From: Synechococcales cyanobacterium S06
GTDB lineage: Bacteria; Cyanobacteriota; Cyanobacteriia; Cyanobacteriales; JAABRE01
Assembly (NCBI GenBank): GCA_011391125.1
Contig: JAABRE010000005.1
Location: forward strand, 1-64,000
DNA: 64,000 bases
Direction of reading: 5' to 3'
In this document: positions 1-64,000 of the stretch, in pieces
How positions within the stretch are numbered: the stretch's first letter is position 1
Layout: every line of letters begins with the position of its first letter
The notes under the pieces: generated by a model
Told to the model about the DNA's origin: nothing
Seen by the model: only the letters and a program-made list of their open reading frames with translations
The model's database searches: none
Program-made: the position numbers and the translations under genes

Positions 1-836
1 ACACCCTATCGGAATATTGTGAGCTTTGGGAGGAAAGAGGAGGAGTGAGAGTCAGTGAAAGCACGATGTGTCGTTTTCTCGGTAAGCTCAAACTATAGTA
101 ATTCCAATTAAGATTAGAACAGTTAAAAAATAGGTTCGTAGTTGCGCTTTAGCGCTTCTTAGGACTAAAGTCCAACAACAAACTAAAAACTTTTGTTTAA
201 TTTTTATTTGGAATTACTATAACTCGGAAAAAAAAGACAAAACGGAACCGAAAAATAAAAGAAGCGGAGGTTCAACAAGCGAGAGTAGACTATTGGCAGA
301 CAGTAAAAGTGTTTGACCCGAAAAATCTGGTATTTATTGATGAAATGGGTATCCTACAGGGAATAATGCGAACGATGGCAAGAAGCTTGCAAGGAACAAG
401 AGCTTATGATTTTGAGGCCGTGTATCGAGGGAAACGGCTCAATTTTGTGGGTGCGATGAGCTTAGAGAAGGTGATTTCCGTGCGGTTGCTCGAAAAATCC
501 CTAAACGGCGAATTGTTCAAGGAATTTGTGAAAGAAGACTTATTGCCGAATCTCTGGTCTGGAGCGGGAGTGGTCATGGATAATCTTACAGCTCACAAAG
601 TGGAGGGAGTGAAAGAAATGATAGAAGGGGTGGGGGGTCAAGTGATTTATTTATCCTCCTATTCTTGCGAATTCAACCCCATTGAACATCTGTGGTGGGA
701 ATTGAAATCTTTGGTTCGACGATTTGCGCCAAAGAATGAGGAGGCGGTCAGAAAATTAGTTGAATTAGGTGTTTCTCTCAACTCTTCACAATACAGACAT
801 AATTATTTTGCTCACTGTGGATACTGTGTCACATAG
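1..836 (+). pseudogene. IS630-family transposase, interrupted by a MITE; 5' end outside the window
   Basis: The reading frame beginning at base 3 encodes an IS630-type helix-turn-helix segment (TLSEYCELWEE, then STMCRFLGKL) and stops at 96-98 inside a 124-bp insertion. Removing 96-219 plus one TA copy joins the frame seamlessly (LKLTRKKKTKR) into the C-terminal part, which runs to 836. That part has the DDE triad: FIDEMG, VVMDNLTAHK and NPIEHLWWELK. The distal part could also start at GTG 309, but it would then lack the DNA-binding domain. The gene is therefore disrupted rather than decayed by many mutations, and the insertion looks recent. The left end of the IS lies outside the window, and I could not define the right terminal repeat, which should fall within about 836-906. 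Confidence 0.85.
96..219. mobile_element. 124-bp MITE inserted in the IS630 transposase
   Basis: The ends are perfect 12-bp terminal inverted repeats (TAGTAATTCCAA at 96-107 and TTGGAATTACTA at 208-219), flanked by a TA duplication at 94-95 and 220-221. Imperfect complementarity continues inward. The interior holds small hairpins (GCGCTTTAGCGC, GGACTAAAGTCC) and no ORF. TA duplications are typical of IS630/Tc1-mariner MITEs. Excision restores the host transposase frame exactly, which fixes the boundaries. Confidence 0.88.
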
Positions 837-906
837 TTACGCAAAACGCTGTAAAGTTCTTTTGCTATTTTATCATTAAAATTACCCCAATTTTCACTTC
901 TTTTTT

Positions 907-1299
907 TTACCTTTCACCATTTCTGCTTGAATCTAATTGTCCATTGATATACAATTTTAAATTAGTACCATCATAAGTCATGGCAAGATGAGCCCACTCA
1001 TTTAAGGTGAGATAACTATTACTATCAGTATATTCACTTGAACTATCAGAAGTCGCAAACTCAATCTGAATTTGTGTTGTGTTGGGATGAATCCAGAGGC
1101 CATAATTTTCTTTCAGACCAATAGTCTCAGGTGTCAATTTTCCTAGTACAAATTGCCAATCATCCTTAATTTCATTGACTTTCACCCAAGTTTCCACCGT
1201 GAAAGTAGATAGACTTAAATTAGCATTATGGGGAATAATCACACCATCATCAAAACCATCAAATAACAGGGATTGATTATAATTAACAACAGTTGCCAT
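907..1299 (-). CDS. LamG/concanavalin A-like domain protein, probably C-terminally truncated
   Basis: This 130-residue protein has the beginning of a LamG/laminin_G_3 jelly-roll: SLLFDGFDDGVIIP, then FTVETWVKV, then WAHLAMTYDGTNLKLYINGQ. Such domains bind glycans or ligands, usually as modules in large extracellular proteins of 500 residues or more. Here the domain stops right after the NGQ strand, where family members continue for about 40 residues and further domains. The neighbouring IS630 copy suggests the 3' part was lost by insertion or deletion. The start is well supported: AGGAGG lies about 8 nt upstream of the ATG, a strong Shine-Dalgarno for a cyanobacterium. No signal peptide is visible. 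It may be a remnant rather than a functional gene. Confidence 0.6.
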   Translation of the reverse strand: MATVVNYNQSLLFDGFDDGVIIPHNANLSLSTFTVETWVKVNEIKDDWQFVLGKLTPETIGLKENYGLWIHPNTTQIQIEFATSDSSSEYTDSNSYLTLNEWAHLAMTYDGTNLKLYINGQLDSSRNGER

Positions 1300-1416
1300 A
1301 AAAAAGGCCTCCTTTTTTAGTTAAACAAAGGGATTATATCAATAATGAAAAAAAAAACAATGGTTTTGCTGAAAAAAAGGTAGGAACGCAACGCTTGCGC
1401 CCTACCCCAATATTAA

Positions 1417-1737
1417 GTAGTTGGTAGGGTGCGTCACATTTTTCAGATAATGATCAGAATTATAACTCCTGTCTGTGACGTAATTGTCTGGTTCGTTGTT
1501 GGGCTTCAGCCCAAATAGCGCTAAAGCGCAACAACGAACGAAGTAGTTGGTAGGGTGCGTCACATTTTTTAGAGAATGATCAGAATTATAACTCCTGTCT
1601 GTGACGTAATTGTCTGGTTCGTTGTTGGGCTTCAGCCCAAATAGCGCTAAAGCGCAACAACGAACGAAGTAGTTGGTAAGATGCGTCACATTTTTCAGAT
1701 AATGAGCACAATCAGAAATCCTCTGTGTGACGCACCC
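1417..1737. repeat. 126-bp tandem repeat built from nested palindromes
   Basis: Two near-identical 126-bp units (1417-1542 and 1543-1668) are followed by a partial third that ends in TGTGACGCACCCTAC near 1737. Each unit starts with GTAGTTGGTAGGGTGCGTCACA, the left arm of a palindromic element seen elsewhere in the window. It also contains a second hairpin (GTTCGTTGTTG paired with CAACAACGAAC, enclosing GGGCTTCAGCCC and GCGCTAAAGCGC). The region 1300-1811 holds no gene; an ORF across it on the minus strand is only the repeat read in frame. Confidence 0.8.
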
Positions 1738-1811
1738 TACTGACCTGACTTAAAAAACTAGGTTTTTGATTGTGTTAAAATATGTTGGTTATTTATTTTC
1801 GGTAAATTTCT

Positions 1812-2057
1812 ATGACGACCAAAGAATTGATTATAAAAGAATTAGATAGCATTCCTGATCCAAATTTAACGGAAATACTGAATTTTATTCAATCTCTTAA
1901 ATCTACTTTAAAATCAGAAAATCAACCCTATAAACCAATTTGGGAAATTGCTGAAGATATTATTCAAGAAATACCCGAAGAAGTCTTTAATCAACTACCC
2001 CATGATGGTGCAGAAAATCATGATTATTATCTTTATCAAAATCAAAAATTAGATTAA
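1812..2057 (+). CDS. Putative antitoxin of a PIN-domain TA module (DUF2281-like)
   Basis: This 81-residue acidic protein starts MTTKELIIKELDSIPD and has a central helix LTEILNFIQSLKSTL. That pattern is typical of small cyanobacterial DUF2281-like antitoxins placed just upstream of PIN toxins. The C-terminal half is acidic and probably disordered, the usual toxin-wrapping part. The PIN gene starts 5 bp downstream, consistent with one transcript. The family assignment rests on pattern and context. The partner toxin is frameshifted, so this may now be an orphan antitoxin. Confidence 0.6.
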   Translation: MTTKELIIKELDSIPDPNLTEILNFIQSLKSTLKSENQPYKPIWEIAEDIIQEIPEEVFNQLPHDGAENHDYYLYQNQKLD

Positions 2058-2062
2058 TCATA

Positions 2063-2477
2063 ATGAAAACTATTTTTGTAGATACATTTTATTGGATAGC
2101 ATTAATTAATAAAACTGATTCATGGCATTTACCTGTTAAAAATTATAGCTATAATCTTAAGAATATTCAACTTGTTACCACAGAAGAAGTTTTAACAGAA
2201 ACTATTAATTTTTTTTGCTTCTTTTCCTCCTCCCATGAGAAAGGGTGTTTTTCAATTAGTAAATCAAATTATTAGGGATCCAAATATCCAAGTTATTCCT
2301 CAAACCCATGAATCATTTATAGCAGGTTTAGAGTTATTTGAAAAAAGATTTGATCAAGGATATAGTTTGACTGATTGTATTTCAATGATCACGATGAAAA
2401 AATTGCAAATTACTGAGATTCTAACCCATGATAAACATTTTTCTTGTGAAGGTTTTTTCGTGTTATTTAAAACTTAA
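2063..2477 (+). pseudogene. PIN-domain ribonuclease toxin (VapC-like), frameshifted in a poly-T run
   Basis: The first frame gives MKTIFVDTFYWIALIN and continues through LVTTEEVLTETINFF; the second frame gives MRKGVFQLVNQIIRDP and continues through YSLTDCISM and THDKHF. Together they form one PIN protein of about 137 residues with all acidic positions: the early VDT, TEEVLTE, LTDCIS and THDK. The frames separate at an eight-T run (2209-2216); seven T would restore a single ORF. PIN toxins are Mg-dependent RNases that cut tRNA or other RNA. Either the gene is inactivated by a homopolymer slip, or expression depends on slippage. A sequencing error in the T run cannot be excluded. Confidence 0.8.
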
Positions 2478-2510
2478 TTATTAGAAATTATTGTTTAAAG
2501 TCTCAAACCA

Positions 2511-2574
2511 TAAGATGCGTCACATTTTTCAGATAATGAGCACAATCATAAATCATCTGTGTGACGCACCCTAC
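2511..2574. repeat. Short palindromic intergenic repeat (GGTGCGTCACA family)
   Basis: This 64-bp element has ends TAAGATGCGTCACA and TGTGACGCACCCTAC, with an imperfect spacer resembling copies at 1423-1490 and 3322-3386. It is probably a MITE or REP-like hairpin. It lies between the PIN pseudogene and the convergent higA gene. Confidence 0.75.
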
Positions 2575-2593
2575 TAGCTTTGTGTAATTTTAA

Positions 2594-2923
2594 TTAGGTT
2601 AAATGTAGCTCAAAAGGAGTAATCAAATTTAACTTTTCTCCTAATTTTCGTTTTGCTTCCATTAACTGATAATTATTTTGTAATCTTAAAAAATACCCTT
2701 CTGATAGGCCAAAATAACGACACAATCTTAAATCAGTATCAGCAGTTATAGTTCGCACCGCGAAGCGGATCCCTACGGGATCGCCTTTAATGATAGCATG
2801 GATACGATTAGGAGGAACATTAATAGCACGCGCGAGAGCATTTTGACCAATACTTAACTCCTCCAAAAACTCAATTTTAAGAATTTCACCGACATGGGGA
2901 TTTTTTATCAAAGAATCTGTCAT
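2594..2923 (-). CDS. higA: HigA-type antitoxin (XRE family) with an in-frame palindromic repeat insertion
   Basis: The N-terminal part (HVGEILKIEFLEELSIGQNALARAINVPPNRIHAIIKG) and the C-terminal part (TITADTDLRLCRYFGLSEGYFLRLQ) match the HigA/VapI helix-turn-helix antitoxin family, which binds the HigB toxin and autorepresses the operon. Between them sits DPVGIRFAV, about nine residues not expected in the family, encoded by the palindromic repeat at 2754-2784. It falls just after the HTH recognition helix, so DNA binding may or may not survive. The toxin gene lies upstream with 5 bp between them, the usual higBA order. Length without the insert is close to the family's 95-100 residues. Confidence 0.85.
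   Translation of the reverse strand: MTDSLIKNPHVGEILKIEFLEELSIGQNALARAINVPPNRIHAIIKGDPVGIRFAVRTITADTDLRLCRYFGLSEGYFLRLQNNYQLMEAKRKLGEKLNLITPFELHLT
2754..2784. repeat. Double-hairpin palindromic repeat inside higA
   Basis: On the plus strand this 31-bp stretch contains CCGCGAAGCGG and GATCCCTACGGGATC, two adjacent hairpins. It resembles the short GC-rich repeat dispersed in several unicellular cyanobacteria. Here it sits inside a reading frame and adds about nine codons without breaking it. Confidence 0.75.
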
Positions 2924-2928
2924 AATTT

Positions 2929-3210
2929 TTAATGATAATCAATTATTTCGACATCAAAAGCAGTACCATTTTCCCAGCGAAAACATAAACGCCATTGTTT
3001 ATTAATCCTAATGCTATATTGTCCTACTCTATTTCCAGACAAAGCTTCTCAGTGATTACTTGGGGGAATTCTCAAGTCATCAAAAATCAAAGAAGCATCA
3101 AGTTGACGTAATTTGCGTAAAGCCCTTTCTTGTATATCATTTGGTAGTTTTCGGGAATATTTCCCTAACCAATTTTTTTCGGTTTCCTTACAAGCAAAAG
3201 ACTTTATCAT
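2929..3210 (-). pseudogene. higB: HigB-type toxin (RelE/ParE superfamily) with a premature stop
   Basis: Translation from ATG 3210 gives MIKSFACKETEKNWLGKYSRKLP, then LRKLRQLDAS and FDDLRIPPSNH. It then meets TGA at codon 54 (3049-3051) and continues in frame with EALSGNRVGQYSIRINKQWR and VEIIDYH to 2931. This is a full-length, 93-residue HigB/plasmid-maintenance killer protein with one nonsense codon where the family usually has Leu; TTA to TGA would do it. HigB cleaves mRNA on the ribosome. The C-terminal catalytic half is lost, so the toxin should be inactive. It forms an operon with the downstream antitoxin. Confidence 0.85.
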
Positions 3211-3321
3211 TAATTCATGTCACTGATACTTGGTACATATCCCATAATAACACTTAAGGTTATGAGTTGAAAATTGATAGCAATAAATTTTGTGTGTGAG
3301 GTTCCTTATTGGCTTAATATG

Positions 3322-3386
3322 GTAGGGTGCGTCACATTTTTAAGATAATGATCACAATCATAACTCCTCTGTGTGACGCACCCTAC
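3322..3386. repeat. Short palindromic intergenic repeat (GGTGCGTCACA family)
   Basis: A 65-bp element with near-perfect arms, GTAGGGTGCGTCACA and TGTGACGCACCCTAC, and an imperfect AT-rich loop. It belongs to the same family as 2511-2574 and is the cleanest copy in the window. It lies in the 260-bp gap upstream of the next TA pair. Confidence 0.8.
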
Positions 3387-3473
3387 TAGCTATAATTGTG
3401 GTTAAAAATCGAATTTTTGTGTAAGAGGTAATTATGTTAAAATAGTTACCAATAATAAAATCAATGGAAAAAA

Positions 3474-3686
3474 ATGCTTGATTCTGACACCCTTCAAAAA
3501 CTACAAAACACCTCAATAGAAGAGAGAATAGAAACTATTTATATTATCCTTAATTCTCTTAAAAATGATTTAAAAAAAACAGCTAAACCGCATTTTTGCC
3601 AATCTTTTAAAGTTTGTGAATACAGTTTAGGAGCAGATATTTCAGTGGATAGAGACGAGATTGATGAGGAAAGAAATCAAGAATAA
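3474..3686 (+). CDS. Putative antitoxin paired with PIN toxin
   Basis: This 70-residue acidic protein has a helical N-terminus (SDTLQKLQNTSIEERIETIYIILNSLK) and ends in an acidic tail (VDRDEIDEERNQE). Its stop codon overlaps the start of the PIN gene in TAATGA, so the two are translationally coupled. Length, charge and position fit a VapB-like antitoxin of a type common in cyanobacteria. I do not recognise a named DNA-binding fold, so the function comes from context. Confidence 0.65.
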   Translation: MLDSDTLQKLQNTSIEERIETIYIILNSLKNDLKKTAKPHFCQSFKVCEYSLGADISVDRDEIDEERNQE

Positions 3687-4135
3687 TGAAAATTTACGCT
3701 ATTGATACTAATTTATTAATTTATGCTCATAATCTTGATTCTCCTTTACATGAAAAAGCTAAAAAATTTATCGAAAAAGTGATGAATGTTCGGGATGAAA
3801 ATGGGAATTTATCTGTTTGTATTCCTGTCCAAGTAATCATCGAGTTTATCAGTGTTGTTACTTCTAAAAAAGTACCAAAACCCTTGTCTATTTCCCAAGC
3901 TCAAGCTATAATTCAAGATTATCTTAATACTGGTGTTATGGTAATTTTTCCACAGAAAACTTATTTAACAAACTTTTTAGAAATGTTAACTCAAATTAGT
4001 TCTCGAAAAGAAATATTTGATATCGCACTTGCTGCTACCCTTAAAGATAATTCCATCTCTGGAATTTATACTGTTAATGTTAAAGATTTTAATTTGATAG
4101 AAGGTTTAGAAGTTATTAATCCTCTTGACAAATAA
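3686..4135 (+). CDS. vapC: PIN-domain ribonuclease toxin, VapC-like
   Basis: This 149-residue protein has an intact PIN domain: YAIDTNLLIYA (first Asp), VIIEFISVV (Glu) and EIFDIALAATLKD (third acidic site), then VNVKDFN near the C-terminus. These residues coordinate the metal used for RNA cleavage. The upstream antitoxin overlaps it by one base. This is the only apparently intact toxin in the left accessory region. The target RNA cannot be predicted from sequence. Confidence 0.88.
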   Translation: MKIYAIDTNLLIYAHNLDSPLHEKAKKFIEKVMNVRDENGNLSVCIPVQVIIEFISVVTSKKVPKPLSISQAQAIIQDYLNTGVMVIFPQKTYLTNFLEMLTQISSRKEIFDIALAATLKDNSISGIYTVNVKDFNLIEGLEVINPLDK

Positions 4136-4169
4136 GCTCTTTTTAACGTACATTTTAACCACTAATTTA

Positions 4170-4242
4170 GAAAAGAGTAAATCTCTTAGTCAAGTAAAAT
4201 TGGTGACAACGGAAGAAATTTTAACTAAGGTTTTATAATTTT
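4170..4242 (+). pseudogene. Fragment of another PIN-domain toxin gene
   Basis: The bases before the stop at 4240-4242 translate as KSKSLSQVKLVTTEEILTKVL. This matches the central LVTTEEVLTE segment of the PIN pseudogene at 2063-2477, but neither end is present. It is a small relic, suggesting repeated gain and loss of PIN modules here. Confidence 0.6.
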
Positions 4243-4293
4243 ATTTCAGCATAATTAATTATCAATTATCCATTATCAATTATCCATTAAATT

Positions 4294-6210
4294 ATGACCA
4301 TTTTAACAGTTCAATCCCTAAAAAAAGATTTCGGAATTAAAGAAGTTTTGCAAAATGCTAGTTTTAGCATCGAAGATAACGACAAAGTTGGTTTAATCGG
4401 CGTAAATGGTTCGGGAAAATCCACCTTGTTGAAAATGATAGCAGGTTTAGAACCTTCTGACGCGGGGGAAATGACCTTTAAATCAGGATCAAAGATTGTC
4501 TATCTACCACAACAACCTGCTGTTGATCCCAATCACAGTGTGTTAGAGCAGGTTTTTGCTGGAAGTCAACAAATGCAATTAATTGGTCAATATGAGGATT
4601 TATCACTCAAAATTTCTCACTCTTCCCCCGAAAACCAGAGTAATTTGATGGAAAAACTCGTAAAAGTGACAGAAAAGATCGATAGTCAGGGAATTTGGGA
4701 ATTAGAAACGAAAGCGAAAATTATTCTCTCTAAATTGGGGATTGAGGATTTAAGCGCAAAAATGGGGGATTTATCTGGCGGTTACTGCAAGCGGATTGCC
4801 TTGGCAACTGCGTTGATGTCAGAACCAGATTTATTGCTGATGGACGAACCTACCAACCATTTAGATGCAGCTTCTGTTCAATGGTTAGAGGAATATTTAA
4901 AGCAGTTTAAAGGGGCAATATTTTTAATTACCCACGATCGCTACTTTTTGGATCAAGTAACCAATCGTATTTTAGAAATTGATCGCGCCGAGCTTTATAC
5001 TTATAGTGGAAACTACAGTTATTATCTGGAGAAAAAAGCGTTAGCTGAGGAATCAGAAGCGAGTAGTCAAAGGAAATTTAAAGGTGTTTTAAGAAGGGAA
5101 TTAGAGTGGTTAAAAAGAGGTCCTAAAGCGCGTAGTACCAAACAAAAAGCTAGAATTGGTAGGGTTTTGGACATGAAAAATACCAGCTTTCGGGAAACCC
5201 AAGCTAAAGTGGAAATTGATACTCCGGGGAGGAGAATTGGTAGTAAGGTAATTGAGCTTTATAATATTAGTAAATCATTTGGAGATCGTACCATAATTAA
5301 TGATTTTACTTTTGAATTTTCTCCCGGAGATTGTGTGGGAATTATTGGCGAAAATGGAGCAGGAAAATCCACTTTTCTTAACTTAATTACCAAGAGAATT
5401 GAACCAGATAGCGGAAGGGTAGAAATTGGTAGAACCATTCATATCGGTTACTTTGACCAACATTCTGAAGATTTGCTGAGTGAGTCCGACAATGAAAAAA
5501 GGGTCATTGATTATATCAAGGACGTTGCCGTTTATGTCGAAACCGCCGATGGTACTCAAATTAGTGCGTCACAAATGTTAGAGAGATTTCTCTTCACACC
5601 TAATCAACAATATGCACCCATTCACAAACTTTCTGGGGGGGAAAAACGGCGTTTATTTTTGCTGAAAGTCTTGATGAGTGCGCCGAATGTGTTAATCTTG
5701 GATGAACCTACCAACGATCTTGACGTACAAACCTTGGCAGTTTTAGAAGAATACATCGAATCTTTCAACGGTTGCGTAATAGTTGTCTCCCACGATCGCT
5801 ATTTTTTAGATCGTACCGTCAATGCAATTTTTGCCCTTGAAACTAACGGTAATTTGCGACAATATGGCGGCAATTATTCCGATTATTTAGAAGATAAAAA
5901 GCTGGAAACCAAAGAAATTACCACAAAAAAAGAGGATAAAATAGAGGAAAAACCTTCTCAAAAACCTAAATCAAATAATAGTAAACCTCGTCGTTTATCT
6001 AATTACCAATTAAAGGAATTAGAAACCTTAGAAACGGTAAAAATTCCCGAACTTGAAGGCAAAAAAGCCAAACTTGAACAGCAAATTTATCACAATTCTA
6101 ACCCTGATTATAGCCAATTAGAATCATTAACCGGAGAACTCGATCGCCTAAGCAAAGAAATAGAAAAAGCAACGGAAAGATGGTTAGAATTAGCAGAAAT
6201 CAACGGATAA
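4294..6210 (+). CDS. ABC-F family ATP-binding protein (Uup/EttA-like)
   Basis: This 638-residue protein has two ABC ATPase domains and no membrane segments. Domain 1 has Walker A GVNGSGKST (about residues 36-44), signature LSGGYCKR and Walker B LLLMDEPTNHLD. Domain 2 has GENGAGKST (about 351-359), LSGGEKRR and VLILDEPTNDLD. Between them is the charged ABC-F linker (WLKRGPKARSTKQKARI). The C-terminus, after a Lys/Glu-rich stretch, is a coiled coil (about 565-635) as in Uup. ABC-F proteins act on ribosomes or, for Uup, on stalled ribosomes and branched DNA. The Uup-like C-terminus favours that subgroup. It is monocistronic, with repeats on both sides. Confidence 0.92.
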   Translation: MTILTVQSLKKDFGIKEVLQNASFSIEDNDKVGLIGVNGSGKSTLLKMIAGLEPSDAGEMTFKSGSKIVYLPQQPAVDPNHSVLEQVFAGSQQMQLIGQYEDLSLKISHSSPENQSNLMEKLVKVTEKIDSQGIWELETKAKIILSKLGIEDLSAKMGDLSGGYCKRIALATALMSEPDLLLMDEPTNHLDAASVQWLEEYLKQFKGAIFLITHDRYFLDQVTNRILEIDRAELYTYSGNYSYYLEKKALAEESEASSQRKFKGVLRRELEWLKRGPKARSTKQKARIGRVLDMKNTSFRETQAKVEIDTPGRRIGSKVIELYNISKSFGDRTIINDFTFEFSPGDCVGIIGENGAGKSTFLNLITKRIEPDSGRVEIGRTIHIGYFDQHSEDLLSESDNEKRVIDYIKDVAVYVETADGTQISASQMLERFLFTPNQQYAPIHKLSGGEKRRLFLLKVLMSAPNVLILDEPTNDLDVQTLAVLEEYIESFNGCVIVVSHDRYFLDRTVNAIFALETNGNLRQYGGNYSDYLEDKKLETKEITTKKEDKIEEKPSQKPKSNNSKPRRLSNYQLKELETLETVKIPELEGKKAKLEQQIYHNSNPDYSQLESLTGELDRLSKEIEKATERWLELAEING

Positions 6211-6250
6211 TTGATAGTTGATAGTTGATAGTTGATAGTTGATAGTTGAT
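6211..6250. repeat. Heptamer tandem repeat (TTGATAG)
   Basis: About 5.7 perfect copies of TTGATAG begin immediately after the stop codon of the ABC-F gene. It is a simple sequence repeat of the STRR type seen in cyanobacteria. Confidence 0.9.
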
Positions 6251-6332
6251 AATAAATTTATCTTATTGTCAATTAAAATCACCTATTTAATGGACAATTT
6301 TACTTGCAGAGATGTTACTAATTTCAAAATCA

Positions 6333-6357
6333 AAAATGTATCGTGTAGATACATTTT
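6333..6357. terminator. Hairpin, possible transcript end of the ABC-F gene
   Basis: A perfect 10-bp stem (AAAATGTATC / GATACATTTT) with a GTGTA loop. No U-run follows, so it may be a terminator without a tail or a dispersed hairpin. Confidence 0.45.
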
Positions 6358-6392
6358 GACATTGAAAAATAGTAATAATTAGTCAGAAAAAA

Positions 6393-6463
6393 TCTTTGCG
6401 TCTTTGCGCCTTTGCGTGAGAAAATGGAAGATAACTTTGCGCCTTTGCGTCTTTGCGTGAGAA
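6393..6463. repeat. TTTGCGTCTTTGCGCC-type repeats
   Basis: Two blocks of CTTTGCG units, each ending TTTGCGTGAGAAA, lie just upstream of hisB. The same repeat occurs at 12512-12539 (reverse orientation) and 47186-47214. Confidence 0.75.
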
Positions 6464-6487
6464 ACACAACCTATAATCGTAGCAAAA

Positions 6488-7087
6488 ATGACTAATAATG
6501 CCAGAATTGCCACCGTAGAGAGAAAAACAGGAGAAACCGACGTAAAAGTAACCATCAACATTGATGGTACTGGTCAATGTAACGTCAAGACGGGAATCCC
6601 CTTCCTTGATCATATGCTACATCAACTCTCCTCCCACGGGCTATTTGACCTTGATATTCAAGCCACGGGTGATCTCCACATCGACGACCACCATACCAAT
6701 GAAGATGTCGGCATAACGCTAGGAATGGCTCTGGGTAAGGCTTTGGGAGATCGCAAAGGGATTTATCGTTTCGGTCATTTCGTTGCTCCCCTCGATGAAT
6801 CCCTAATCCAAGTTGCTCTTGACTTTTCTGGTCGCCCTCACCTTGGCTATAATTTGCAAATTCCCACGGAGCGTGTTGGCACTTACGACACCCAATTGGT
6901 ACGGGAATTTTTTGTTGCAATAGTTAATCACAGTTTGATGACCCTACATATTCGTCAACTTGATGGAATCAACTCCCATCACATTATTGAGGCAACTTTC
7001 AAAGCTTTTGCCCGTGCGATGCGGATGGCTGTGGAAATCGACTCCCGTCGCGCGTCGGAAATTCCCAGTAGTAAAGGAGTTTTGTAA
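6488..7087 (+). CDS. hisB: Imidazoleglycerol-phosphate dehydratase
   Basis: HisB removes water from imidazole glycerol phosphate to give imidazole acetol phosphate, step six of histidine synthesis. The 199-residue protein is full length for the monofunctional form. It has the duplicated metal-binding motifs: [13 protein letters not shown] and [11 protein letters not shown] in the first half, [20 protein letters not shown] in the second. The ending [11 protein letters not shown] is the family's normal C-terminus. It stands alone, as his genes usually do in cyanobacteria. The ATG at 6488 follows a repeat-rich leader without an obvious Shine-Dalgarno. Confidence 0.97.
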
Positions 7088-7179
7088 TAATTAATTATAT
7101 AGGGTGGGTAATGCCCACCTGAGTGAAAAATTAGTTATCATCAAAATGTTAAGTTTTGTAAAGTAAATTAAGAAAAGCC

Positions 7180-7782
7180 TTGAAATCATTAATTAATGTC
7201 ACGAAAACTACCCCTTGGTATTCCCTTGAAACAATTTGGCAAGGGGGAGAAGAAACGGTCAAGCAGGGTTTACCCCATAGTTTGCTTTCCCCAACTTGGC
7301 AAATCCTGCTGTTGGGGGATGGTTCGCCAACCCGTCATTTACGCTTGCTGACTAGCGAACCTACGGAAGTGGATGTGATTGATATGTCAGTCGTTGGTGA
7401 CCATGATGATGGCGCTCCTAGTCAAGTGGAGGCGATCGCCAGCCCTAGATTACGCCGCCAAGTGTGGTTACGTACAGCATCAGGGCAAAGGTTGGCTTAT
7501 GCGGCTTCGTGGTGGGATGCGAATCATGTGGACGAATACCTGCAAAATCGCTCGTTACCGATTTGGGAAAGTCTCTCCCGTCTTCACACTGAGTTATATC
7601 GCGATATTCAGGGTATTTATTACGGAAATTCTGAGGAATTGGCCACGGGTTTTAACGAAAAAGGTCCGTTTTGGGGGCGTCATTACATATTTTGGCATAA
7701 TGGAAGACCTTTAACGTTAATTTATGAAGTTTTTTCTCCTTATTTGTGTAAATATTTAGGAGAAATATCAGTTAATAATTAA
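7180..7782 (+). CDS. Chorismate lyase-like protein (DUF98 family)
   Basis: This 200-residue protein matches the cyanobacterial/plastid chorismate-lyase family: LSPTWQILLLGDGSPTRHLRLLT, then RQVWLRTASGQRLAYAASWW, then GRHYIFWHNGRPLTLIYEVFSPYL. The family converts chorismate to 4-hydroxybenzoate and pyruvate, the first committed step to plastoquinone-type head groups in cyanobacteria. The Arg in RQVWLRT and the Glu of YEVFSP fit the lyase fold's active-site pattern. The start is TTG (7180); no upstream ATG is in frame and the next one is far inside the domain. Activity is inferred from the family. Confidence 0.85.
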   Translation: MKSLINVTKTTPWYSLETIWQGGEETVKQGLPHSLLSPTWQILLLGDGSPTRHLRLLTSEPTEVDVIDMSVVGDHDDGAPSQVEAIASPRLRRQVWLRTASGQRLAYAASWWDANHVDEYLQNRSLPIWESLSRLHTELYRDIQGIYYGNSEELATGFNEKGPFWGRHYIFWHNGRPLTLIYEVFSPYLCKYLGEISVNN

Positions 7783-7829
7783 TAACAATTATCTGTTAAT
7801 TTTTACTTATTTATGAAGGAGAAATTATC

Positions 7830-8060
7830 TTGAAAACTACTCGCTATTTTGAAGAACAAGTTTTAATTAAACGACCATATATTAAGCGAGAATGGTGTCA
7901 ACAAGCAATGGAAAATTATGTTAAAAAAGATATTGAACCTAAGGGAAGAATTAGATATTGGGTTTATCTTGCTGAATTAAATAAATATTTACGAGTTGTT
8001 ACATTAGATGATGGACAAACTGTTCATAATGCTTTCCCTGATCGTAATTTTAAGGAGTAA
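7830..8060 (+). CDS. Small protein of a putative TA pair, toxin-like position
   Basis: This 76-residue basic protein (KTTRYFEEQVLIKRPYIKREWC, later GRIRYWVYLAELNKYLRVVTLDDGQTVHNAFPDRNF) belongs to a widespread small family of DUF4258-like proteins found beside DUF2283 genes. It has the compact beta-rich look of a RelE-type RNase, but I cannot point to catalytic residues. The start is TTG 7830 with AAGGAG about 10 nt upstream. The DUF2283 gene starts 5 bp after its stop, so the two are probably cotranscribed. Toxin function is an inference. Confidence 0.7.
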   Translation: MKTTRYFEEQVLIKRPYIKREWCQQAMENYVKKDIEPKGRIRYWVYLAELNKYLRVVTLDDGQTVHNAFPDRNFKE

Positions 8061-8065
8061 AAATA

Positions 8066-8290
8066 ATGAAATTTAACTATTATCCCGAAACAGATTCTTT
8101 GTATATTAGTTTATCTGAAAAAACTAGCGTTGATTCTTATGAAATTGCTCCGAATATTGTGTTAGATTTTGATAGTGAAGGACAATTAATAGGAATTGAT
8201 ATAGATCATGCTAGTCAAAATGTCGATTTAACTCGTTTAGAAGCAAGTTCTTTACCTCTTAAATCTTTGGCTTTTGTTAATAGTAAATAA
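8066..8290 (+). CDS. DUF2283 family protein, putative antitoxin partner
   Basis: This 74-residue protein has the DUF2283 pattern: YYPETDSLYISLSEK near the N-terminus, then APNIVLDFDSEGQLIGIDIDHAS. The family folds as a small beta sheet, and its genes often follow a DUF4258-like gene, as here. Many such pairs look like TA modules, but I know of no demonstrated activity. AAGGAG sits just upstream of the ATG. Confidence 0.8.
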   Translation: MKFNYYPETDSLYISLSEKTSVDSYEIAPNIVLDFDSEGQLIGIDIDHASQNVDLTRLEASSLPLKSLAFVNSK

Positions 8291-8356
8291 GCTAAATTAT
8301 TCCTCTTAATCTCTCTTTAAAAATGGATATATTTCTCACTTTAAATAATATTAATT

Positions 8357-8926
8357 ATGTCTTTTTCTCCCCGTTTTAATGATGCTTTAATTTTTGCTAG
8401 TGATTTACACAGCAAGCAAGTCCGTCGTGGTTCAAATGTTCCCTATATTTCCCATTTGTTGGGGGTTTGTAGTCTTGTGATTGAATACGGTGGCAATGAA
8501 GATGAGGCCATTGCAGCTTTGCTCCACGATGCGATCGAGGACCAAGGAGGTGCTACGATTAGGGAGGTAATTCGCACCCGTTTTGGTGATAATGTTACCA
8601 GTATTGTGGATGGTTGCACCGATAATGATATTACCCCCAAACCTCCTTGGAAGGAGCGAAAATTGTCCTATATTAACCACTTGAAAACTGCTTCTCCTTC
8701 GGTTAGGTTGGTTTCTGCTGCCGACAAGTTATATAATGCAAGTTCAATTATTAAGGATTATCGCATAATTGGTGATGAATTGTGGTCCCGTTTTCATGGT
8801 AAAAAGGAGGGTACTTTGTGGTATTATCGCAGTTTAGTTGATACTTTTTTAATGGGTGAAATTACTCCGATTATTTCTGAATTAAATCGGGTTGTTTCTG
8901 AGTTGGAAAATTTAGTTGCTAATTAG
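8357..8926 (+). CDS. HD-domain protein, RelA/SpoT hydrolase-like (small alarmone hydrolase or Mesh1-like)
   Basis: This 189-residue protein is a stand-alone HD fold: FASDLHSKQVRRGSNVPYISHLLGV (first His pair), AIAALLHDAIEDQGG (the HD and following ED, metal and catalytic), then SAADKLYNASSIIKDY. These match the (p)ppGpp hydrolase half of SpoT and the Mesh1/SAH proteins. No synthetase, TGS or ACT domain is present. It would hydrolyse (p)ppGpp or a related nucleotide; NADPH is another known Mesh1 substrate. The gene is monocistronic and faces a decayed nuclease gene. Confidence 0.8.
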   Translation: MSFSPRFNDALIFASDLHSKQVRRGSNVPYISHLLGVCSLVIEYGGNEDEAIAALLHDAIEDQGGATIREVIRTRFGDNVTSIVDGCTDNDITPKPPWKERKLSYINHLKTASPSVRLVSAADKLYNASSIIKDYRIIGDELWSRFHGKKEGTLWYYRSLVDTFLMGEITPIISELNRVVSELENLVAN

Positions 8927-8930
8927 TCCA

Positions 8931-9557
8931 TTAACTAAAATTAACTTTATTTTTCTCACTTAATATATTAATTAATATTCTCATCAATGATTCTAAATCA
9001 TCGGGAAGGGGAAATAATTTAATATCCTGATAAATTGTCTTTGTTCCCCTATTTAACATTCCAAATTGCCACATAGTTCCTGTGGATAATACCCCAAATA
9101 ATAACGCTTGATTTCCAGTTCTCTCCCATTGATCTAAGGCTATTAATTCCACTGATAATTGGGTAAATCCATTAACCAAATCTTCATTTTTGGCTTCAAT
9201 TACAATCAATTCTTGATTATTTTCAATCAAATAATCTAAATATCCCTGTAATTGTTCACTAATTTTTAGAGGATATTCTATTCTTAAATGTGCATGGGTA
9301 AATCTAATCAAATAGGTGATAACTGGTGAGATTAATATTTCTCTTTTTGACATTTCTGTCGTTAAATTTACCAAGGGTAAAACTTCCTCAAATTGCTCCC
9401 TTAAATCTCATATTTTTGCTAATTTTCTCTCATATTTGGGTAAATTTAACCTTTTTTTGATTAAGGAATATCCGAAGTATTCACACACTTCATCGGTTTC
9501 CATTTTTAATTCAAATATCTTACCAAATGTGTAAATTTGGTCTGGTTTTATTGTCAT
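8931..9557 (-). pseudogene. PD-(D/E)XK restriction-endonuclease-like protein, nonsense codon
   Basis: From ATG 9557 the frame reads MTIKPDQIYTFGKIFELKME, then KKRLNLPKYERKLAKI. It meets TGA at codon 50 (9408-9410) and continues in the same frame with DLREQFEEVLPLVNLTTEMSKRE to 8931. The distal part has a PD-(D/E)XK core: GYLDYLIENNQELIVIEAKNED, i.e. D and ExK. This matches a cyanobacterial family often labelled type I restriction subunit R N-terminal-like, about 200 residues long. A shorter protein could start at an ATG downstream of the stop but would lack the N-terminal helices. No modification gene is nearby. Confidence 0.72.
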
Positions 9558-9617
9558 TATTTCCCTCATTCCTAACCCCTTTCTCACAAAGGAAGGGAAA
9601 TTATTAATTATTAATTA

Positions 9618-9914
9618 TTAATTAATATAAATTACCTCTGCTAAAATTTTATCTTTATATCTCTGTTTTAAACCATTTTTGGTGACAACATCAGCTTTAA
9701 TTCCTACACATTCACTTATATATAATTCTAAATCAATTAATTCAAATAAACTAGGAGCTTCTGTGTAGTTAATTAAAACATCAAGATTGCTGTTTTCATT
9801 TTCTTCACCCCGAATATATGAACCAAAAATTCCCAATTCTGTAATCTGATATTGCTTTTTTATCTGTGGTTTTATACTCTTAATTATTGTCTTAATTTCT
9901 GCTAATTTTTTCAT
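9618..9914 (-). CDS. MNT-type nucleotidyltransferase (MntA antitoxin family), catalytic Asp altered
   Basis: This 98-residue protein has the minimal nucleotidyltransferase motif: ITELGIFGSYIRGEENENSNLDVLINY. The family motif is GSx10DxD; here the first Asp is Asn (SNLDV instead of SDLDV), while the second is kept. MntA proteins AMPylate their HEPN toxin partner, and the DxD pair binds the metal-NTP. The change should weaken or abolish catalysis. No HEPN gene adjoins it; the neighbours are a nuclease pseudogene and ftsH. It is probably a decaying solo antitoxin. Confidence 0.75.
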   Translation of the reverse strand: MKKLAEIKTIIKSIKPQIKKQYQITELGIFGSYIRGEENENSNLDVLINYTEAPSLFELIDLELYISECVGIKADVVTKNGLKQRYKDKILAEVIYIN

Positions 9915-9935
9915 ATTTTTCTCCTCGAATCTAGC

Positions 9936-10028
9936 TTTTTCTGATTAAGTCTTATCTCCCCCTCACCCCCCATCCCCCTCTCACCAAGGGTGAGGGGGAG
10001 TAAAGATATAATAAGACTTAAAATGCTA
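9936..10028. repeat. MITE-like palindromic repeat, copy 1
   Basis: The left part reads CTGATTAAGTCTTATCT and the right part ATAAGACTTAAAATGCTAT. The inner arms are CCCCCTCACC and GGTGAGGGGG. It resembles copies at 13266-13366 and 16153-16251, which share the GATTAA, TGAGGG/AGAGGG and AAATGCTAT blocks. Confidence 0.65.
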
Positions 10029-10056
10029 TGCTGACATTTTTTCATTGTCAATTATT

Positions 10057-11946
10057 TTATACTTTTACCAATTTATCCTGCAAATTAACCTCTATTTTTT
10101 CCTCTTTATTTCTGTTAACAATTATCCTAAATTCTTCCCCCTCGATTGTCTCTTTTTCAATTAATAAATCTACCAAATCATCGATTAAACTGCGATTGTC
10201 TCGGATAATGTTTTTGGCAATTTTATAACTTTTTTCCGCAATTTCACGCACGGTAACGTCAATTTTAGCTGCGATTTCTTGGGAATAATCAGAGGAACGA
10301 TTCATTAATCCATTACCTAAAAATACTTGGTTGTCATCCTCTTCTAATGCCAGTTGACCTAACTCTGACATTCCATATTTGGTCACCATTTGTCGCGCTA
10401 TGGAGGTAACTCTTTCCAAGTCATTTCCTGCTCCTGTGGTTACTTCTTCATGGCCAAAAACCACATCTTCGGCTGCCCTTCCCCCCAATAATCCTGCTAT
10501 CCTTGCTAATAATTGGCTTCTGGTGATTAAACCCTGTTCTTCATCTGGTGTAAACCAAGTCAACCCCCTTGCTTGACCTCTTGGTATTAGGGTGACTTTT
10601 TCGACCGGGTCATGTCCTTCCATCAACGAGCCGACGATCGCATGGCCAACTTCGTGGTAAGCAATCAACCGCTTTGCTTTACTATCTAATAATGGCACTC
10701 CTTCCATGCCCGCAATGACCCGATCTATGGCATCATTAATCTCTAGGTTGGTAATCGCTTCTTTGCGCCTTCTCGCTGTGAAAATCGCCGCTTCGTTTAA
10801 TAAATTGGCTAAATCTGCCCCGGTAAACCCCGGTGTGCGACGGGCAATCGCCTCTAAGCTGACCTCCGCATCAAGTATTTTATTTTGACTATGAACTTCC
10901 AAAATGCCTAATCTCCCTTGACAATCGGGATAATCGACGATGACTTGGCGATCGAATCTGCCTGGCCTTAATAAAGCTTTGTCGAGGACATCAGGTCGAT
11001 TAGTTGCTGCAATAATGATAATCCCCGTATTTCCCTCAAAACCGTCCATTTCCGTTAGAAGTTGGTTGAGGGTTTGCTCACGTTCGTCGTTTCCTCCGCC
11101 AATACCAGCTCCTCTTTGGCGGCCTACTGCGTCAATTTCGTCGATAAACACCAGACAGGGGGCATTTTCCTTCGCCTTTTTGAATAAATCACGGACGCGG
11201 GAAGCACCAACTCCGACGAACATTTCTACAAATTCTGAACCAGAAATACTGAAAAAGGGAACTTCTGCTTCCCCTGAAATCGCTTTTGCTAACAGGGTTT
11301 TACCTGTGCCCGGAGGTCCAACTAACAACACTCCCCGAGGAATTTTTGCCCCCAAGGTGGTAAATCTTTCTGGCTCTTTGAGGAATGTTACAACCTCCTG
11401 TAATTCTTCCTTGGCCTCTTCCACACCGGCCACATCATCAAATTTAACCCCTGTTTTGGCAGCCATTTGAAATCTGGCGCGGGATTTGCCAAAATTGAAC
11501 GCTTGAGATGAAGCTTGAGCCGATTTTCGAATAATCATGACTAAACCGCCCAACAGAATACCAATTAACACCAAGTTGGTTAATAATCCCAAGGCGCTGG
11601 CATTATCTAAGGTGGGTTTAACTTCAAAATCGACTTCCGAGGAGCGAATTTTATTGATCAATTCTGGATTTTGGTTAAATAAAACGACATTGAGGGGGAG
11701 TTCGTTTTTACCCTGATTTTTTAAGGTGACTCGGGCTAATTCGGAAGTTGGATCAACTTCGATTTTTTGGATTTCCCCACGGTCCAATTTTTCTAATAAT
11801 TGACTGTAGGAAAGGGTGGGTTTTGGTTGATTGGCTAACCCCGGAGTCGCTAAAAATAAGGTCTGTATTAGCATCCAAGTTGCCGCTAATTGCCCTAATT
11901 GATTCTGTTTTTTGCTCTTTTCTGTTAGCCAATTACGTTTTTTCAT
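10057..11946 (-). CDS. ftsH: ATP-dependent zinc metalloprotease FtsH
   Basis: FtsH is a membrane-anchored hexameric AAA+ protease that extracts and degrades damaged membrane proteins; in cyanobacteria this includes photodamaged D1. The 629-residue protein has a first hydrophobic segment (about 19-37), a lumenal/periplasmic domain, a second TM segment (about 117-139), Walker A GPPGTGKT (210-217), Walker [13 protein letters not shown], and the second region of homology [18 protein letters not shown]. The zinc motif HEVGH is near residue 435, with [15 protein letters not shown] following. It is complete. Cyanobacteria carry about four FtsH paralogues; I cannot say firmly which one this is. It is not in an obvious operon. 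Confidence 0.96.
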
Positions 11947-12007
11947 AACCCATTAATTAAATTTTTTTTAGCTTATTCTTACTTTAACCAATTTTTTGTC
12001 AATTTGG

Positions 12008-12400
12008 TTAGGAATTGAGGACGGCGATACAGTCTATTTCCACTAAGACATCTTTGGGTAATCTCGCAACTTCCACGCAAGCTCGCGCCGGAGCAGTTTC
12101 TGTGGCAAAATATTCGCTATATACTTGGTTCATACTGCCAAAATTCGCCAAATCGCTTAAAAATACGCTGGTTTTCACCACGTTTTCCCAATTCGCTCCC
12201 GCTTCGGTTAAAATTGCTTCCATATTCGCCATTACTTGCTTGGTTTGCGCCGTGATGTCGCCTTCGCCTACTATTTCCCCGGTGTCGGGATTTAATGGGA
12301 TTTGCCCTGCAACAAATAACATTTGGCCGCTGGCTACTACTGCTTGGTTATATGGTCCAACGGGGGCGGGAGCTTTTTCAGTTCTAATTATTTTTTTCAT
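12008..12400 (-). CDS. ridA: RidA family reactive enamine/imine deaminase
   Basis: RidA hydrolyses the reactive 2-aminoacrylate and related enamines released by PLP enzymes such as threonine dehydratase. The 130-residue protein is full length. It has [35 protein letters not shown] near the N-terminus and the family signature [22 protein letters not shown] near the C-terminus, where the Arg contacts the substrate carboxylate. It lies upstream of ftsH on the same strand with about 60 bp between them. It is not clearly co-regulated. Confidence 0.95.
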
Positions 12401-12467
12401 TTTCTCTTGTTTTTTCAGTGTTTTTCCCTATTTTCCCATGTTTTGGGTTTTTTCTCTCGCACTCTTC

Positions 12468-12557
12468 GCAAAGTGGAGTTATCGGTTTGTTTCCTATTTG
12501 ATCGCTTTTTGTCTCACGCAAAGACGCAAAGGCGCAAAGTGGAGTTATCGGTTTGTT
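12468..12557. repeat. 24-bp direct repeat and CGCAAAG repeat
   Basis: GCAAAGTGGAGTTATCGGTTTG begins at 12468 and again at 12534, 66 bp apart. Between them (12512-12539) is a CACGCAAAGACGCAAAGG repeat, the reverse orientation of the ones at 6393 and 47186. No gene is visible in 12401-12654. Confidence 0.8.
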
Positions 12558-12654
12558 CAATGGGCTTTGGGTTTTTTCACGCCAAGTTATCTGGGATGGG
12601 TTAGGTGGCGATCATTTGCTAATTTTAACCAATAACAGTAAGACTTGGCAAACA

Positions 12655-13083
12655 CTACAAATGTGGCCGAATACCATAATTTCGGTAACGTAAGTAATCT
12701 TTTAATATTAGATCATGATCAAAACAAAGGTTATTTGGTATTTGCCACGGAGCAAAAATGCCGATATTTTTTGCGTCATCTGCTGCTTTTGGTTCACCTT
12801 TTCCCGTTGCGATAAATACTATACTAATTGTATGTTGACGACTGTCTCTTTTGGGGTCGGAATATACATAAAACTGCTCAATTAATTCCACTTCTAAGGT
12901 TACTTCTTCTAAGGCTTCTCGCTTGGCTGCTGTTTCTATAGATTCGCCATAATCGACAAATCCTCCCGGAATTGCCCATCCATAAGGGATATTTTTCCTC
13001 TCAATTAATATTATTGGTCTTTCGGGACGATCAATTAATTCGATGATTATATCTACAGTCGGAACAGGGTTACGATAATTCAT
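12655..13083 (-). CDS. Nudix hydrolase (ADP-ribose pyrophosphatase-like)
   Basis: This 142-residue protein has a Nudix box [22 protein letters not shown] (positions about 41-62), with the REALEE helix that binds Mg. Only the final Gly of the REUXEEXGU pattern is replaced, which is tolerated in some members. The preceding [16 protein letters not shown] and following [19 protein letters not shown] resemble COG1051 ADP-ribose/NADH pyrophosphatases. It would cleave nucleoside diphosphates linked to another moiety. The exact substrate cannot be told from sequence. It is on the minus strand, divergent from gpsA. Confidence 0.9.
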
Positions 13084-13405
13084 GTTAGTTATTTATTTAA
13101 AATTTACTATGATAAATTATACTTTATCTCTGAATAATTATCAAGTATAAATAATTTAGTGATTTTTTATTAATTATTATTTGTTACCCTAAAAATAGGA
13201 TTAATAACTAATAGAAAATAAAAGAGATTCGATCAATTGGCGATGCTAATTCTGTGTTATATAGTACTTTCCGATTAAATGTTATCTGGCCCCTCACCCC
13301 CCTTCCCACCACCAACCAAAGGGAGAGGGGGAAAAGAGAGGTAAAATGTCAAATGAAAATGCTATAATCAGATTTAATTATTTTTAGCTAATTTAAGTCA
13401 TTATT
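13084..13405. other. Intergenic region between divergent Nudix and gpsA genes, with one MITE-like repeat
   Basis: This 322-bp gap must contain promoters for both flanking genes. Apart from the repeat at 13266-13366 I see no gene or conserved RNA. Confidence 0.6.
13266..13366. repeat. MITE-like repeat, copy 2
   Basis: It starts ACTTTCCGATTAAATGTTAT and ends AAATGTCAAATGAAAATGCTATA. Copy 3 (16153-16251) shares both ends and the central AAAGGGAGAGGGGGAAA block, so the two are close relatives. There is no coding capacity. Confidence 0.8.
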
Positions 13406-14347
13406 ATGGATAATAAACGAAAAAACTTAACTATTCTCGGTCATGGTGCTTGGGGTACGGTTTTAGGCAGTTTAGCGGCTAGAAATCATCATAAAATTCG
13501 CTTTTGGTCTCGTCATGGTACTGCATCCATAGAATTTCTCGCCATGGATGCACACATAGTGTTGTCGGCGGTTTCAATGACGGGGGTACGACCAACCATT
13601 GAAAGGTTGCAATCTGTGGCCATGTCTGCAAATACGGTGATTGTCAGCGCGACGAAGGGGTTGGATGCGGTGACAACTCTTACCCCTACCCAAATCTGGC
13701 AAAATGCTTTTCCTAATCACGCTGTGGTGGTGCTTTCGGGTCCTAATTTGTCTAAGGAAATTGCCCAAGGTTTGCCGGCCGCTACGGTGGTTGCTAGTAA
13801 TAATCTACAAGCGGCGGAAATGGTGCAGCAGTTGTTTGCTTCTGAGGTTTTTCGCGTCTATGTGAATAATGACCCAATTGGAACGGAGTTGGGAGGCGTG
13901 TTGAAGAATGTCATGGCGATCGCCGCCGGAGTTTGCGACGGTTTAAAATTAGGAACTAATGCCAAATCTGCCTTATTAACTCGCGCTTTACCAGAGATGA
14001 TTCGGGTGGGAAATCATTTAGGAGCTGCTACAGAAACCTTTTTTGGACTGTCAGGATTAGGTGATTTATTAGCGACTTGTGAAAGTCCTTTATCCCGCAA
14101 TTATCAGGTAGGTTTTGGTTTAGCACAGGGCAAATCTTTGGGGCAAATTCTATTAGAAATTGAGGGAACTGCTGAGGGGGTAAATACGGTTAATGTGTTA
14201 ATAGATTTAGCGAATCGGGAGAAAATTGCTGTGCCAATTTCCCTGGAAGTTTTTAAGTTAATTAATGGAAAAATAACTCCCCAGGAAGCAGTAAAAGCTT
14301 TAATGGCTAGGGAATTAAAGGAGGAGTTTTGTGATTTAGATTTTTAA
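13406..14347 (+). CDS. gpsA: Glycerol-3-phosphate dehydrogenase [NAD(P)+]
   Basis: GpsA reduces dihydroxyacetone phosphate to sn-glycerol 3-phosphate, the backbone for membrane lipids. The 313-residue protein has an N-terminal Rossmann motif LTILGHGAWGTVLGSLAA, the SGPNLSKEIAQGLP segment, the catalytic lysine in GGVLKNVMAIAAGVCDGL, and FFGLSGLGDLLATC near the C-terminus. The first glycine-rich turn is GHGAWG (family GxGxWG). It is slightly shorter than the E. coli enzyme, as in other cyanobacteria. The acyltransferase plsY, which uses its product, is elsewhere in this window (53034-53687). Confidence 0.96.
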   Translation: MDNKRKNLTILGHGAWGTVLGSLAARNHHKIRFWSRHGTASIEFLAMDAHIVLSAVSMTGVRPTIERLQSVAMSANTVIVSATKGLDAVTTLTPTQIWQNAFPNHAVVVLSGPNLSKEIAQGLPAATVVASNNLQAAEMVQQLFASEVFRVYVNNDPIGTELGGVLKNVMAIAAGVCDGLKLGTNAKSALLTRALPEMIRVGNHLGAATETFFGLSGLGDLLATCESPLSRNYQVGFGLAQGKSLGQILLEIEGTAEGVNTVNVLIDLANREKIAVPISLEVFKLINGKITPQEAVKALMARELKEEFCDLDF

Positions 14348-14394
14348 TTATATGTTAAAATAATAGATATTTAACCTAAGAAAAGGTGTTAATT

Positions 14395-14916
14395 ATGGTA
14401 GTATCAGATTCGATCACTTTTGAGGAAGCAATTAATTTTACTCAATCTTTACTAGAAGAAATTGAAACGGGTAAAATTACAGACGAAAAGTTAGAAGAAA
14501 CCTTAACTTCTTTAGTTAAAACCATGAATGGAGCTAGGGGTTTTTTCGTTACTTATCTTACGGCGGATTTATCCTGTGTTGATAATCCTTCGCAAAGTAT
14601 TCTTAATGCTTTAAAAACTTCCCCCGAATTTGTCTCGGAATTAATGGTAAAAAATTTGGTGATGTCAACAGCAATGGCTATTACTCATAACCGTAATTCT
14701 GACTCGGAAATGGCGCAAAATTCTCAAAAAGTTAGTCGCAATTCTGCTAATTTAATTAATAAATTGCAACTGGATTTATTGCAAGCAAAATTACAGGAAA
14801 TGGCCAAAAGTCTCTCGACAAATTCAGGAGAATATCAAGAGTTTTTAGCAAAATGGGGTTATGATGATGAACAAAAACAAGCTATGCTTGAAGCTGTAAT
14901 TTCCTGTCAGAATTAA
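14395..14916 (+). CDS. Conserved hypothetical protein, mostly helical
   Basis: I do not recognise this 173-residue protein. It is predicted to be almost entirely helical: an acidic N-terminus (SITFEEAINFTQSLLEEIETG), a segment MNGARGFFVTYLTADLSCVDN, and a C-terminal KLQLDLLQAKLQEMAKSL helix. No signal peptide or membrane segment is seen. I take ATG 14395 as the start because AAAAGG lies just upstream; a GTG three codons earlier overlaps that site. It sits 47 bp after gpsA on the same strand and may share its transcript. Confidence 0.7.
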   Translation: MVVSDSITFEEAINFTQSLLEEIETGKITDEKLEETLTSLVKTMNGARGFFVTYLTADLSCVDNPSQSILNALKTSPEFVSELMVKNLVMSTAMAITHNRNSDSEMAQNSQKVSRNSANLINKLQLDLLQAKLQEMAKSLSTNSGEYQEFLAKWGYDDEQKQAMLEAVISCQN

Positions 14917-14929
14917 AAGGTTTATTGTT

Positions 14930-14988
14930 GCGCTTCTCTGGCTGGTAGGGGTGAACAACCGTTCACCCCTACACCCAACAACGAGCCT
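14930..14988. repeat. Palindromic repeat between convergent genes
   Basis: TAGGGGTGAAC and GTTCACCCCTA form a perfect stem around an ACC/CG loop, within outer arms TTGTTG/CAACAA. It resembles REP/MITE hairpins elsewhere in the window and may also end transcripts from either side. Confidence 0.6.
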
Positions 14989-15229
14989 ATTTTTTGCTTA
15001 ATAATTGGCTGATTTTTTTGATTCCCCAACTTGAAAATGCACCTAAAAATAAGATACCAATTGCCGGATTAAATAATGGTATCCAGAGTTTTTGCCATGT
15101 GGCTAAACCTAAATTTATGCCGACATAATCACCGAAAACGGCGATCGCAAACCAGAAAAAACCAACTAATACTAAAAACACATCAATTACTAATAGTTTA
15201 TCTATAAAATTAACAATTGTTTCCTTCAT
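14987..15229 (-). CDS. Small two-helix membrane protein at the end of the vWA/tubulin/motor locus
   Basis: This 80-residue protein has two hydrophobic segments (about 13-33 and 52-66) and ends in a basic tail (WGIKKISQLLSKK). I do not recognise a family. It follows the MotB-like gene on the same strand by 107 bp, the gap being filled by a palindromic repeat (15272-15335). It could be the last gene of that operon or an independent small membrane protein. AAGGAG lies upstream of the ATG. Confidence 0.6.
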   Translation of the reverse strand: MKETIVNFIDKLLVIDVFLVLVGFFWFAIAVFGDYVGINLGLATWQKLWIPLFNPAIGILFLGAFSSWGIKKISQLLSKK

Positions 15230-15271
15230 TTTGATCTCCTTTTTTATTAATTAATATATTATTATTATTTG

Positions 15272-15335
15272 GTAAGGTGCGTCAGACAAATAATTGAAAA
15301 TATTTAAGAAATTTGAATTATCTGACGCACCCTAC
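15272..15335. repeat. Short palindromic repeat (GGTGCGTCAGA variant)
   Basis: Arms GTAAGGTGCGTCAGA and TCTGACGCACCCTAC flank an AT-rich spacer. It is a variant of the GGTGCGTCACA family at 2511 and 3322, but both arms have changed together, keeping the stem. It is placed 1 bp before the stop codon of the MotB-like gene. Confidence 0.75.
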
Positions 15336-15336
15336 A

Positions 15337-16104
15337 TTATTCCCCAATGGTTTTTGCTTCCCCAAGGGGAGAAAAACGGATTTCAATGCGTCTTCTACTT
15401 GAGTCAGAATCGCGATTTTGCGGGGCAAATTTACCCGAAGGTAAAAACAATTGGGCCGCAGAATAAGCTCTAAATTGTAACCCTTTTAAGCGCCCTTTTT
15501 GCTGAATATTTTGCAGTTGTCTCGTTACTTCTAAAGCGCGTATTAAGCCTAAATCGGCATTTGAACCGGCTTTCAAGGTACTAACGGAAGCGTTACCAAG
15601 GGTAACTTTTTCTAAATTTTGATCTAAATTACTACCACTAAAACCGTTAGGTTGGCCATCAGTATGACCAATTATTTCTACTACATAAATATCATGTTTT
15701 TTTGTAATTTCTTCTATTTGTTTAACTAAATTTGTATTAATAAATTCCGCTAATTGGGTGGGTAAAACTGCACTCCCTGACTCAAATTTATATGCTCCAG
15801 AATCTTTAATTAATAATACGGGTGGAGCTTTTTTATCAATGTCAGATAAACGTTCAATTTCAGTTGTAAGTTGCTTTACTTTTATTTCATACTCCCCTAA
15901 ACGATTAACTTTTGCTTGTAGTTGCTCTATTTGTTTTTGTCGATCATTGTCAGTCATTTTTGCGTTTTTATTTAATACTAATAACTTAAATAATACTAAT
16001 ACTAAAAAAAGAGTTAAAATCATAAAAGCATTGGACATTAAATCGGTATAAGAAGCCCAAATTTGTGGCTCTTTATGATTAGAAATATATCGAGATTTTC
16101 GCAT
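15337..16104 (-). CDS. MotB/ZorB-like protein: TM channel helix plus OmpA-like peptidoglycan-binding domain
   Basis: This 255-residue protein begins with a short cytoplasmic stretch and then one TM helix in the MotB pattern WASYTDLMSNAFMILTLFLVL. Asp21 occupies the position of the proton-path aspartate of MotB/ZorB. A coiled coil (about 52-90) follows, then an OmpA-like domain with FESGSAVLP, EIIGHTDG (146-150) and the closing SRRRIEIRF. These proteins anchor the stator to peptidoglycan while the TM part conducts ions. The matching MotA/ZorA-like gene is at 16982-19435, separated by an inserted TA pair. Flagellar genes are absent, so a ZorB-like or other envelope role is more likely than flagellar MotB. 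Confidence 0.85.
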   Translation of the reverse strand: MRKSRYISNHKEPQIWASYTDLMSNAFMILTLFLVLVLFKLLVLNKNAKMTDNDRQKQIEQLQAKVNRLGEYEIKVKQLTTEIERLSDIDKKAPPVLLIKDSGAYKFESGSAVLPTQLAEFINTNLVKQIEEITKKHDIYVVEIIGHTDGQPNGFSGSNLDQNLEKVTLGNASVSTLKAGSNADLGLIRALEVTRQLQNIQQKGRLKGLQFRAYSAAQLFLPSGKFAPQNRDSDSSRRRIEIRFSPLGEAKTIGE

Positions 16105-16152
16105 GATTTTATTTTTATTCTCCTTTTTATAACCTGTATTATGAAATATAAC

Positions 16153-16251
16153 ACTTTCCGATTAAGTGTTATATTTCCCTCATCCCCCAACCCCCCTCAT
16201 CCCAAAGGGAGAGGGGGAAAGAGAGGTAAAATGTCAAATGAAAATGCTATA
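16153..16251. repeat. MITE-like repeat, copy 3
   Basis: It starts ACTTTCCGATTAAGTGTTAT and ends AAATGTCAAATGAAAATGCTATA, like copy 2 at 13266-13366. It lies between the MotB-like gene and the inserted doc gene, close to one edge of the TA insertion. Confidence 0.8.
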
Positions 16252-16268
16252 TAACACACCTTATTTTT

Positions 16269-16667
16269 TTATTTATTTAACTTTTTCGTAGCATATTTTA
16301 CTAACCATTCTGTTAAAAATTCTTCAGAAATTTTGCCATCTGCTAAATTTTTTATGGTCAAAACTACCTCCATTTCTGGAGCCTCAAAATAAAAATTATT
16401 TAGTCCTAAAAATACATACATTGCCATAAAAGCAACTCTTTTATTACCATCAATAAAAGCATGATTCTTACAGAAAGCAAAGCCATAAGCTGCGGCTAAA
16501 TTAAACAAAGAGACTTCGGAATTATAGGTAAAACAATGACGAGGACGTGCTAAACTTGCTTCTAATAATCCCTCATCTCTTACTCCAAATAAACCTCCAT
16601 ATTGTCTAATTAAATCCTTATGAATAGCTAATATTATTAATTTATTTAACCAAATTGGCTCATTCAT
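16269..16667 (-). CDS. doc: Doc/Fic-family toxin (death on curing)
   Basis: This 132-residue protein has the Fic core motif HAFIDGNKRVAFMAM, the Doc form HxFxDGNKR, with the catalytic His and the Lys typical of Doc. N-terminal IILAIHKDLIRQYGGLFGVRDEGLLEASLARP is the Doc family opening. Doc phosphorylates EF-Tu and stops translation. Its ATG overlaps the antitoxin's stop by 4 bp (16664-16667), showing translational coupling. The pair sits inside the vWA/tubulin/motor operon, on the same strand. Confidence 0.93.
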   Translation of the reverse strand: MNEPIWLNKLIILAIHKDLIRQYGGLFGVRDEGLLEASLARPRHCFTYNSEVSLFNLAAAYGFAFCKNHAFIDGNKRVAFMAMYVFLGLNNFYFEAPEMEVVLTIKNLADGKISEEFLTEWLVKYATKKLNK

Positions 16668-16888
16668 TGAGCAAGTTTCCTCAGTGCATTTCTAAATTTT
16701 TGATTTCCTTCCTGATATATGGCGATCGCCTGTTCAAATTCCGGATCATAAGGACTTAATTCAATTCCTTGCTCAGTTTCTGTTACAAATAGAATATCTC
16801 CTTCATCTAAGGTAAATTTTTCTAACAATTCTTTAGGGAAAGTAACTCCAATTGAATTACCAATTTTTCTTAATTTTAATGTTTTCAT
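16664..16888 (-). CDS. AbrB/MazE-type antitoxin of the Doc module
   Basis: This 74-residue protein has a swapped-hairpin AbrB fold: MKTLKLRKIGNSIGVTFPKELL, then DEGDILFVTETEQGIELS, followed by a helical tail that would wrap the toxin. I place the start at ATG 16888 because the family begins right there; a longer frame to 16948 adds 20 unrelated hydrophobic residues. It probably represses its own promoter, which would lie within 16889-16981. It overlaps doc by 4 bp. Confidence 0.88.
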   Translation of the reverse strand: MKTLKLRKIGNSIGVTFPKELLEKFTLDEGDILFVTETEQGIELSPYDPEFEQAIAIYQEGNQKFRNALRKLAQ

Positions 16889-16981
16889 TAATTTTTGATT
16901 TAATAATGTTATTACGTTTGTAGTTACAATGATAACACTAAAAATCATTTTTGTGTTATCATTCCGATTTATTCAAAAAAT

Positions 16982-19435
16982 CTAATTATTAGACAATTGA
17001 ATTAATTTGGTTAACTTGTTATTTAAACTAGGTAATTCTTGTTGTAAATGTTTAAATTGTTGGCTTGTTAATTGAACTACTTTTTCGAGAGAATTATCTA
17101 AATTTTCCATGTTAATTAATTCTTGTTGTAAGTTATGACAAATTGTATTAAAGTAATTATTCTCTGTTTTTTGTATTTGTAATATTTGATTAGAATGTTT
17201 ATCTAAATTAGTTATTTGTTGTTCACCTAATTTAGTTATTTTCTCAATACTTTGATGTAAGTTAGCTGCAATATCAGTTTGGATTAAACTAATTTGTTTA
17301 GAATGTTTGTCTAAATTAGTTAATTGTTGCTCTCCTAAGTTAACCATTTTTTCGGTGGTTTCCTGTAATTTTGCGATATTATTAGTTTCAGTTTGTAACT
17401 GTTTAGCAATATTGGTCAGATAATTTTGATTAGTTTTTTGTGACTCCATAAATTGAGTGGATTGTGTCTCTAAATTAGTTAATTGTTGTTCACCTAAGTT
17501 AACTATTTTATTAATCTCTTGATTTAAGTTATTAGAAAGCAAATTAATTGAGTTATTATTAGATTCTTGTAACTTAACAAATTCCTCTGATTGTTTGTTT
17601 AAATTGCTTAATTGAAGCGCTCCTAATTTAACCATTTTTTCATTAGTTTCCTGTAATTTTACAATATTATTAGTTTCAGTTTGTAACTGTTTAGTAATAT
17701 TGTTTAGATAATTTTGATTAGTTTTTTGTGACTCCATAAATTGAATCGATTGCGTCTCTAAATTCGTTAATTGTTTCTCTCCTAAGTTAACCATTTTTTC
17801 TGTAGTTTCCTGTAATTTTACAATATTATTAGTTTCAGTTTGTAACTGTTTAGCCATATTGGTCAGATAATTTTGATTAGTTTTTTGTGACTCCATAAAT
17901 TGAATCGATTGCGTCTCTAAATTCCTTAATTGTTGCTCTCCTAAGTTAACCATTTTACCAATTCCGTCATTTAAGTTAGTGGAAATATTCTGGTGTAATT
18001 CCCTAAATTGAGTGGATTGTTTATCTAAATTTGCTAATTGTTTGCCACTTAATTCGGTTAATTTTTGGACAGAATTATTAATATTAAGAATACCATTTTC
18101 AAGGGATTGGGTTGACTGATTTAAAACCGTAGTTGACTCGCTAAATTTTGCTTGAGTTTCCGCAAAACTTGCCGCAGTTAATGATAGTTGATCGGCAAAT
18201 TCACTATTTTTAATGGTTTCTGCTGATTCTAAAAATGTAATGGCACTTTCCTGCAATACTCCGGCGGATTTTTCAAATTCTTGGTAAATTTTGTCAGCTA
18301 ATTCTGTAGCTTTGACATTTTCTGCCATAAATTGGGGTAAAATTTCACCTAAAGATTTGGTTGATTGAGAAAAATTAGCTTGAGTTTCTGCTAATTTGAA
18401 AGTTAAATTTTCTAAATTTTCAGAAAATTTACTTGCTTCAATTTTTTCGGCTGCATTTTTAAATTTATTGGTAGAATCAGCAAAAATATTAGAAGTTGTT
18501 TGTAAACTGTGAGAAACTTGGACAAATTTTTGATTTTCTGTGGTAACTAATTTAACCTGATTTTCTATTATTTGAACCTGAGATTTAACTACATTACTTG
18601 CTGCTTGAAAAGTTGTTACAGCGTTAGAAAATGTCCCCGAAGATTCTAATAATCTCTGATAAACTTCCCTTGCTAATTGGTGAGATACTGCATTTTCTGC
18701 AATCATTTTATCGGCTGCTTTACCCATGGTTGACTCAATTACTTGGCCTACTTTTTCGTGAAATCTTGTTAAAAATTCGTTCTGTTGTTCCACCATCCGA
18801 TTAACAGCTTTATCCATTCTGGTATAACCATCAATACTAGGATGTAATTCATTGTCTAAGTAATCTTCTAACAAACTCATTAACTTATTTAAAGCAAAAT
18901 TGGTATTCCATCTGAGGTTACATAAAATTAAAATTGAGCTACAGAAAACCCCAAATAAGCTAGTAATAAAAGCGATTCCCATCCCTTTTAATGGTTCTTG
19001 AATTTGTGTTATTAAACTATTAATATTATCGTCATTTGTCTGACTAATGGTATCACTAAGACTAGATAAATTAAGGGTAATACCTAAAAATGTTCCCAAT
19101 AAACCAAAATATAACAAAAGATTGGGCAAAATTCGACAAAATTCATCCCATTTTTCGCAATGTAATTTACTCCCGAAAAACTCAAAAGTTTCCTCACTAT
19201 AAACACTATCTATTAAAGCAGTAGTGTTCACATTTTCTAATATATTACTCGCTTTTTGGAATTTCTGTTTTAATGTATCAACTATTCCTGAATGACGATT
19301 TCTTTGGATGTTTCTAGCAGAATCCCGTAAATGAAAATAAATACTACGACGTAAAAATATCGTAAAACAACTGATAGAAATTACGCTAAAAACAGAGACA
19401 CTTAGTAATGGAAAAAGCTTAACAAATTCTAACAT
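16982..19435 (-). CDS. MotA/ExbB/ZorA-like channel protein with a very long repetitive coiled-coil tail
   Basis: This 817-residue protein has three TM segments (about 5-27, 102-124, 152-174). The last two carry the MotA/TolQ/ExbB pattern: LLLYFGLLGTFLGITLNL and GMGIAFITSLFGVF. The remaining 640 residues are helical, Gln/Asn-rich and free of membrane segments, with near-identical 53-residue repeats (VNLGEQQLTNLETQS, then MESQKTNQNYL, then KQLQTETNNI). ZorA of Zorya defence has the same layout: a five-subunit ion channel with a long cytoplasmic tail. The partner with the channel Asp is the MotB-like gene at 15337-16104. The upstream gene is tubulin-like, which suggests the tail may contact a filament; that is inference. 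Confidence 0.85.
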   Translation of the reverse strand: MLEFVKLFPLLSVSVFSVISISCFTIFLRRSIYFHLRDSARNIQRNRHSGIVDTLKQKFQKASNILENVNTTALIDSVYSEETFEFFGSKLHCEKWDEFCRILPNLLLYFGLLGTFLGITLNLSSLSDTISQTNDDNINSLITQIQEPLKGMGIAFITSLFGVFCSSILILCNLRWNTNFALNKLMSLLEDYLDNELHPSIDGYTRMDKAVNRMVEQQNEFLTRFHEKVGQVIESTMGKAADKMIAENAVSHQLAREVYQRLLESSGTFSNAVTTFQAASNVVKSQVQIIENQVKLVTTENQKFVQVSHSLQTTSNIFADSTNKFKNAAEKIEASKFSENLENLTFKLAETQANFSQSTKSLGEILPQFMAENVKATELADKIYQEFEKSAGVLQESAITFLESAETIKNSEFADQLSLTAASFAETQAKFSESTTVLNQSTQSLENGILNINNSVQKLTELSGKQLANLDKQSTQFRELHQNISTNLNDGIGKMVNLGEQQLRNLETQSIQFMESQKTNQNYLTNMAKQLQTETNNIVKLQETTEKMVNLGEKQLTNLETQSIQFMESQKTNQNYLNNITKQLQTETNNIVKLQETNEKMVKLGALQLSNLNKQSEEFVKLQESNNNSINLLSNNLNQEINKIVNLGEQQLTNLETQSTQFMESQKTNQNYLTNIAKQLQTETNNIAKLQETTEKMVNLGEQQLTNLDKHSKQISLIQTDIAANLHQSIEKITKLGEQQITNLDKHSNQILQIQKTENNYFNTICHNLQQELINMENLDNSLEKVVQLTSQQFKHLQQELPSLNNKLTKLIQLSNN
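17040..18070 (-). repeat. 159-bp coding repeats in the ZorA-like tail
   Basis: The block starting near 17632 and the next starting near 17791 are exactly 159 bp (53 codons) apart and almost identical at DNA level. A third good copy lies near 17340-17500 and diverged versions fill the rest. Low divergence points to recent expansion or gene conversion. Confidence 0.8.
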
Positions 19436-19469
19436 GATTTATACTCCTAATGTAATGTTGTTATTGTAA

Positions 19470-19515
19470 TATTATGAAGACTCCCTCACCCTTTGGGAGA
19501 GGGTTGGGGTGAGGA
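19470..19515. repeat. CCCTCACCCTTTGGGAGAGGG repeat between ZorA-like and tubulin-like genes
   Basis: ACTCCCTCACC and GGTGAGGA-type arms flank TTTGGGAGAGGGTTGG. It shares the G-rich core with the MITE-like repeats at 13266 and 16153. It lies in the 80-bp gap and abuts the stop codon of the tubulin-like gene. Confidence 0.55.
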
Positions 19516-22500
19516 TTATATCCCTAAAATCCTTTTTTTAGCAGCATTAAATTCCTCCTCGGTTAAAAAACCTTCTTTTTTCATTTGCACTAATTCCCGT
19601 AATTTATCCATCTTAGAATCAGGATTAATATTATTAGAATTATCCACGATTTCTGGTTCAATAATGCTAGATTTAGGAAGATATTTTTCATTATTGTTAT
19701 ATCCTAAACTTTGATTATTTGCTTGTTTTTGTTTTTCAAATTCCTTAAATTTTTCTTGTAATGTGTTGTCAATTTTGTTCATAAAACGGGCAAGAACACC
19801 CTCTTGATAAGGAGTATCAAAACTTTCAAATTGTCCTGTACCTCCTACCTTATCTTTATAAGGGTAATTAGGATCTGTTTTTTCTAATCCTCTTATTTCT
19901 TTAATAAACTCTTGCAATTGACCTTTATATTTTTTCCAAAGTTCTTTATTGAAAATAAAGCTTTCAATTAATTTTTTAATTTTGTCATCTAATTGAGAAC
20001 TTAAATTTTGAAAATTTGCTAATTGTTCTAATGCTTGAGTCCAAATATTACTAATTAATATTATTTCTGTTGTTTCCATAAGTCTATCGTAATATTCAAA
20101 TTCAAACATTTCATTAGCATTTTTTGTAATAATTTTAAAGGCTATACAAGGATATAAAATATCTTGTAATCTTTCTATTTCAGCTGCGTCAGGGGGCAAA
20201 ATATCGGTGAATATTACAGATTCATTGTGAAGATGATTTCCATTATCTTTTAAACGTAGATAGTGTTGTTGTAAATATTTAATATTATTTAAAATTCTCA
20301 GGGGAAATCCACCATATTCTTGAACCAAAATAATTTCATCTTCAGCTTGAATTGGTTTTAAAACAGTTTCAGAAATACCTAAATCTCTGGTTAAAATACT
20401 TTTTAAATTGGCTACTTCTTGGGTATCTGCATTTTTAAAACCAATAATTTTTTCATTTTTACCCGGATCATTATAAAAATAAGGATCACTTAAACTAAGA
20501 GGTAATAATAAATCTGATTCTTTGATAATTTGTTCTAAACGATTGATCCTTTCTGAAGTTGTTAAATATTTTTGCATAAACCGTTTAATGACTGATTGTA
20601 CAATGTTTAGAGTTTGTGTTCCGAACATTTGTTCAATAGTTTTATTTAGCTCCTCTTTAATTTCTTGAATATCTAAAATATCTCTAGTAGCTAAACTAAT
20701 TAAAGAGTTATTATTAGCTAATTTTTTGACAATATTTTCACTAATTAGCATTAATTGAGATTGTCTTTCTTCTTGGGGAATTAATTTTTTGTAACAATCT
20801 TCTAAGTCATCTTTAGTAAAGATTGCTTGTCCACTCATTTCATCTAAATTAAGTTGTTTTTGTTCCTCTTCTTCCTTTTCATAAACACTGATTAAATCTT
20901 TAGTAAATTGATTAAAATTAGTTGATTTACTATCTAATTTTTGGACGTGTTGTTGTAAACTTTTAACAATTTCTAAGGCTTCTTCAGTTGCCGTAAAATC
21001 AAAATTACGTTTAATCATATCAGCAATTTCTCTAATTACTCGACTTATTTCCTGTTGAAATTGATTCTTTTTCTTTTTCTCTTGAGGAAATAAAAAATTA
21101 CCTTTTTTCTCAATTTCAGCAATAATTTGCATCGTATCTTGCCATTTTTTATTAATATCATCTAGGTCTGATACTTTCTTAAAATTTTGTTTTTTATCCT
21201 CCAAATAATTTTGATAATCATTAAGCTTAGTTTTTAAAGCTTGCAACCAACTTCTGCTATTGTTAACTGAAAATTTATCATTGGCAGGATTTAATAAATT
21301 GGCGAAATAACTATCAATATCTTCCTTTAATTTTTCAGTAAGATTTACTCTTGTTTGTTGTAATAACGTTAACCAAATTCCCCTTGTAGTTTCACTTTCT
21401 CCCGTTTGAATTGTCCTAAATTGTTTTTTAAATTTATCAGGTAACTGATGGATAATATTTTGGCGTTCTTCTTTTTTTTCTGTTTCATCAATGCTTCTTT
21501 CTAATTGATTAATCCATGTTTTTATTGTTTTACTAAAGGTATTATTCCCCTCTTGAGTAATTTCTTGTAATTTAATACTGAAATAATCTTTATTAGTAAC
21601 AGTAGTTTTCCAAAAATCACTTAAAAAACTTTCTAATAAATCTTTGGCATCAGGACTTTGACCAATCCCATATAACCAAAACTGGACTACTTTAACACTA
21701 ATGTGTTTCCAAGCAACCTGAATAATTTTATCCCTCGGAAAATAAATTTCTGCTAAACCAAAAGTCATATAACTTTGTGTATTAGGTCTTGGGTGTCTGT
21801 CAAAATCAGGTAAATGAGATGAAATATTATTTCTTAATCCTTGAATTGTTGGTGATAATTCTCCCACAAAATCTAAAAATATTTTGTGAGCAATAATATT
21901 ACAAAGTTTACTTTGTTCGAGAATTTTATAAGAACCATCGCTTGTTTGATTAGAAACTAGATAAGTAAAATCAAAAGGAGGCCGATCTTCTTGAATATTA
22001 ACTGAGTTTTGTGGATCATAACAAGCAACAAATTCTGTACCAGGAGTGGTATAGTGATTTAGTTCTTTTAAAGCACTATAAGTATTAGCATTTTTTCTGG
22101 GATCATCCTGACTTTTACGATACAATTCTGGACTAATGATAAAATATCCAAAAAATTTTCCCCCTTGACTACCAAAAATATGTCTTAGGGTATAAGCAGT
22201 ATCTAAAAACATTCCGCTTCCCGTACCACCACAGAGAGAACCCACTACAAAAATATTCAATCCTGACTCAACTATTAAGCCTTTTTGTAATAGTTTTTCA
22301 TCATAGCCTCTATTTCGATTATCTGCCATTTCAATTGCTTCTTTAATCCGACGATAATTGTTAAAAAAGGCTAATCGTCCTACTGGTCTAATGGCATTAG
22401 CTCCCTTTGTAATTGCGTTTAAATCCTTTATTAGTTGGGGTGGAAACCATGATGCAATATGGTCATAAGGATTAATTTGATCGCTATATTTTGACTTTTT

Positions 22501-22806
22501 CTCAACACCTTGGACGAAATTATTTACTTGATTTTGATTCATGGTGGCTTCTACTGTTTCAGCATCACGAAATAAAATATCTTCTCCATGGTAAGTAGAA
22601 CCAGTCCGCAAACCTGAACTTTTAGAAGCAGCGGTATCCGTGTCAATATGAACAAAACTGACCACGGGCAATTCACTCAAGCTGCCGTAACGGTCAATAA
22701 TTTGCCGCCGAATCCTCATCAAAACATCCCTACCCGTACCACCTAAACCCACACAAATAGTACGTTGAATCGTCCGATTTTGCCTTTCTGTATTCATTTC
22801 AGCCAT
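19516..22806 (-). CDS. Tubulin/FtsZ-superfamily protein (Tubulin_2-like) with C-terminal SHOCT-like tail
   Basis: This 1096-residue protein has an N-terminal GTPase domain of the tubulin superfamily: ICVGLGGTGRDVLMRIR (T1 loop, 18-34), VSFVHIDTD, and the tubulin signature SLCGGTGSGMFLD (190-202). NANTYSALKELNHY follows in the position of the helix that contacts the base. The middle 500 residues are helical and charged. The last 30 residues (LRELVQMKKEGFLTEEEFNAAKKRIL) look like a SHOCT oligomerisation motif. I choose ATG 22806, preceded by AAGGAGG; the longer frame from 22851 starts inside a hairpin. It lies between the vWA gene and the ZorA-like gene. It would bind GTP and may polymerise; its role is unknown. 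Confidence 0.85.
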   Translation of the reverse strand: MAEMNTERQNRTIQRTICVGLGGTGRDVLMRIRRQIIDRYGSLSELPVVSFVHIDTDTAASKSSGLRTGSTYHGEDILFRDAETVEATMNQNQVNNFVQGVEKKSKYSDQINPYDHIASWFPPQLIKDLNAITKGANAIRPVGRLAFFNNYRRIKEAIEMADNRNRGYDEKLLQKGLIVESGLNIFVVGSLCGGTGSGMFLDTAYTLRHIFGSQGGKFFGYFIISPELYRKSQDDPRKNANTYSALKELNHYTTPGTEFVACYDPQNSVNIQEDRPPFDFTYLVSNQTSDGSYKILEQSKLCNIIAHKIFLDFVGELSPTIQGLRNNISSHLPDFDRHPRPNTQSYMTFGLAEIYFPRDKIIQVAWKHISVKVVQFWLYGIGQSPDAKDLLESFLSDFWKTTVTNKDYFSIKLQEITQEGNNTFSKTIKTWINQLERSIDETEKKEERQNIIHQLPDKFKKQFRTIQTGESETTRGIWLTLLQQTRVNLTEKLKEDIDSYFANLLNPANDKFSVNNSRSWLQALKTKLNDYQNYLEDKKQNFKKVSDLDDINKKWQDTMQIIAEIEKKGNFLFPQEKKKKNQFQQEISRVIREIADMIKRNFDFTATEEALEIVKSLQQHVQKLDSKSTNFNQFTKDLISVYEKEEEEQKQLNLDEMSGQAIFTKDDLEDCYKKLIPQEERQSQLMLISENIVKKLANNNSLISLATRDILDIQEIKEELNKTIEQMFGTQTLNIVQSVIKRFMQKYLTTSERINRLEQIIKESDLLLPLSLSDPYFYNDPGKNEKIIGFKNADTQEVANLKSILTRDLGISETVLKPIQAEDEIILVQEYGGFPLRILNNIKYLQQHYLRLKDNGNHLHNESVIFTDILPPDAAEIERLQDILYPCIAFKIITKNANEMFEFEYYDRLMETTEIILISNIWTQALEQLANFQNLSSQLDDKIKKLIESFIFNKELWKKYKGQLQEFIKEIRGLEKTDPNYPYKDKVGGTGQFESFDTPYQEGVLARFMNKIDNTLQEKFKEFEKQKQANNQSLGYNNNEKYLPKSSIIEPEIVDNSNNINPDSKMDKLRELVQMKKEGFLTEEEFNAAKKRILGI

Positions 22807-22830
22807 TTTTACCTCCTTAATAACATTTTT

Positions 22831-22865
22831 TAAGAAACCAAGTTTCTTCAAGAAACTTGGTTTCT
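22831..22865 (-). promoter_or_regulatory. Long hairpin between vWA and tubulin-like genes
   Basis: AAACCAAGTTTCTT and AAGAAACTTGGTTT form a 14-bp stem with almost no loop in the 66-bp gap. Similar AAACCAAGTTTCTTGAAG hairpins are common between cyanobacterial genes. Here it lies directly upstream of the Shine-Dalgarno of the tubulin-like gene and could attenuate or stabilise the transcript. Confidence 0.6.
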
Positions 22866-22872
22866 ATACTAC

Positions 22873-23952
22873 TTATTTTTCAATTCTAATGGTTATCTCG
22901 TAATCCTTATCCGGACAATTAAGGCGAATTATGCAGTTAGAAATTATTTCTTTTTTAGTAATTTCTCGGCTGTTAAATTCAATGGGATGATCTTGATCTC
23001 CAGAAAATGTCAGAAAAAGTTGATTACCCTGACGTTGCAAATAACCCCTAATCTGATCGCCCGGACATTCAATCGAGTTATTTTCACTTCCACCAATAGC
23101 AATTTTATCTCCATTTTTAAGGGTTAAATTTTGGGTTTCATCTTTGGGTAATTCGACTTTAATATTCCATGGTTTTTTAATCTGTAAAAGGTATTTGAGG
23201 AAGAAAAAAGTACCAATTAAATCCCCGATAATAAACAAGGAAACCAATAACACAGGTAGCCATAATTGACTAATTAAATAGTTAGTAACTAAACAGGTTT
23301 CTTTACCACCGGGAGCAGGAGTACAAATTTCTTGGACTGTAGGGGGAATATCGACTACAGTTAACTTATAGTTATCAATAGAAAGCGATCGCTCCTGTTT
23401 TGGTAACACATTTAACCAATTATTTCTCTCCTTCGTTTCTGATGAATTTGAATTTCTATAAGGGGAATCAAAAGGAGTTTCGATCCATGGTTCTTTAGTA
23501 TTTAAAGGAGCGTCAGTTACCCAAACAATAGACTGAGGTTTAATCGGTTTATTATCTAACATTCGGCACTGATTAATTTCAGCTAATTGATGATAAATAA
23601 ACCCTTCAGCTTTTTGAATATCAGTATTACTCAGGTTTCTATCAGTTTGAAAGGGAATGATCGAGAGAATTTTATCAATTTCAGCTTCATTTTCTGTAAA
23701 TTGAATTATCTCTTTGCTAGGATAAATATCATTTGCAAATGGAATCACATACACCGTATCTCCCTTACTCAAACTATCAGAAACTATCTGACGCAAACGG
23801 ACACGACCCTGGTCATTAAAACCAACACTCTCAGTAAGGTCAATGGCGAGAACAACATCTCGGCCACGGAGAAAAGAAACCCATTCCAAACCCGTTTTTT
23901 GCCAAGGTTTCAAGGGTTGACCGATAGTAACAGTGGTACAATTATTCGTCAA
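22873..23952 (-). CDS. vWA-domain membrane protein
   Basis: This 359-residue protein has an N-terminal von Willebrand A fold: RDVVLAIDLTESVG (MIDAS DxTxS, 38-42), SLSKGDTVYVIPFAND, NLSNTDIQKA (the MIDAS Thr) and SIVWVTDAPL (the last Asp). A TM helix follows (about 227-256), then a beta-rich C-terminal domain of 100 residues that might be FHA- or Ig-like. There is no signal peptide, so the vWA domain's side of the membrane is unclear. The start is TTG 23952, with no in-frame ATG nearby. It is the first gene of the operon leading into the tubulin-like and MotA/ZorA-like genes. vWA domains bind partners through a metal ion. Confidence 0.82.
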   Translation of the reverse strand: MTNNCTTVTIGQPLKPWQKTGLEWVSFLRGRDVVLAIDLTESVGFNDQGRVRLRQIVSDSLSKGDTVYVIPFANDIYPSKEIIQFTENEAEIDKILSIIPFQTDRNLSNTDIQKAEGFIYHQLAEINQCRMLDNKPIKPQSIVWVTDAPLNTKEPWIETPFDSPYRNSNSSETKERNNWLNVLPKQERSLSIDNYKLTVVDIPPTVQEICTPAPGGKETCLVTNYLISQLWLPVLLVSLFIIGDLIGTFFFLKYLLQIKKPWNIKVELPKDETQNLTLKNGDKIAIGGSENNSIECPGDQIRGYLQRQGNQLFLTFSGDQDHPIEFNSREITKKEIISNCIIRLNCPDKDYEITIRIEK

Positions 23953-24000
23953 AATACTCTAATTTTTAAGTAAGATTGTTGACCTTTATTATATATATAA

Positions 24001-24032
24001 ATGTCGAGAAGTACCATGGTACGTCTCGACAT
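24001..24032. terminator. Strong palindromic hairpin downstream of tRNA-Lys
   Basis: ATGTCGAGA and TCTCGACAT form the outer stem and GTACCATGGTAC the inner one. It lies 11 bp beyond the tRNA 3' end on the minus strand, followed by an AT run, so it is probably its terminator. A relative with TCTCGACC arms is at 57618-57649. Confidence 0.65.
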
Positions 24033-24043
24033 CGGTTTAAAAA

Positions 24044-24115
24044 TGGGACGCCCGGGATTCGAACCCGGAACTAATCGGTTAAAAGCCGAGTACTCTACCG
24101 TTGAGTTAGCGTCCC
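24044..24115 (-). tRNA. trnK: tRNA-Lys (anticodon UUU)
   Basis: Read on the minus strand the acceptor strand is GGGACGC, paired with GCGTCCC and followed by A. The T arm is CCGGGTTCGAATCCCGG. The anticodon stem-loop is CTCGGCTTTTAACCGAT, with loop CTTTTAA, anticodon TTT. The D arm has AACTCAACGGTAGAGT. CCA is not encoded. All stems pair. Confidence 0.96.
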
Positions 24116-24184
24116 GTTGAAATGTCATTTGCTATCGACAGTTTCTAATAGTAGCAAAGTCTTTTCTAAAAAGCAAGCATTTTG

Positions 24185-25051
24185 CTAAACTTTTTTTACA
24201 GACATCTCAACCCATGAATTTACGGTAGTTTCAGGGTCAAGATAGATTAATCCGACACCACTATTTAAGGAATTGCGCGGACCGGTCCAAGGTTCGAGAC
24301 AAATAAAGTCTTTATCCTTCAATGTCCAAAATACAAGAGTGGAATATTGCTCTGAAAAACTAATCACCAATTCTAAACCAGTTTCTTGGTCAATCATGGA
24401 GGTAGAATTACCCTGAAGGCTAGTAAAACTTACGTCAATTTCTTGTTGACTAAAATCGAATTTTCCTGACCAAGGGTGAACAATTTTAGTTTGTTTCTCT
24501 TGATATTCAGAAGAGGGAATATTTAACTCTAATTTGAACTTATTTTTAACAGAAAAATAGGGATGAAATCCGGTAGAAAATGGCATTTTAACTGAGGATT
24601 TATTGGTGTAATTCTGTTCGATTCTGAGGGTATTACCAGTGAATTTATAAGTAAAATTAACTTCAAATTCCCAGGGATAAACTAACAAAGTTTCCTGATT
24701 ACTTTTGAGGGTTAAAGTGAGACTACCTGAGTCATTATTTAGGGTTTCAGATGTTACTTCCCAAGGTAAATCTCGCGCAAAACCGTGTTGTTTAAGGTTA
24801 TATTTTTGGAGATCGTAACTATAACTATTATCAGGTAAATCACCACAAATAGGGAATAAAATTGGGATACCTCCTCTAACACTTAAATTAGGATCGGTAA
24901 AACGTTCTTTATCTAAATAGAAAATATCATGATTTTCTATTTGCCAACTTGTGACAATTCCTCCTTTTTTAGGGACAATTTCTAAACTACAATTTTCGTT
25001 ACTGATAATATAGGTTTGATATTGTTTGTTTTCTTTTGTTATTTTTAACAT
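24185..25051 (-). CDS. Aldose 1-epimerase family protein
   Basis: This 288-residue protein has the galactose-mutarotase-like beta sandwich: LEIVPKKGGIVTSWQIENHDIFYLD, RGGIPILFPICGDLP, LKQHGFARDLPWEV (catalytic His region), and STGFHPYFSV (second His). The Glu in CLEPWTGPRNSLN completes the usual active-site set. The RGGIPILFPICG and HGFAR motifs match the subgroup that includes hexose-6-phosphate mutarotases. It interconverts alpha and beta anomers of a sugar or sugar phosphate. The substrate is not certain. It is followed upstream by the phytol-kinase-like gene on the same strand, 25 bp away. Confidence 0.88.
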   Translation of the reverse strand: MLKITKENKQYQTYIISNENCSLEIVPKKGGIVTSWQIENHDIFYLDKERFTDPNLSVRGGIPILFPICGDLPDNSYSYDLQKYNLKQHGFARDLPWEVTSETLNNDSGSLTLTLKSNQETLLVYPWEFEVNFTYKFTGNTLRIEQNYTNKSSVKMPFSTGFHPYFSVKNKFKLELNIPSSEYQEKQTKIVHPWSGKFDFSQQEIDVSFTSLQGNSTSMIDQETGLELVISFSEQYSTLVFWTLKDKDFICLEPWTGPRNSLNSGVGLIYLDPETTVNSWVEMSVKKV

Positions 25052-25076
25052 GAATTTACTCCTTTTTCCTAATATT

Positions 25077-25760
25077 TTATAACCAGATTTTGGTCATAAA
25101 AAATGATATTGCTGCACTACCAACCGGCACAGTAAAATTATCTAATCCTAACCATGAAATCATCTCTAAACTAGCAGCAACTAGGGCAACTATTAAAGAT
25201 ATTAGCCAAATTTGCCAAAGATTACCAAAAATAGCTACCAAAATTATACTATTAATAAGATAGCTTACTACGGCCATAATTAAAGTACCTTCCCAACTTT
25301 TTTTACTCCCGAAAATTCGATAGGGATGTTGCCCGAAGTTTTGACCAATAAGTGCCGCTAAACCGTCTCCCCAAGTCATAATTAAGATACCAATGGCCGC
25401 ATATTGAGGTTGATTAATTTTCCAAAACAGCGCCACTAATAAACCGATACTAATAGCATAAAAGAAAGTGCCTAAACTTTGCCTACCAACACTGTTAATA
25501 CTGGGTAAAATGGGCAAAAAATAGGAGATTATCGCCATTATAGAGGCGATCGCTGCTGCTAGAACCACAATTTCGGCGGGAATTTTGTACCACCAAGCGA
25601 GTAAAATAATATTACCCGTGCCAATGTGAACCACTTTTCTGGTAAATTCGGCATTAAGATGGGTAAAACGGTTTAATCCTTCTGCTAAGATAATAATTAC
25701 TATTAAATAGGTGAAAATAATAGCTAAAGGATACCAAAATTGAGAATAATTTTCCAGCAA
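25077..25760 (-). CDS. Phytol/dolichol kinase family integral membrane protein (VTE5-like)
   Basis: This 227-residue protein has about seven TM helices and the CTP-dependent polyprenol/phytol kinase motifs: ARKVVHIGTGN-type EFTRKVVHIGTGN near residue 39, TWGDGLAALIGQNFG and GSKKSWEGTLIM. In Synechocystis the close relative phosphorylates phytol released from chlorophyll so that it can be reused for tocopherol. The membrane topology and the GDG motif are complete. It is divergent from yidD. A role as a dolichol-like or phytyl-phosphate kinase (VTE6-like) is the alternative. Confidence 0.85.
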   Translation of the reverse strand: MLENYSQFWYPLAIIFTYLIVIIILAEGLNRFTHLNAEFTRKVVHIGTGNIILLAWWYKIPAEIVVLAAAIASIMAIISYFLPILPSINSVGRQSLGTFFYAISIGLLVALFWKINQPQYAAIGILIMTWGDGLAALIGQNFGQHPYRIFGSKKSWEGTLIMAVVSYLINSIILVAIFGNLWQIWLISLIVALVAASLEMISWLGLDNFTVPVGSAAISFFMTKIWL

Positions 25761-25798
25761 GATTTTAACAAGAATAACAACAATTTTAAGATTAACAG

Positions 25799-26029
25799 AT
25801 GAAGAGTATTTTAATATTATTAATTCGTGGATATCGAACTTTTATTTCTCCTTTATTTTTGCCTAGTTGCAGGTTTAATCCCACCTGTTCCCAATATGGT
25901 TTAGAAGCCATTGAAAAATTCGGCGCAATAAAAGGCAGTTGGTTAGCAATTAAACGTATTTTACGTTGTCATCCTTTTCATCCCGGTGGTTATGATCCTG
26001 TACCCAATACTGAAAAATTACACAAGTAA
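25799..26029 (+). CDS. yidD: Membrane protein insertion efficiency factor YidD
   Basis: This 76-residue protein is full length: an amphipathic N-terminus ([15 protein letters not shown]), the signature [44 protein letters not shown] at the end. Three Cys sit in the usual places. YidD assists YidC in membrane protein insertion. The usual rpmH-rnpA-yidD-yidC cluster is not seen here, so it is detached. It starts 38 bp after the divergent kinase-like gene. Confidence 0.95.
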
Positions 26030-26030
26030 T

Positions 26031-26375
26031 CTAAAAATCGGATTTTTGAAGAGAATAAATTACTTGATAAGTCTTTAAAATTTCGGCTTTACGATAGGGA
26101 TTTTCTAACATTTTTTTCTCAATTATATCGACACTCCGTTCAAATTTTTCTTCTAATTCTCGTTTCATTCTAACAAGATCAAATAAATCTAAGTTAGATT
26201 CTGGTTTAAATTCAAGTAAAATATCTAGGTCACTGAAATAATTAAAATCATCCCTTAATACTGAACCAAATAAAGCAAATTCTTGAATGTACCAACGTTG
26301 ACAAAAATCCTTAATCCACTCAAGAGAGACATGATTAAGACGTGTTTTCCATTTATTTTTTAGGGTAAGAATCAT
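26031..26375 (-). CDS. MNT-type nucleotidyltransferase domain protein
   Basis: This 114-residue protein has an intact minimal nucleotidyltransferase motif: EFALFGSVLRDDFNYFSDLDILLEF, with both Asp of DxD, and a third Asp in RSVDIIEK. It resembles the antitoxin of HEPN-MNT modules, which AMPylates the HEPN RNase. No HEPN partner adjoins it: yidD is convergent (stops 1 bp apart) and thrB divergent. It could be an orphan antitoxin or act on a distant partner. Confidence 0.85.
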   Translation of the reverse strand: MILTLKNKWKTRLNHVSLEWIKDFCQRWYIQEFALFGSVLRDDFNYFSDLDILLEFKPESNLDLFDLVRMKRELEEKFERSVDIIEKKMLENPYRKAEILKTYQVIYSLQKSDF

Positions 26376-26496
26376 ACTATTATTTGTTGATAAACGAAGG
26401 TTTTTTCTTAGTAAGATTATAACAATAACTAAAAAAATTTTTACTCTAGGTGATTGTTATGATAAAATGAAACCTTGTTATTTTAGATTAAATTTT

Positions 26497-27414
26497 ATGT
26501 CACATTCTAGCAGTGTAACTGTACAAGTACCAGCAACTACGGCGAATATTGGACCTGGTTTTGATTGTTTGGGAGCAGCTTTAACCCTGTATAATCAGGT
26601 TAAATTTAGCATTACTGACTCTCCTTTACAGATTAAAGTAATGGGAAAAGAAGCTGATTTAGTAAGTACAGATGAAAGTAATTTGTTATATAAATCTTTT
26701 GCTAAATTATATAATCACCTCGGTCAAAATGTACCGAATTTGGCAATGGAAATTAATTTAGGTGTACCGTTAGCCAGAGGTTTAGGAAGTTCAGCAACAG
26801 CTATTATTGCTGGTTTAGTCGGAGCTAATTTTTTAGCTGGAAATCCCCTTTCTACTACCGAAATCCTGAATTTAGCTATTCAGATTGAAGGCCATCCTGA
26901 TAATGTTGTACCTGCTTTATTAGGCGGTTGTCAACTATCAGTGGGAAGTGCTAATAATTGGCAAATTTCAGAGATTTCTTGGCACAATGAAATTATCCCT
27001 ATTTTAGCCATTCCTAATTTTGAATTATCCACCGAAGAAGCTCGAAAAGTCCTCCCTGTAAGTTATTCCCGTAGTGATGCTATTTTTAATCTTGCCCATT
27101 TAGGATTATTAATTAAAGGGTTAGAAACCAATAATAAAGACTTCTTAAAAATTGCCATGGAAGATAAAATTCACCAACCCTATCGAGAAACTTTAATTAA
27201 AGGTTATGACTCCGTAAAATTGGCGGCAATTGAAGCGGGAGCTTATAATATGGTTATTAGTGGAGCAGGTCCGACTTTGTTAGCTTTAACTGATAGAAAT
27301 AACGCTGAAAATGTAGTTAATTCAATGACTAATGCTTGGCAAAATGAGGGTATTATTGCCAAGGTGCGATCGCTTTCTCTTGATTATCAAGGAGCAACTA
27401 TTCTTGATAGTTAA
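26497..27414 (+). CDS. thrB: Homoserine kinase
   Basis: ThrB phosphorylates homoserine with ATP in threonine synthesis. The 305-residue GHMP kinase has VPATTANIGPGFDCLGAAL at the N-terminus and the ATP-binding loop LGVPLARGLGSSATAIIAGL, then GHPDNVVPALLGG and the C-terminal GHMP motif MVISGAGPTLLAL. I choose ATG 26497 because family members begin MSxxxxVTVxVPATTAN; the upstream in-frame ATG 26467 adds 10 unrelated residues. It is monocistronic. Confidence 0.96.
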   Translation: MSHSSSVTVQVPATTANIGPGFDCLGAALTLYNQVKFSITDSPLQIKVMGKEADLVSTDESNLLYKSFAKLYNHLGQNVPNLAMEINLGVPLARGLGSSATAIIAGLVGANFLAGNPLSTTEILNLAIQIEGHPDNVVPALLGGCQLSVGSANNWQISEISWHNEIIPILAIPNFELSTEEARKVLPVSYSRSDAIFNLAHLGLLIKGLETNNKDFLKIAMEDKIHQPYRETLIKGYDSVKLAAIEAGAYNMVISGAGPTLLALTDRNNAENVVNSMTNAWQNEGIIAKVRSLSLDYQGATILDS

Positions 27415-27514
27415 TAATTAATTTATGGTTATGAATAAATTATTAAATTGATCATTATTTCTGAAAAATTTGTCATAACTTATTCATAATTTATAACTCA
27501 TAATTCGGAAGTTG

Positions 27515-28285
27515 TTAAGCTTTTTTGAAAAAACGAATTATCTCCCTAACTTGTTCTAAAAATTGGCTATCTTCTGTTAATTGGGCGATCGCATTGCGAG
27601 CATTTTTACTAATATTTTCATGTTCTTGTTGATTGACAGCTTGAAAATGTTCAATATTAGCTCGAAGTTGCTGATAATTACGCCGTAATTCTTGCCATTC
27701 TTGTTCCTGTTTTTTAACCAAAGAATCTTCATTATTTGGGTCTAATATTTGTTCTAATTTCTTTAATGTCTCGTCCATCATTAACACCCGTTCGCGCAAT
27801 TCAAGGACATCTTCCCGGGGATATTTAATTTGTTGACGAATTGTCCTTAAACGTTGAGCCAAATATTGATAACCCCGAATTGCGGGACGTAATGCGGTTA
27901 AGAGCAATGTTGCCCCCGAAGACAGATAACCCACCACACTAATTCCCGATGCTGCCAAAAAATACAAGCCCCCTGCGGAGAGCAGATGTAGGGCGATCGC
28001 CACTATGATAGAAAAATAGGCCACTTTTTGGACATATTTCAATTGTTTTTCATCAATAGGAATATTTTTTTGACGGGAAATATGAGCGTCGAAGATTACT
28101 TCTTGAGCGTCAAAATAAACATTCCAAGGTATAGTAACAATGGCTAATAACCACCAAAAAATAGCAATTCCAATCAGCCAATCGACTAAATTTCCCGCAG
28201 GAATATTCAGCCATTGCAAAATAAAAAATGCTACCAAGAGAACAAAACTAAAACCAAAACTAAAACCAAAATAACCAAACATCAT
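27515..28285 (-). CDS. Conserved cyanobacterial membrane protein with coiled-coil tail
   Basis: This 256-residue protein has about four hydrophobic segments (residues 5-25, 34-56, 88-110, 116-135) followed by a cytoplasmic coiled coil (about 155-240, with LRERVLMMDETLKKLEQIL and WQELRRNYQQLRANI). I recognise the pattern from cyanobacterial genomes but not a function. An early GYFGFSFGFSF stretch is encoded by a CCAAAAC-type short repeat. It is alone between thrB (convergent) and moaE (divergent). Confidence 0.7.
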   Translation of the reverse strand: MMFGYFGFSFGFSFVLLVAFFILQWLNIPAGNLVDWLIGIAIFWWLLAIVTIPWNVYFDAQEVIFDAHISRQKNIPIDEKQLKYVQKVAYFSIIVAIALHLLSAGGLYFLAASGISVVGYLSSGATLLLTALRPAIRGYQYLAQRLRTIRQQIKYPREDVLELRERVLMMDETLKKLEQILDPNNEDSLVKKQEQEWQELRRNYQQLRANIEHFQAVNQQEHENISKNARNAIAQLTEDSQFLEQVREIIRFFKKA

Positions 28286-28422
28286 AATCTTTTTTGCTTA
28301 AACTAAATTCTTAATCATAATCATGATATAATTTTTGTTATTAATTAATTTAATTGTGACAATTTAAGCACTGTCACAGAAGCTGAAAAAAAATTGGAAA
28401 ACCAGTATAATAACCGTTGTTT

Positions 28423-28878
28423 ATGACTCAAAATAAAGACCATTTTACGATTACTTTTGCTCCCCTTTCTTTCGATGAAGTTTATCAATTAGCAGATGAT
28501 CCCGCCAATGGTGCGATCGTGGTGATGAGTGGCACAGTTCGTCAGCAAACCGACGGAAAACCGGTAATATACTTAGAATATCAGGCTTATGAACCGATGG
28601 CGATCGCCATATTTAAGCAAATAGGGGCAGATATTCGGCAAAAATGGCCTGATACTAACACCATTGTGATACATCATCGGGTAGGACGCTTAAAAATCGG
28701 GGAAATAAGCGTTTTAGTGGCCGTGGGTTGTCCCCATCGGGGTGAAAGTTTTGCGGCTTGTCGCTATGCTATAGATACCTTGAAACATAACGCTCCCATT
28801 TGGAAAAAAGAACATTTTACTAATGGCTCAAGTAACTGGGTGAATATAGGAGCTTGTGAAGAAGGGGAAAATAATTAA
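28423..28878 (+). CDS. moaE: Molybdopterin synthase catalytic subunit
   Basis: MoaE forms the large subunit of molybdopterin synthase and inserts two sulfurs, delivered by MoaD, into precursor Z. The 151-residue protein has GAIVVMSGTVRQ near the N-terminus, YLEYQAYEPMA, IHHRVGRLKIGEISVLVAVGCPHRGESFAACRYAID and the catalytic lysines in HNAPIWKKEHF. It is complete. I use ATG 28423; an in-frame TTG two codons earlier is less likely. moaD and other moa genes are not in this window. The next gene follows after 24 bp. Confidence 0.95.
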   Translation: MTQNKDHFTITFAPLSFDEVYQLADDPANGAIVVMSGTVRQQTDGKPVIYLEYQAYEPMAIAIFKQIGADIRQKWPDTNTIVIHHRVGRLKIGEISVLVAVGCPHRGESFAACRYAIDTLKHNAPIWKKEHFTNGSSNWVNIGACEEGENN

Positions 28879-28902
28879 TATTAACAGCAAAATACTTCAA
28901 TA

Positions 28903-29211
28903 ATGGAAAAACCTGAATTATCTGCTCATCAAAAATGCGTTTTAGTCTGTCAAAATACCTCCTGTTTAAATAATGGTTCTGGTCAAATTTTAGCCTTATT
29001 TGAAAATAGTAATTTACCAGAAAATGTCAGCATAATTGCAGCAGAATGTCAAGGTCAATGTAGTGTCGGACCAACCGTGAGAATTATTCCCGAAGAAACT
29101 TGGTATTGCCGAGTAAATCCCAGTGATGTTCCGAAGATTGTGACACAACATTTATGGAAAGGAAATCGAGTAGAAGAAAAATTACATCCTCGGATTCATT
29201 TACGTTTTTAA
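28903..29211 (+). CDS. (2Fe-2S) ferredoxin-like protein, thioredoxin fold
   Basis: This 102-residue protein has four cysteines in the thioredoxin-like ferredoxin pattern: VLVCQNTSCLNNGSG near the N-terminus and AAECQGQCSVGPTVRI later. That family binds one [2Fe-2S] cluster (e.g. the NuoE C-terminal domain and Shethna-type proteins). The ending HPRIHLRF is typical of the cyanobacterial members. It is probably cotranscribed with moaE (24 bp), and an electron-transfer role there is possible but not shown. Confidence 0.88.
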   Translation: MEKPELSAHQKCVLVCQNTSCLNNGSGQILALFENSNLPENVSIIAAECQGQCSVGPTVRIIPEETWYCRVNPSDVPKIVTQHLWKGNRVEEKLHPRIHLRF

Positions 29212-29254
29212 AGCGAATTTTTCCTGTCAATTTTAATTACTTACTCCTGTTTTT

Positions 29255-29701
29255 TTAAGTTGATAAATTACGAGTAGGAATGACTAAAATAGGACATTTT
29301 GCTTGTTTAATAATACCTTCACTGATACTACCAACTAAAGTTTTATAAAGGCCACTTTTACCATGAGAACCCACGACTATTAAATCAGCTTTCAATTTTT
29401 CTGCTTCACTGATAATAGTTTCAATAGTAGCACCTTGTAATAATAAAGCGGTGGTTTGAATGTCATTCTGACGCAATTTTTCTGCTAATTCTTGTAGTTG
29501 GCGGTGTTCTTCACGAAATCTAAAAGCAAGATGATTTCTCTCAGTTTGGGGACCAGTTTCATAACCCAAAAAATCTGGTTCTGGAGCTGCAATATGAAGC
29601 AACCAAATTTGACTAGAAGTTGTTTTAGCGATGGTTTTGATACTATTAATGATGGTTTCTGTATGTTCAGAAAAATCGACAGTAATAATGATATTTTTCA
29701 T
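29255..29701 (-). CDS. Universal stress protein (UspA family)
   Basis: This 148-residue protein has the UspA nucleotide-binding signature: LIVVGSHGKSGLYKTLVGSISEGIIKQAKCPILVI, with Gly and Ser spaced as G2xG9xG(S/T). The Asp in TVDFSEHTE near the N-terminus is also typical. The protein would bind ATP and respond to stress; specific function is not known. It is full length and alone, convergent with the ferredoxin-like gene. Confidence 0.92.
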   Translation of the reverse strand: MKNIIITVDFSEHTETIINSIKTIAKTTSSQIWLLHIAAPEPDFLGYETGPQTERNHLAFRFREEHRQLQELAEKLRQNDIQTTALLLQGATIETIISEAEKLKADLIVVGSHGKSGLYKTLVGSISEGIIKQAKCPILVIPTRNLST

Positions 29702-29794
29702 GTTATTTTCCCTATTTATTTAACGATGAGTAGAGCAGATTTTTAATTTAATTATCATAATAATAATTTATCGGTCTGCTCCACTGGACTAAGA

Positions 29795-31471
29795 TTATTG
29801 GGCAAGTTGATCTAATTTTTCTTTAATGTTAAGTTTAATTAAACTTTTCAATAAGAGATAAAACCAGAAAGTTGCTAAACAGAAAAAGACGATCGCCCAA
29901 TTGGGATAATGAGCCATCAAAAAGAGAATAGCTGCAATTAAATTAAACCCAAATAAACAGGTATTAACTAAACATTTGAGCGCTAAATGTATAGTTTTCA
30001 AAGTGCGATCGCTTTCCACAGAACGAACAGTAAATTGTAATTCTCCCGTGGTTATTTTCGCTTCTAAATCTCTAATTAAAAGCTCAGTTTTACTGGGTTT
30101 AGCTAACTGAAATTGGATCAAATCCTTAGTTTGTTTTGCAAGTGTGGTCAGCAGATTTCCCTTACCATTACTAGAAAAAGCGAGACTTTTGACAAAAGGT
30201 CCAGCTGCTGCTAAAAGATTATATTGGGGGTCTAAACTGCGAGCAATTCCATCTAAAGTCGTAACAGATTTAACAATAAAAGTCATCTGAGGAGGTAACC
30301 TAAAAGGTTGCTGTTCAAACATTTGATAAAGTTCACTGCTAATTTGATCAAATTCTTTAATATCGACGGGTTTATCGCGGAATTTTTCCAATAAAAAAGC
30401 GACCAATCTTCTGACAGGAGTCATGTCAGACATGGGAGTAATTAAACCCATACAAGTGAGACTTTCCACCACCGTTTCCGTATCCTTTCTTAACACCGCA
30501 AAAAAAGTAGTAATCATCTGATCTTTGGCCAAAGATTGTACCTCTGTCATGGTCCCAAAATCATAGAAAATGATCTCACCTTTGAGGGTAACTGCCATAT
30601 TTCCGGGATGAGGATCTGATTGAAAAAAACCGTCTTGTAATAACTGTTTTAAATAGGAACAAATCCCAATTTTTAAGATTTTATTTGTATCAATATTATT
30701 AGCTTTTAAAGTATTAAAATCATCTATTTTTATCCCGGGTAAATATTCCATTGTTAATACCTTTTTCGTGGTATATTGCCAATAAATTGAGGGTGTAATT
30801 ACTCCGGGATAACTTTTGAAATTTTCCCGAAAGCGATCGGCATTTTTTCCCTCTTGAATATAGTCAATTTCTTGATATAAAATCTGAAAAAATTCCCGAT
30901 ATAAAGAATGTAACTCATATTTTTTCACCTCTGGAATAAAGCGATTAGCAAAATTTACCAAATAAGTTAACACCCGAAAATCTAGTTTAAATAATGGTTC
31001 TAAACCCGGTCTTTGGACCTTAACAGCGACATTTTCTCCGGTAAATAAGTTCGCTTTATGAACTTGTCCTAAACTAGCAGAAGCAAGGGGCAAACTATCA
31101 AAATTCTGGTAGATTTTATCCAGAGAAGTATTAAATTCTTTTTCAATAGTTTTGATTGCTTCTTGAGAACTAAAAGGAGGAACTTTATCCTGTAATAAAG
31201 ATAATTCTTGGATATATTCCAAAGGTAATAAATCAGGACGAGTCGATAAAGATTGGCCAATTTTAATAAAAGTTGGTCCCAAATAAATCATATTATTAAC
31301 TAACCATTTGGCCTGTTTCTGTCTATTTTTAGAGGAATTATTATCCCATAAATTAGCCCAAAATAGTAAAAATAAAAACTTAAAAGAAACCGTAGATATT
31401 TCCAGTAAACGTAAAGGGAAAAATCTAGTTTTTTGCCAAGTTAACGGTTTTAAAGAGGTACTCTTGCTCAC
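29795..31471 (-). CDS. ABC1/UbiB-family atypical kinase
   Basis: This 558-residue protein has the UbiB/ADCK core: the KxGQ-like motif GPTFIKIGQSLSTRPDLLP, ASASLGQVHKA, the ATP lysine in VAVKVQRPG, FFQSDPHPGNMAV (catalytic loop) and IIFYDFGTM (DFG). Two hydrophobic segments near the C-terminus (about 500-545) anchor it in the membrane. The family supports isoprenoid quinone synthesis; in cyanobacteria several paralogues exist and some relate to plastoquinone or tocopherol. The substrate is unknown. It is monocistronic. Confidence 0.92.
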   Translation of the reverse strand: MSKSTSLKPLTWQKTRFFPLRLLEISTVSFKFLFLLFWANLWDNNSSKNRQKQAKWLVNNMIYLGPTFIKIGQSLSTRPDLLPLEYIQELSLLQDKVPPFSSQEAIKTIEKEFNTSLDKIYQNFDSLPLASASLGQVHKANLFTGENVAVKVQRPGLEPLFKLDFRVLTYLVNFANRFIPEVKKYELHSLYREFFQILYQEIDYIQEGKNADRFRENFKSYPGVITPSIYWQYTTKKVLTMEYLPGIKIDDFNTLKANNIDTNKILKIGICSYLKQLLQDGFFQSDPHPGNMAVTLKGEIIFYDFGTMTEVQSLAKDQMITTFFAVLRKDTETVVESLTCMGLITPMSDMTPVRRLVAFLLEKFRDKPVDIKEFDQISSELYQMFEQQPFRLPPQMTFIVKSVTTLDGIARSLDPQYNLLAAAGPFVKSLAFSSNGKGNLLTTLAKQTKDLIQFQLAKPSKTELLIRDLEAKITTGELQFTVRSVESDRTLKTIHLALKCLVNTCLFGFNLIAAILFLMAHYPNWAIVFFCLATFWFYLLLKSLIKLNIKEKLDQLAQ

Positions 31472-31686
31472 AAATTATTTTACTGATAACCAACTAAAAT
31501 AGATGACTAAATTTAAAGATAGCATGATTTTTAACCAAAGAAAACCTAAAAAAATCAGCGATTCGGTTACTTGCCAAAACTGCAACAATTTTTAATATTT
31601 TTTAACAACATCTTTAGATTCTCAATCAAGACTGTCTGATATGATACTTATGGTATGAAAAAAACTAAAAATTACGGCTTAAAAAT

Positions 31687-33894
31687 ATGACAGACACAAT
31701 TTCTCTTAATGTAGAAACTATCGCCGAGCTCCCGAAAATTACTGAATTAGTGGTTTTTGGCGATAGTTTGTCTGATATAGGCAATATTTATCAAGTCACG
31801 AACCAAGAAACACCTCCTAGTCCTCCCTATTTTGAAGGTCGTTTTTCCAATGGTCCCATTTGGGTTGATCAACTCTTACCGGAACTTGGTTTAACTTCCA
31901 ATTCGTTGCTCAATTTTGCTTATGGAGGAGCTGAAACTGGTGTAAATACAGTAACTCAGGGGATACCAGGATTAACTGAACAAGTTGCCCTATTTGAAGC
32001 TAGTCTTGATTCTAATCCAGTTGATCCCAATGCCTTATATACCATTTTAATCGGTGGTAATGATTTGACCAACTCAGCTAGTCAAAACACGATCGCCACT
32101 GCTATCACTAATATTTCAACATCCATCACAGATTTGGCGAATTTAGGAGCAGAAAATATCATCGTCTTAAACTTACCAAATCTAGGACTACTACCTAAAA
32201 ATATTGACGCTGATACTTCAACGATCGCCACGGATTTAGCAACAGCATTTAATACAGAGTTAAATTCAAGTCTCACTACTTTAGAAACCACCCTGAATTT
32301 GGACTTACATTTGGTTGATTTGTTTGGCTTAACCACAGCCATTGGTGCTAATCCCAATGATTATGGTTTTACTCAACCGACAAATGATGTCTTAATTGAT
32401 GAAAATCCGGCTAGTATTGATCCTAATAACTATGTATTTTGGGATGAACTTCACCCCACGACAAAAACCCATGGTTTGATCACGGATACGGTCATTACGA
32501 CCATGGAAAATGAGGGCATTTTAGCTGTGGTGGGACAAACTGACGTTATCCTCAATGGTGTCAGGGAAGATGTTCGTACTCAGGAAACTAATTTAGGAAA
32601 CTTGATTGCTGATGCACATTTAACGAATGCTCAAGCCATTGATTCGACTGTCGATATTGCTTTAGTTAATGGTGGTGGTATTGGTAGTAATATCAATATT
32701 GGTGATATTACTAATTTTGAAGTGGAGGCCGTTTCACCTTTTAATAATGACTTAGTTTTGTTAACCCTGACTGGTACTGAATTAGAGCAGATTATTGAAC
32801 ATTCAGTCGCACAATACGGAAATATGGACATCGGTCCTTTTCCCCAAATTAGCGGTTTATCCTTTAGTTATGACCAGGATCAACAGGCGATCGCCTTTGA
32901 TGAAACCGGTGCAGTAGTTACCGATGGCGAAAGGATACAATCCTTAGTGGTTAATGACTCTGACGGTAAGGTGATTAAATTAGTCGAAAATGGCGACTTA
33001 GTTGCTGAAAATGCTAATACCGAATTTCGTGTCGTCACCTTAAGTTTTCTGGCCGAAGGTGGAGACGATTATCCCTTTGATATTTTTGGCGATAATCTCG
33101 TTACCATTGAACTTACAGAGCAAATATCCCTGACTACCTATCTACAGGAAAACCACCTTGATACTCCCTTTAATATCGCGGATACAGCCATCGAAAACGA
33201 TGAAAGGAGTCAAAACCTCAATTTCAGAGAAGACACAGTAATTGCCACGGAAACCACAGCAGAACCGATTTCTGTTTTTGGTGGTATTGGCGTTGATAAC
33301 CTTGATGCTGCTGATCCCGAAACCGGTTTTTCTGGTAATAATACCTTGACTTTTACTGGTTCTAGTAATGATTTGGTTGATACTTCCAGCGCAACCTTGG
33401 GCCATAATCGCATTTATGCGGGTAGTGGTGATGATTCTCTCGTCGCAGGAAAGGGCGATCGCATTTTTGCCGGTAACGGTGATGATAACATCACTCTTTC
33501 TGAGGGTCAGGGAAATAACCGCGTTTACGGTGGTAATGGTAATGATACCTTTACTTTGGGTGCAGGCGATCGCCTCTTTGGTGGTGACGGGGTTGATAAA
33601 TTCTACGTTACCACAGGTGGCGACAACCTCATTACCGGTGGTACAGAAAAAGATGAATTTTGGATCGCCAACGCAGAATTACCTGCTCCTGGTAACAGAA
33701 TTACTGACTTTACTAAAGGTGAAGATGTCCTCGGTATTGGTGGTGATTTTGGCACACAATTAGACAGTTTTGCCGACTTAAATATTGTCGCCAACGAGGG
33801 AATTACGACTATTAGTATGAAGGAAACTAACGATATTTTAGTTACCTTAAATGGCGAATTTAATTTAACAGCAAATGACTTTGTTTTTGCTTAA
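31687..33894 (+). CDS. GDSL/SGNH esterase fused to 5'-nucleotidase C-terminal domain and calcium-binding repeats
   Basis: This 735-residue protein opens with a GDSL lipase/esterase domain (about 20-275): LVVFGDSLSDIGN (nucleophile Ser27), IGGNDLTNSA (block III) and FWDELHPTTKTHG (catalytic Asp/His). Next (about 280-500) is a domain matching the 5'-nucleotidase C-terminal fold: LGNLIADAHL, DIALVNGGGIGSNI and EAVSPFNNDLVLLTLTG. No metallophosphatase domain precedes it. The last part (about 545-690) has RTX-like repeats (AGSGDDSL, AGNGDDNI, GGNGNDTF, GGDGVDKF) that bind calcium. Without a Sec signal and with RTX repeats, type I secretion is likely. A terminator follows at 33958. Confidence 0.85.
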   Translation: MTDTISLNVETIAELPKITELVVFGDSLSDIGNIYQVTNQETPPSPPYFEGRFSNGPIWVDQLLPELGLTSNSLLNFAYGGAETGVNTVTQGIPGLTEQVALFEASLDSNPVDPNALYTILIGGNDLTNSASQNTIATAITNISTSITDLANLGAENIIVLNLPNLGLLPKNIDADTSTIATDLATAFNTELNSSLTTLETTLNLDLHLVDLFGLTTAIGANPNDYGFTQPTNDVLIDENPASIDPNNYVFWDELHPTTKTHGLITDTVITTMENEGILAVVGQTDVILNGVREDVRTQETNLGNLIADAHLTNAQAIDSTVDIALVNGGGIGSNINIGDITNFEVEAVSPFNNDLVLLTLTGTELEQIIEHSVAQYGNMDIGPFPQISGLSFSYDQDQQAIAFDETGAVVTDGERIQSLVVNDSDGKVIKLVENGDLVAENANTEFRVVTLSFLAEGGDDYPFDIFGDNLVTIELTEQISLTTYLQENHLDTPFNIADTAIENDERSQNLNFREDTVIATETTAEPISVFGGIGVDNLDAADPETGFSGNNTLTFTGSSNDLVDTSSATLGHNRIYAGSGDDSLVAGKGDRIFAGNGDDNITLSEGQGNNRVYGGNGNDTFTLGAGDRLFGGDGVDKFYVTTGGDNLITGGTEKDEFWIANAELPAPGNRITDFTKGEDVLGIGGDFGTQLDSFADLNIVANEGITTISMKETNDILVTLNGEFNLTANDFVFA

Positions 33895-34287
33895 TTAAAA
33901 GTTAGGTGGCATTGCCCATCTAACCAATTACCACGGAATTCAGAACTCCGATTTTGGCCACATTTGAGAAAATGTGGTTTTTTCGGCGTTACACCTATGC
34001 AAGATGATTTGATATTTATTTTCAATGTAGGGGTAGGGCTTGTCCCTACCCTATCAGCGTTTCGGGGGCAACCACAAGGGATTGCCCCTACAATTTCATC
34101 TCAGAGTCATGCAACGCCGTTTTTTCTAGCCTGAGAAATCAGATTTTCGCCAATTTTTCGTTTGAGCCATAAATCTAGGTTTGCGAAAATTGTATAGAGG
34201 AAAACAATCTTAATTTAAAGATAAACTATTACCCCTATTATCGTAATGTGTTCAATAATAGGGATTAATTAAAATTAAGTAAGTTAT
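33895..34287. other. Intergenic region with terminator and REP-like hairpins
   Basis: This 393-bp gap contains the terminator at 33958-33983, then two palindromes: GTAGGGGTAGGGCTTGTCCC (34028-34052) and GGGGCAACCACAAGGGATTG (34075-34094). The rest should contain the promoter of the next gene. No ORF is credible. Confidence 0.65.
33958..33983 (+). terminator. Rho-independent terminator of the GDSL-RTX gene
   Basis: CCACATTT, loop GAGA, AAATGTGG, then TTTTTT. It lies 64 bp after the stop codon. Confidence 0.85.
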
Positions 34288-37200
34288 ATGGCAGCATTTC
34301 TCTCGAAAATTGGTAGCTATCAAAGTGCAAACGGTTCGGAAATTTCTGCTTTTGATGCGCAAAGTAAGCGTCTTTTTGTGGTTGCAGGAACTGTGGTAGA
34401 AGTTTTAGATATTGCGTCTTTGACGAATCCCACTAAGATTGCTGATTTAGTATTTGATACCACTAACTTGACTACTGGTTTCACTTTCGCTCCCAATAGT
34501 GTGGCCGTGGGGAAAGAAGGAACAGTTAGTGAAGGTATCGTCACTGTTGCTTTAGCGATCGCCGATGATTTATGGAATCAAAACCAGGGCGAGGTGCAAT
34601 TTTTCAACGCCGCTACAGGAGCATTTTTAGGTAAAGAAACGGTGGGTAATCTCCCCGATATGGTGACCTTTAGTCCAGATGGTACAAAGGTTTTAACCGC
34701 TAATGAAGGTGAACCCAACGAAGATTATAGCTTCGATCCTGAAGGTTCGATCAGTATTATTGATTTGACTAATGGGTTAGAAAATGCCCAAATTCAAGAG
34801 GCAACTTTTACTAATTTTAATGCTCAAATTGAAGACCTCAAAGCTGAGGGAGTGAGAATTTTTGGTCCTAATGCTACGGTAGCACAGGATTTAGAACCCG
34901 AATATATCGCCTTTTCTGGAGATGGTCAAAAAGCTTATGTGACTTTACAGGAAAATAATGCGATCGCCATTGTGGATATTGCTACGGCAACTGTAGAATC
35001 CGTCAAGCCTCTAGGATTTAAAGATTATAACACCCAAACTCTGAAAACTTCTTTCTTTAATGATGCTGATTTACCGGTGATTGGTACATCCGACACTTTA
35101 GGAGAAGTTCTTTTAGGAGGTCTTTCTGGTTTACATTTTGAGGGAATCAACTCAGAAAATGGCAATTTACAATTTATCACCCATCCTGATATTGGACCAA
35201 GTGCCACAGGAAATCGTGATGTTACGGGTGATGGAGTAGATGACAGAGTGAGAACCTATTTTCTCCCTGATTTACAACCTCAGTTAATTCGTTTTGAATA
35301 TAACCCCAAAGATGGCAGTCTCAGCATTGTCGATCAACTTTCTTTGACTCGCCAAGATGGCACTCCTTTAACTGGTTTACCAAATCTTCCCACCGATGAC
35401 ACGGGTCGGATTCCCATTGATGAAAATGGTAATATTTTGGCTTACGATCCTTTAGGTGCAGATTTAGAAGGAATTGTCAAATCCCCTGATGGTAGTTATT
35501 GGATGGCCGATGAATACAGACCTGCTATTTACCATTTTGAAGCCAATGGTACTTTAATTAACCGTTTTGTCCCTGAAGGTCTACCCGCGGATTTGGGAAC
35601 AGCGGCTTTTCCTGAAGTTTATAATACTAGGGTAGCTAATCGTGGCTTTGAGGCGATCGCCTATCAAGATGATAAAGTTTACGCTTTTGTACAGTCTCCT
35701 TTTGACAATCCCAGTAGTGCAAACACCTCGACGATCAGAATTTTAGAATTTGATCCCCAAACCCAAACTACCATTGGGGAATACCTTTATATCCAAGAAG
35801 ACAAAGGAGGAGGTAGTGACAAAATTGGAGATGCTGTTGCTACTAATCAAATAGGCGAATTTCTAGTTATTGAGCGAGATTCTAGCACCGAAGCTGATTC
35901 TAAAAAGGTTGTTTTCCGTATTGATTTAACTCAAGCAACCAATTTACAAAGTTTACCTGCTGATATTTTAGCAGAAGGAGAAACCTTTGATAGTTTAACC
36001 TTAGAACAGTTAGCAGCCAAAGGAATTAATCCTGTAACTAAAGAAGTACATACCGATTTAGCCGCAGTAGGTTACACTTTCACTGATAAACCCGAAGGTT
36101 TAACTTGGATTAACGAGACAACGATCGCCGTTCTCAACGATAATGATTTTGCTGAAACTGGTATTCCCATTGGTTTAGGTATTATTACCTTAAATACCAA
36201 TAATACCTTAGATGCGAGCGATCGCGACGGTGGAATTAATATGGCTAATTGGCCTATTTTCGGAATGTATCAACCAGATACGATCGCCTCCTACACAGTA
36301 GATGGTCAGACCTATTATGTTACAGCAAATGAAGGAGACTCAAGGGTTAGACCCAGCGATGACGGAATTTTAGATGGTCAAGACGAAGGAGACATCTACA
36401 ACGAAGAATCAAGAATCAAAGATTTAATCCTTGATCCAGTTGCTTTCCCCAATGCAGAAGAATTACAGGCCGATGATCAACTTGGTCGTTTAATTGTTAC
36501 CACAACCCGAGGAGATACGGACGGAGATGGTGACTATGACCAATTATACGCTTTTGGTGGTCGTTCCTTTACGATTTGGAATAGTCAGGGTAACTTAGTT
36601 TATGACAGTGGCAACGATTTAGAACAGATCACCGCTGCTCAATTTCCTTATCTGTTCAATTCCCAAGGAGACACAGATGGTTTTGATAGTCGTAGTGACA
36701 ACAAAGGACCTGAACCCGAAGGAGTGGCCGTGGGAACCATCGACGGAAGAACCTACGCTTTCGTTGGTTTAGAAAGAATTGGCGGAGTCATGGTTTATGA
36801 TGTGACTAATCCCACCGCTCCCCATTTTGTGGAATATCAAGCTGGTATGGAAGATGTCGCTCCAGAGGGTTTAACCTTTATTAGTGGGGAAAATAGTCCC
36901 AACGGTCGGCCTCTGTTAGTTGTTAACAATGAGGAAAGTAATACTACCAGTATTTTTGAGGTTAATGTACCTTCTCCTGTGGTCAAAAATATCGCTGTTA
37001 TTGCCGCAGAAAATACTGAAATCAGCCTTGATCCTGCTAATTTTAGCAAAAACTTCATTGATTACCAAAATGACCCCTTAGACACCGTTAAAATTACTAC
37101 TTTACCCGAAAACGGTACTCTCAAGTTATCGGGTGTGGATGTTACTCAAGATGCTGAAATTAACGTCATTGAAATGGCGAATTTAAGCTTTACTCCCGAT

Positions 37201-38004
37201 GCTGACTTTAACGGTCAAACTAGCTTCCTTTGGAATGGTTCGGACGGCCAACAATATGCAACTAAAGAGGCCAAAGTCAATCTTCGAGTGATGAATGTTT
37301 CTGGTACTTCCACGGAATTAGACGATCGCCTCATTGGTGATAAGAACGACAATCTCCTTGAAGGAGCAGGAGGAAACGATATTCTCAGGGGAAACCGTGG
37401 AAATGACATTCTCAACGGTGGTGATGGTAATGATGTCTTTAATGGTGGTTTAGGTGATGACCTGATCGATGGTGGAACCGGTGTTGATCGCCTTGTTGGT
37501 CAAGGTAATCTCGACTTTACCCTCACTGATACCAGTTTAACGGGTCAAGGTACTGATACTTTTGTCAATATCGAAAAAGTTAGTTTAATCGGTGGTAAAG
37601 GTGATAATTTCCTCAACGCTGAAGCTTTCACCCTCGGTGACGTGGTTCTCCGAGGTAATGATGGAAACGACACTCTTAAAGGTGGAGCAGGGGTTGACGT
37701 CCTTTTCGGTGGTGACGGAGACGACCTTCTCTATGGTGGTTTAGGTCAAGATCGTTTCTTTGGTGATGATGGTGCTGATACTTTCGTCCTACAAGCCAAT
37801 GGCGATCGAGACATCATCAAAGACTTTACCAACGGAGAAGATAAATTCGGTTTATCTGATGGTTTACAATTTAGTGGCCTAAGTATCACTGGTTTAAATA
37901 AAGGACATAATACCTTAATTAGTGATAATGAAGGTAATAAATTGGCCTTATTAGAGAATGTTAATCCCAATTTAATTGATGCAAGTGACTTTGTAACCAT
38001 GTAA
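34288..38004 (+). CDS. Large RTX-repeat protein with phytase-like esterase domain
   Basis: This 1238-residue protein starts with a beta-propeller-like choice-of-anchor I segment (about 1-240 and again 640-880; e.g. VTFSPDGTKVLTANEGEPNE and YYVTANEGDSRVR). The middle (about 260-640) matches the esterase-like phytase family: GLSGLHFEGIN, YDPLGADLEGIVKSPDGSYWMADEYRPAIYHF and ANRGFEAIAYQ. A linker of about 110 residues and then RTX nonapeptides follow (LRGNRGNDIL, NGGDGNDVF, FGGDGDDLL), closing with a domain common in secreted RTX proteins. No Sec signal is seen, so type I secretion is likely. It may release phosphate outside the cell, but activity is unproven. Confidence 0.82.
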   Translation: MAAFLSKIGSYQSANGSEISAFDAQSKRLFVVAGTVVEVLDIASLTNPTKIADLVFDTTNLTTGFTFAPNSVAVGKEGTVSEGIVTVALAIADDLWNQNQGEVQFFNAATGAFLGKETVGNLPDMVTFSPDGTKVLTANEGEPNEDYSFDPEGSISIIDLTNGLENAQIQEATFTNFNAQIEDLKAEGVRIFGPNATVAQDLEPEYIAFSGDGQKAYVTLQENNAIAIVDIATATVESVKPLGFKDYNTQTLKTSFFNDADLPVIGTSDTLGEVLLGGLSGLHFEGINSENGNLQFITHPDIGPSATGNRDVTGDGVDDRVRTYFLPDLQPQLIRFEYNPKDGSLSIVDQLSLTRQDGTPLTGLPNLPTDDTGRIPIDENGNILAYDPLGADLEGIVKSPDGSYWMADEYRPAIYHFEANGTLINRFVPEGLPADLGTAAFPEVYNTRVANRGFEAIAYQDDKVYAFVQSPFDNPSSANTSTIRILEFDPQTQTTIGEYLYIQEDKGGGSDKIGDAVATNQIGEFLVIERDSSTEADSKKVVFRIDLTQATNLQSLPADILAEGETFDSLTLEQLAAKGINPVTKEVHTDLAAVGYTFTDKPEGLTWINETTIAVLNDNDFAETGIPIGLGIITLNTNNTLDASDRDGGINMANWPIFGMYQPDTIASYTVDGQTYYVTANEGDSRVRPSDDGILDGQDEGDIYNEESRIKDLILDPVAFPNAEELQADDQLGRLIVTTTRGDTDGDGDYDQLYAFGGRSFTIWNSQGNLVYDSGNDLEQITAAQFPYLFNSQGDTDGFDSRSDNKGPEPEGVAVGTIDGRTYAFVGLERIGGVMVYDVTNPTAPHFVEYQAGMEDVAPEGLTFISGENSPNGRPLLVVNNEESNTTSIFEVNVPSPVVKNIAVIAAENTEISLDPANFSKNFIDYQNDPLDTVKITTLPENGTLKLSGVDVTQDAEINVIEMANLSFTPDADFNGQTSFLWNGSDGQQYATKEAKVNLRVMNVSGTSTELDDRLIGDKNDNLLEGAGGNDILRGNRGNDILNGGDGNDVFNGGLGDDLIDGGTGVDRLVGQGNLDFTLTDTSLTGQGTDTFVNIEKVSLIGGKGDNFLNAEAFTLGDVVLRGNDGNDTLKGGAGVDVLFGGDGDDLLYGGLGQDRFFGDDGADTFVLQANGDRDIIKDFTNGEDKFGLSDGLQFSGLSITGLNKGHNTLISDNEGNKLALLENVNPNLIDASDFVTM

Positions 38005-38025
38005 TTTTTCCCAGAGATTACAGAT

Positions 38026-38056
38026 AAAAAAGGTGTAAAAAAATTGCACCTTTTTT
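38026..38056. terminator. Bidirectional terminator between the RTX gene and the histidine kinase
   Basis: AAAAAAGGTG and CACCTTTTTT form a stem around a TAAAAAAATTG loop between convergent genes, with T/A runs on both strands. Its right edge overlaps the histidine kinase stop codon at 38055. Confidence 0.85.
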
Positions 38057-39974
38057 ATTGAAAAGACTGAGGTAAAGTAACAGTAAAAGACGTGACAAAA
38101 CTAGGAGAATTTTCAAGAGGAAAACTAGAAACCTCGATATTTCCCTCCAAATGATCCACCAAAGATTTAACCATAGTTAAACCCAAACCAGTCCCCGGAA
38201 TTGCACTATCTGTAACTCCTTTTCCCCGACGAAACTTATCAAAAATATAACGTTGTTCATCAGGGGAAATACCCCAACCATAATTAGTAATAGTTATGAT
38301 AATTAGATAACCTTCCCTCGTTATTTTTCTCTCAATATTTAGCTCAACTTTCGTCTCAGGATCAGCATATTTTCCCGCATTTAATAACAACTCACCGATA
38401 ATTTGTTCTAAAGTATAGGGGTCCGTATATAACTGTAAATTATCAACTAAAGACTGCTTTTTATTAACCAGTAAATCATAATTTACCACTAAATTTAAAC
38501 CCTTATTTTCCGACCATTTCTTGTTAAACTCCATCCCTAATTTATCAATAATATCCTTTAAATTTACTTGTTTTAACTGAATAGATAACTTTTGCGATTC
38601 CACTTGTTGTAAAGTTAATAAATCCTTAATTAAATTATATTCCCGATTCCATTCTTGTTCTAAAATATCTAAATATTTCGTTTGTTTTTCTGCATCACAA
38701 TAGGGTTGACGTAACATTTTAATCGCAATTTTCATTGTGGTTAAAGGAGTATTTAACTCGTGACTCATACTACTAAGAAAATCGTCCTTTAGTTTATTTA
38801 ACTGTTGTAACTCCTCCAATTGTTGACGCATTTTTTCCGATAATTTAGCTTGGACATCCAAACTCCATTTAAGTTGAGAAGTTCGTTCCTCCACCAAAGA
38901 TTGAACCCTACTTAAGGATTGATTATGAAGCATATTTATGCTGATTTGAATACTGACCCAATTAACTAATTGTAACTCATGATTTGACCAAACATGACTT
39001 TTCTGATCTTGTAAAATAAGGAATCCTAAAATTATGGGAGTTCTTGCTTCACTCGTCATACTGCCCATAATTGGGACAAATAATAAAGACTCAGTAGTCT
39101 GAGAATCGAAAATTATTTCAGGATTATTTATGATTAAATCGGGATAATTATTAACATTTTCGATCGCTAAAGTTTCAGGAGCTTTTTCTAAAGCTTTTAA
39201 AATTAAGTCGGATTCAGCTATATTAAATGACTGATTTTTTTGATACTTTTTATTATTTTTAAATTTTTCAGATTGGCAAATGATATCGGCTTTTCCTTGG
39301 GGTTTTGCCTCTTTTCCTAACCGTTTAAAGAGGGGGTTATTATATTTTAAAGTAAGAATTAAGCCTTGATTAATCTGTAAGGTTTTTAGCGTAGATTCCA
39401 GAGCCAAAATGAATAAAGAATTAAGAGAAGACGTTTGCAGTAAAGTTCCTCCTATTTCTCTAAGTAAAGTTTCATACTGATTACTTAACTTAGCTTCCTG
39501 TTGCAATTGACATACTCGTAAAGCAAGTGAAACCAAAACAGAAATATTTTTTAGAGAACTTATCTCATTTTCAGTCCAATTATAAGCTTGATATTCTCCT
39601 AAAATAATAGCAGAGTTAAGCTGATTATAACCAGAAGTCTTACTAATTAATAAAGCGGATAAATTTGAATTTTTACAAGTATTTTTAAAGGGACTTTCGG
39701 AAATATTACTAATAGCAAATAAACCGAAATCCAGAATTTCTTGAACTGGTATATGGGCAATATTTTGCGAATTAAAATTATTATTAATCGACCAAAAAGC
39801 TAAATTATGTTTAGATTGCTCATTAATTTCATGGGTAATAAAACAAACATCCACCGAGAAACTTTGCCCTAATTCTTTAGCAATATCCATCAGCATCTGA
39901 TTAACATCTGGACTAGAAATAATAATCTGAATAATTCTATTTTCAAGTTGCTGATAAGGGAGGGTTTCTGACAT
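38055..39974 (-). CDS. Sensor histidine kinase with GAF domains
   Basis: This 639-residue soluble protein has one or two GAF-like domains (about 10-155 and 170-350; e.g. LQINQGLILTL and ESLLFVPIMG), a coiled coil (355-395), then HisKA with the phospho-acceptor LSSMSHELNTPL (His405). HATPase_c follows: EQIIGELLLNAGKYADPET (N box), ITNYGWGISPDEQRYIFDKFRRG (G1/F box) and GTGLGLTMVKSLV (G2). There are no TM segments and no bilin-binding Cys that I could recognise. The signal and partner regulator are unknown; no response regulator gene adjoins it. Confidence 0.92.
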   Translation of the reverse strand: MSETLPYQQLENRIIQIIISSPDVNQMLMDIAKELGQSFSVDVCFITHEINEQSKHNLAFWSINNNFNSQNIAHIPVQEILDFGLFAISNISESPFKNTCKNSNLSALLISKTSGYNQLNSAIILGEYQAYNWTENEISSLKNISVLVSLALRVCQLQQEAKLSNQYETLLREIGGTLLQTSSLNSLFILALESTLKTLQINQGLILTLKYNNPLFKRLGKEAKPQGKADIICQSEKFKNNKKYQKNQSFNIAESDLILKALEKAPETLAIENVNNYPDLIINNPEIIFDSQTTESLLFVPIMGSMTSEARTPIILGFLILQDQKSHVWSNHELQLVNWVSIQISINMLHNQSLSRVQSLVEERTSQLKWSLDVQAKLSEKMRQQLEELQQLNKLKDDFLSSMSHELNTPLTTMKIAIKMLRQPYCDAEKQTKYLDILEQEWNREYNLIKDLLTLQQVESQKLSIQLKQVNLKDIIDKLGMEFNKKWSENKGLNLVVNYDLLVNKKQSLVDNLQLYTDPYTLEQIIGELLLNAGKYADPETKVELNIERKITREGYLIIITITNYGWGISPDEQRYIFDKFRRGKGVTDSAIPGTGLGLTMVKSLVDHLEGNIEVSSFPLENSPSFVTSFTVTLPQSFQ

Positions 39975-40024
39975 AATTAATTAACTTTGTTAATTGATTT
40001 TCGTGATTGCCTTTGATTGATCGT

Positions 40025-40044
40025 TATTGCGCTAAAGCGCAACA
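40025..40044. repeat. GCGCTAAAGCGC hairpin
   Basis: TTATTGCGCTAAAGCGCAAC contains a perfect GCGC-TAAA-GCGC hairpin, the same unit found inside the MITE at 96-219 and the tandem repeats at 1417-1668. It lies 8 bp beyond the putA stop. Confidence 0.6.
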
Positions 40045-40051
40045 ACAAACC

Positions 40052-43021
40052 TTAATCGACAATTCCGGGAGCAAAACCTTGACGTTGCACGTTTTCAGTC
40101 ACAACTCGAGGTTCTAAAAATTGTAACAGATAATCCGGACCACCCGCCTTTGAACCTACCCCCGACATTTTGAAACCACCGAAGGGTTGACGAGCCACGA
40201 TCGCCCCGGTAATGGTACGATTAATGTATAAATTACCCACCTCAAACTCTTGACTAGCACGGTTTATATGGTCTGGAGTGCGAGAATATAAACCACCAGT
40301 TAAAGCATAATCCGTCCCGTTCGCCACTTGCAAAGCTTCGTCAAAATTCTTAACTTTGATTACTGCAACCACGGGACCGAAAATTTCTTCCTGAGCAATT
40401 TTGGCATTTGGGGCAAGATCCGCAATAATCGTCGGACTGACAAAATAACCATGGTCAGGGGATTCCATTTCTAAAACCACCCGGCCTTCTTGACGACCAA
40501 TTTCAATATATTCCTGAATCCGTTTTTGGGCCGCTCCGTCAATCACCGGACCAACTTTAACACTGGGCTCATCCGTTGGACCAATATTTAAGGAATTCGT
40601 AGCTTCGACAAAACGCTCCAAAAAGGCATTATATACCGTTTCTAGCACGATTACCCGCGAACAGGCGGAACATTTTTGCCCCGTATAACCAAAGGCTGAT
40701 TGTACTACTCCAGCAACTGCTTGATCCAAGTCGGCACTCTCATCAATAATCAGGGCATTTTTGCCGCCCATTTCGGCAATTACCCGCTTTAAATGCTTTT
40801 GACCAGGTTGAACCAGCGCTGCATTTGCATAAATCCAACAACCAACTTCCCGTGAACCGGTAAACGCAATCAAATGGACATCTTTATGCTTGACCATATA
40901 TGCACCAACCGTAGAACCCTTACCCGGTACATATTGCAACACTCCTTGGGGAATTCCTGCTTCCACTAAAATTTCCACGATTTTGGCCGCAATTACGGTG
41001 GCTGTTTCCGCCGGTTTTAACAATGTGCAGTTACCCGCAACTAATGCTGCTACAGTCATACCTGTGGAGATCGCAAAAGGAAAATTCCAAGGCGAGATGA
41101 CTAAAGCAACCCCTTTAGCTTGATAAAAATAGCGGTCAGTTTCCCCCGGAATATCATAATTGTAGCCGCGATCAAGACGTTCCATTTCATCAGCATAATA
41201 GCGACAAAAATCGATCGCCTCGGAAACTTCAGCATCAGCTTGGGGGATAATTTTCCCTACTTCTAAACAGATCCAAGCATTCAATTCATGGCGACGATTT
41301 TCCATAATTTCCGCTGCTTTTCTGAGGATATTTGCTCTTTCTTTAGCAGGAGTTTTGCTCCATTTTGGAAAGGCTTTTTTCCCTGCTTGAATTGCGTTTT
41401 CCGCTTGTTCTTCTGAAATTAAGCCAATTTTGCCCACGACTTCTTGATATTGAGAAGGATTAACCGACTCAATATAATTATTAGTTTCCACATATTTGCC
41501 ATCAATTAAAGGTAAATATGTTTTGCCTAAATTTCCCTTAACTTTCACTAAAGCTTGATGGGCTTTATTTCTTAAATTATTATTAGCATAATCCGTATCC
41601 GGAGCATTAGCAAACTGATTATTAACGAGGATTTTTTCCTCTGAAGATAATTGGGGAGGAGCGATTAATTCTGCAATTGGTTTTTCCTCTGAATTTTGGC
41701 GTAGAAAAGAACTATTGGCGGTATTTTCTAATAACCGACGAATTAAATAGGCCATCCCGGGTAATAAATCACCATAAGGAGCATAAACCCTCACCCGATG
41801 TCCCCGTTTGGCGATCGCTTTTGCGAGGTTATCTCCCATCCCATATAACACTTGACATTCAAAACGACGACGAGGTATGTTTAACGTTTCAGCAATGGCG
41901 CAAGCTAATGCTTGAGTGCGCACATTATGACTACCAATAGCTGCATAAAGATACTCATTATTTTCTAATAATAATTGAGTCATTTTTTCGTAGTTAATAT
42001 CCGTTTCTGGTTTCTGATTAAAGACCGGTTGAGGCCAATGATTTTGTAAAGATTTAATGGTTTCCTGGTCCCAATAAGCTCCTTTTACCAGTCTAACAGT
42101 AACAGGATTACCCCGTTTTTTTGCCCACTCAATTAAATTTTCTAAGTCTTGATAGGAGTCTTTTAAATATGCTTGTAAAGTTACGCCAATGTCCGTGCGA
42201 TTTCTAAAATCCTCCTCCATTAATAGCTCTTTTAAAATTGCTAAAGTCAGGTTTTTATATTGATACTGTTCCATATCAAAATGAACCGCACAACCTAAAT
42301 CCTTTGCCCTTTTTAGTAAAATCCTAATGCGATCGCATACCTTTTCCTTACTACCTTCTGGATCCAAAGGATCAAATTGGGAGTAAAAAGCCGTTAACTT
42401 AACTGACACTTGCACCCTAGCTAATTCTTCACCATCAGCTTGATCAATTTGTGACACATTTGACCATTTTTTTGACTGGTCAGAAAGGCTTTCCATTAAC
42501 TCCATATATCTAGCAGAGTAGGATTGAGCTTCAGATTCCGTGATTACCGCTTCACCTAACAAATCAATAGTGAAACCCATCTTATCTTTTCTAAGACGTT
42601 CAACCGTTTTAATTACTTCCTTAATATTAGCACCAGAAATATATTTATAGGCCAAAGTTTCCACCGCTTTCGTAACAGTAGCTGCGGCAATTTGTGCCGG
42701 AGGAGTATTCGCGTCAGCAAAGTTAAGTAATCCCTTTAAAGCTGATGGTAATTCCACCGATTCATCCGACATATATTGTTGTAAATGATTCGCTATTTCA
42801 GTATTACTTTGCAGTGCTGGAATACTATCAATAAATCTAAACAAATTGACTTTTAAACCGGGGTTACTCATTGCCCATTCTAATAGCTTATCATCCCAGC
42901 GCATTTGGTCCTTAATCTTATCAAAAAGACCCCTTTTTTCCCGAGTTGCTTCTATCAGTTGTCTCGCAATTTCTTGAGTTTTATTTTCGTAATTTTGTGT
43001 CGTTTTTCCCGCTACAACCAT
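40052..43021 (-). CDS. putA: Bifunctional proline dehydrogenase / L-glutamate gamma-semialdehyde dehydrogenase
   Basis: PutA oxidises proline to glutamate in two steps. The 989-residue protein has a PRODH barrel (about 130-460; RVKVSVKLTAFYSQFDP-like VQVSVKLTAFYSQ, HFDMEQYQYKNL, VRLVKGAYWDQE and YAPYGDLLPGMAYLIRRLLEN). The aldehyde dehydrogenase follows (about 510-975; VISPWNFPFAI, AFTGSREVG, VIAEMGGKNALI and catalytic Cys in YTGQKCSACSRV). It lacks the N-terminal ribbon-helix-helix of the E. coli regulator, as usual for this length. It is monocistronic. Confidence 0.96.
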   Translation of the reverse strand: MVVAGKTTQNYENKTQEIARQLIEATREKRGLFDKIKDQMRWDDKLLEWAMSNPGLKVNLFRFIDSIPALQSNTEIANHLQQYMSDESVELPSALKGLLNFADANTPPAQIAAATVTKAVETLAYKYISGANIKEVIKTVERLRKDKMGFTIDLLGEAVITESEAQSYSARYMELMESLSDQSKKWSNVSQIDQADGEELARVQVSVKLTAFYSQFDPLDPEGSKEKVCDRIRILLKRAKDLGCAVHFDMEQYQYKNLTLAILKELLMEEDFRNRTDIGVTLQAYLKDSYQDLENLIEWAKKRGNPVTVRLVKGAYWDQETIKSLQNHWPQPVFNQKPETDINYEKMTQLLLENNEYLYAAIGSHNVRTQALACAIAETLNIPRRRFECQVLYGMGDNLAKAIAKRGHRVRVYAPYGDLLPGMAYLIRRLLENTANSSFLRQNSEEKPIAELIAPPQLSSEEKILVNNQFANAPDTDYANNNLRNKAHQALVKVKGNLGKTYLPLIDGKYVETNNYIESVNPSQYQEVVGKIGLISEEQAENAIQAGKKAFPKWSKTPAKERANILRKAAEIMENRRHELNAWICLEVGKIIPQADAEVSEAIDFCRYYADEMERLDRGYNYDIPGETDRYFYQAKGVALVISPWNFPFAISTGMTVAALVAGNCTLLKPAETATVIAAKIVEILVEAGIPQGVLQYVPGKGSTVGAYMVKHKDVHLIAFTGSREVGCWIYANAALVQPGQKHLKRVIAEMGGKNALIIDESADLDQAVAGVVQSAFGYTGQKCSACSRVIVLETVYNAFLERFVEATNSLNIGPTDEPSVKVGPVIDGAAQKRIQEYIEIGRQEGRVVLEMESPDHGYFVSPTIIADLAPNAKIAQEEIFGPVVAVIKVKNFDEALQVANGTDYALTGGLYSRTPDHINRASQEFEVGNLYINRTITGAIVARQPFGGFKMSGVGSKAGGPDYLLQFLEPRVVTENVQRQGFAPGIVD

Positions 43022-43333
43022 AATAATAGATACTCCAATAATTATTAGGTGGGCATTTTTTTTATAAATGACTGGTTAAATTTTTCAGATTAAATTGAAA
43101 ATGCCCACCCTACCTAAATTATCACAAACCTCAAAGCCAATTCTTAATTTATACCTTGAAAAAATCAAAATTCCCTGACAATTATAATTATTATTCCTAA
43201 TTGCTCCACTATATTTTTAATGAAAAAAATAGATTCATCTATTTTTAAAATCACAGATGAATACAGATAAAACACAATAATTAATCTTAATATTTAGCAA
43301 AATTAATTGTTAAATATTCCCAATTTTCAATTA
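43022..43333. other. Intergenic region upstream of putA with a REP-like palindrome
   Basis: This 312-bp stretch contains TAGGTGGGCATTTT (43047-43060) facing AAAATGCCCACC (43098-43109), a long-looped palindrome related to the GTGGGCA repeats near 60100-60275. The remainder should contain the putA promoter; I see no ORF. Confidence 0.6.
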
Positions 43334-44422
43334 TTAACTTAGCCATCCTTTTAAACGTGCTGCAATACTCGGACGACGTAATTTTCGCATGGCCTTAGTT
43401 TGAATTTGACGTACTCTTTCCCTGGATAAATTGAACATAACTCCCACTTCCTCCAAAGTCGCTGGTTGATTGTCATATAAACCATAACGCAAAGAAATGA
43501 CATCCTTTTCCCTTTCCGTCAAAATTTCAGCTAAAACATCCCAAATGTCTTGTCTCATCATGTTTTGACTCATTTGCTCTTCTGGTAAAATTGCTTGGTG
43601 ATCTTCTAGTAAATCGACCAATTCCGTGTCTTCTCCTTTGCCAACCCGATGATTTAAAGATAAAGATTGTCTTCTTAAGTCCAATAAATGACGTAATTGT
43701 TCGGGAGTTGCTTCGATTTCCGCTGCTAATTCGTCTTCGTTGGGATTACGTTGTAATTGTTGTTTTAGTATTCTTTGTGCTTTTTTTAGTTTATTTAACT
43801 TCTCGACTATGTGAATAGGAAGACGAATTGTTCTAGCGTCATTGGCGATGGTTCTTGTAATTGCTTGACGAATCCACCAGTAGGCATAAGTCGAGAATTT
43901 GTAACCTTTATCGGGGTCAAATTTTTCGGCTGCTCGATTTAAACCAATTGCTCCTTCTTGAATTAAATCGAGAAAAGGTACACCACGGTTGAGGTAACGT
44001 TTGGCGATGGAAACGACTAATCTGAGATTAGAGCGAATCATTTTTATTTTGGCTAAACGGCCTTTATAAAGACGATGTTCCAATTGCTTTATCGTAGCAA
44101 ATCCTAGTGATTCCGCCAATTCTTGCTTAGTTGGAATCCGTTGTAATTCTTTGCTTAATTCTTTTTCTTTTTCTTCTACCTGAAGCAGAAATTGAACACA
44201 ATAGGCAAATTTTATTTCTTCTTCTGCATTTAAAAGGGGATAACGTCCCATTTCTTTAAAGAAAGTTCCGACGGTATCTTCTGAACTAATACGACCAATT
44301 TTCTGGGTAAAATTATTGTCAGAATCTTTGTTATCATTTAAACTATGATCGTCGAGTTCTTCGCTTGTTAAATCTAAGAGAGAATGATGATTATCTTTCA
44401 TTTTAGTACCCCATTTTGTCAT
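43334..44422 (-). CDS. Group 2 RNA polymerase sigma factor (RpoD-like, SigB-E type)
   Basis: This 362-residue sigma-70 protein has region 1.2 (DTVGTFFKEMGRYPLLNAEEEI), region 2 (SNLRLVVSIAKRYLNRGVPFLDLIQEGAIGLNRAAEKFDPDKGYKFSTYAYWWIRQAITR), region 3 and region 4 with the helix-turn-helix TLEEVGVMFNLSRERVRQIQTKAMRKLR. Region 1.1 is short, so it is an alternative, non-essential type rather than SigA. The exact subgroup cannot be settled here. It could begin at ATG 44401 seven codons in. Group 2 sigma factors adjust transcription to light, nitrogen and stress. It is divergent from priA. Confidence 0.92.
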   Translation of the reverse strand: MTKWGTKMKDNHHSLLDLTSEELDDHSLNDNKDSDNNFTQKIGRISSEDTVGTFFKEMGRYPLLNAEEEIKFAYCVQFLLQVEEKEKELSKELQRIPTKQELAESLGFATIKQLEHRLYKGRLAKIKMIRSNLRLVVSIAKRYLNRGVPFLDLIQEGAIGLNRAAEKFDPDKGYKFSTYAYWWIRQAITRTIANDARTIRLPIHIVEKLNKLKKAQRILKQQLQRNPNEDELAAEIEATPEQLRHLLDLRRQSLSLNHRVGKGEDTELVDLLEDHQAILPEEQMSQNMMRQDIWDVLAEILTEREKDVISLRYGLYDNQPATLEEVGVMFNLSRERVRQIQTKAMRKLRRPSIAARLKGWLS

Positions 44423-44688
44423 TTATTAAAGGTTATTAAATTGTCTTTGATTCCTTTTTTTGGGTTATTTTGTTTTAATTGGTGATTGTAATTAAGTTAA
44501 GGTAAAAAAAGGAAGATCAGGGTTAGATTATCAAATTGTCAAGGAATAAAAGGTTATGCTAATTACAAATTGGCATAAATTTTGTTAAAAAGTCTTTATT
44601 TGTTTAAGTATAGCATCTTTTTTGTTAACTGCTGGCGGTAAAGTTGAATATAATAGATGGATAAATAATTAATTAATTAGGTATTGGT

Positions 44689-47175
44689 ATGTATAGTAAT
44701 TTAATGGTAGCTCAACCAATCACTTTTTATCAGACGGAATCATCACAAGTAATTTATTTTGAGGTGTTAGTAGATTGTCCTGATTTACCCGGATTATATA
44801 CCTATAAAAAACCTCAAGATTTAGTAGTAGAAATCGGGGATATTGTTAGTGTGTCATTTGGACCACAAATAATGGGAGGTATTGTAATTCGGGAGTTATC
44901 TTCACCTCCTTTGGAGTTAGAAATTAGTCGAATTAAAGAAATTGAGAATGTAATTGTAACGGGGTTTTTCACGCCTCAGTATTGGCAATTATTAGAAAAG
45001 GTGGCCAGTTATTACTATACAGAATTAATCACGGTTATAAAAGTAGCTTTACCGCCAGGATTATTAAGAAAAGAGACGCGAAGAATAAGGTTAAATCGGG
45101 ATAAATTGCCTGAAATGGTAGCGGAATTTTGTAGTGAACCTGCGAGACTAATTTTGGCATTACTTCAAGGGCAAAAAGACGGAGATTATAGCGAAAAATA
45201 TCTTAAAAAGAACGTCAAAAATGCCCATAAAGGGATTCGGGATTTGCTCAAAAGAGAGTGGATAATTAGTTATCTTGAACCACCGAATAAAGTAAAACCA
45301 AAATTACAAAAAGCTGTCACATTAATTAGTGATAATCCCTTGGAAAAATTAGGACCTAAACAAAGAGAAGCTTTAGAAACCTTAAAAAATTTAGGCGGGG
45401 AATTGTGGTTAGAAGAATTAACGAAAAAAGCCGATGTAAAAGCGGCCGTTATTAACTCTTTAGTTGACAAAGGTTGTGTAGTAATAGAATATAGAGAAAA
45501 ATTACGTTTAGCACAAGAAAAGGACATAAATAGAGATTATAATAAGAAATTAACACAATTTCAGCAAGGGGCATTAACGACAATTAACAATTTAAGCGGT
45601 TATAATCAGGTCTTGCTACATGGAATAACAGGATCAGGGAAAACCGAAGTTTATTTACAGGCAATTTCCCCTATATTAGAACAGGGAAAATCGGCCTTAG
45701 TTTTAGTACCAGAAATCGGCTTAACTCCGCAATTAACCGATCGCTTTACGGCCCGTTTCGGGGACAAAGTCTATGTTTATCATAGTGGATTAAACGAAGG
45801 GGAAAGATATGACACTTGGCGAAACTTATTAAATGGGGAACAATATATTTTAATAGGAACAAGATCCGCCGTATTTGCTCCCTTACAAAACCTAGGAATA
45901 ATTATTTTAGATGAAGAACATGATCACAGTTACAAACAGCAACAACCTGCACCAAATTATCATGCGAAAACCGTCGCCAAATGGCGGGCCAAATTAGAAA
46001 ATTGTCCCCTAATATTAGGATCAGCAACACCATCTTTAGAAACCTGGTTAGAAATGATCGAAAAAAGGGATATTTTAAATGAGAAAAACCATTATCTCCA
46101 CTTACCAGAAAGGATTGGCGAGAGCAAATTACCTACTATAGAAATAGTAGATTTAAGGACAGAATTAAAACAAGGAAATCGGTCAATTTTCAGTCGAAAA
46201 CTGCAAAATGAACTGACAAAAATGCACGAAAAAAAAGAACAAGGAATCTTATTTGTACCTCGTCGAGGCCATAGTACCTTTGTCTCATGTCGTAGCTGTG
46301 GATATGTAATCGAATGTCCCCATTGTGACGTATCTTTATCCTATCATTATGCCGCCGAAGGAGCCACCGAATTATTAAGATGTCATTACTGCAATTATGC
46401 CACCTTACAACCGAAACATTGCCCCGAATGTACCTCACCCTACCTCAAATTTTTTGGTAGTGGCACACAAAAAGTAGTTTTGGAATTAAACAAAATGTTT
46501 CCCCAAATACGTTGTTTAAGATTTGATAGTGACACAACTTCGACTAAAGGTTCACATAAAAGAATTTTAGATAATTTTAAAAAAGGGGACGCTGATTTAT
46601 TAATCGGGACACAAATGTTAACCAAAGGAATTGACATCGCCGGAGTAACATTAGTAGGAGTAGTAGCCGCCGATGGTTTACTAAATTTATCAGATTATCG
46701 CGCCAGTGAAAGAGCATTTCAAACCCTAACACAGGTTGCGGGCAGAGCCGGAAGGGGGGATAATCCTGGTAGAGTAATCATCCAGACCTATTCCACAGAA
46801 AGCCCCGTAATTGAAGCAGTATTAAAACATAATTATGAAGGATTTGTCGAGCAAGAATTAGAGCAAAGAAAAGACTTAAATTATCCACCTTATGGTAACT
46901 TAATCGTCATAAAAATGACCGGACTAGAGCAAATGTTAGTCCAACAAACAGCAAATATAATAACAGAAAAACTCAGAAAATTAGACTTAAACTGTGAAAT
47001 ATTAGGACCAGCACCTGCTAGTATAATGCGCATATCAGAGCGTTATCGGTGGCAAATATTACTAAAATTTCCTGAACCATTGCCAAAAAACCTCTTTAAT
47101 ATTAAAGAATTAAGGTCCTCTTGTCCCGCATCCATAAGTCTAACCATTGACGTTGATCCCTTACAATTAGACTAA
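44689..47175 (+). CDS. priA: Primosomal protein N' (replication restart helicase)
   Basis: PriA recognises stalled forks and reloads the replisome. The 828-residue protein has a 3'-DNA-binding N-terminal domain, Walker A LLHGITGSGKTEVY, DEEHDHSYKQ (Walker B), the zinc-binding cluster CRSCGYVIECPHCD, then CHYCNYATLQPKHCPEC, and helicase motifs QMLTKGIDIAGVTLVGV and VAGRAGRGDNPGRVIIQTY. It is complete. ATG 44689 or ATG 44704 could be the start. Length is typical for cyanobacteria. Confidence 0.96.
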   Translation: MYSNLMVAQPITFYQTESSQVIYFEVLVDCPDLPGLYTYKKPQDLVVEIGDIVSVSFGPQIMGGIVIRELSSPPLELEISRIKEIENVIVTGFFTPQYWQLLEKVASYYYTELITVIKVALPPGLLRKETRRIRLNRDKLPEMVAEFCSEPARLILALLQGQKDGDYSEKYLKKNVKNAHKGIRDLLKREWIISYLEPPNKVKPKLQKAVTLISDNPLEKLGPKQREALETLKNLGGELWLEELTKKADVKAAVINSLVDKGCVVIEYREKLRLAQEKDINRDYNKKLTQFQQGALTTINNLSGYNQVLLHGITGSGKTEVYLQAISPILEQGKSALVLVPEIGLTPQLTDRFTARFGDKVYVYHSGLNEGERYDTWRNLLNGEQYILIGTRSAVFAPLQNLGIIILDEEHDHSYKQQQPAPNYHAKTVAKWRAKLENCPLILGSATPSLETWLEMIEKRDILNEKNHYLHLPERIGESKLPTIEIVDLRTELKQGNRSIFSRKLQNELTKMHEKKEQGILFVPRRGHSTFVSCRSCGYVIECPHCDVSLSYHYAAEGATELLRCHYCNYATLQPKHCPECTSPYLKFFGSGTQKVVLELNKMFPQIRCLRFDSDTTSTKGSHKRILDNFKKGDADLLIGTQMLTKGIDIAGVTLVGVVAADGLLNLSDYRASERAFQTLTQVAGRAGRGDNPGRVIIQTYSTESPVIEAVLKHNYEGFVEQELEQRKDLNYPPYGNLIVIKMTGLEQMLVQQTANIITEKLRKLDLNCEILGPAPASIMRISERYRWQILLKFPEPLPKNLFNIKELRSSCPASISLTIDVDPLQLD

Positions 47176-47185
47176 CTCTTTCTTC

Positions 47186-47300
47186 CTTTGCGTCTTTGCG
47201 TCTTTGCGTGAGAAAATAAACACAGGAAAAAAGCAATCAACCTTAAAAACTTTTGGGTCGAAAACGTAAGAAAATAAACACAGGAAAAAAGCAATTAACC
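47186..47300. repeat. CTTTGCG repeat and 58-bp tandem duplication before anmK
   Basis: TTTGCGTCTTTGCGTCTTTG occurs at 47186-47214. The 32-bp segment starting AGAAAATAAACACAGGAAAA at 47211 recurs at 47269-47300 (58-bp spacing), the second copy ending on the anmK start codon. It therefore duplicates the putative ribosome binding site AGGAAAAAAG. Confidence 0.85.
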
Positions 47301-48446
47301 ATGAAAGTAATCGGATTAATGAGTGGAACATCAGTGGATGGAATTGATGCCGCCTTCGTAGAAATTAGCGGACAAGAACTTGATTTGCACATCGAAATGT
47401 TAGCGGGAGAAACATACCCCTATCCCGAACCATTGCGGCAGGAAATTTTGGCCGTCTGTGGTGGAAAAGCCTTAACCATGGCGCAAATGGCCGCTTTAGA
47501 CGATGAGATCGCCGTTGAATTCGCCAAGGCTGCCCAAAAAATCCAACAGGATCAACCCGAAGCGGAGTTAATTGGTTCACACGGTCAAACCGTATTTCAC
47601 CGGCCTGCCCATGAAAATTTAGGCTATAGTTTGCAGCTAGGTAGAGGAGCCTTAATTGCCAATTTAACCAAAAAAAAGACCGTGAGTAACTTTCGTCAAG
47701 CGGACATTGCGGCCGGCGGTCAAGGAGCGCCCCTAGTACCAGCCATCGATGCTTATTGGTTGGGTGATTTAACCAAATCTCGGGTGATTCAAAATATTGG
47801 CGGAATTGGTAATCTGACTTATATTCCGGCCCAATCCAAGTTAAACTGGAAAGAGGAAGTTTCTGGTTGGGATAGTGGACCAGGTAATGCTCTGTTAGAT
47901 TTAGCGGTACAATGGCTGTCTGAGGGGAAAAAAACCTTTGATCAGGATGGCCAATGGGCTGCCCAAGGTACTCCTTGTGAGGCTTTGGTCAAGCGGTGGC
48001 TAAAACATGAGTTTTTCCAGCAACAACCACCGAAATCAACGGGACGGGAATTGTTTGGTGAAACTTACCTGCAACAATGCTGGCACGATGGCATTGAAAA
48101 AAACCTAACTCCGGCGGATTTTTTGGCTACTTTAACGGAGTTAACCGCTGCTTCCATTGTGTTAAGCTATGTTAGCTTTCTCCCGAAACTGCCGGATCAG
48201 GTTTTGCTTTGTGGAGGTGGTAGTCGCAATGGCTATCTCAAACAACGTCTCATCGCTAGGTTGAATCCTACTACTCAGGTATTAACTACCGATGAAGTGG
48301 GGGTAAACGGAGATTTTAAGGAGGCGATCGCCTTTGCCATATTAGCCTATTGGCGCTTAAATGGCACAATTAGTGGTATTTTACCTTTAGTAACCGGAGC
48401 AAAGCAGCCAGTGTTACTCGGAGAAGTACATTTTCCCATTGTTTAA
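47301..48446 (+). CDS. anmK: Anhydro-N-acetylmuramic acid kinase
   Basis: AnmK phosphorylates and opens 1,6-anhydro-MurNAc, recycling peptidoglycan. The 381-residue protein has the sugar-kinase motifs [19 protein letters not shown] at the N-terminus, [43 protein letters not shown] and [13 protein letters not shown] choose ATG 47301, where the family starts; a longer frame from 47253 would add 16 residues translated from the duplicated leader. It is complete. Confidence 0.95.
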
Positions 48447-48465
48447 CTAATAACTGATAAATAAA

Positions 48466-48909
48466 ATGGCTCATAGTTTTTTAGTCGGACCAGGACGTTG
48501 GGTTTTAAAAGGAAACTGGTCAGAACGCAATGAAGAACCCATTAGTGTAAAAGGTAAAACGATAATTGCTTGGAGTCAAGATAATTGGTTTACCATGGTG
48601 ACTAAATTGGTTTTTCCAGCTGGCAATCGTGAGGAAATTTCTTTTCAGTATCGAGGTCATCTTGACGGTGGCGAAAGACATTATACTTATGTCTTACAAC
48701 AAAGTCTGCTCGGTAGAGTCGAAGGTGAAGGTTGGATTGGACCAGATTCGATCATTCAGCGTTATTGGGTTTTAGGAGATAAACAGCGTCAAAGCGGTTT
48801 TGAAACGTTTTATCGTCTCAATGATGATAAATATGCCATTTCTAGTGGAGTGCTGTCGGGTCATTACCTGATTAGTACCATGGAAGCAATATTAGAACGT
48901 CAGTCCTAA
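48466..48909 (+). CDS. Conserved hypothetical protein, probable beta barrel
   Basis: I do not recognise a named function for this 147-residue protein. It is rich in beta strands and aromatic residues (SFLVGPGRWVLKGNWSER, FTMVTKLVFPAG, ISFQYRGHLDGGERHYTYVLQ, QRYWVLGDKQRQSGFETFYRL), consistent with a small lipocalin-like barrel. No signal peptide. It starts 19 bp after anmK and is probably in its transcript. Confidence 0.75.
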   Translation: MAHSFLVGPGRWVLKGNWSERNEEPISVKGKTIIAWSQDNWFTMVTKLVFPAGNREEISFQYRGHLDGGERHYTYVLQQSLLGRVEGEGWIGPDSIIQRYWVLGDKQRQSGFETFYRLNDDKYAISSGVLSGHYLISTMEAILERQS

Positions 48910-49018
48910 ATCATTATACGATTATAATTAGTTATTTTGATTGTTGTGTGGCGACAATTATCATTAATTAAATCTATTATTAAACATTAAATCTTAGTAA
49001 ATTGACGGTATTATTCTT

Positions 49019-50536
49019 ATGGCAGACCCTAACATTGGACGATTACTCGCTAACCGCTATCACCTCGTCGATATGGTTGGCGAGGGTGCTATGGGTCGAG
49101 TATATCGTGCAGAAGATACGATATTAGGTGGCGTAACAGTGGCCATTAAATTCCTTTCCCAAATGCTGTTAAATGAAAAAATGCGCATCCGTTTTGAACA
49201 GGAAGCGACGATTTCGGCACTTTTGGGCGAAAAAAGCATTCACATTGTCCGGGTGCGAGATTATGGTATTGATGATAATGATTGTCCTTTTTATGTGATG
49301 GAGTATCTCCAAGGAAAAGGACTGAATGATCTAATTCAGTCAGAAAGCATTGATCTGAAACGCTTTTTTGTGTTTATGCGTCATATTTGTTTGGGCATGG
49401 AAGCGGCTCACCAAGGTATTATGTATAAAGGCGAACTTTGTCCTATTATTCATCGTGACATTAAACCCAGTAATATGTTAGTGATTCAAGAGCCGACTTT
49501 AGGGGATTTGGTGAAAATCCTTGATTTTGGTATTGCGAAGTTAATTCAAGCTAGTGGTGACATGACTCACTCTTTTATGGGGACCTTAGCTTATTGTTCT
49601 CCTGAACAAATGGAAGGGAAGGAGTTGGATAGTCGCTCCGATATTTACAGTTTGGGAGTGATGATGTATGAAATGTTAACGGGAGAAATGCCTTTATTAC
49701 CGGATAATTCCTCCTTTGGGGGGTGGTATAAGGTGCATCATTACGCTACCCCTGAGCCATTTGATCCAGATTACAATGTACCGCAACCCCTGCAAAATCT
49801 GGTGATGAAGTGTATGGCTAAATCCCCTGATGATCGCCCACAGCGTATTAATGAAATTACGCAAATACTTGAGAGTATTAATAATAATACCCCATTACCG
49901 GCATCAGCTTCCCGTAATAGTTTTGCTTTACCAAGCAAAAACGAACCTGAAGAAGCAACCCGCATTTCAGCTCCTTCCATTGATGAAATCTGTTTGCAGT
50001 CAGCTTGGCCAAAAGATAAACCACAGCAAAAAATTGTCTTTCCTCGTTTAATTCGTACTCCCGAAGGTATTTACACTACCCTGTGGGTAATGCTGGAAAC
50101 CGAGGATATTTTGAAACGTAAGTCTAGTACCCGTTATAATCAGTTTCTGTTTTTAACCAATCCTCATCCCATGGTGTTATGGATTACGGTATTACATAAC
50201 CGGGAGCATGGTCCACGTTGGCTTCCCTGTTATCTTGATTTGAAAACCACACCCGGACAACAATTAGCGAAAATCCTGGCCGATACTGGTTCTTATCGGA
50301 TTATGTTTTTCGGTTTGGGTGAACCAGAACGTTGTCACAATGTGATGACTTCCACCATTGCTCCTCGACAGTGTCGTATGTTGAATGATTGGGTCACAGT
50401 CAGTCAAGCGGTAAAAGGGGAAAATAAACCGCAAATTAGCAAGAAAAAACTCAAGGATGAATTTGAAAAATTGAAACCGAAGATTCTGGCTAAACTGGAA
50501 GCTTTACGCTCTGGACACACGGATATTTCGGGATAA
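49019..50536 (+). CDS. Serine/threonine protein kinase (Hanks type)
   Basis: This 505-residue protein has an N-terminal kinase domain (about 12-285): glycine loop GEGAMGRVYRAED, Lys44 in VAIKFLS, catalytic HRDIKPSNML, DFGIAKL and CSPEQMEG in place of APE, then SDIYSLGVMMYEML. After a linker (290-330) there is a second, mainly beta domain (about 335-470: QSAWPKDKPQQKIVFPRLI and YRIMFFGLGEP) that I do not recognise; it may sense a ligand. No TM segment, so it is cytosolic. The stop codon is followed by a 330-bp heptamer array. Confidence 0.93.
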   Translation: MADPNIGRLLANRYHLVDMVGEGAMGRVYRAEDTILGGVTVAIKFLSQMLLNEKMRIRFEQEATISALLGEKSIHIVRVRDYGIDDNDCPFYVMEYLQGKGLNDLIQSESIDLKRFFVFMRHICLGMEAAHQGIMYKGELCPIIHRDIKPSNMLVIQEPTLGDLVKILDFGIAKLIQASGDMTHSFMGTLAYCSPEQMEGKELDSRSDIYSLGVMMYEMLTGEMPLLPDNSSFGGWYKVHHYATPEPFDPDYNVPQPLQNLVMKCMAKSPDDRPQRINEITQILESINNNTPLPASASRNSFALPSKNEPEEATRISAPSIDEICLQSAWPKDKPQQKIVFPRLIRTPEGIYTTLWVMLETEDILKRKSSTRYNQFLFLTNPHPMVLWITVLHNREHGPRWLPCYLDLKTTPGQQLAKILADTGSYRIMFFGLGEPERCHNVMTSTIAPRQCRMLNDWVTVSQAVKGENKPQISKKKLKDEFEKLKPKILAKLEALRSGHTDISG

Positions 50537-50540
50537 TAAG

Positions 50541-50874
50541 TAAGAGGTAAGAGGTAATAGGTAATAGGTAATAGGTAAGAGGTAATCGGTAATCGGTAAT
50601 AGGTAATCGGTAATAGGTAGGAGGGAAGAGGTAATAGGTAATCGGTAATAGGTAAGAGGTAATAGGTAATAGGTAAGAGGTAATAGGTAGGAGGGAAGAG
50701 GTAATAGGTAATCGGTAATAGGTAAGAGGTAATAGGTAATAGGTAAGAGGTAATAGGTAATAGGTAAGAGGTAATAGGTAATAGGTAAGAGGTAATAGGT
50801 AAGAGGTAATAGGTAATCGGTAGGAGGGAAGAGGTAATAGGTAAGAGGGAAGAGGTAATAGGTAATTAGGTAAG
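50541..50874. repeat. Heptamer tandem array (TAATAGG and variants), about 47 copies
   Basis: The array consists of TAATAGG, TAAGAGG, TAATCGG, TAGGAGG and GAAGAGG units without spacers. A higher-order unit of 10 heptamers (70 bp) is visible: TAGGAGGGAAGAGG occurs at 50618 and again at 50688. It begins 5 bp after the kinase stop. This is the STRR class known from cyanobacteria. There is no ORF. Confidence 0.95.
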
Positions 50875-50977
50875 AAATCCTCTTTACTTGTTATCTTGAC
50901 ATCACAATTATTACATATTAATTATTAGTTATTATTTATTACTTGGGAAAAAATATTTATCTATTATTTATAGAATT

Positions 50978-51340
50978 ATGAGTGATAATAATATTACTAT
51001 TCAACAAAGGACAGAAAATTTTTCTATTCGAGTAATTAATGCTTATGTAGAACTCAATAAAAGACATTTTGATGATGGGGGAAAAGTATTAGCAAAACAA
51101 TTTCTAAGAAGTGGGACATCCATTGGAGCTAATTGTGCAGAAGCTATTTATGCACAATCACGAAATGATTTTATTTCTAAGTATTCTATTGCTTTAAAAG
51201 AAGCATCGGAAACCAAATATTGGATTAAAATTATGATTAAATCCCAACTTGTTTCTGAGCAAAAATTTTCACTAATGGAACAAGAAATTATCGAAATAAT
51301 AAGAATTTTAACCGCAATAATTAACAAGCTAAAATCTTAA
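50978..51340 (+). CDS. Four-helix-bundle protein (S23/IVP family, bAvd-like)
   Basis: This 120-residue helical protein has the family marks FSIRVINAYVELNK, AKQFLRSGTSIGANCAEAIYAQSRNDFISKYSIALKEASETKYWI and IRILTAIINKLKS. The family was first seen in intervening sequences of 23S rRNA genes and is related to Avd of diversity-generating retroelements, a nucleic-acid-binding pentamer. No reverse transcriptase or rRNA is nearby. The gene is enclosed by TAATAGG repeats upstream and their reverse complement downstream, which suggests that the whole unit moves or was inserted together. Confidence 0.9.
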   Translation: MSDNNITIQQRTENFSIRVINAYVELNKRHFDDGGKVLAKQFLRSGTSIGANCAEAIYAQSRNDFISKYSIALKEASETKYWIKIMIKSQLVSEQKFSLMEQEIIEIIRILTAIINKLKS

Positions 51341-51422
51341 TCAAATTAGCAAGTAACAAATAAAAAATAATAAGTAAATAGGTTATTCAAGATAAGAAAT
51401 CAAAAAAACCATTACCTAAAAA

Positions 51423-51455
51423 CCTATTACCTATTACCTATTACCTATTACCTAA
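51423..51455. repeat. Inverted heptamer array (CCTATTA), overlapping the glmM 3' end
   Basis: Four CCTATTA units followed by CCTAATTA, the reverse complement of the array at 50541-50874. The last codons of glmM on the minus strand (AGG TAA) are part of the repeat, so the array sets the end of that gene. Confidence 0.9.
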
Positions 51456-52860
51456 TTAAATGTGTTTCCACTTCCTTGGTTAACTTAGTGGTCCAATAAT
51501 CGGTTAAATCAGAGTTGATCGCCTCCACCATTACACGGATTAAAGGTTCAGTACCCGAAGCGCGAACCAAGACTCGGCCATCATTACCCAATGATTTTTC
51601 GGCCTCAGAAATCGCCTTTTGTAAAGGTTCACAATCTTGCCAACTGTTTAAACGCTCGCAATTATGTAAACGAATATTGCGCAATATTTGAGGGTAGGTA
51701 GTAAAACTTTGATCAACTAATTCACTAAGGGAAACGCCAGATTGACGAATTAAAGCGGTTAAATGTAAAGCAGTTTGCAAACCGTCTCCGGAGACACCGT
51801 AATGATGACAGAGGATGTGTCCGGATTGTTCACCACCCAACATTGCCCCAGTGCGCCACATTTGGGCTTGGACATATTTGTCACCGACAGCAGTTCTAAT
51901 CAATTTACCGCCCAATTTTTCCCAAGCTTTTTCAAAACCTAAATTAGCCATCACTGTACCAACCAAAAGGTTATCCGGTAATTGATCCTGTTCTTGAAGA
52001 TGTTTTCCCCATAAATAGAGTATATAATCACCATCGATTGTACGACCGAGGGAATCAACAGCCATAAGGCGATCAGCATCGCCGTCAAAAGCAAAACCCA
52101 CATCGGCCTGATGGTTTTTTACAGCTTGTTTGAGGGTTTCTAGGTGGGTTGAACCACAGTTTACATTGATGAGATTACCATCGGGTTCATCGTGAAGGGC
52201 AATGACTTCTGCGCCGAGTTGTTCAAATACCGAAGGAGCTAATTTAACCGAAGCTCCCCAAGCCAAATCTAAAACCACTTTTAAACCTGTAAAATTGAGG
52301 TTTTGGGGTAGGGAATTAACTAAATTTTCTAAATAATCTTGAATTAGGTAGCTACGGTGGTAATTTTTACCCCAATTGTTGTGAAGGGGAGTGTCGTGGT
52401 TCAAACCGTAGGTTTTTCTTAGTTGAAATTCGATCGCCTCACTCAAGGAATGACTAATTTTTGTCCCACCTTGGCCGAAAAATTTAATCCCGTTGTCTTC
52501 GGGAGGGTTATGACTTGCCGAAATCATAATTCCCCCTAAAGCGTCATTTACTTTGGTTAAATGCGCTACACAGGGCGTGGGACAAATGCCCAAATTCCAC
52601 ACTTCAACTCCGACAGCGGTTAGGCCAGAGGCGATCGCCGATGCTAACATATCACTAGAATTGCGGGAATCTTGGCCTAAAATAATCGGTCCTAATTTAT
52701 GATTTTGTTTAAGAACTTCTCCGGCGGATAAACCTAACTGTAGAGCAAAAGGAGCAGTTAGTAAATCTCCAGCTTTACCACGGATTCCATCTGTACCAAA
52801 TAAAGGGGTTACGGGTAATTTCTGAGTTGTTATTTGTTGTTTTAAAGGGGTAGTTACCAT
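51448..52860 (-). CDS. glmM: Phosphoglucosamine mutase
   Basis: GlmM converts glucosamine-6-phosphate to glucosamine-1-phosphate for peptidoglycan. The 470-residue alpha-D-phosphohexomutase has FGTDGIRG at the N-terminus, the active-site [20 protein letters not shown] (phosphoserine), [13 protein letters not shown] (metal loop), GGEQSGHIL (sugar-binding loop) and [15 protein letters not shown] (phosphate-binding loop). I prefer ATG 52860 over GTG 52875. The stop codon lies in the heptamer array. It is complete. Confidence 0.96.
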
Positions 52861-53033
52861 ATAAAAATTCCTCACACTTAATGCAGTTCTCAGTTAACAG
52901 TTAATAGTTAATCATTAACAAGTATTAGTTTAACGATGTTTTGTTTATTTTGCTTGTTTTGCTGCTTGATTTTGTAAATATCTCACGCAAAAGGGCTTTT
53001 TTCATTGATAATTATTTAGTTATAGTGCTAATT

Positions 53034-53687
53034 TTACGATGGTTCATTGGGCTCCAATTTTTGGCCAATTTTAGGTTCAGTACCAACAATTAAACGCTGA
53101 ATATTGGTTTTGTGTCTAAAAATCACATAAAAACCGCCTAAAAGCGCAAAAATTTGATAAGCTAAAGGTTGATGGAGAACCAGCATTAAAACATTAACCG
53201 CTAAAGCTCCAGAAATGGAACTGAGGGAAACAATACGAGATAATGCCAAAATTACACCAAAAGTGGCTAAAGTTCCTAAACCGATGAGGGGATTTAACAT
53301 AAATAAAATACCTAAACTCGTTGCGACAGATTTGCCTCCAGTAAAGTTAAGAAAAATGGATTTACTATGACCGAATAAGGCAGCAATTCCCGCACTAATT
53401 ATTAACCAAGATTGCCAATTTTCAGGTAAATTTATGCCCTCTAAATGATAACTTAATTTTACTAAACCAAGGGCTAAAGCTCCTTTTAAAACATCAATTG
53501 TCAGGACGAAAATCGCCGCTTTTTTGCCTAAAGTTCTGAGGACATTTGTTGCTCCAGTTGACCCCGAACCCACTTCTCGAATATCAATTCCTTGTAAATA
53601 TTTTCCTGCTAAATAACCAGTGGGAATTGAACCTAATAAATAAGCAACCAAAACTAACAAAATAGCAAAAGAAATTGGTAAAATCAT
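53034..53687 (-). CDS. plsY: Glycerol-3-phosphate acyltransferase PlsY
   Basis: PlsY acylates glycerol 3-phosphate from acyl-phosphate, the first step of phospholipid and glycolipid synthesis. The 217-residue membrane protein has the PlsY motifs LGSIPTGYLAGK, REVGSGSTGATNVLRTLGKKAA, GHSKSIFLNFTGGKSVATSLG and the late VIFRHKTNIQRLIVGTEPKIG. About six TM segments. It is upstream of the DUF3086 gene on the same strand, a typical cyanobacterial neighbourhood. Confidence 0.96.
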   Translation of the reverse strand: MILPISFAILLVLVAYLLGSIPTGYLAGKYLQGIDIREVGSGSTGATNVLRTLGKKAAIFVLTIDVLKGALALGLVKLSYHLEGINLPENWQSWLIISAGIAALFGHSKSIFLNFTGGKSVATSLGILFMLNPLIGLGTLATFGVILALSRIVSLSSISGALAVNVLMLVLHQPLAYQIFALLGGFYVIFRHKTNIQRLIVGTEPKIGQKLEPNEPS

Positions 53688-53816
53688 TTTTATTAATTAT
53701 TAATTATTAATTTGGATACTTTTTGTACCTAGTTTACTTGGCCAAGATAGATGTAAGCTTTGCTGCACAAAAATTTTTACTCTTTTTAGTAACATAAATT
53801 AACTCATTTTTGTCAC

Positions 53817-54944
53817 TTAAAAATTATAACCAGACAATTGAGTTGGCTCAGGAGTAAACGCCAACCAGAGAGGAAACTGCAACAAAGATAAACCAATTTG
53901 TCCCTCAGTTTCATCAATAATAATTAATGGTAATTGTTTTTGAGCCACTAAACGTTCGGCTTTTTGAACCACGGCTTCTTCGTTGTCAAATAATGCTACA
54001 CCCCGCTCCGGACCAAAATCACTCCGAGAAATTCCCAGACAATCTTGAAGTCCTCGTCTCCACTCCCCTAATCTTTCAGGGCTATTGGCTAAAATTACCG
54101 CCTTGAGGCGATCGCCATATAAATTAGATAAAACGGAAATAATAGCCGAAGTCACCAAAATATTTTGCAAACGACTTCCCATGGTTTTCACCACCCCACG
54201 ACCACCTTGGGTAAAGAGCCAATTTTGCACCCTTTCGGCATGAATTGGCTCAAAAGTGCGGCGTAATTGCCAAGGGGGACCATAATAATCAGGTAAAGTG
54301 CGATATTGGTCTAAAATCTGCTTAATTTGTCGTTGTTTTTGTTCAAAATTCTGCTCACTAAATTGGGGAGTCAGGGTTTTCACTTCTTCAGTAACAGGAG
54401 ACGGGGGAGTTTCTCTGGTTTCCCAAGCCTCCGTTGTTGGCAACTCCAACTGTTCCGCTGCCGCAGCTAAATCCTGCAAACTTCCGACCAAATAATCTTT
54501 AAAACCTTGAACTCGGATGGCCAAATCTTGAGAAACTCCCGCAAAAGTTGTTCTCATTTCTTCTTGAATGCGCTCTTTTCTCCGCTCTAACTGTTCAACA
54601 GATATTTGTAAGGTTTGTTTGCGTTGTTCTAAGTCGCTAACTGCTTCAGTTACTAGACGATTCAAATTAGTTTCTAATTCGCTAATTTGTGCTGCTAAAA
54701 GTTTATTTTTCTGGTCTTGTAATTGTTTAATTTCCTTTTCTAAATTTGTTTTTTGTGCTTGTAATTTGGCAATATTTGTCTTTAAATTATCACTTTGTTT
54801 CAAAAGCATCTCGGTTTTTTTAGACTCGGCAACTTCCTCCGTTTCTGTCTTTTTTAAACCCTCATTTTCTGAAGCTTTTACTGATAGTTTTTCCGAAATT
54901 TCTTCGTGGGAATCTGGTTCTAAAATCTGATTATCTGATGTCAT
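53817..54944 (-). CDS. DUF3086 domain protein
   Basis: This 375-residue protein has an acidic N-terminus, a long coiled coil (about 45-135; LKTNIAKLQAQKTNLEKEI and NRLVTEAVSDLEQRKQTL), a Pro-rich linker and then the DUF3086 domain (about 205-375: PDYYGPPWQLRRTFEPIHAERV, RGVVKTMGSRLQNILVTSA, LIIIDETEGQIGLSLLQFPLWLAF). The family is conserved in cyanobacteria and has no known function that I can name. Neighbours plsY and DUF3119 are its usual companions, which hints at envelope or lipid work. Confidence 0.88.
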   Translation of the reverse strand: MTSDNQILEPDSHEEISEKLSVKASENEGLKKTETEEVAESKKTEMLLKQSDNLKTNIAKLQAQKTNLEKEIKQLQDQKNKLLAAQISELETNLNRLVTEAVSDLEQRKQTLQISVEQLERRKERIQEEMRTTFAGVSQDLAIRVQGFKDYLVGSLQDLAAAAEQLELPTTEAWETRETPPSPVTEEVKTLTPQFSEQNFEQKQRQIKQILDQYRTLPDYYGPPWQLRRTFEPIHAERVQNWLFTQGGRGVVKTMGSRLQNILVTSAIISVLSNLYGDRLKAVILANSPERLGEWRRGLQDCLGISRSDFGPERGVALFDNEEAVVQKAERLVAQKQLPLIIIDETEGQIGLSLLQFPLWLAFTPEPTQLSGYNF

Positions 54945-55017
54945 TTGAGTTAGGATTTATTAAGGTATTGGGGCAGTTTCTGCACCCTATTAATGGCAAT
55001 TTCTCTTAATATTAGAA

Positions 55018-55410
55018 TTAATCTTGACGAGGACAATATTTTTCTAAACAAATAGTTAAAGTTTTCGCGTCAAAAATAATCGGTAAAAAATGAATACTTT
55101 TAACCTCTTTAAAATAAAACAAAATTGGCACTTTTGGCCAGAAAATACGCCAATTAGACCATTCAGAGTAAGGAAATCTTCTAATTAAACTTTGAGAACG
55201 ATAAATATCTAAAGCTGTTTCACTAAATTGTAATCTTAGGGTGACAGTTTGTAACAGCAAAAATAAACCAAACAGCGAAACTGGTAAAGATAACCACCAT
55301 TTCACCAGTAATAGGGGTATGGAAACTATAATCAAAAAAAGTGGAATTTTATAGCTGGGAGCTAATTCAATTGTTGTCTGATTGGTAATATTAGATGGGG
55401 AAGTAATCAT
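55018..55410 (-). CDS. DUF3119 membrane protein
   Basis: This 130-residue protein has two adjacent TM helices (about 22-55) followed by a PH-like cytoplasmic domain (LRLQFSETALDIYRSQSLIRRFPYSEWSNWRIFW and VKSIHFLPIIFDA). The pattern matches cyanobacterial/plastid DUF3119. It lies 73 bp upstream of DUF3086 on the same strand and is likely cotranscribed. Confidence 0.88.
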   Translation of the reverse strand: MITSPSNITNQTTIELAPSYKIPLFLIIVSIPLLLVKWWLSLPVSLFGLFLLLQTVTLRLQFSETALDIYRSQSLIRRFPYSEWSNWRIFWPKVPILFYFKEVKSIHFLPIIFDAKTLTICLEKYCPRQD

Positions 55411-55841
55411 TTTGCTATAGGTATAATTATTAAAATTTTAGTTTAACCTGATTTGACGGTGATTAAACCATGAAATTTGGGTAATTAATTCTGGTTTGCG
55501 CCAATTATGGCCGGTGAGGGAAGAGGTAATAGGTAACAGGTAAGAGGGAATGGGGGAATAGATTAAATTAACCTTAATTTATTGATCTCCTTGCTCTTTT
55601 TTAATTTGTAATCTCTTGACCAGAAAAGCGGGGCCTTCCCCTTATTCAGTTAACCATTGATAACTGTTAACTGGTAACTGATAAGTTGCTATTTGTCAAG
55701 AGATTGTAATAATTATTAATATTTTGTTACTAAAAAGTTGAAAGTTGATTGCTGCGCACTATATATAAAAATAAGTTAAAATTTTGGCTATTTTTTGTCA
55801 ATCAAGGTGACTATAGAAAGTAGTCTAAATTGAGAGAAAAA
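55411..55841. other. Intergenic region before sdhA with a small heptamer array and a possible MITE
   Basis: The divergent promoters must lie here. Five heptamers of the TAATAGG family occupy 55520-55554. At 55610-55705 a 96-bp element has 11-bp inverted ends (AATCTCTTGAC / GTCAAGAGATT) and an AT-rich centre with TAACTGTTAACTGGTAAC. No ORF is credible. Confidence 0.65.
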
Positions 55842-57569
55842 ATGTTAGAACACGACGTAATTATTATTGGTGGTGGTTTAGCCGGTTGTCAAGCAGCCTT
55901 AGCCATCAAGAAAGAGAATCCCCATCTTGACGTGGCCGTTGTCGCAAAAACCCATCCCATTCGCTCCCACTCCGTCGCAGCACAAGGTGGAATTGCTGCA
56001 AGTTTGCAGAATGTTGATTCAGATGACAGTTGGGAGGCACACGCCTTCGACACGGTCAAGGGTTCAGACTATTTAGCCGATCAAGATGCTGTGGAAATCC
56101 TGACCAAAGAAGCTCCCAACGTGATCATCGAATTAGAACATTTAGGCGTTTTATTTTCTCGTTTAGAAGATGGGAGAATCGCCCAACGTGCCTTTGGTGG
56201 TCATTCCCACAAAAGGGCCTGTTATGCAGCAGATAAGACGGGACACGCCATCTTACATGAATTGGTAAACAATTTGCGGCGCAATCAAGTGCAGATTTAC
56301 GATGAATGGTATGTCATGCAACTGATTTTAGAGGAAAACGAGGCCAAAGGTGTGGTCATGTATCGCATAGAAGACGGTCACTTAGAGGTAGTGCGAGCAA
56401 AAGTGGTCATGTGTGCAACGGGGGGTTATGGTCGGGTATTTAATACAACTTCCAACGATTTTGCCTGCACTGGAGACGGGTTGGCGATGACAGCCGCATC
56501 AGGGTTGCCTTTAGAAGACATGGAATTTGTGCAGTTTCACCCCACCGGATTGTATCCCATTGGGGTATTGATTTCTGAAGCGGTCAGGGGAGAAGGAGCA
56601 TACTTGCGTAATAGTGAGGGAGAGCGATTTATGGCGAGATATGCGCCGAATCAGATGGAATTAGCCCCTCGCGACATCACTTCTCGCTCCATTACCCTGG
56701 AAATTCGCGCTGGCAGAGGTATTCATCCAGATGGTAGTGCTGGTGGTCCCTTTGTGCATTTGGATTTAACCCACATGGGGAAAGAAACAATTATGAGTCG
56801 CGTGCCTTTTTGTTGGGAAGAAGCTCATCGTTTAATCAATATTGATGCTGTCATCCAACCTATGCCAGTCCGGCCAACGGCCCATTATTGCATGGGTGGT
56901 ATCCCCGTTAATACCGAGGGCAGAGTCCGAGTCGATGGAACATCGCTCACAGAGGGCTTTTTTGCCGCAGGAGAGTGCGCCTGCGTGTCTGTACACGGGG
57001 GGAATCGTTTAGGGAGTAATTCCCTGTTAGAATGCGTTGTCTATGGGCGTATAGTTGGGGAGGCGATCGCCCAATATGTGAAAACAAGAAGTTATCCCCA
57101 ATTTGACGCACAAAGTTACTTAACAAGTGCAGAACAAAAAATCCAAAGTTTACGCAATCAAAAAGGAAGTATTAGAATCGCAGCTTTAAGACAGCAATTC
57201 CAAGATTGTATGAGTGAACATTGCGGAGTATTTAGAAGCGAAAGTGTTATGAGAGAAGGCTTAGAGAGATTACAAACATTAAAAGATGAATATAACAATA
57301 TTTATCTTGACGATCAAGGAACTTGCTGGAATACCGAACTTTTGGAAGCATTGGAATTAAAAAACATTATGATCGTGGGAGAAATGATTTTAACCTCTGC
57401 ATTGAATCGACAGGAAAGTAGAGGTGCGCATTCAAGGGAAGATTTCCCCAATCGGAATGATAGCCAGTTTTTACAACATACCTTAGCCTATTATACCGAT
57501 GGGGGAATTAAGATTAATTATATGCCCGTCGTTATCAATCGTTTTGAACCCAAAGAAAGGAAATATTAA
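55842..57569 (+). CDS. sdhA: Succinate dehydrogenase/fumarate reductase flavoprotein subunit
   Basis: SdhA oxidises succinate to fumarate at a covalently bound FAD and passes electrons to the quinone pool. The 575-residue protein has the FAD motif HDVIIIGGGLAGCQAALAI, the FAD-histidine region THPIRSHSVAAQGGIAA, the active-site QFHPTGLYPIG and EAVRGEGAYLRN, then RPTAHYCMGGIPVN and GECACVSVHGGNRLGSNSLLE. It is close to cyanobacterial SdhA, shorter at the C-terminus than mitochondrial forms. I use ATG 55842. sdhB is not adjacent, which is common in cyanobacteria. Confidence 0.94.
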   Translation: MLEHDVIIIGGGLAGCQAALAIKKENPHLDVAVVAKTHPIRSHSVAAQGGIAASLQNVDSDDSWEAHAFDTVKGSDYLADQDAVEILTKEAPNVIIELEHLGVLFSRLEDGRIAQRAFGGHSHKRACYAADKTGHAILHELVNNLRRNQVQIYDEWYVMQLILEENEAKGVVMYRIEDGHLEVVRAKVVMCATGGYGRVFNTTSNDFACTGDGLAMTAASGLPLEDMEFVQFHPTGLYPIGVLISEAVRGEGAYLRNSEGERFMARYAPNQMELAPRDITSRSITLEIRAGRGIHPDGSAGGPFVHLDLTHMGKETIMSRVPFCWEEAHRLINIDAVIQPMPVRPTAHYCMGGIPVNTEGRVRVDGTSLTEGFFAAGECACVSVHGGNRLGSNSLLECVVYGRIVGEAIAQYVKTRSYPQFDAQSYLTSAEQKIQSLRNQKGSIRIAALRQQFQDCMSEHCGVFRSESVMREGLERLQTLKDEYNNIYLDDQGTCWNTELLEALELKNIMIVGEMILTSALNRQESRGAHSREDFPNRNDSQFLQHTLAYYTDGGIKINYMPVVINRFEPKERKY

Positions 57570-57617
57570 CCATTGCCATAGCATTCCTCAATTAGTTGTA
57601 TCAAATTGACAAAATTC

Positions 57618-57649
57618 TGGTCAAGATGTTCGAAGCAACATCTCGACCA
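57618..57649 (+). terminator. Hairpin after sdhA
   Basis: TGGTCAAGATGTT and AACATCTCGACCA form a 13-bp stem (one mismatch) with loop CGAAGC, 48 bp after the stop. It has no T-run, but the location suits a terminator. Its TCTCGACC arm resembles the hairpin at 24001. Confidence 0.6.
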
Positions 57650-57728
57650 AATATTATTTATCAAACAAATGTCAAGCATTCATAAAGAAAACTTATCTTA
57701 AGCATAAATAACTATAAATTAAAACCCC

Positions 57729-57757
57729 TTTACAAAACTTAAAATTGTGGTTATAGT
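57729..57757 (+). promoter_or_regulatory. psbA promoter (-35 TTTACA, -10 TATAGT)
   Basis: TTTACA at 57729-57734 and TATAGT at 57752-57757 are separated by 17 bp. Transcription would start near 57764, giving a leader of about 56 nt with AT-rich sequence. This matches the sigma-70-type promoters of cyanobacterial psbA genes. Confidence 0.8.
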
Positions 57758-57819
57758 AATAACATCATACAAATGATAAATACGTACCTCGAAAAATTAA
57801 TACAGCAATCATTAAACAC

Positions 57820-58902
57820 ATGACTACTACATTACAACAACGCGAAAGCGCTTCCCTTTGGGAACAGTTTTGTCAGTGGATCACCAGCACTGAAAACCGC
57901 CTCTATGTAGGTTGGTTCGGTGTTCTCATGATCCCCACCTTGTTGACCGCTACCATCTGCTACATCATTGCTTTTGTAGCTGCACCTCCCGTTGACATTG
58001 ACGGTATTCGTGAACCTGTCGCTGGTTCTTTATTGTATGGAAACAACATCATCTCTGGTGCTGTTGTACCTAGCTCCAACGCCATCGGTCTTCACTTCTA
58101 CCCCATCTGGGAAGCTGCATCTTTAGATGAGTGGTTATACAATGGTGGTCCTTACCAGCTCGTAATTTTCCACTTCCTCGTTGGCATCTTTTGCTACATG
58201 GGTCGTGAGTGGGAATTATCCTACCGTTTAGGAATGCGTCCTTGGATTTGTGTTGCTTACTCTGCACCTGTTGCAGCTGCTACCGCAGTATTCTTAATCT
58301 ACCCCATCGGTCAAGGTTCCTTCTCCGACGGTATGCCTTTAGGAATCTCTGGAACATTCAACTTCATGATCGTTTTCCAAGCAGAACACAATATCTTAAT
58401 GCACCCCTTCCACATGTTAGGTGTTGCTGGTGTGTTTGGTGGTTCTTTATTCTCCGCTATGCACGGTTCACTTGTTACCTCTTCTTTGGTTCGTGAAACC
58501 ACTGAAACCGAATCTCAAAACTACGGTTACAAATTCGGTCAAGAAGAAGAAACCTACAATATCGTAGCTGCTCACGGTTACTTTGGTCGCTTAATTTTTC
58601 AATATGCTTCCTTTAACAACAGCCGTAGCTTACACTTCTTCTTAGGTGCTTGGCCTGTAGTTGGTATTTGGTTTACTGCTTTAGGTGTATCCACCATGGC
58701 ATTTAACCTCAACGGTTTTAACTTCAACCAATCCGTCATGGATTCCCAAGGTCGTGTAATCAACACCTGGGCTGATATTTTAAACCGTGCTAACTTAGGT
58801 TTTGAAGTAATGCACGAGCGTAATGCTCACAACTTCCCCTTAGATTTAGCAGCTGGTGTTCAAGCTCCTGTAGCTTTAACCGCTCCTAGCATCAATGGTT
58901 AA
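57820..58902 (+). CDS. psbA: Photosystem II reaction-centre protein D1
   Basis: D1 binds the photochemical cofactors and most manganese-cluster ligands. The 360-residue protein is complete. I checked by counting: Tyr161, Asp170, His190, His198, His215, Ser264, His272, His332, Asp342 and Ala344, where C-terminal processing occurs, leaving a 16-residue extension. Position 130 is Glu, as in the high-light form (D1:2 type) rather than Gln. Codon use is more optimised than in the neighbours (many GGT, GTA, TTC), as expected for a highly expressed gene. A strong promoter and terminator flank it. Confidence 0.99.
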
Positions 58903-58924
58903 GTTTAACAATTAAATCATAATC

Positions 58925-58958
58925 AAAAAGCACTCTCCTTAATTGGGGAGTGCTTTTT
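58925..58958 (+). terminator. Rho-independent terminator of psbA
   Basis: AAAAAGCACTCTCC, loop TTAATT, GGGGAGTGCTTTTT; the stem has one G-U pair and ends in a T-run. It lies 22 bp after the stop codon. Confidence 0.93.
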
Positions 58959-58972
58959 GCTGTTTGGGTTTT

Positions 58973-59021
58973 ATAGAATAAAATAAATATAATAGAATAA
59001 AATAAATATAATAGAATAAAA
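58973..59021. repeat. 19-bp AT-rich tandem repeat
   Basis: ATAGAATAAAATAAATATA occurs at 58973 and 58992, with a partial third copy at 59011. It lies between the psbA terminator and the TA operon. Confidence 0.9.
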
Positions 59022-59053
59022 ATCGATCTTGATAATTAATTAATATCTAAATT

Positions 59054-59302
59054 ATGAATATCTCTCTAAATCAACTGACCAATCAAAATATTTCTCTGAT
59101 CGAAAATAATCTTAATGAAAATAAAGAATTAATCATCACCGTAGATGGTGAAGAACGTTTTGTAATTATGCTCCGTGAACATTATCAATATTTGCGTGAA
59201 TGCGAACTAGAAGTTGCATTATATCAATCAAAATCTTGTCTGGAAAGGGGTGATTTTGTGATTGAAAGTGTAGATGATCATATTAAACGAATAACTGAAT
59301 GA
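59054..59302 (+). CDS. Putative antitoxin of a RelE-type TA module
   Basis: This 82-residue protein (SLNQLTNQNISLIENNLNENKELIITVDGEERFVIMLREHYQYL, then LYQSKSCLERGDF) resembles Phd/YefM-like or RelB-like antitoxins that precede a RelE toxin. Its stop overlaps the toxin start by 4 bp (ATGA). The acidic C-terminal helix would occupy the toxin active site. The family call is moderate; the operon structure is clear. Confidence 0.78.
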   Translation: MNISLNQLTNQNISLIENNLNENKELIITVDGEERFVIMLREHYQYLRECELEVALYQSKSCLERGDFVIESVDDHIKRITE

Positions 59303-59574
59303 ATTATAGACTTATTTACACTAAAAGTTATAACCAAAGGGCGCAAAAATTTATTAAAAAACATCCTGAATTATTAAAACAATATGAAAAAACTTTAAAA
59401 TTGCTGGAAGTTAACCCGTTTCATCCTTCACTAAGACTCCATGAGTTGAAAGGAAAACTAAAGGGATTATATTCAGTATCTATTAATATGTCCTATCGTA
59501 TTGTCCTTAATTTTCTTATTACAGAGCAAGACATAATTCTCATCAATATAGATTCTCACGAACAGGTATATTAA
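59299..59574 (+). CDS. RelE/YafQ-like mRNA interferase toxin
   Basis: This 91-residue protein matches the RelE superfamily: YRLIYTKSYNQRAQKFIKKHPELLKQYEKTLKLLEVNPFHPSLRLHELKGKLKGLYSVSINMSYRIVLNF and a late DIILINIDSHEQVY. The HxLxGxxxGxYSxxxxxxYRI pattern is that of YafQ/RelE ribosome-dependent RNases; conserved His and Arg residues are present. It overlaps the upstream antitoxin and is probably active. Confidence 0.88.
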   Translation: MNYRLIYTKSYNQRAQKFIKKHPELLKQYEKTLKLLEVNPFHPSLRLHELKGKLKGLYSVSINMSYRIVLNFLITEQDIILINIDSHEQVY

Positions 59575-59794
59575 TAAAGATTTAAGAAGGGTAAGTTTAG
59601 GAAATTTGGGAGATTATAAAATGGTTGGTGAGGGAATTTTTGAGTTAAGAATTGACTATGGTGCTAATTATCGGAATTATTTTGGTCAAGAGGGAAATCA
59701 AATAATTTTGTTATTATGTGATGGAGATAAAAGTACCCAAAAAAAAGATATTTTAAAAGCAAAGGAGTATTGGTATGACTACAAAAATCGCTAA
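59564..59794 (+). pseudogene. Killer protein of DUF891/HigB family, N-terminally truncated
   Basis: The frame encodes INKDLRRVSLGNLGDYKMVGEGIFELRIDYGANYRNYFGQEGNQIILLLCDGDKSTQKKDI. This is the C-terminal two-thirds of the addiction-module killer family, whose full length is about 100 residues. The first 30-35 residues are missing: upstream this frame runs into the preceding RelE gene. A protein of 62 residues could start at TTG 59606. The catalytic region is present but the fold lacks its first helices. It may be inactive. It overlaps its antidote gene by 20 bp. Confidence 0.75.
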
Positions 59795-60095
59795 CACTAC
59801 CAAAAGTGATCTTTGGCTTAATTCTTTAATAGAATCTTTAAAAGATTTTGAATATGCTGCTGAATATTTAACTGTTATTTTAGAAAATGATCCTGAAAGT
59901 GAGCAAATTTTAAGAGTTACTTTACAGGATATTATTAAAGCTCGTCAAGATGATAATTGTTTATCAGAAGATGCTCAACAATATTACCAGAAACTCGAAC
60001 AAATATTTGCTAAAAATGAGGAGCAATCAATTTATTTGTTTATCAATTTATTAAAGGCTTTAGGATTCAAAATTAACATAATTAATAATTTATAG
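59775..60095 (+). CDS. Addiction-module antidote protein (HigA2-like)
   Basis: This 106-residue protein resembles the antidote partner of DUF891 killers: LKDFEYAAEYLTVILENDPESEQILRVTLQDIIKARQ, then LFINLLKALGFKINI, which matches the typical AVLKALGL ending. The central helix-turn-helix is diverged (CLSEDAQQYYQKLEQIFAKNE), so DNA binding may be lost. It overlaps the truncated killer gene, the standard order for this family. AAAGGAG lies upstream of its ATG. Confidence 0.75.
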   Translation: MTTKIANTTKSDLWLNSLIESLKDFEYAAEYLTVILENDPESEQILRVTLQDIIKARQDDNCLSEDAQQYYQKLEQIFAKNEEQSIYLFINLLKALGFKINIINNL

Positions 60096-60275
60096 GGTGG
60101 GCAAAATGGCGAAAAATCTTAGCAATTACCCAGAAAAGACAGTTAAAAATGGTGGGCAATGGCGAATTATCATTGAAAATTGAGAACTAAATTAATCGCT
60201 GCCATTGCCCACCCTACCAATTTACTACAAATTTACTTGACACCAGTAAATTGGTAGGGTGGGCATTGCCCACCC
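60096..60275. repeat. GTGGGCAATGG palindromic repeats
   Basis: The 219-bp gap after the TA genes is almost wholly repeats. TGCCCACCCTACCAATTTACT (60206-60226) faces its reverse complement at 60245-60265 across a short loop, a very stable hairpin. Outside it are TAGGGTGGGCAAAATGGCG and ATGGTGGGCAATGGCG copies. It may end transcripts from both sides. Confidence 0.8.
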
Positions 60276-60314
60276 TTTGAATTTGGGAATATTACCAATT
60301 TGTCCATCAAAAGG

Positions 60315-60986
60315 TTATTTTTTTTTCATTACGGCACCCATACCTACAAGAACAAAATAAGACAGAATTGTTGAAGGTTCAGGAACTGTTTGCTGGGCTT
60401 GATTATAATCGTAGGTAACAGTCACATTCGCAGTTGCTTGTGTTGTAAGGTTAGTCGAGATATTGCCACCACCACCTGTTATGGAAACTCCACTAAAAGT
60501 CTCAAGAGGTAGAGTAATCAAGTCTCCCACACTGCCTGTAAAAAGGGCTAGTGTCGAAACATCGGTGTACATCTGGTTCGCCGTAGAACTAGAAAGCAAA
60601 TTAATGGAGCTACTCCCACCCGCTGCTATAGACAAAAAGGAGGTCTGAGCTGAGAGACTGAGATTCAACTGATTACTCCCTGGCAAGGTGAGCAAATAAT
60701 CGACACTAGTTCCAACTTTTGCTGTTTGCGATGACGCCGCGTTATTAGTTGCCGTACCTGTACTTGTAAAATTACCACCTAAAATTACAGTTGTTTGAAT
60801 TAACGTTCCTAAAGACGAATCGAACTTAGGTAGAGAAAAAGTGTTAGAAAGTTCGACTGGACCGGAAAAAGAACTGTTAAAAGAAATAGTGGCTGCTTCA
60901 GCAATTTTGCTCATACTCATCAGATTGGCTGCTGCCATACTCAGAAGCAAGGGATACCATGTTTTTTTGTTAAAGTTAACCATCAC
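60315..60986 (-). CDS. PEP-CTERM sorting-domain protein
   Basis: This 223-residue secreted protein has a signal peptide (to about residue 31, cleavage near SKIAEAA), a Ser/Thr/Asn-rich beta domain similar to choice-of-anchor modules, and the C-terminal sorting signal VPEPSTILSYFVLVGMGAVMKKK: the PEP motif, a hydrophobic helix and a basic tail. PEP-CTERM proteins are processed by exosortase and usually become surface or matrix proteins. The exosortase gene is not in this window. ATG at 60986 or 60983 could start it. Confidence 0.88.
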   Translation of the reverse strand: MMVNFNKKTWYPLLLSMAAANLMSMSKIAEAATISFNSSFSGPVELSNTFSLPKFDSSLGTLIQTTVILGGNFTSTGTATNNAASSQTAKVGTSVDYLLTLPGSNQLNLSLSAQTSFLSIAAGGSSSINLLSSSTANQMYTDVSTLALFTGSVGDLITLPLETFSGVSITGGGGNISTNLTTQATANVTVTYDYNQAQQTVPEPSTILSYFVLVGMGAVMKKK

Positions 60987-61065
60987 TTAAATTAAAATAA
61001 TTTTTCTCAATATTACATTAAGATGACAATCCTAAATAGACATCTCCAAAAATTTATGAAGCTCA

Positions 61066-61269
61066 TTAACGCTCTTTTAGGATTCTGGGAAAACTCTTGT
61101 CATTACTAAATGCTAGAACCACTGTAACACTAGCGATCGCCCCTTTATTTCTAATAAAAACCTCAAATCATGATTTCCTAACAGAAATCTCATGGCGATC
61201 GCCATATTTATAAGTATTCCAGACTTTCGTAATTATAATGATTTTTATAAAGTCCTAAAAGAGCGTTAA
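61066..61269. mobile_element. 204-bp MITE-like element
   Basis: The ends are perfect 17-bp inverted repeats TTAACGCTCTTTTAGGA and TCCTAAAAGAGCGTTAA; complementarity continues weakly inward. There is no ORF. Because an adjacent transposase fragment ends 13 bp beyond the right repeat, the repeat may be the terminus of that IS. Confidence 0.75.
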
Positions 61270-61281
61270 GCTGTTCGTAAT

Positions 61282-61404
61282 CTAAACTACACTAACAGAA
61301 TTACCTTTATTTTTAAGTTTACGATTCCACTTAATAACTAACCCTCCGACCTTAAGAAGATTATGCAAAACCATTTCTAATTCTTCGATAGACTTAAAAA
61401 GCCA
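61282..61404 (-). pseudogene. C-terminal fragment of a transposase
   Basis: The minus strand encodes WLFKSIEELEMVLHNLLKVG followed by GLVIKWNRKLKNKGNSVSVV and a stop. This resembles the C-terminus of IS630-type transposases of cyanobacteria (SIEEL...KNKGN), and nothing of the catalytic domain remains. Upstream it runs into the direct repeat at 61402. Confidence 0.5.
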
Positions 61405-61752
61405 CATCAAGGATTAAAGAATCAGATTAACGCACCACCTAAACTCGTAGGGTGTGTTAATCGGCGATAATTTCTGTATCCACACCAAGGATTAAAGAAT
61501 CAGATTAACGCACCACCTAAACTCGTAGGGTGGGTTAGCAGCGAGATTAATTTAGACGAAAAACTAGGGAATTTTGATTCGCAGCGTAACCCACCATTTT
61601 AAATAAAAAATTGTATCCAATTATACATTTTACACGAAAAAATCGGCCAATAATTGTTAATTAAATTGCCCTTTCCCAAGAAGTCGTGACAATTCCTGAA
61701 TTGCTATTACCAAATTGCGATACCATAATTGAAAAATAACTAATCAGAAAAA

Positions 61753-62409
61753 ATGCAGGAAACTGGTTTAAATTTAATGGCAATCGCCGTTTTTGCGATG
61801 ACAATTTCAAGTTTACTTGGACCACTCTTTAATATTTCCCCATTTATTCCAGCCGGTACAACTGTTATTATGATGGGATTAATTACCTTTGATACATTAA
61901 CTTGGCAAAATAAAGGGGTTAATTTATTATTAGAAATCTTTGCTTCCGAAGCAGATAAAGAAAGGATAATTTACCATGAAGCTGGACATTTTTTAGTAGC
62001 TTATTTTTTGAGTATCCCCATTACTGGTTATAGTTTAACCGTTTGGGAGTCTTTAAAACAAGGGAATAAAGGAAAAATAGGAGTTATTTTTGAGACAGAA
62101 AATTTACCAGAAAAAGAGAATATTCCCCTAATTTTAGAACGTTTATCCACAGTTTTAATGGCCGGAATTGAAGCAGAAAAAATGATTTATGGTAATGGCC
62201 AAGGTGGAGAAGATGATCGAGGAAAATTAAGGCAATTCTTAGTTGATTCTGGTCTGAATAATACCGTATATCAACAAAAAGAAAACTGGGCAAAATTGCA
62301 GGCAAAAAATATCTTAGTAAGTAATAAACATACTTATGAAAAGTTAGTTATTGCCCTGAAAGAAAGACAATCTGTCGAAAAATGTTATTTAATAATTAAG
62401 AATTCTTAA
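61753..62409 (+). CDS. Membrane-anchored M41 (FtsH-like) peptidase-domain protein without AAA
   Basis: This 218-residue protein has two hydrophobic N-terminal segments (about 6-25 and 32-52) and then the M41 peptidase motif ERIIYHEAGHFLVAYFLSIPITGYSL, with the zinc-binding HEAGH. AGIEAEKMIYGNGQGGEDDRGKL has the distal acidic ligand region (FtsH has GGEDDxxK or GAxxDLxxA). No AAA+ domain is present. Stand-alone M41-like proteins occur in cyanobacteria and plastids. They may be proteases or FtsH modulators. The stop overlaps the convergent trm1 stop by 4 bp. Confidence 0.85.
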   Translation: MQETGLNLMAIAVFAMTISSLLGPLFNISPFIPAGTTVIMMGLITFDTLTWQNKGVNLLLEIFASEADKERIIYHEAGHFLVAYFLSIPITGYSLTVWESLKQGNKGKIGVIFETENLPEKENIPLILERLSTVLMAGIEAEKMIYGNGQGGEDDRGKLRQFLVDSGLNNTVYQQKENWAKLQAKNILVSNKHTYEKLVIALKERQSVEKCYLIIKNS

Positions 62410-63500
62410 TGATTTTTAGCGATGTGAAGACAGGTCTGGAAATCCGCATTAGTTTTGATTGCTTCGGGATTAATATGAGTAATCGTGGCCTGAAATCCCT
62501 CTTTTTCTAACAGTTTAATCAAAATTTCTCGCTTTGGTAAATCCATTTTTCCCCGATGACCAATTTCTCTTAATGTGTAAAAATAAGGGGGAAATTCCGC
62601 TTCTTGAGCCAAAATTTCGGTTAATTCCGCTCTTTTTTGCCAATTTAACTCCATCGCCTTCATTTTCATTTTACCCAAATAAGTACGATCGCCCAATTCC
62701 CCCAACCATAAGGGACCGGTGACAGTCAGAGGAAGATTATCGTAGTGACAAGAAGTCTTACCGAGTTTAGCCCAAGAAATCGTCTCATAATTGCCACATT
62801 CCTGACAATAACCCAAAAAACCGTAATTTTCCGCCGTTAAACACTGATAATGAACCAAACGCACCATCACTCGATAGGTTTGACCAGAAAATAGACTAAA
62901 AATTGGCTTAATTCCGAAGCCCCGACTGGCCGCCTGTTGTTGCAAACTACCAAGCAATAACCGCAACCCCTGTTCCTGACCCGCCGGATGCGATCGAGCA
63001 TAAGCCCCGTAAGCCTTTAAACTGTTTAAAGGGAGTTTCCCTGTCGCTGTTTTTCCGTCGGTACTTGTCAAATACAACAAACCGTTGAGCTTAACAGCGA
63101 AAAGACTGGCACTCAAATAAGGCGCAGCAGAGCCAAAACAGTCCACATCCACCAAGTCATAATAGTCCCTACCATTATGGCACTCAAAGAAGCAATCAAG
63201 GGCATTTTTATGGGTAATCCTGCCCTTTTTGTCGGACAATATACCCCCTAAATTTTCCTGCAAAATTTCGCCATTCTCCGGATTACCGTCATTTGACCAC
63301 ACCCACTGCGCCTGACTCTCTAGGCAATAACGAAGCGATCGCACCCCAGACCCACTCATCACATCTAAAACGCGCAATTGCTGGTATTCTTGTTGATAGA
63401 CCATTCCTGCTAATACCCCTAAGTCTCTCACCACCTGAGTTTGAGGACGATAAAAAGTATTGCCAACCTTAAATTTTGCTTGTCCTTCTTGATACTGCAT
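62406..63500 (-). CDS. trm1: tRNA (guanine26-N2)-dimethyltransferase, Trm1 family
   Basis: Trm1 methylates N2 of G26 (or G27) in tRNA using SAM. The 364-residue protein has FKVGNTFYRPQTQVVRDLGVLAG at the N-terminus, the SAM-binding LRVLDVMSGSGVRSLRYCLES, the catalytic DLVDVDCFGSAAPYLSA (D-x-D-P/C-F), a C2C2-type zinc site YCQECG (one half; the other Cys lie around KTSCHYDN), and a C-terminal helical domain. It is the size of the cyanobacterial and archaeal enzymes. Bacterial Trm1 is restricted to few phyla. It overlaps the convergent peptidase gene by 4 bp. Confidence 0.9.
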   Translation of the reverse strand: MQYQEGQAKFKVGNTFYRPQTQVVRDLGVLAGMVYQQEYQQLRVLDVMSGSGVRSLRYCLESQAQWVWSNDGNPENGEILQENLGGILSDKKGRITHKNALDCFFECHNGRDYYDLVDVDCFGSAAPYLSASLFAVKLNGLLYLTSTDGKTATGKLPLNSLKAYGAYARSHPAGQEQGLRLLLGSLQQQAASRGFGIKPIFSLFSGQTYRVMVRLVHYQCLTAENYGFLGYCQECGNYETISWAKLGKTSCHYDNLPLTVTGPLWLGELGDRTYLGKMKMKAMELNWQKRAELTEILAQEAEFPPYFYTLREIGHRGKMDLPKREILIKLLEKEGFQATITHINPEAIKTNADFQTCLHIAKNH

Positions 63501-63890
63501 ATAAATGTAAATTTGTCAATAACTTGTCTGACACTTTTTAGATTGGCACATAATGAGGCTAAAGTACCTTGTCAACTTATTCACAATCAGAAAATCTCTG
63601 AAACCCTTATGATAACTAGATTTGAATATTTTAGGGTGAAAAAATAGACATAAAAAATCCATGTTATATTTTTAAGTATCTCATCTTTTAAGTCCGTTGT
63701 CAAGTCAACGGCTGAAACAACCAAAAAACGTTTGATTATTGAGAATAATTCTCATGTCATCTTTTCTTGACATATTTAAAGATTAAAACTAAACTACTTT
63801 TAACATAAGTAAAACTTATCATTGCCAGCGAAATCTTAGTTTTTTTTCAGAATTGACAATGGTTAATTGTCGATTCTGAATTGCTAATTA
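63501..63890. other. Intergenic region upstream of trm1
   Basis: 390 bp, AT-rich, with the trm1 promoter. At 63848-63882 TTCAGAATTGACAAT and ATTGTCGATTCTGAA form a 15-bp stem with one mismatch, just beyond the stop of the last gene, perhaps its transcript end. I see no ORF. Confidence 0.6.
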
Positions 63891-64000
63891 TTAACCTTCT
63901 TTTTGATGATGAACTTCTACGGTGGTATGAACATTTCCCCTGGGTTGAAAATCACCTTTAATGGTAATGTCTAAAGGATCAGCAGCCGTTACAAAATCAT
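63891..64000 (-). CDS. Partial CDS, possible NADPH-dependent 7-cyano-7-deazaguanine reductase C-terminus
   Basis: The last 36 codons of a minus-strand gene read DFVTAADPLDITIKGDFQPRG, then NVHTTVEVHHQKEG and a stop at 63891-63893. The GDFxPRGNVHT ending resembles the C-terminus of QueF, which reduces preQ0 to preQ1 in queuosine synthesis. The sequence is short, so this is tentative. The rest of the gene lies outside the window. Confidence 0.45.
   Translation of the reverse strand, partial: DFVTAADPLDITIKGDFQPRGNVHTTVEVHHQKEG

Follow-up and report, generated by a model that had tools for sequence, protein, structure and literature searches.

The window, i.e., the whole 64,000-nucleotide stretch of DNA that was analyzed, contained a run of minus-strand genes with the following features:

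24044..24115 (-): tRNA-Lys, directly upstream of the cassette
22873..23952 (-): vWA protein, 359 aa, TTG start (from the ORF list)
19516..22806 (-): FtsZl1/Tubulin_2 protein, 1096 aa counted from the ATG (PF13809 match)
16982..19435 (-): MotA/ZorA-like pore subunit, 817 aa, three TM segments (from homology and hydrophobic segments)
17600..17956 (-): 159-bp (53-aa) tandem repeat within the ZorA-like tail
16664..16948 (-): AbrB/MazE-type antitoxin (TIGR02609, 64.4 bits, cut-off 55.9)
16269..16667 (-): Doc/Fic toxin (TIGR01550, 72.1, cut-off 38.65)
15337..16104 (-): MotB/ZorB-like subunit, 255 aa, one TM segment and an OmpA-type domain
14987..15229 (-): small two-TM membrane protein, 80 aa

An ORF check recovered all five minus-strand genes of the preliminary description, which had read them as one operon. 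For the tubulin-like gene, a TTG at 22851, upstream of the ATG, was also open. The operon reading held for the four main genes, which recur together, but not for the fifth: none of 61 related loci contained a relative of the small membrane ORF, which lies outside the conserved unit. The antitoxin and toxin genes, which overlap by 4 bp, sit between the ZorA-like and ZorB-like genes and split the motor pair. Neither had a homologue in the 61 related loci or in a second set of 80, and the only match of the Doc/Fic toxin was in its own genome; the pair is an insert, outside the conserved cassette. Adjacency to a tRNA was not general, with any tRNA present in 4 of 48 related loci scanned. The real unit is four genes: vWA-TM-FHA, tubulin-like, ZorA-like and ZorB-like. 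The other scanned genes of the window looked like housekeeping genes.

The tubulin-like protein matched Tubulin_2 (PF13809) at E 5.8e-103 and 345.3 bits, far over the gathering cut-off of 27, and contained the GGTGSG motif reported in the preliminary description; by sequence it is assigned to FtsZl1 (Tubulin_2). This GTP-binding loop was invariant in 18 rows; across 41 rows, one of its Gly residues fell just short of invariance. A SHOCT-like tail scored just under cut-off (1.2e-5). The predicted structure (pLDDT 85.1) matched CetZ1 in Foldseek (1.7e-5) and CetZ 3zid in VIA (Z 24.5), with 303 residues of the 360-residue chain aligned over an overall range of 13..857 in the predicted model. In the model, the tubulin fold seems to be interrupted by about 400 helical/coiled-coil residues (~380-780), a stretch that, read by eye, starts at about the T7/H8 position. 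Both tubulin domains, i.e., the GTPase and C-terminal domains joined by H7, appear to be present, answering at model level whether FtsZl1 keeps the full tubulin fold.

The vWA protein was comprised of a vWA domain (~27-203), a long TM helix (221-259) and a C-terminal FHA-like domain (260-359). Thus the earlier account of a vWA-TM protein was right as to gene, vWA fold and TM helix and incomplete as to the FHA-like domain, which was seen in the model, Foldseek and VIA. Pfam VWA_2 matched below cut-off (E 0.0062), and the vWA partner of an FtsZl1/Tubulin_2 operon was recognized here by its modeled fold. The AlphaFold2 model (pLDDT 87.7) gave Z of about 10 in VIA for the vWA and FHA-like domains alike, and Foldseek matched the FHA domain of Rv0020c (1.1e-5). 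Among 34 aligned rows D38, T40, S42, D111, C210 and C220 were invariant, and the TM helix contained no invariant Asp.

The ZorA-like protein had three hydrophobic segments starting at ~10, ~102 and ~154, as did 35 of 39 ORFs of its family, and conserved PNLL...GLLGTF and TSL motifs; T115 and S159 were invariant in the alignment. A cytoplasmic coiled-coil tail of ~640 aa follows, so that homology and anatomy both describe a MotA/ExbB-type three-TM pore subunit with a long tail, as in ZorA. It matched PADLOC ZorA1 at 2.9e-14. PADLOC ZorA models matched 28 of 28 aligned family members and Pfam MotA_ExbB 8 of 28, a comparison on which it bears that PADLOC is a defense library. When a profile of the TM region was compared with the PDB, the chains at E<0.01 were five Zorya ZorA sequences only (8vvn_C, 8.2e-6), while MotA 8gqy scored E 2.3. 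The ZorB-like protein matched PADLOC ZorB1 (5.1e-10), and the best PDB match of its profile was Zorya ZorB (8vvn_B, 6.9e-7), followed by PomB. Its sequence combines a TM segment carrying the channel Asp D21 (SYTDLMS) with an OmpA-type, predicted peptidoglycan-binding domain (GHTD ... RRR); D21, G146-D149 and R237-R239 were invariant in 16 rows. In the PDB and NCBIfam comparisons the motor genes came closer to Zorya ZorA/ZorB than to flagellar MotA/MotB, in line with the ZorAB-like character supposed in the preliminary description. Residues of the ion pathway and of peptidoglycan binding are kept in the pair, and the function itself is predicted.

The curated NCBIfam scores count against a Zorya assignment: 46.9 for ZorA (NF033915, cut-off 100) and 24.4 for ZorB (NF041788, cut-off 400). 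The reported absence of Zorya effectors was borne out, as PADLOC found no ZorC/ZorD, ZorE or ZorF/ZorG among the seven operon ORFs or ten flanking ORFs of the window. The cassette was not filed as Zorya because of these sub-threshold scores and the lack of an adjacent effector.

Among 386 genomes screened, 40 held a close tubulin orthologue. All four genes occurred together in 35 of the 40, and three of the remaining five loci ended at a contig edge. In the second set, consisting of named cyanobacterial loci, the cassette was complete in 68 of 80; at least 13 contigs, matched by identical length, are common to both sets. The four genes lay on one strand in 91 of 92 intact loci, with median gaps of 18, 74.5 and 54 bp. 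Pairwise distances of the four proteins correlated across 55 non-redundant loci (Mantel r 0.69-0.87, reached by none of 1000 permutations, without species control). Within this clade, the tight linkage of tubulin-like, vWA and motor genes claimed earlier was thus upheld. Nearly every close tubulin orthologue was adjoined by ZorA or ZorB. The exceptions L047 (among the 40) and L148 and L150 (among the 80) had no nearby motor and count against a working unit. Conversely, 24 of 61 ZorB-family matches at 130 bits or more were located outside the 40 tubulin loci, although two of these 24 stood beside vWA/tubulin remnants. The outcome named beforehand as refuting the idea, genes more often apart than together, was not seen in this clade, although the separate ZorB matches qualify this. 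The linkage is one-sided: close tubulin orthologues nearly always have motor neighbors, and ZorAB pairs also exist without tubulin. As a general rule for Tubulin_2 the link failed, with a clear motor in only 1 of 22 loci of distant Tubulin_2 proteins.

Relatives outside the main clade varied. On Deinococcus plasmids, tubulin-like, ZorA-like and ZorB-like genes followed in that order in all three loci fetched of four matches (L178, L179, L224); NCBI names the QL22 gene MotA/TolQ/ExbB. With the ZorB profile of the window's family, the match to ZorB of D. radiophilus was weak (4.9e-5 in a set of 22 proteins) and the other two Deinococcus ZorB proteins were missed, so the Deinococcus link rests on PADLOC ZorB models (8.7e-6 and 8.5e-8), gene order and motif. 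Genome G047, a distant member of the phylum, carried the tubulin, ZorA-like and ZorB-like genes in one run. In Thermaceae (L174 and L177), FtsZl1 adjoined a vWA gene with no recognized motor, the motor scan covering L174 only, and in Azospirillum (L175) the OmpA neighbor of FtsZl1 was not ZorB-like. Given Deinococcus, the origin or the spread of the module may not be confined to cyanobacteria.

Within three genera, the species carrying the cassette numbered 9 of 53, 11 of 16 and 8 of 12, as befits an accessory trait. Of 39 fetched loci, 6 had a short or split tubulin gene that did not lie at a contig edge, and in two loci of a Microcystis-type genus vWA/tubulin remnants flanked another insert. 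Many of the hosts are members of filamentous genera; the cassette was also found in Microcystis, Prochloron and Chamaesiphon, which are unicellular.

Taken together, the cassette is probably an accessory cyanobacterial envelope machine, a peptidoglycan-tethered ion motor working with the FtsZl1 GTPase. By homology with the solved Zorya complexes, five ZorA-like and two ZorB-like subunits would form an ion-driven motor; the OmpA-type domain of ZorB would anchor it to peptidoglycan, and the coiled-coil tail would reach into the cytoplasm. FtsZl1 would be a tubulin-fold GTPase whose ~400-residue helical insertion protrudes from the tubulin body, and the membrane-spanning vWA-TM-FHA protein would likely be the adaptor placing it at the motor. 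Upon disturbance of the envelope ZorB would engage peptidoglycan; ion flow would then turn or rearrange ZorA and its tail, and this movement, through a tail-FtsZl1 contact, would control the GTP-dependent polymerization of FtsZl1 at the site. We infer this motor-filament coupling, the binding of GTP by FtsZl1, the gating by the vWA protein and the orientation of that protein. The T7 region, which could not be located in the FtsZl1 model, and the vWA protein, which has no evident signal peptide, count against the proposal.

Whether such a machine serves defense is less certain. A defense role is plausible, and defense against phage or other envelope attack, rather than housekeeping membrane remodeling, is given slightly less than an even chance; the conserved unit contains no nuclease or toxin, which counts against it. 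The most specific form of this role, tentative and rather unlikely, is a Zorya-like machine with a cytoskeletal effector in place of the nucleases: on sensing damage to the envelope, ZorAB would trigger or drive the assembly of split-fold FtsZl1, with the vWA-FHA adaptor holding it at the membrane. A housekeeping machine, in which motor and filament shape or organize the inner membrane or peptidoglycan in a function unrelated to phages, is a possibility of modest weight. Membrane remodeling was already proposed for FtsZl1 in the 2010 text (PMC2875224), the window's other scanned genes have a housekeeping look, and within lineages the cassette often occupies one stable genomic site. PADLOC families were not in excess beside the cassette: at E<=1e-8, 150 flanking ORFs yielded 66 of them, compared with 130 for 150 control ORFs taken elsewhere in the same genomes (19 regions). 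Searches of plasmid records (72,556, with 10 distant Tubulin_2 matches), phage records (50,697, with one weak match) and viral contigs (scanned by pattern) gave no tubulin orthologue, and the vWA protein had no plasmid match. Against housekeeping, 44 of the 53 species of one genus lack the cassette, elsewhere it is broken or displaced, and its motor is Zorya-like, not MotAB-like.

It is unlikely that the ZorAB motor and the vWA-FtsZl1 pair are two neighboring systems, co-inherited and functioning separately. ZorAB pairs without vWA and tubulin (e.g., L185-L187, L189-L193, L196-L198, L200 and L202), the Thermaceae loci, and genome G054, in which the ZorB gene (L188) is far from vWA-tubulin (L047), would fit such a separation. 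Order and spacing were, however, tight across the 92 intact loci, and tubulin adjoined ZorAB again in Deinococcus and G047. In a quick ZorB tree, many solo ZorAB rows also fell inside groups linked to tubulin (7 label changes, compared with 15.0 when shuffled; 22 of 56 inner branches weak), a pattern consistent with secondary loss. A gliding, secretion or pilus-related machine, its ion motor driving surface movement, is improbable: the filamentous hosts and the force-transducer precedent in the text of PMC12204202 speak for it, but the cassette occurs in the three unicellular genera and is missing from those 44 species.

The coupled motor-FtsZl1 machine remains the preferred reading, and it looks like an uncharacterized device for sensing the cell envelope or acting on it, perhaps as a protection from phages. 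If the Zorya-like defense form were true, a rotary ion motor would act on a tubulin-type filament, a combination known, to our knowledge, nowhere else. No report on the function of FtsZl1, a tubulin-superfamily branch described in 2010, was found in the literature. One large FtsZl1 clade and its Deinococcus relatives travel with a ZorAB-class ion motor, which gives FtsZl1 a source of energy, a location (motor, peptidoglycan and inner membrane) and a partner that can be tested, and extends ZorAB modularity beyond nuclease effectors.

Among known systems, Zorya (PDB 8VVN, 8VVI and 8QYD) shares the three-TM ZorA with its long coiled-coil cytoplasmic tail and a ZorB with channel Asp and predicted peptidoglycan-binding domain, and gave the best PDB and NCBIfam sequence matches as well as PADLOC matches. 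According to the text of PMC11890865, Zorya function needs ion flow, peptidoglycan binding and the ZorA tail. Unlike Zorya, the cassette scored under curated cut-offs, had no adjacent ZorC/D/E/F/G in the window, and has FtsZl1 and vWA-TM-FHA as partners. In the text of Kaur et al. 2020 (PMC7159879), tubulin homologues adjoining membrane vWA proteins, as here, are read as biological-conflict systems; those systems, from Firmicutes and Actinobacteria, are built around GTPases that have GAP1/FNIII partners, and that text does not mention MotA or MotB. vWA proteins linked to TolQ-like motors were proposed as force transducers in 2025 (PMC12204202), in a text that does not mention tubulin. There too a vWA protein stands beside a 5:2-type motor, but that protein bears either the Asp-containing pore helix or a TolA-like SHLS motif, whereas in the cassette a separate ZorB carries the Asp. 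An assignment to these transducers (TM Asp on the vWA protein, no TolR/MotB) was rejected, given the vWA TM helix without invariant Asp and the separate ZorB. Contrary to the preliminary description, the composition is not wholly undescribed: in 2010 Makarova and Koonin (PMC2875224) published operons in which FtsZl1 (Tubulin_2) is joined by vWA and OmpA-family genes, with the same tubulin family, a vWA partner and an OmpA-domain partner. The OmpA genes appear in that text as membrane transport proteins, no MotA/ZorA-type gene is named, and MotA, TolQ, ExbB and proton are absent from its main text. T6-H7 and the C-terminal tubulin domain were described there as not identifiable in FtsZl1, whereas the present model aligns over both tubulin halves. 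What is new relative to the main text of that description is the motor.

The minus strand of the window carried seven open reading frames (ORFs) between 23952 and 14987, with a tRNA-Lys gene just upstream of the vWA end of the locus:

22873-23952, minus strand, vWA protein
19516-22806 (from ATG), minus strand, FtsZ/tubulin-like protein
16982-19435, minus strand, three-TM protein with a long tail (ZorA-like)
16664-16948, minus strand, AbrB/MazE-type antitoxin, over curated cut-off
16269-16667, minus strand, Doc/Fic toxin, over curated cut-off
15337-16104, minus strand, MotB-like protein (ZorB-like)
14987-15229, minus strand, small two-TM protein

The preliminary description had given a five-gene operon (vWA, tubulin-like, MotA/ZorA-like, MotB/ZorB-like and a small membrane protein). 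All five ORFs were present; the AbrB/Doc toxin-antitoxin pair had been overlooked. The pair (16269-16948) was a neat insert between the two motor genes, neither of which was broken. The Doc toxin was the sole match in its own genome (4.81 Mb, 168 contigs), and what we take to be its Doc motif, HAFIDGNKR, appeared intact. Comparison with the loci of both sets described below ruled the pair out as part of the system, since the window alone carried it. The tRNA was ruled out as a general insertion site (any tRNA in 4 of 48 loci scanned), as was the large ORF 3' of ZorB as a fifth component, its identity varying between loci (leuS-, secA- or uvrA-like by eye). An ORF family of 828-861 aa was common to this 3' position in L036, L039, L042, L045, L066 and L072. 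A further, divergent Tubulin_2 gene lay on a different contig of the host genome, next to a gene that was vWA-like by eye, and the window also encoded an MNT-type nucleotidyltransferase at 26031-26375 (NTP_transf_2, 7.9e-15; PADLOC PDC-S09).

The grouping of vWA, tubulin-like, MotA-like and MotB-like genes held in other genomes. Among 386 genomes drawn from the phylum, relatives of the tubulin-like protein (E<=0.001) occurred in 68, and 40 of those 68 had a close orthologue (>400 bits). The surroundings of 39 close orthologues were fetched and the window was added as the fortieth locus. All four genes were recognised in 35 of the 40; three of the five incomplete loci stopped at a contig edge (L052, L053, L064), one was without a nearby motor (L047) and one was without ZorA (L072). 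An alignment scan of one-genome-per-species contigs gave 434 relatives, compared with no match for a single-protein scan of the same contigs. The best 80 of the 434 were all cyanobacterial by record title, a selection that cannot show the cassette to be confined to cyanobacteria; hosts included Nostoc, Anabaena, Dolichospermum, Trichodesmium, Microcystis, Prochloron, Chamaesiphon and Hydrococcus. Sixty-eight of these 80 loci were complete. The 12 incomplete loci included some short contigs, two tubulin genes without a nearby motor (L148, L150) and one tubulin and ZorB without ZorA (L121). Counts from the two sets are not additive because at least 13 contigs of identical length were in common.

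In 91 of 92 intact loci (30 of the 40 and 62 of the 80, duplicates included) the four genes shared one strand, and the gaps between them had medians of 18, 74.5 and 54 bp. Distances among the four proteins correlated (r from 0.69 to 0.87 across 55 non-redundant loci), which, with species relationship uncontrolled, is weak evidence.

Three hydrophobic segments were found in 35 of 39 ZorA-like ORFs and one in 36 of 37 ZorB-like ORFs. Invariant positions of the ZorA-like proteins lay within a PNLL...GLLGTF block, T115 included, and at S159 of the third TM (28 aligned rows); in ZorB, Asp21 and the OmpA-type residues were invariant (16 aligned rows). A full-length ZorA profile was swamped by coiled coils in the PDB, and the search was redone with the TM part alone. 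At E<0.01 this profile matched five Zorya ZorA sequences only (best 8vvn_C, 8.2e-6), with MotA 8gqy at 2.3. The ZorB profile placed Zorya ZorB at the top (6.9e-7) and PomB next (7.4e-5). PADLOC ZorA models matched 28 of 28 ZorA-like members and Pfam MotA_ExbB matched 8 of 28, which is no contest between families because PADLOC is a defence library. NCBIfam scores of both proteins were far under cut-off. Judged by sequence, the predicted motor is of the ZorAB class and not a catalogued Zorya, because it matched PDB and PADLOC entries yet scored far under the NCBIfam cut-offs. Candidates from the first iterative profile, namely the coiled-coil proteins of L077, L079 and L088 and one ORF of L092, were rejected as spurious ZorA, being without TM segments. 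In the 92 intact loci ZorA-like length ranged from 414 to 1236 aa, and the tail expanded by tandem repeats, with units of 53 aa in the window and of 101 aa in L065. The available text of Mariano et al. 2025 (PMC11890865), the source of PDB 8VVN and 8VVI, states that the ZorA rod matters for Zorya defence, as do ion flow and binding to peptidoglycan, and calls the ZorB Asp critical.

A ZorB profile searched in the same 386 genomes gave 61 matches of at least 130 bits, 37 of them at tubulin loci. Nineteen of the remaining 24 were fetched, plus G047, a distant member of the phylum. Many of these had a ZorA-ZorB pair but neither vWA nor tubulin. The association is therefore one-sided: FtsZl1 of this clade is accompanied by ZorAB, whereas ZorAB is not always accompanied by FtsZl1. 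In a quick ZorB tree built from 59 rows, 17 of them solo and 42 tubulin-linked (the latter chosen from more), the linked/solo label needed seven changes, compared with 15.0 in shuffles; 22 of 56 inner branches were weak. In many cases solo rows sat inside linked groups, a pattern that suggests, from sequence comparison, that vWA-tubulin was lost in places. Four tubulin-less loci of the same ZorAB family (L196, L198, L200, L202) formed one clade in this tree and carried a kinase-like gene divergently upstream, identified by Pfam (Pkinase) in L196 and by eye in the others.

In two loci of a Microcystis-type genus, vWA and tubulin remnants flanked another insert (L194:3268-13761; L195:4082-11968). 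The L194 insert held a small 488-aa Tubulin_2 protein (PF13809, 3.5e-7). The L195 insert held three proteins related to those of L194 and no such Tubulin_2 protein; its 1287-aa protein started caspase-like, by eye.

Of the 22 loci that encode other Tubulin_2 proteins (L073-L093, L003), only L092 of the distant genome G047 (74% complete) had a clear motor. There, in one run, the tubulin gene was followed by four additional ORFs and then by the ZorA-like and ZorB-like genes; the gene before the tubulin was vWA-like by eye and had no Pfam match. G047 (L092, L204) carried a long operon version, with a 2482-aa ORF after ZorB. Elsewhere, a MotA/ExbB-looking four-TM gene was divergent from a distant Tubulin_2 gene (L078:11484-12869), and a dynamin-family GTPase (PF00350, 6.6e-16) separated a displaced ZorB from the vWA gene (L127:6092-8533).

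The tubulin-like protein was assigned to FtsZl1/Tubulin_2 (345 bits, cut-off 27). Searched by sequence against the PDB, an FtsZl1 profile matched no tubulin; its six matches at E<=1 looked like chance helical similarity. Foldseek of an AlphaFold2 model (41 rows, pLDDT 85.1) matched CetZ and tubulins (CetZ1, 1.7e-5), and VIA structure alignment with CetZ 3zid gave Z 24.5 over 303 aligned residues (rmsd 3.7); the aligned part of the model ran from residue 13 to residue 857, as read from the alignment ends only. The GTPase half ended with a strand (346-355) and a helix (358-379), which by position may be read as S6 and H7. After residue 379 the model was mostly helical to 763, including a 76-residue helix (575-650), and strands of at least three residues restarted at 784. 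Because of this helical stretch and the return of strands, the model can be read as a tubulin fold with an interruption of ~400 residues near the T7/H8 position. In the consulted portions of two papers, neither T6-H7 nor a related C-terminal domain of FtsZl1 could be identified in 2010 (PMC2875224), and Tubulin_2 proteins were without FtsZ_C and Tubulin_C Pfam domains in 2023 (PMC9871819).

In the vWA protein model (pLDDT 87.7), a single long TM helix connected the N-terminal vWA domain to an FHA-like domain at the C terminus. The latter matched the Rv0020c FHA in Foldseek (1.1e-5), and VIA Z was ~10 for each domain; the FHA-like assignment was by fold alone, among the families in the VIA tables. 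D38, T40 and S42, presumably the metal site by motif, were invariant in 34 rows, as were two cysteines preceding the TM. The Arg and Ser/His positions that we take to be usual for FHA were absent by eye, and phosphothreonine binding is therefore not claimed. Basic residues after the TM, seen by eye, suggest a cytoplasmic FHA-like domain with the vWA domain outside, but no signal peptide was evident, so this orientation is tentative.

The evidence for an occurrence beyond cyanobacteria comes from plasmid records and G047. Tubulin-like, ZorA-like and ZorB-like genes occurred in that order on plasmids of Deinococcus deserti, D. radiophilus and Deinococcus sp. QL22 (three of four matches fetched); an IS630 element split the tubulin gene in D. 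radiophilus. In a set of 22 proteins, the window-family ZorA profile found all three Deinococcus ZorA (7.2e-15 to 1.1e-12), a result that coiled coils may help, and the ZorB profile found one of three ZorB (4.9e-5). PADLOC ZorB models matched both Deinococcus ZorB scanned (8.7e-6, 8.5e-8), an FSDL motif with the Asp was kept in all three, and NCBI annotated the QL22 gene as MotA/TolQ/ExbB. Directly upstream of the QL22 operon (L224:1-3945) were an AAA ATPase and a DUF2357 protein, the latter presumably McrBC-like.

On Thermaceae plasmids (two of three matches fetched), vWA and tubulin-like genes were followed by one unknown gene and then brxL, placing FtsZl1 of Meiothermus and Thermus (L174, L177) in a BREX-related context; no recognised motor was found beside these genes in L174, the locus scanned. 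The upstream region of the Meiothermus plasmid also encoded DUF1156 and Swt1 HEPN proteins. The one Azospirillum OmpA neighbour read had no ZorB-like TM with Asp. Rhizobium, Microvirga and Sinorhizobium plasmids (L227, L228, L229) shared a recurrent four-gene cassette of a 4-TM protein, a vWA-like protein (by eye), a two-TM coiled-coil protein and an OmpA protein. This OmpA protein was close to window-family ZorB (best 1e-41), and its TM seemed to be without the usual Asp.

A role in defence is a tentative reading, to which we give slightly less than an even chance. The Zorya-like motor favours it, as do patchy occurrence within genera (9 of 53, 11 of 16 and 8 of 12 species), the remnants around another insert in L194 and L195, and the brxL context of Thermaceae FtsZl1. 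In six of 39 fetched loci (L061, L066, L068, L069, L070, L072) the tubulin gene was also short or split without lying at a contig edge; four of the six (L061, L068, L070, L072) came from assemblies of one to five contigs. Against defence, the conserved unit had no nuclease, plasmid, phage and viral-contig searches found no orthologue, and the genomic site was often the same within lineages (from 104 loci, duplicates included, 200 flank proteins fell into 113 clusters, with 16 in the largest). Cassette neighbours showed no excess of defence families either: PADLOC gave 66 families in flanks and 130 in controls, of which the first 25 of each were listed. These are family and not ORF counts, a few control methyltransferases each matching many models. 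ORFs of at least 100 aa not touching a stretch end were taken, 150 of 161 in flanks (the two longest chosen, from L067 and L060, and nine of 107-112 aa left out) and 150 of 151 in controls (one of 106 aa left out), with control regions fixed at 37% along each contig, one per genome. Housekeeping work at the membrane is judged less likely than defence.

The claim that no described system has this composition was too broad, as the consulted portion of PMC2875224 records FtsZl1 with vWA and OmpA since 2010. The terms MotA, TolQ, ExbB and proton are absent from the article text of that paper, its supplementary files being outside this scope. As for the combination with a motor, none of the matches listed, judged by title, opening of the abstract or available text and with most subscription papers and supplements outside their scope, joined ZorA, tubulin, vWA and MotA/MotB. 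Nearest among the matches listed, as far as their available text goes, were vWA proteins with TolQ-like motors (PMC12204202) and tubulin-vWA-GTPase conflict systems (PMC7159879).
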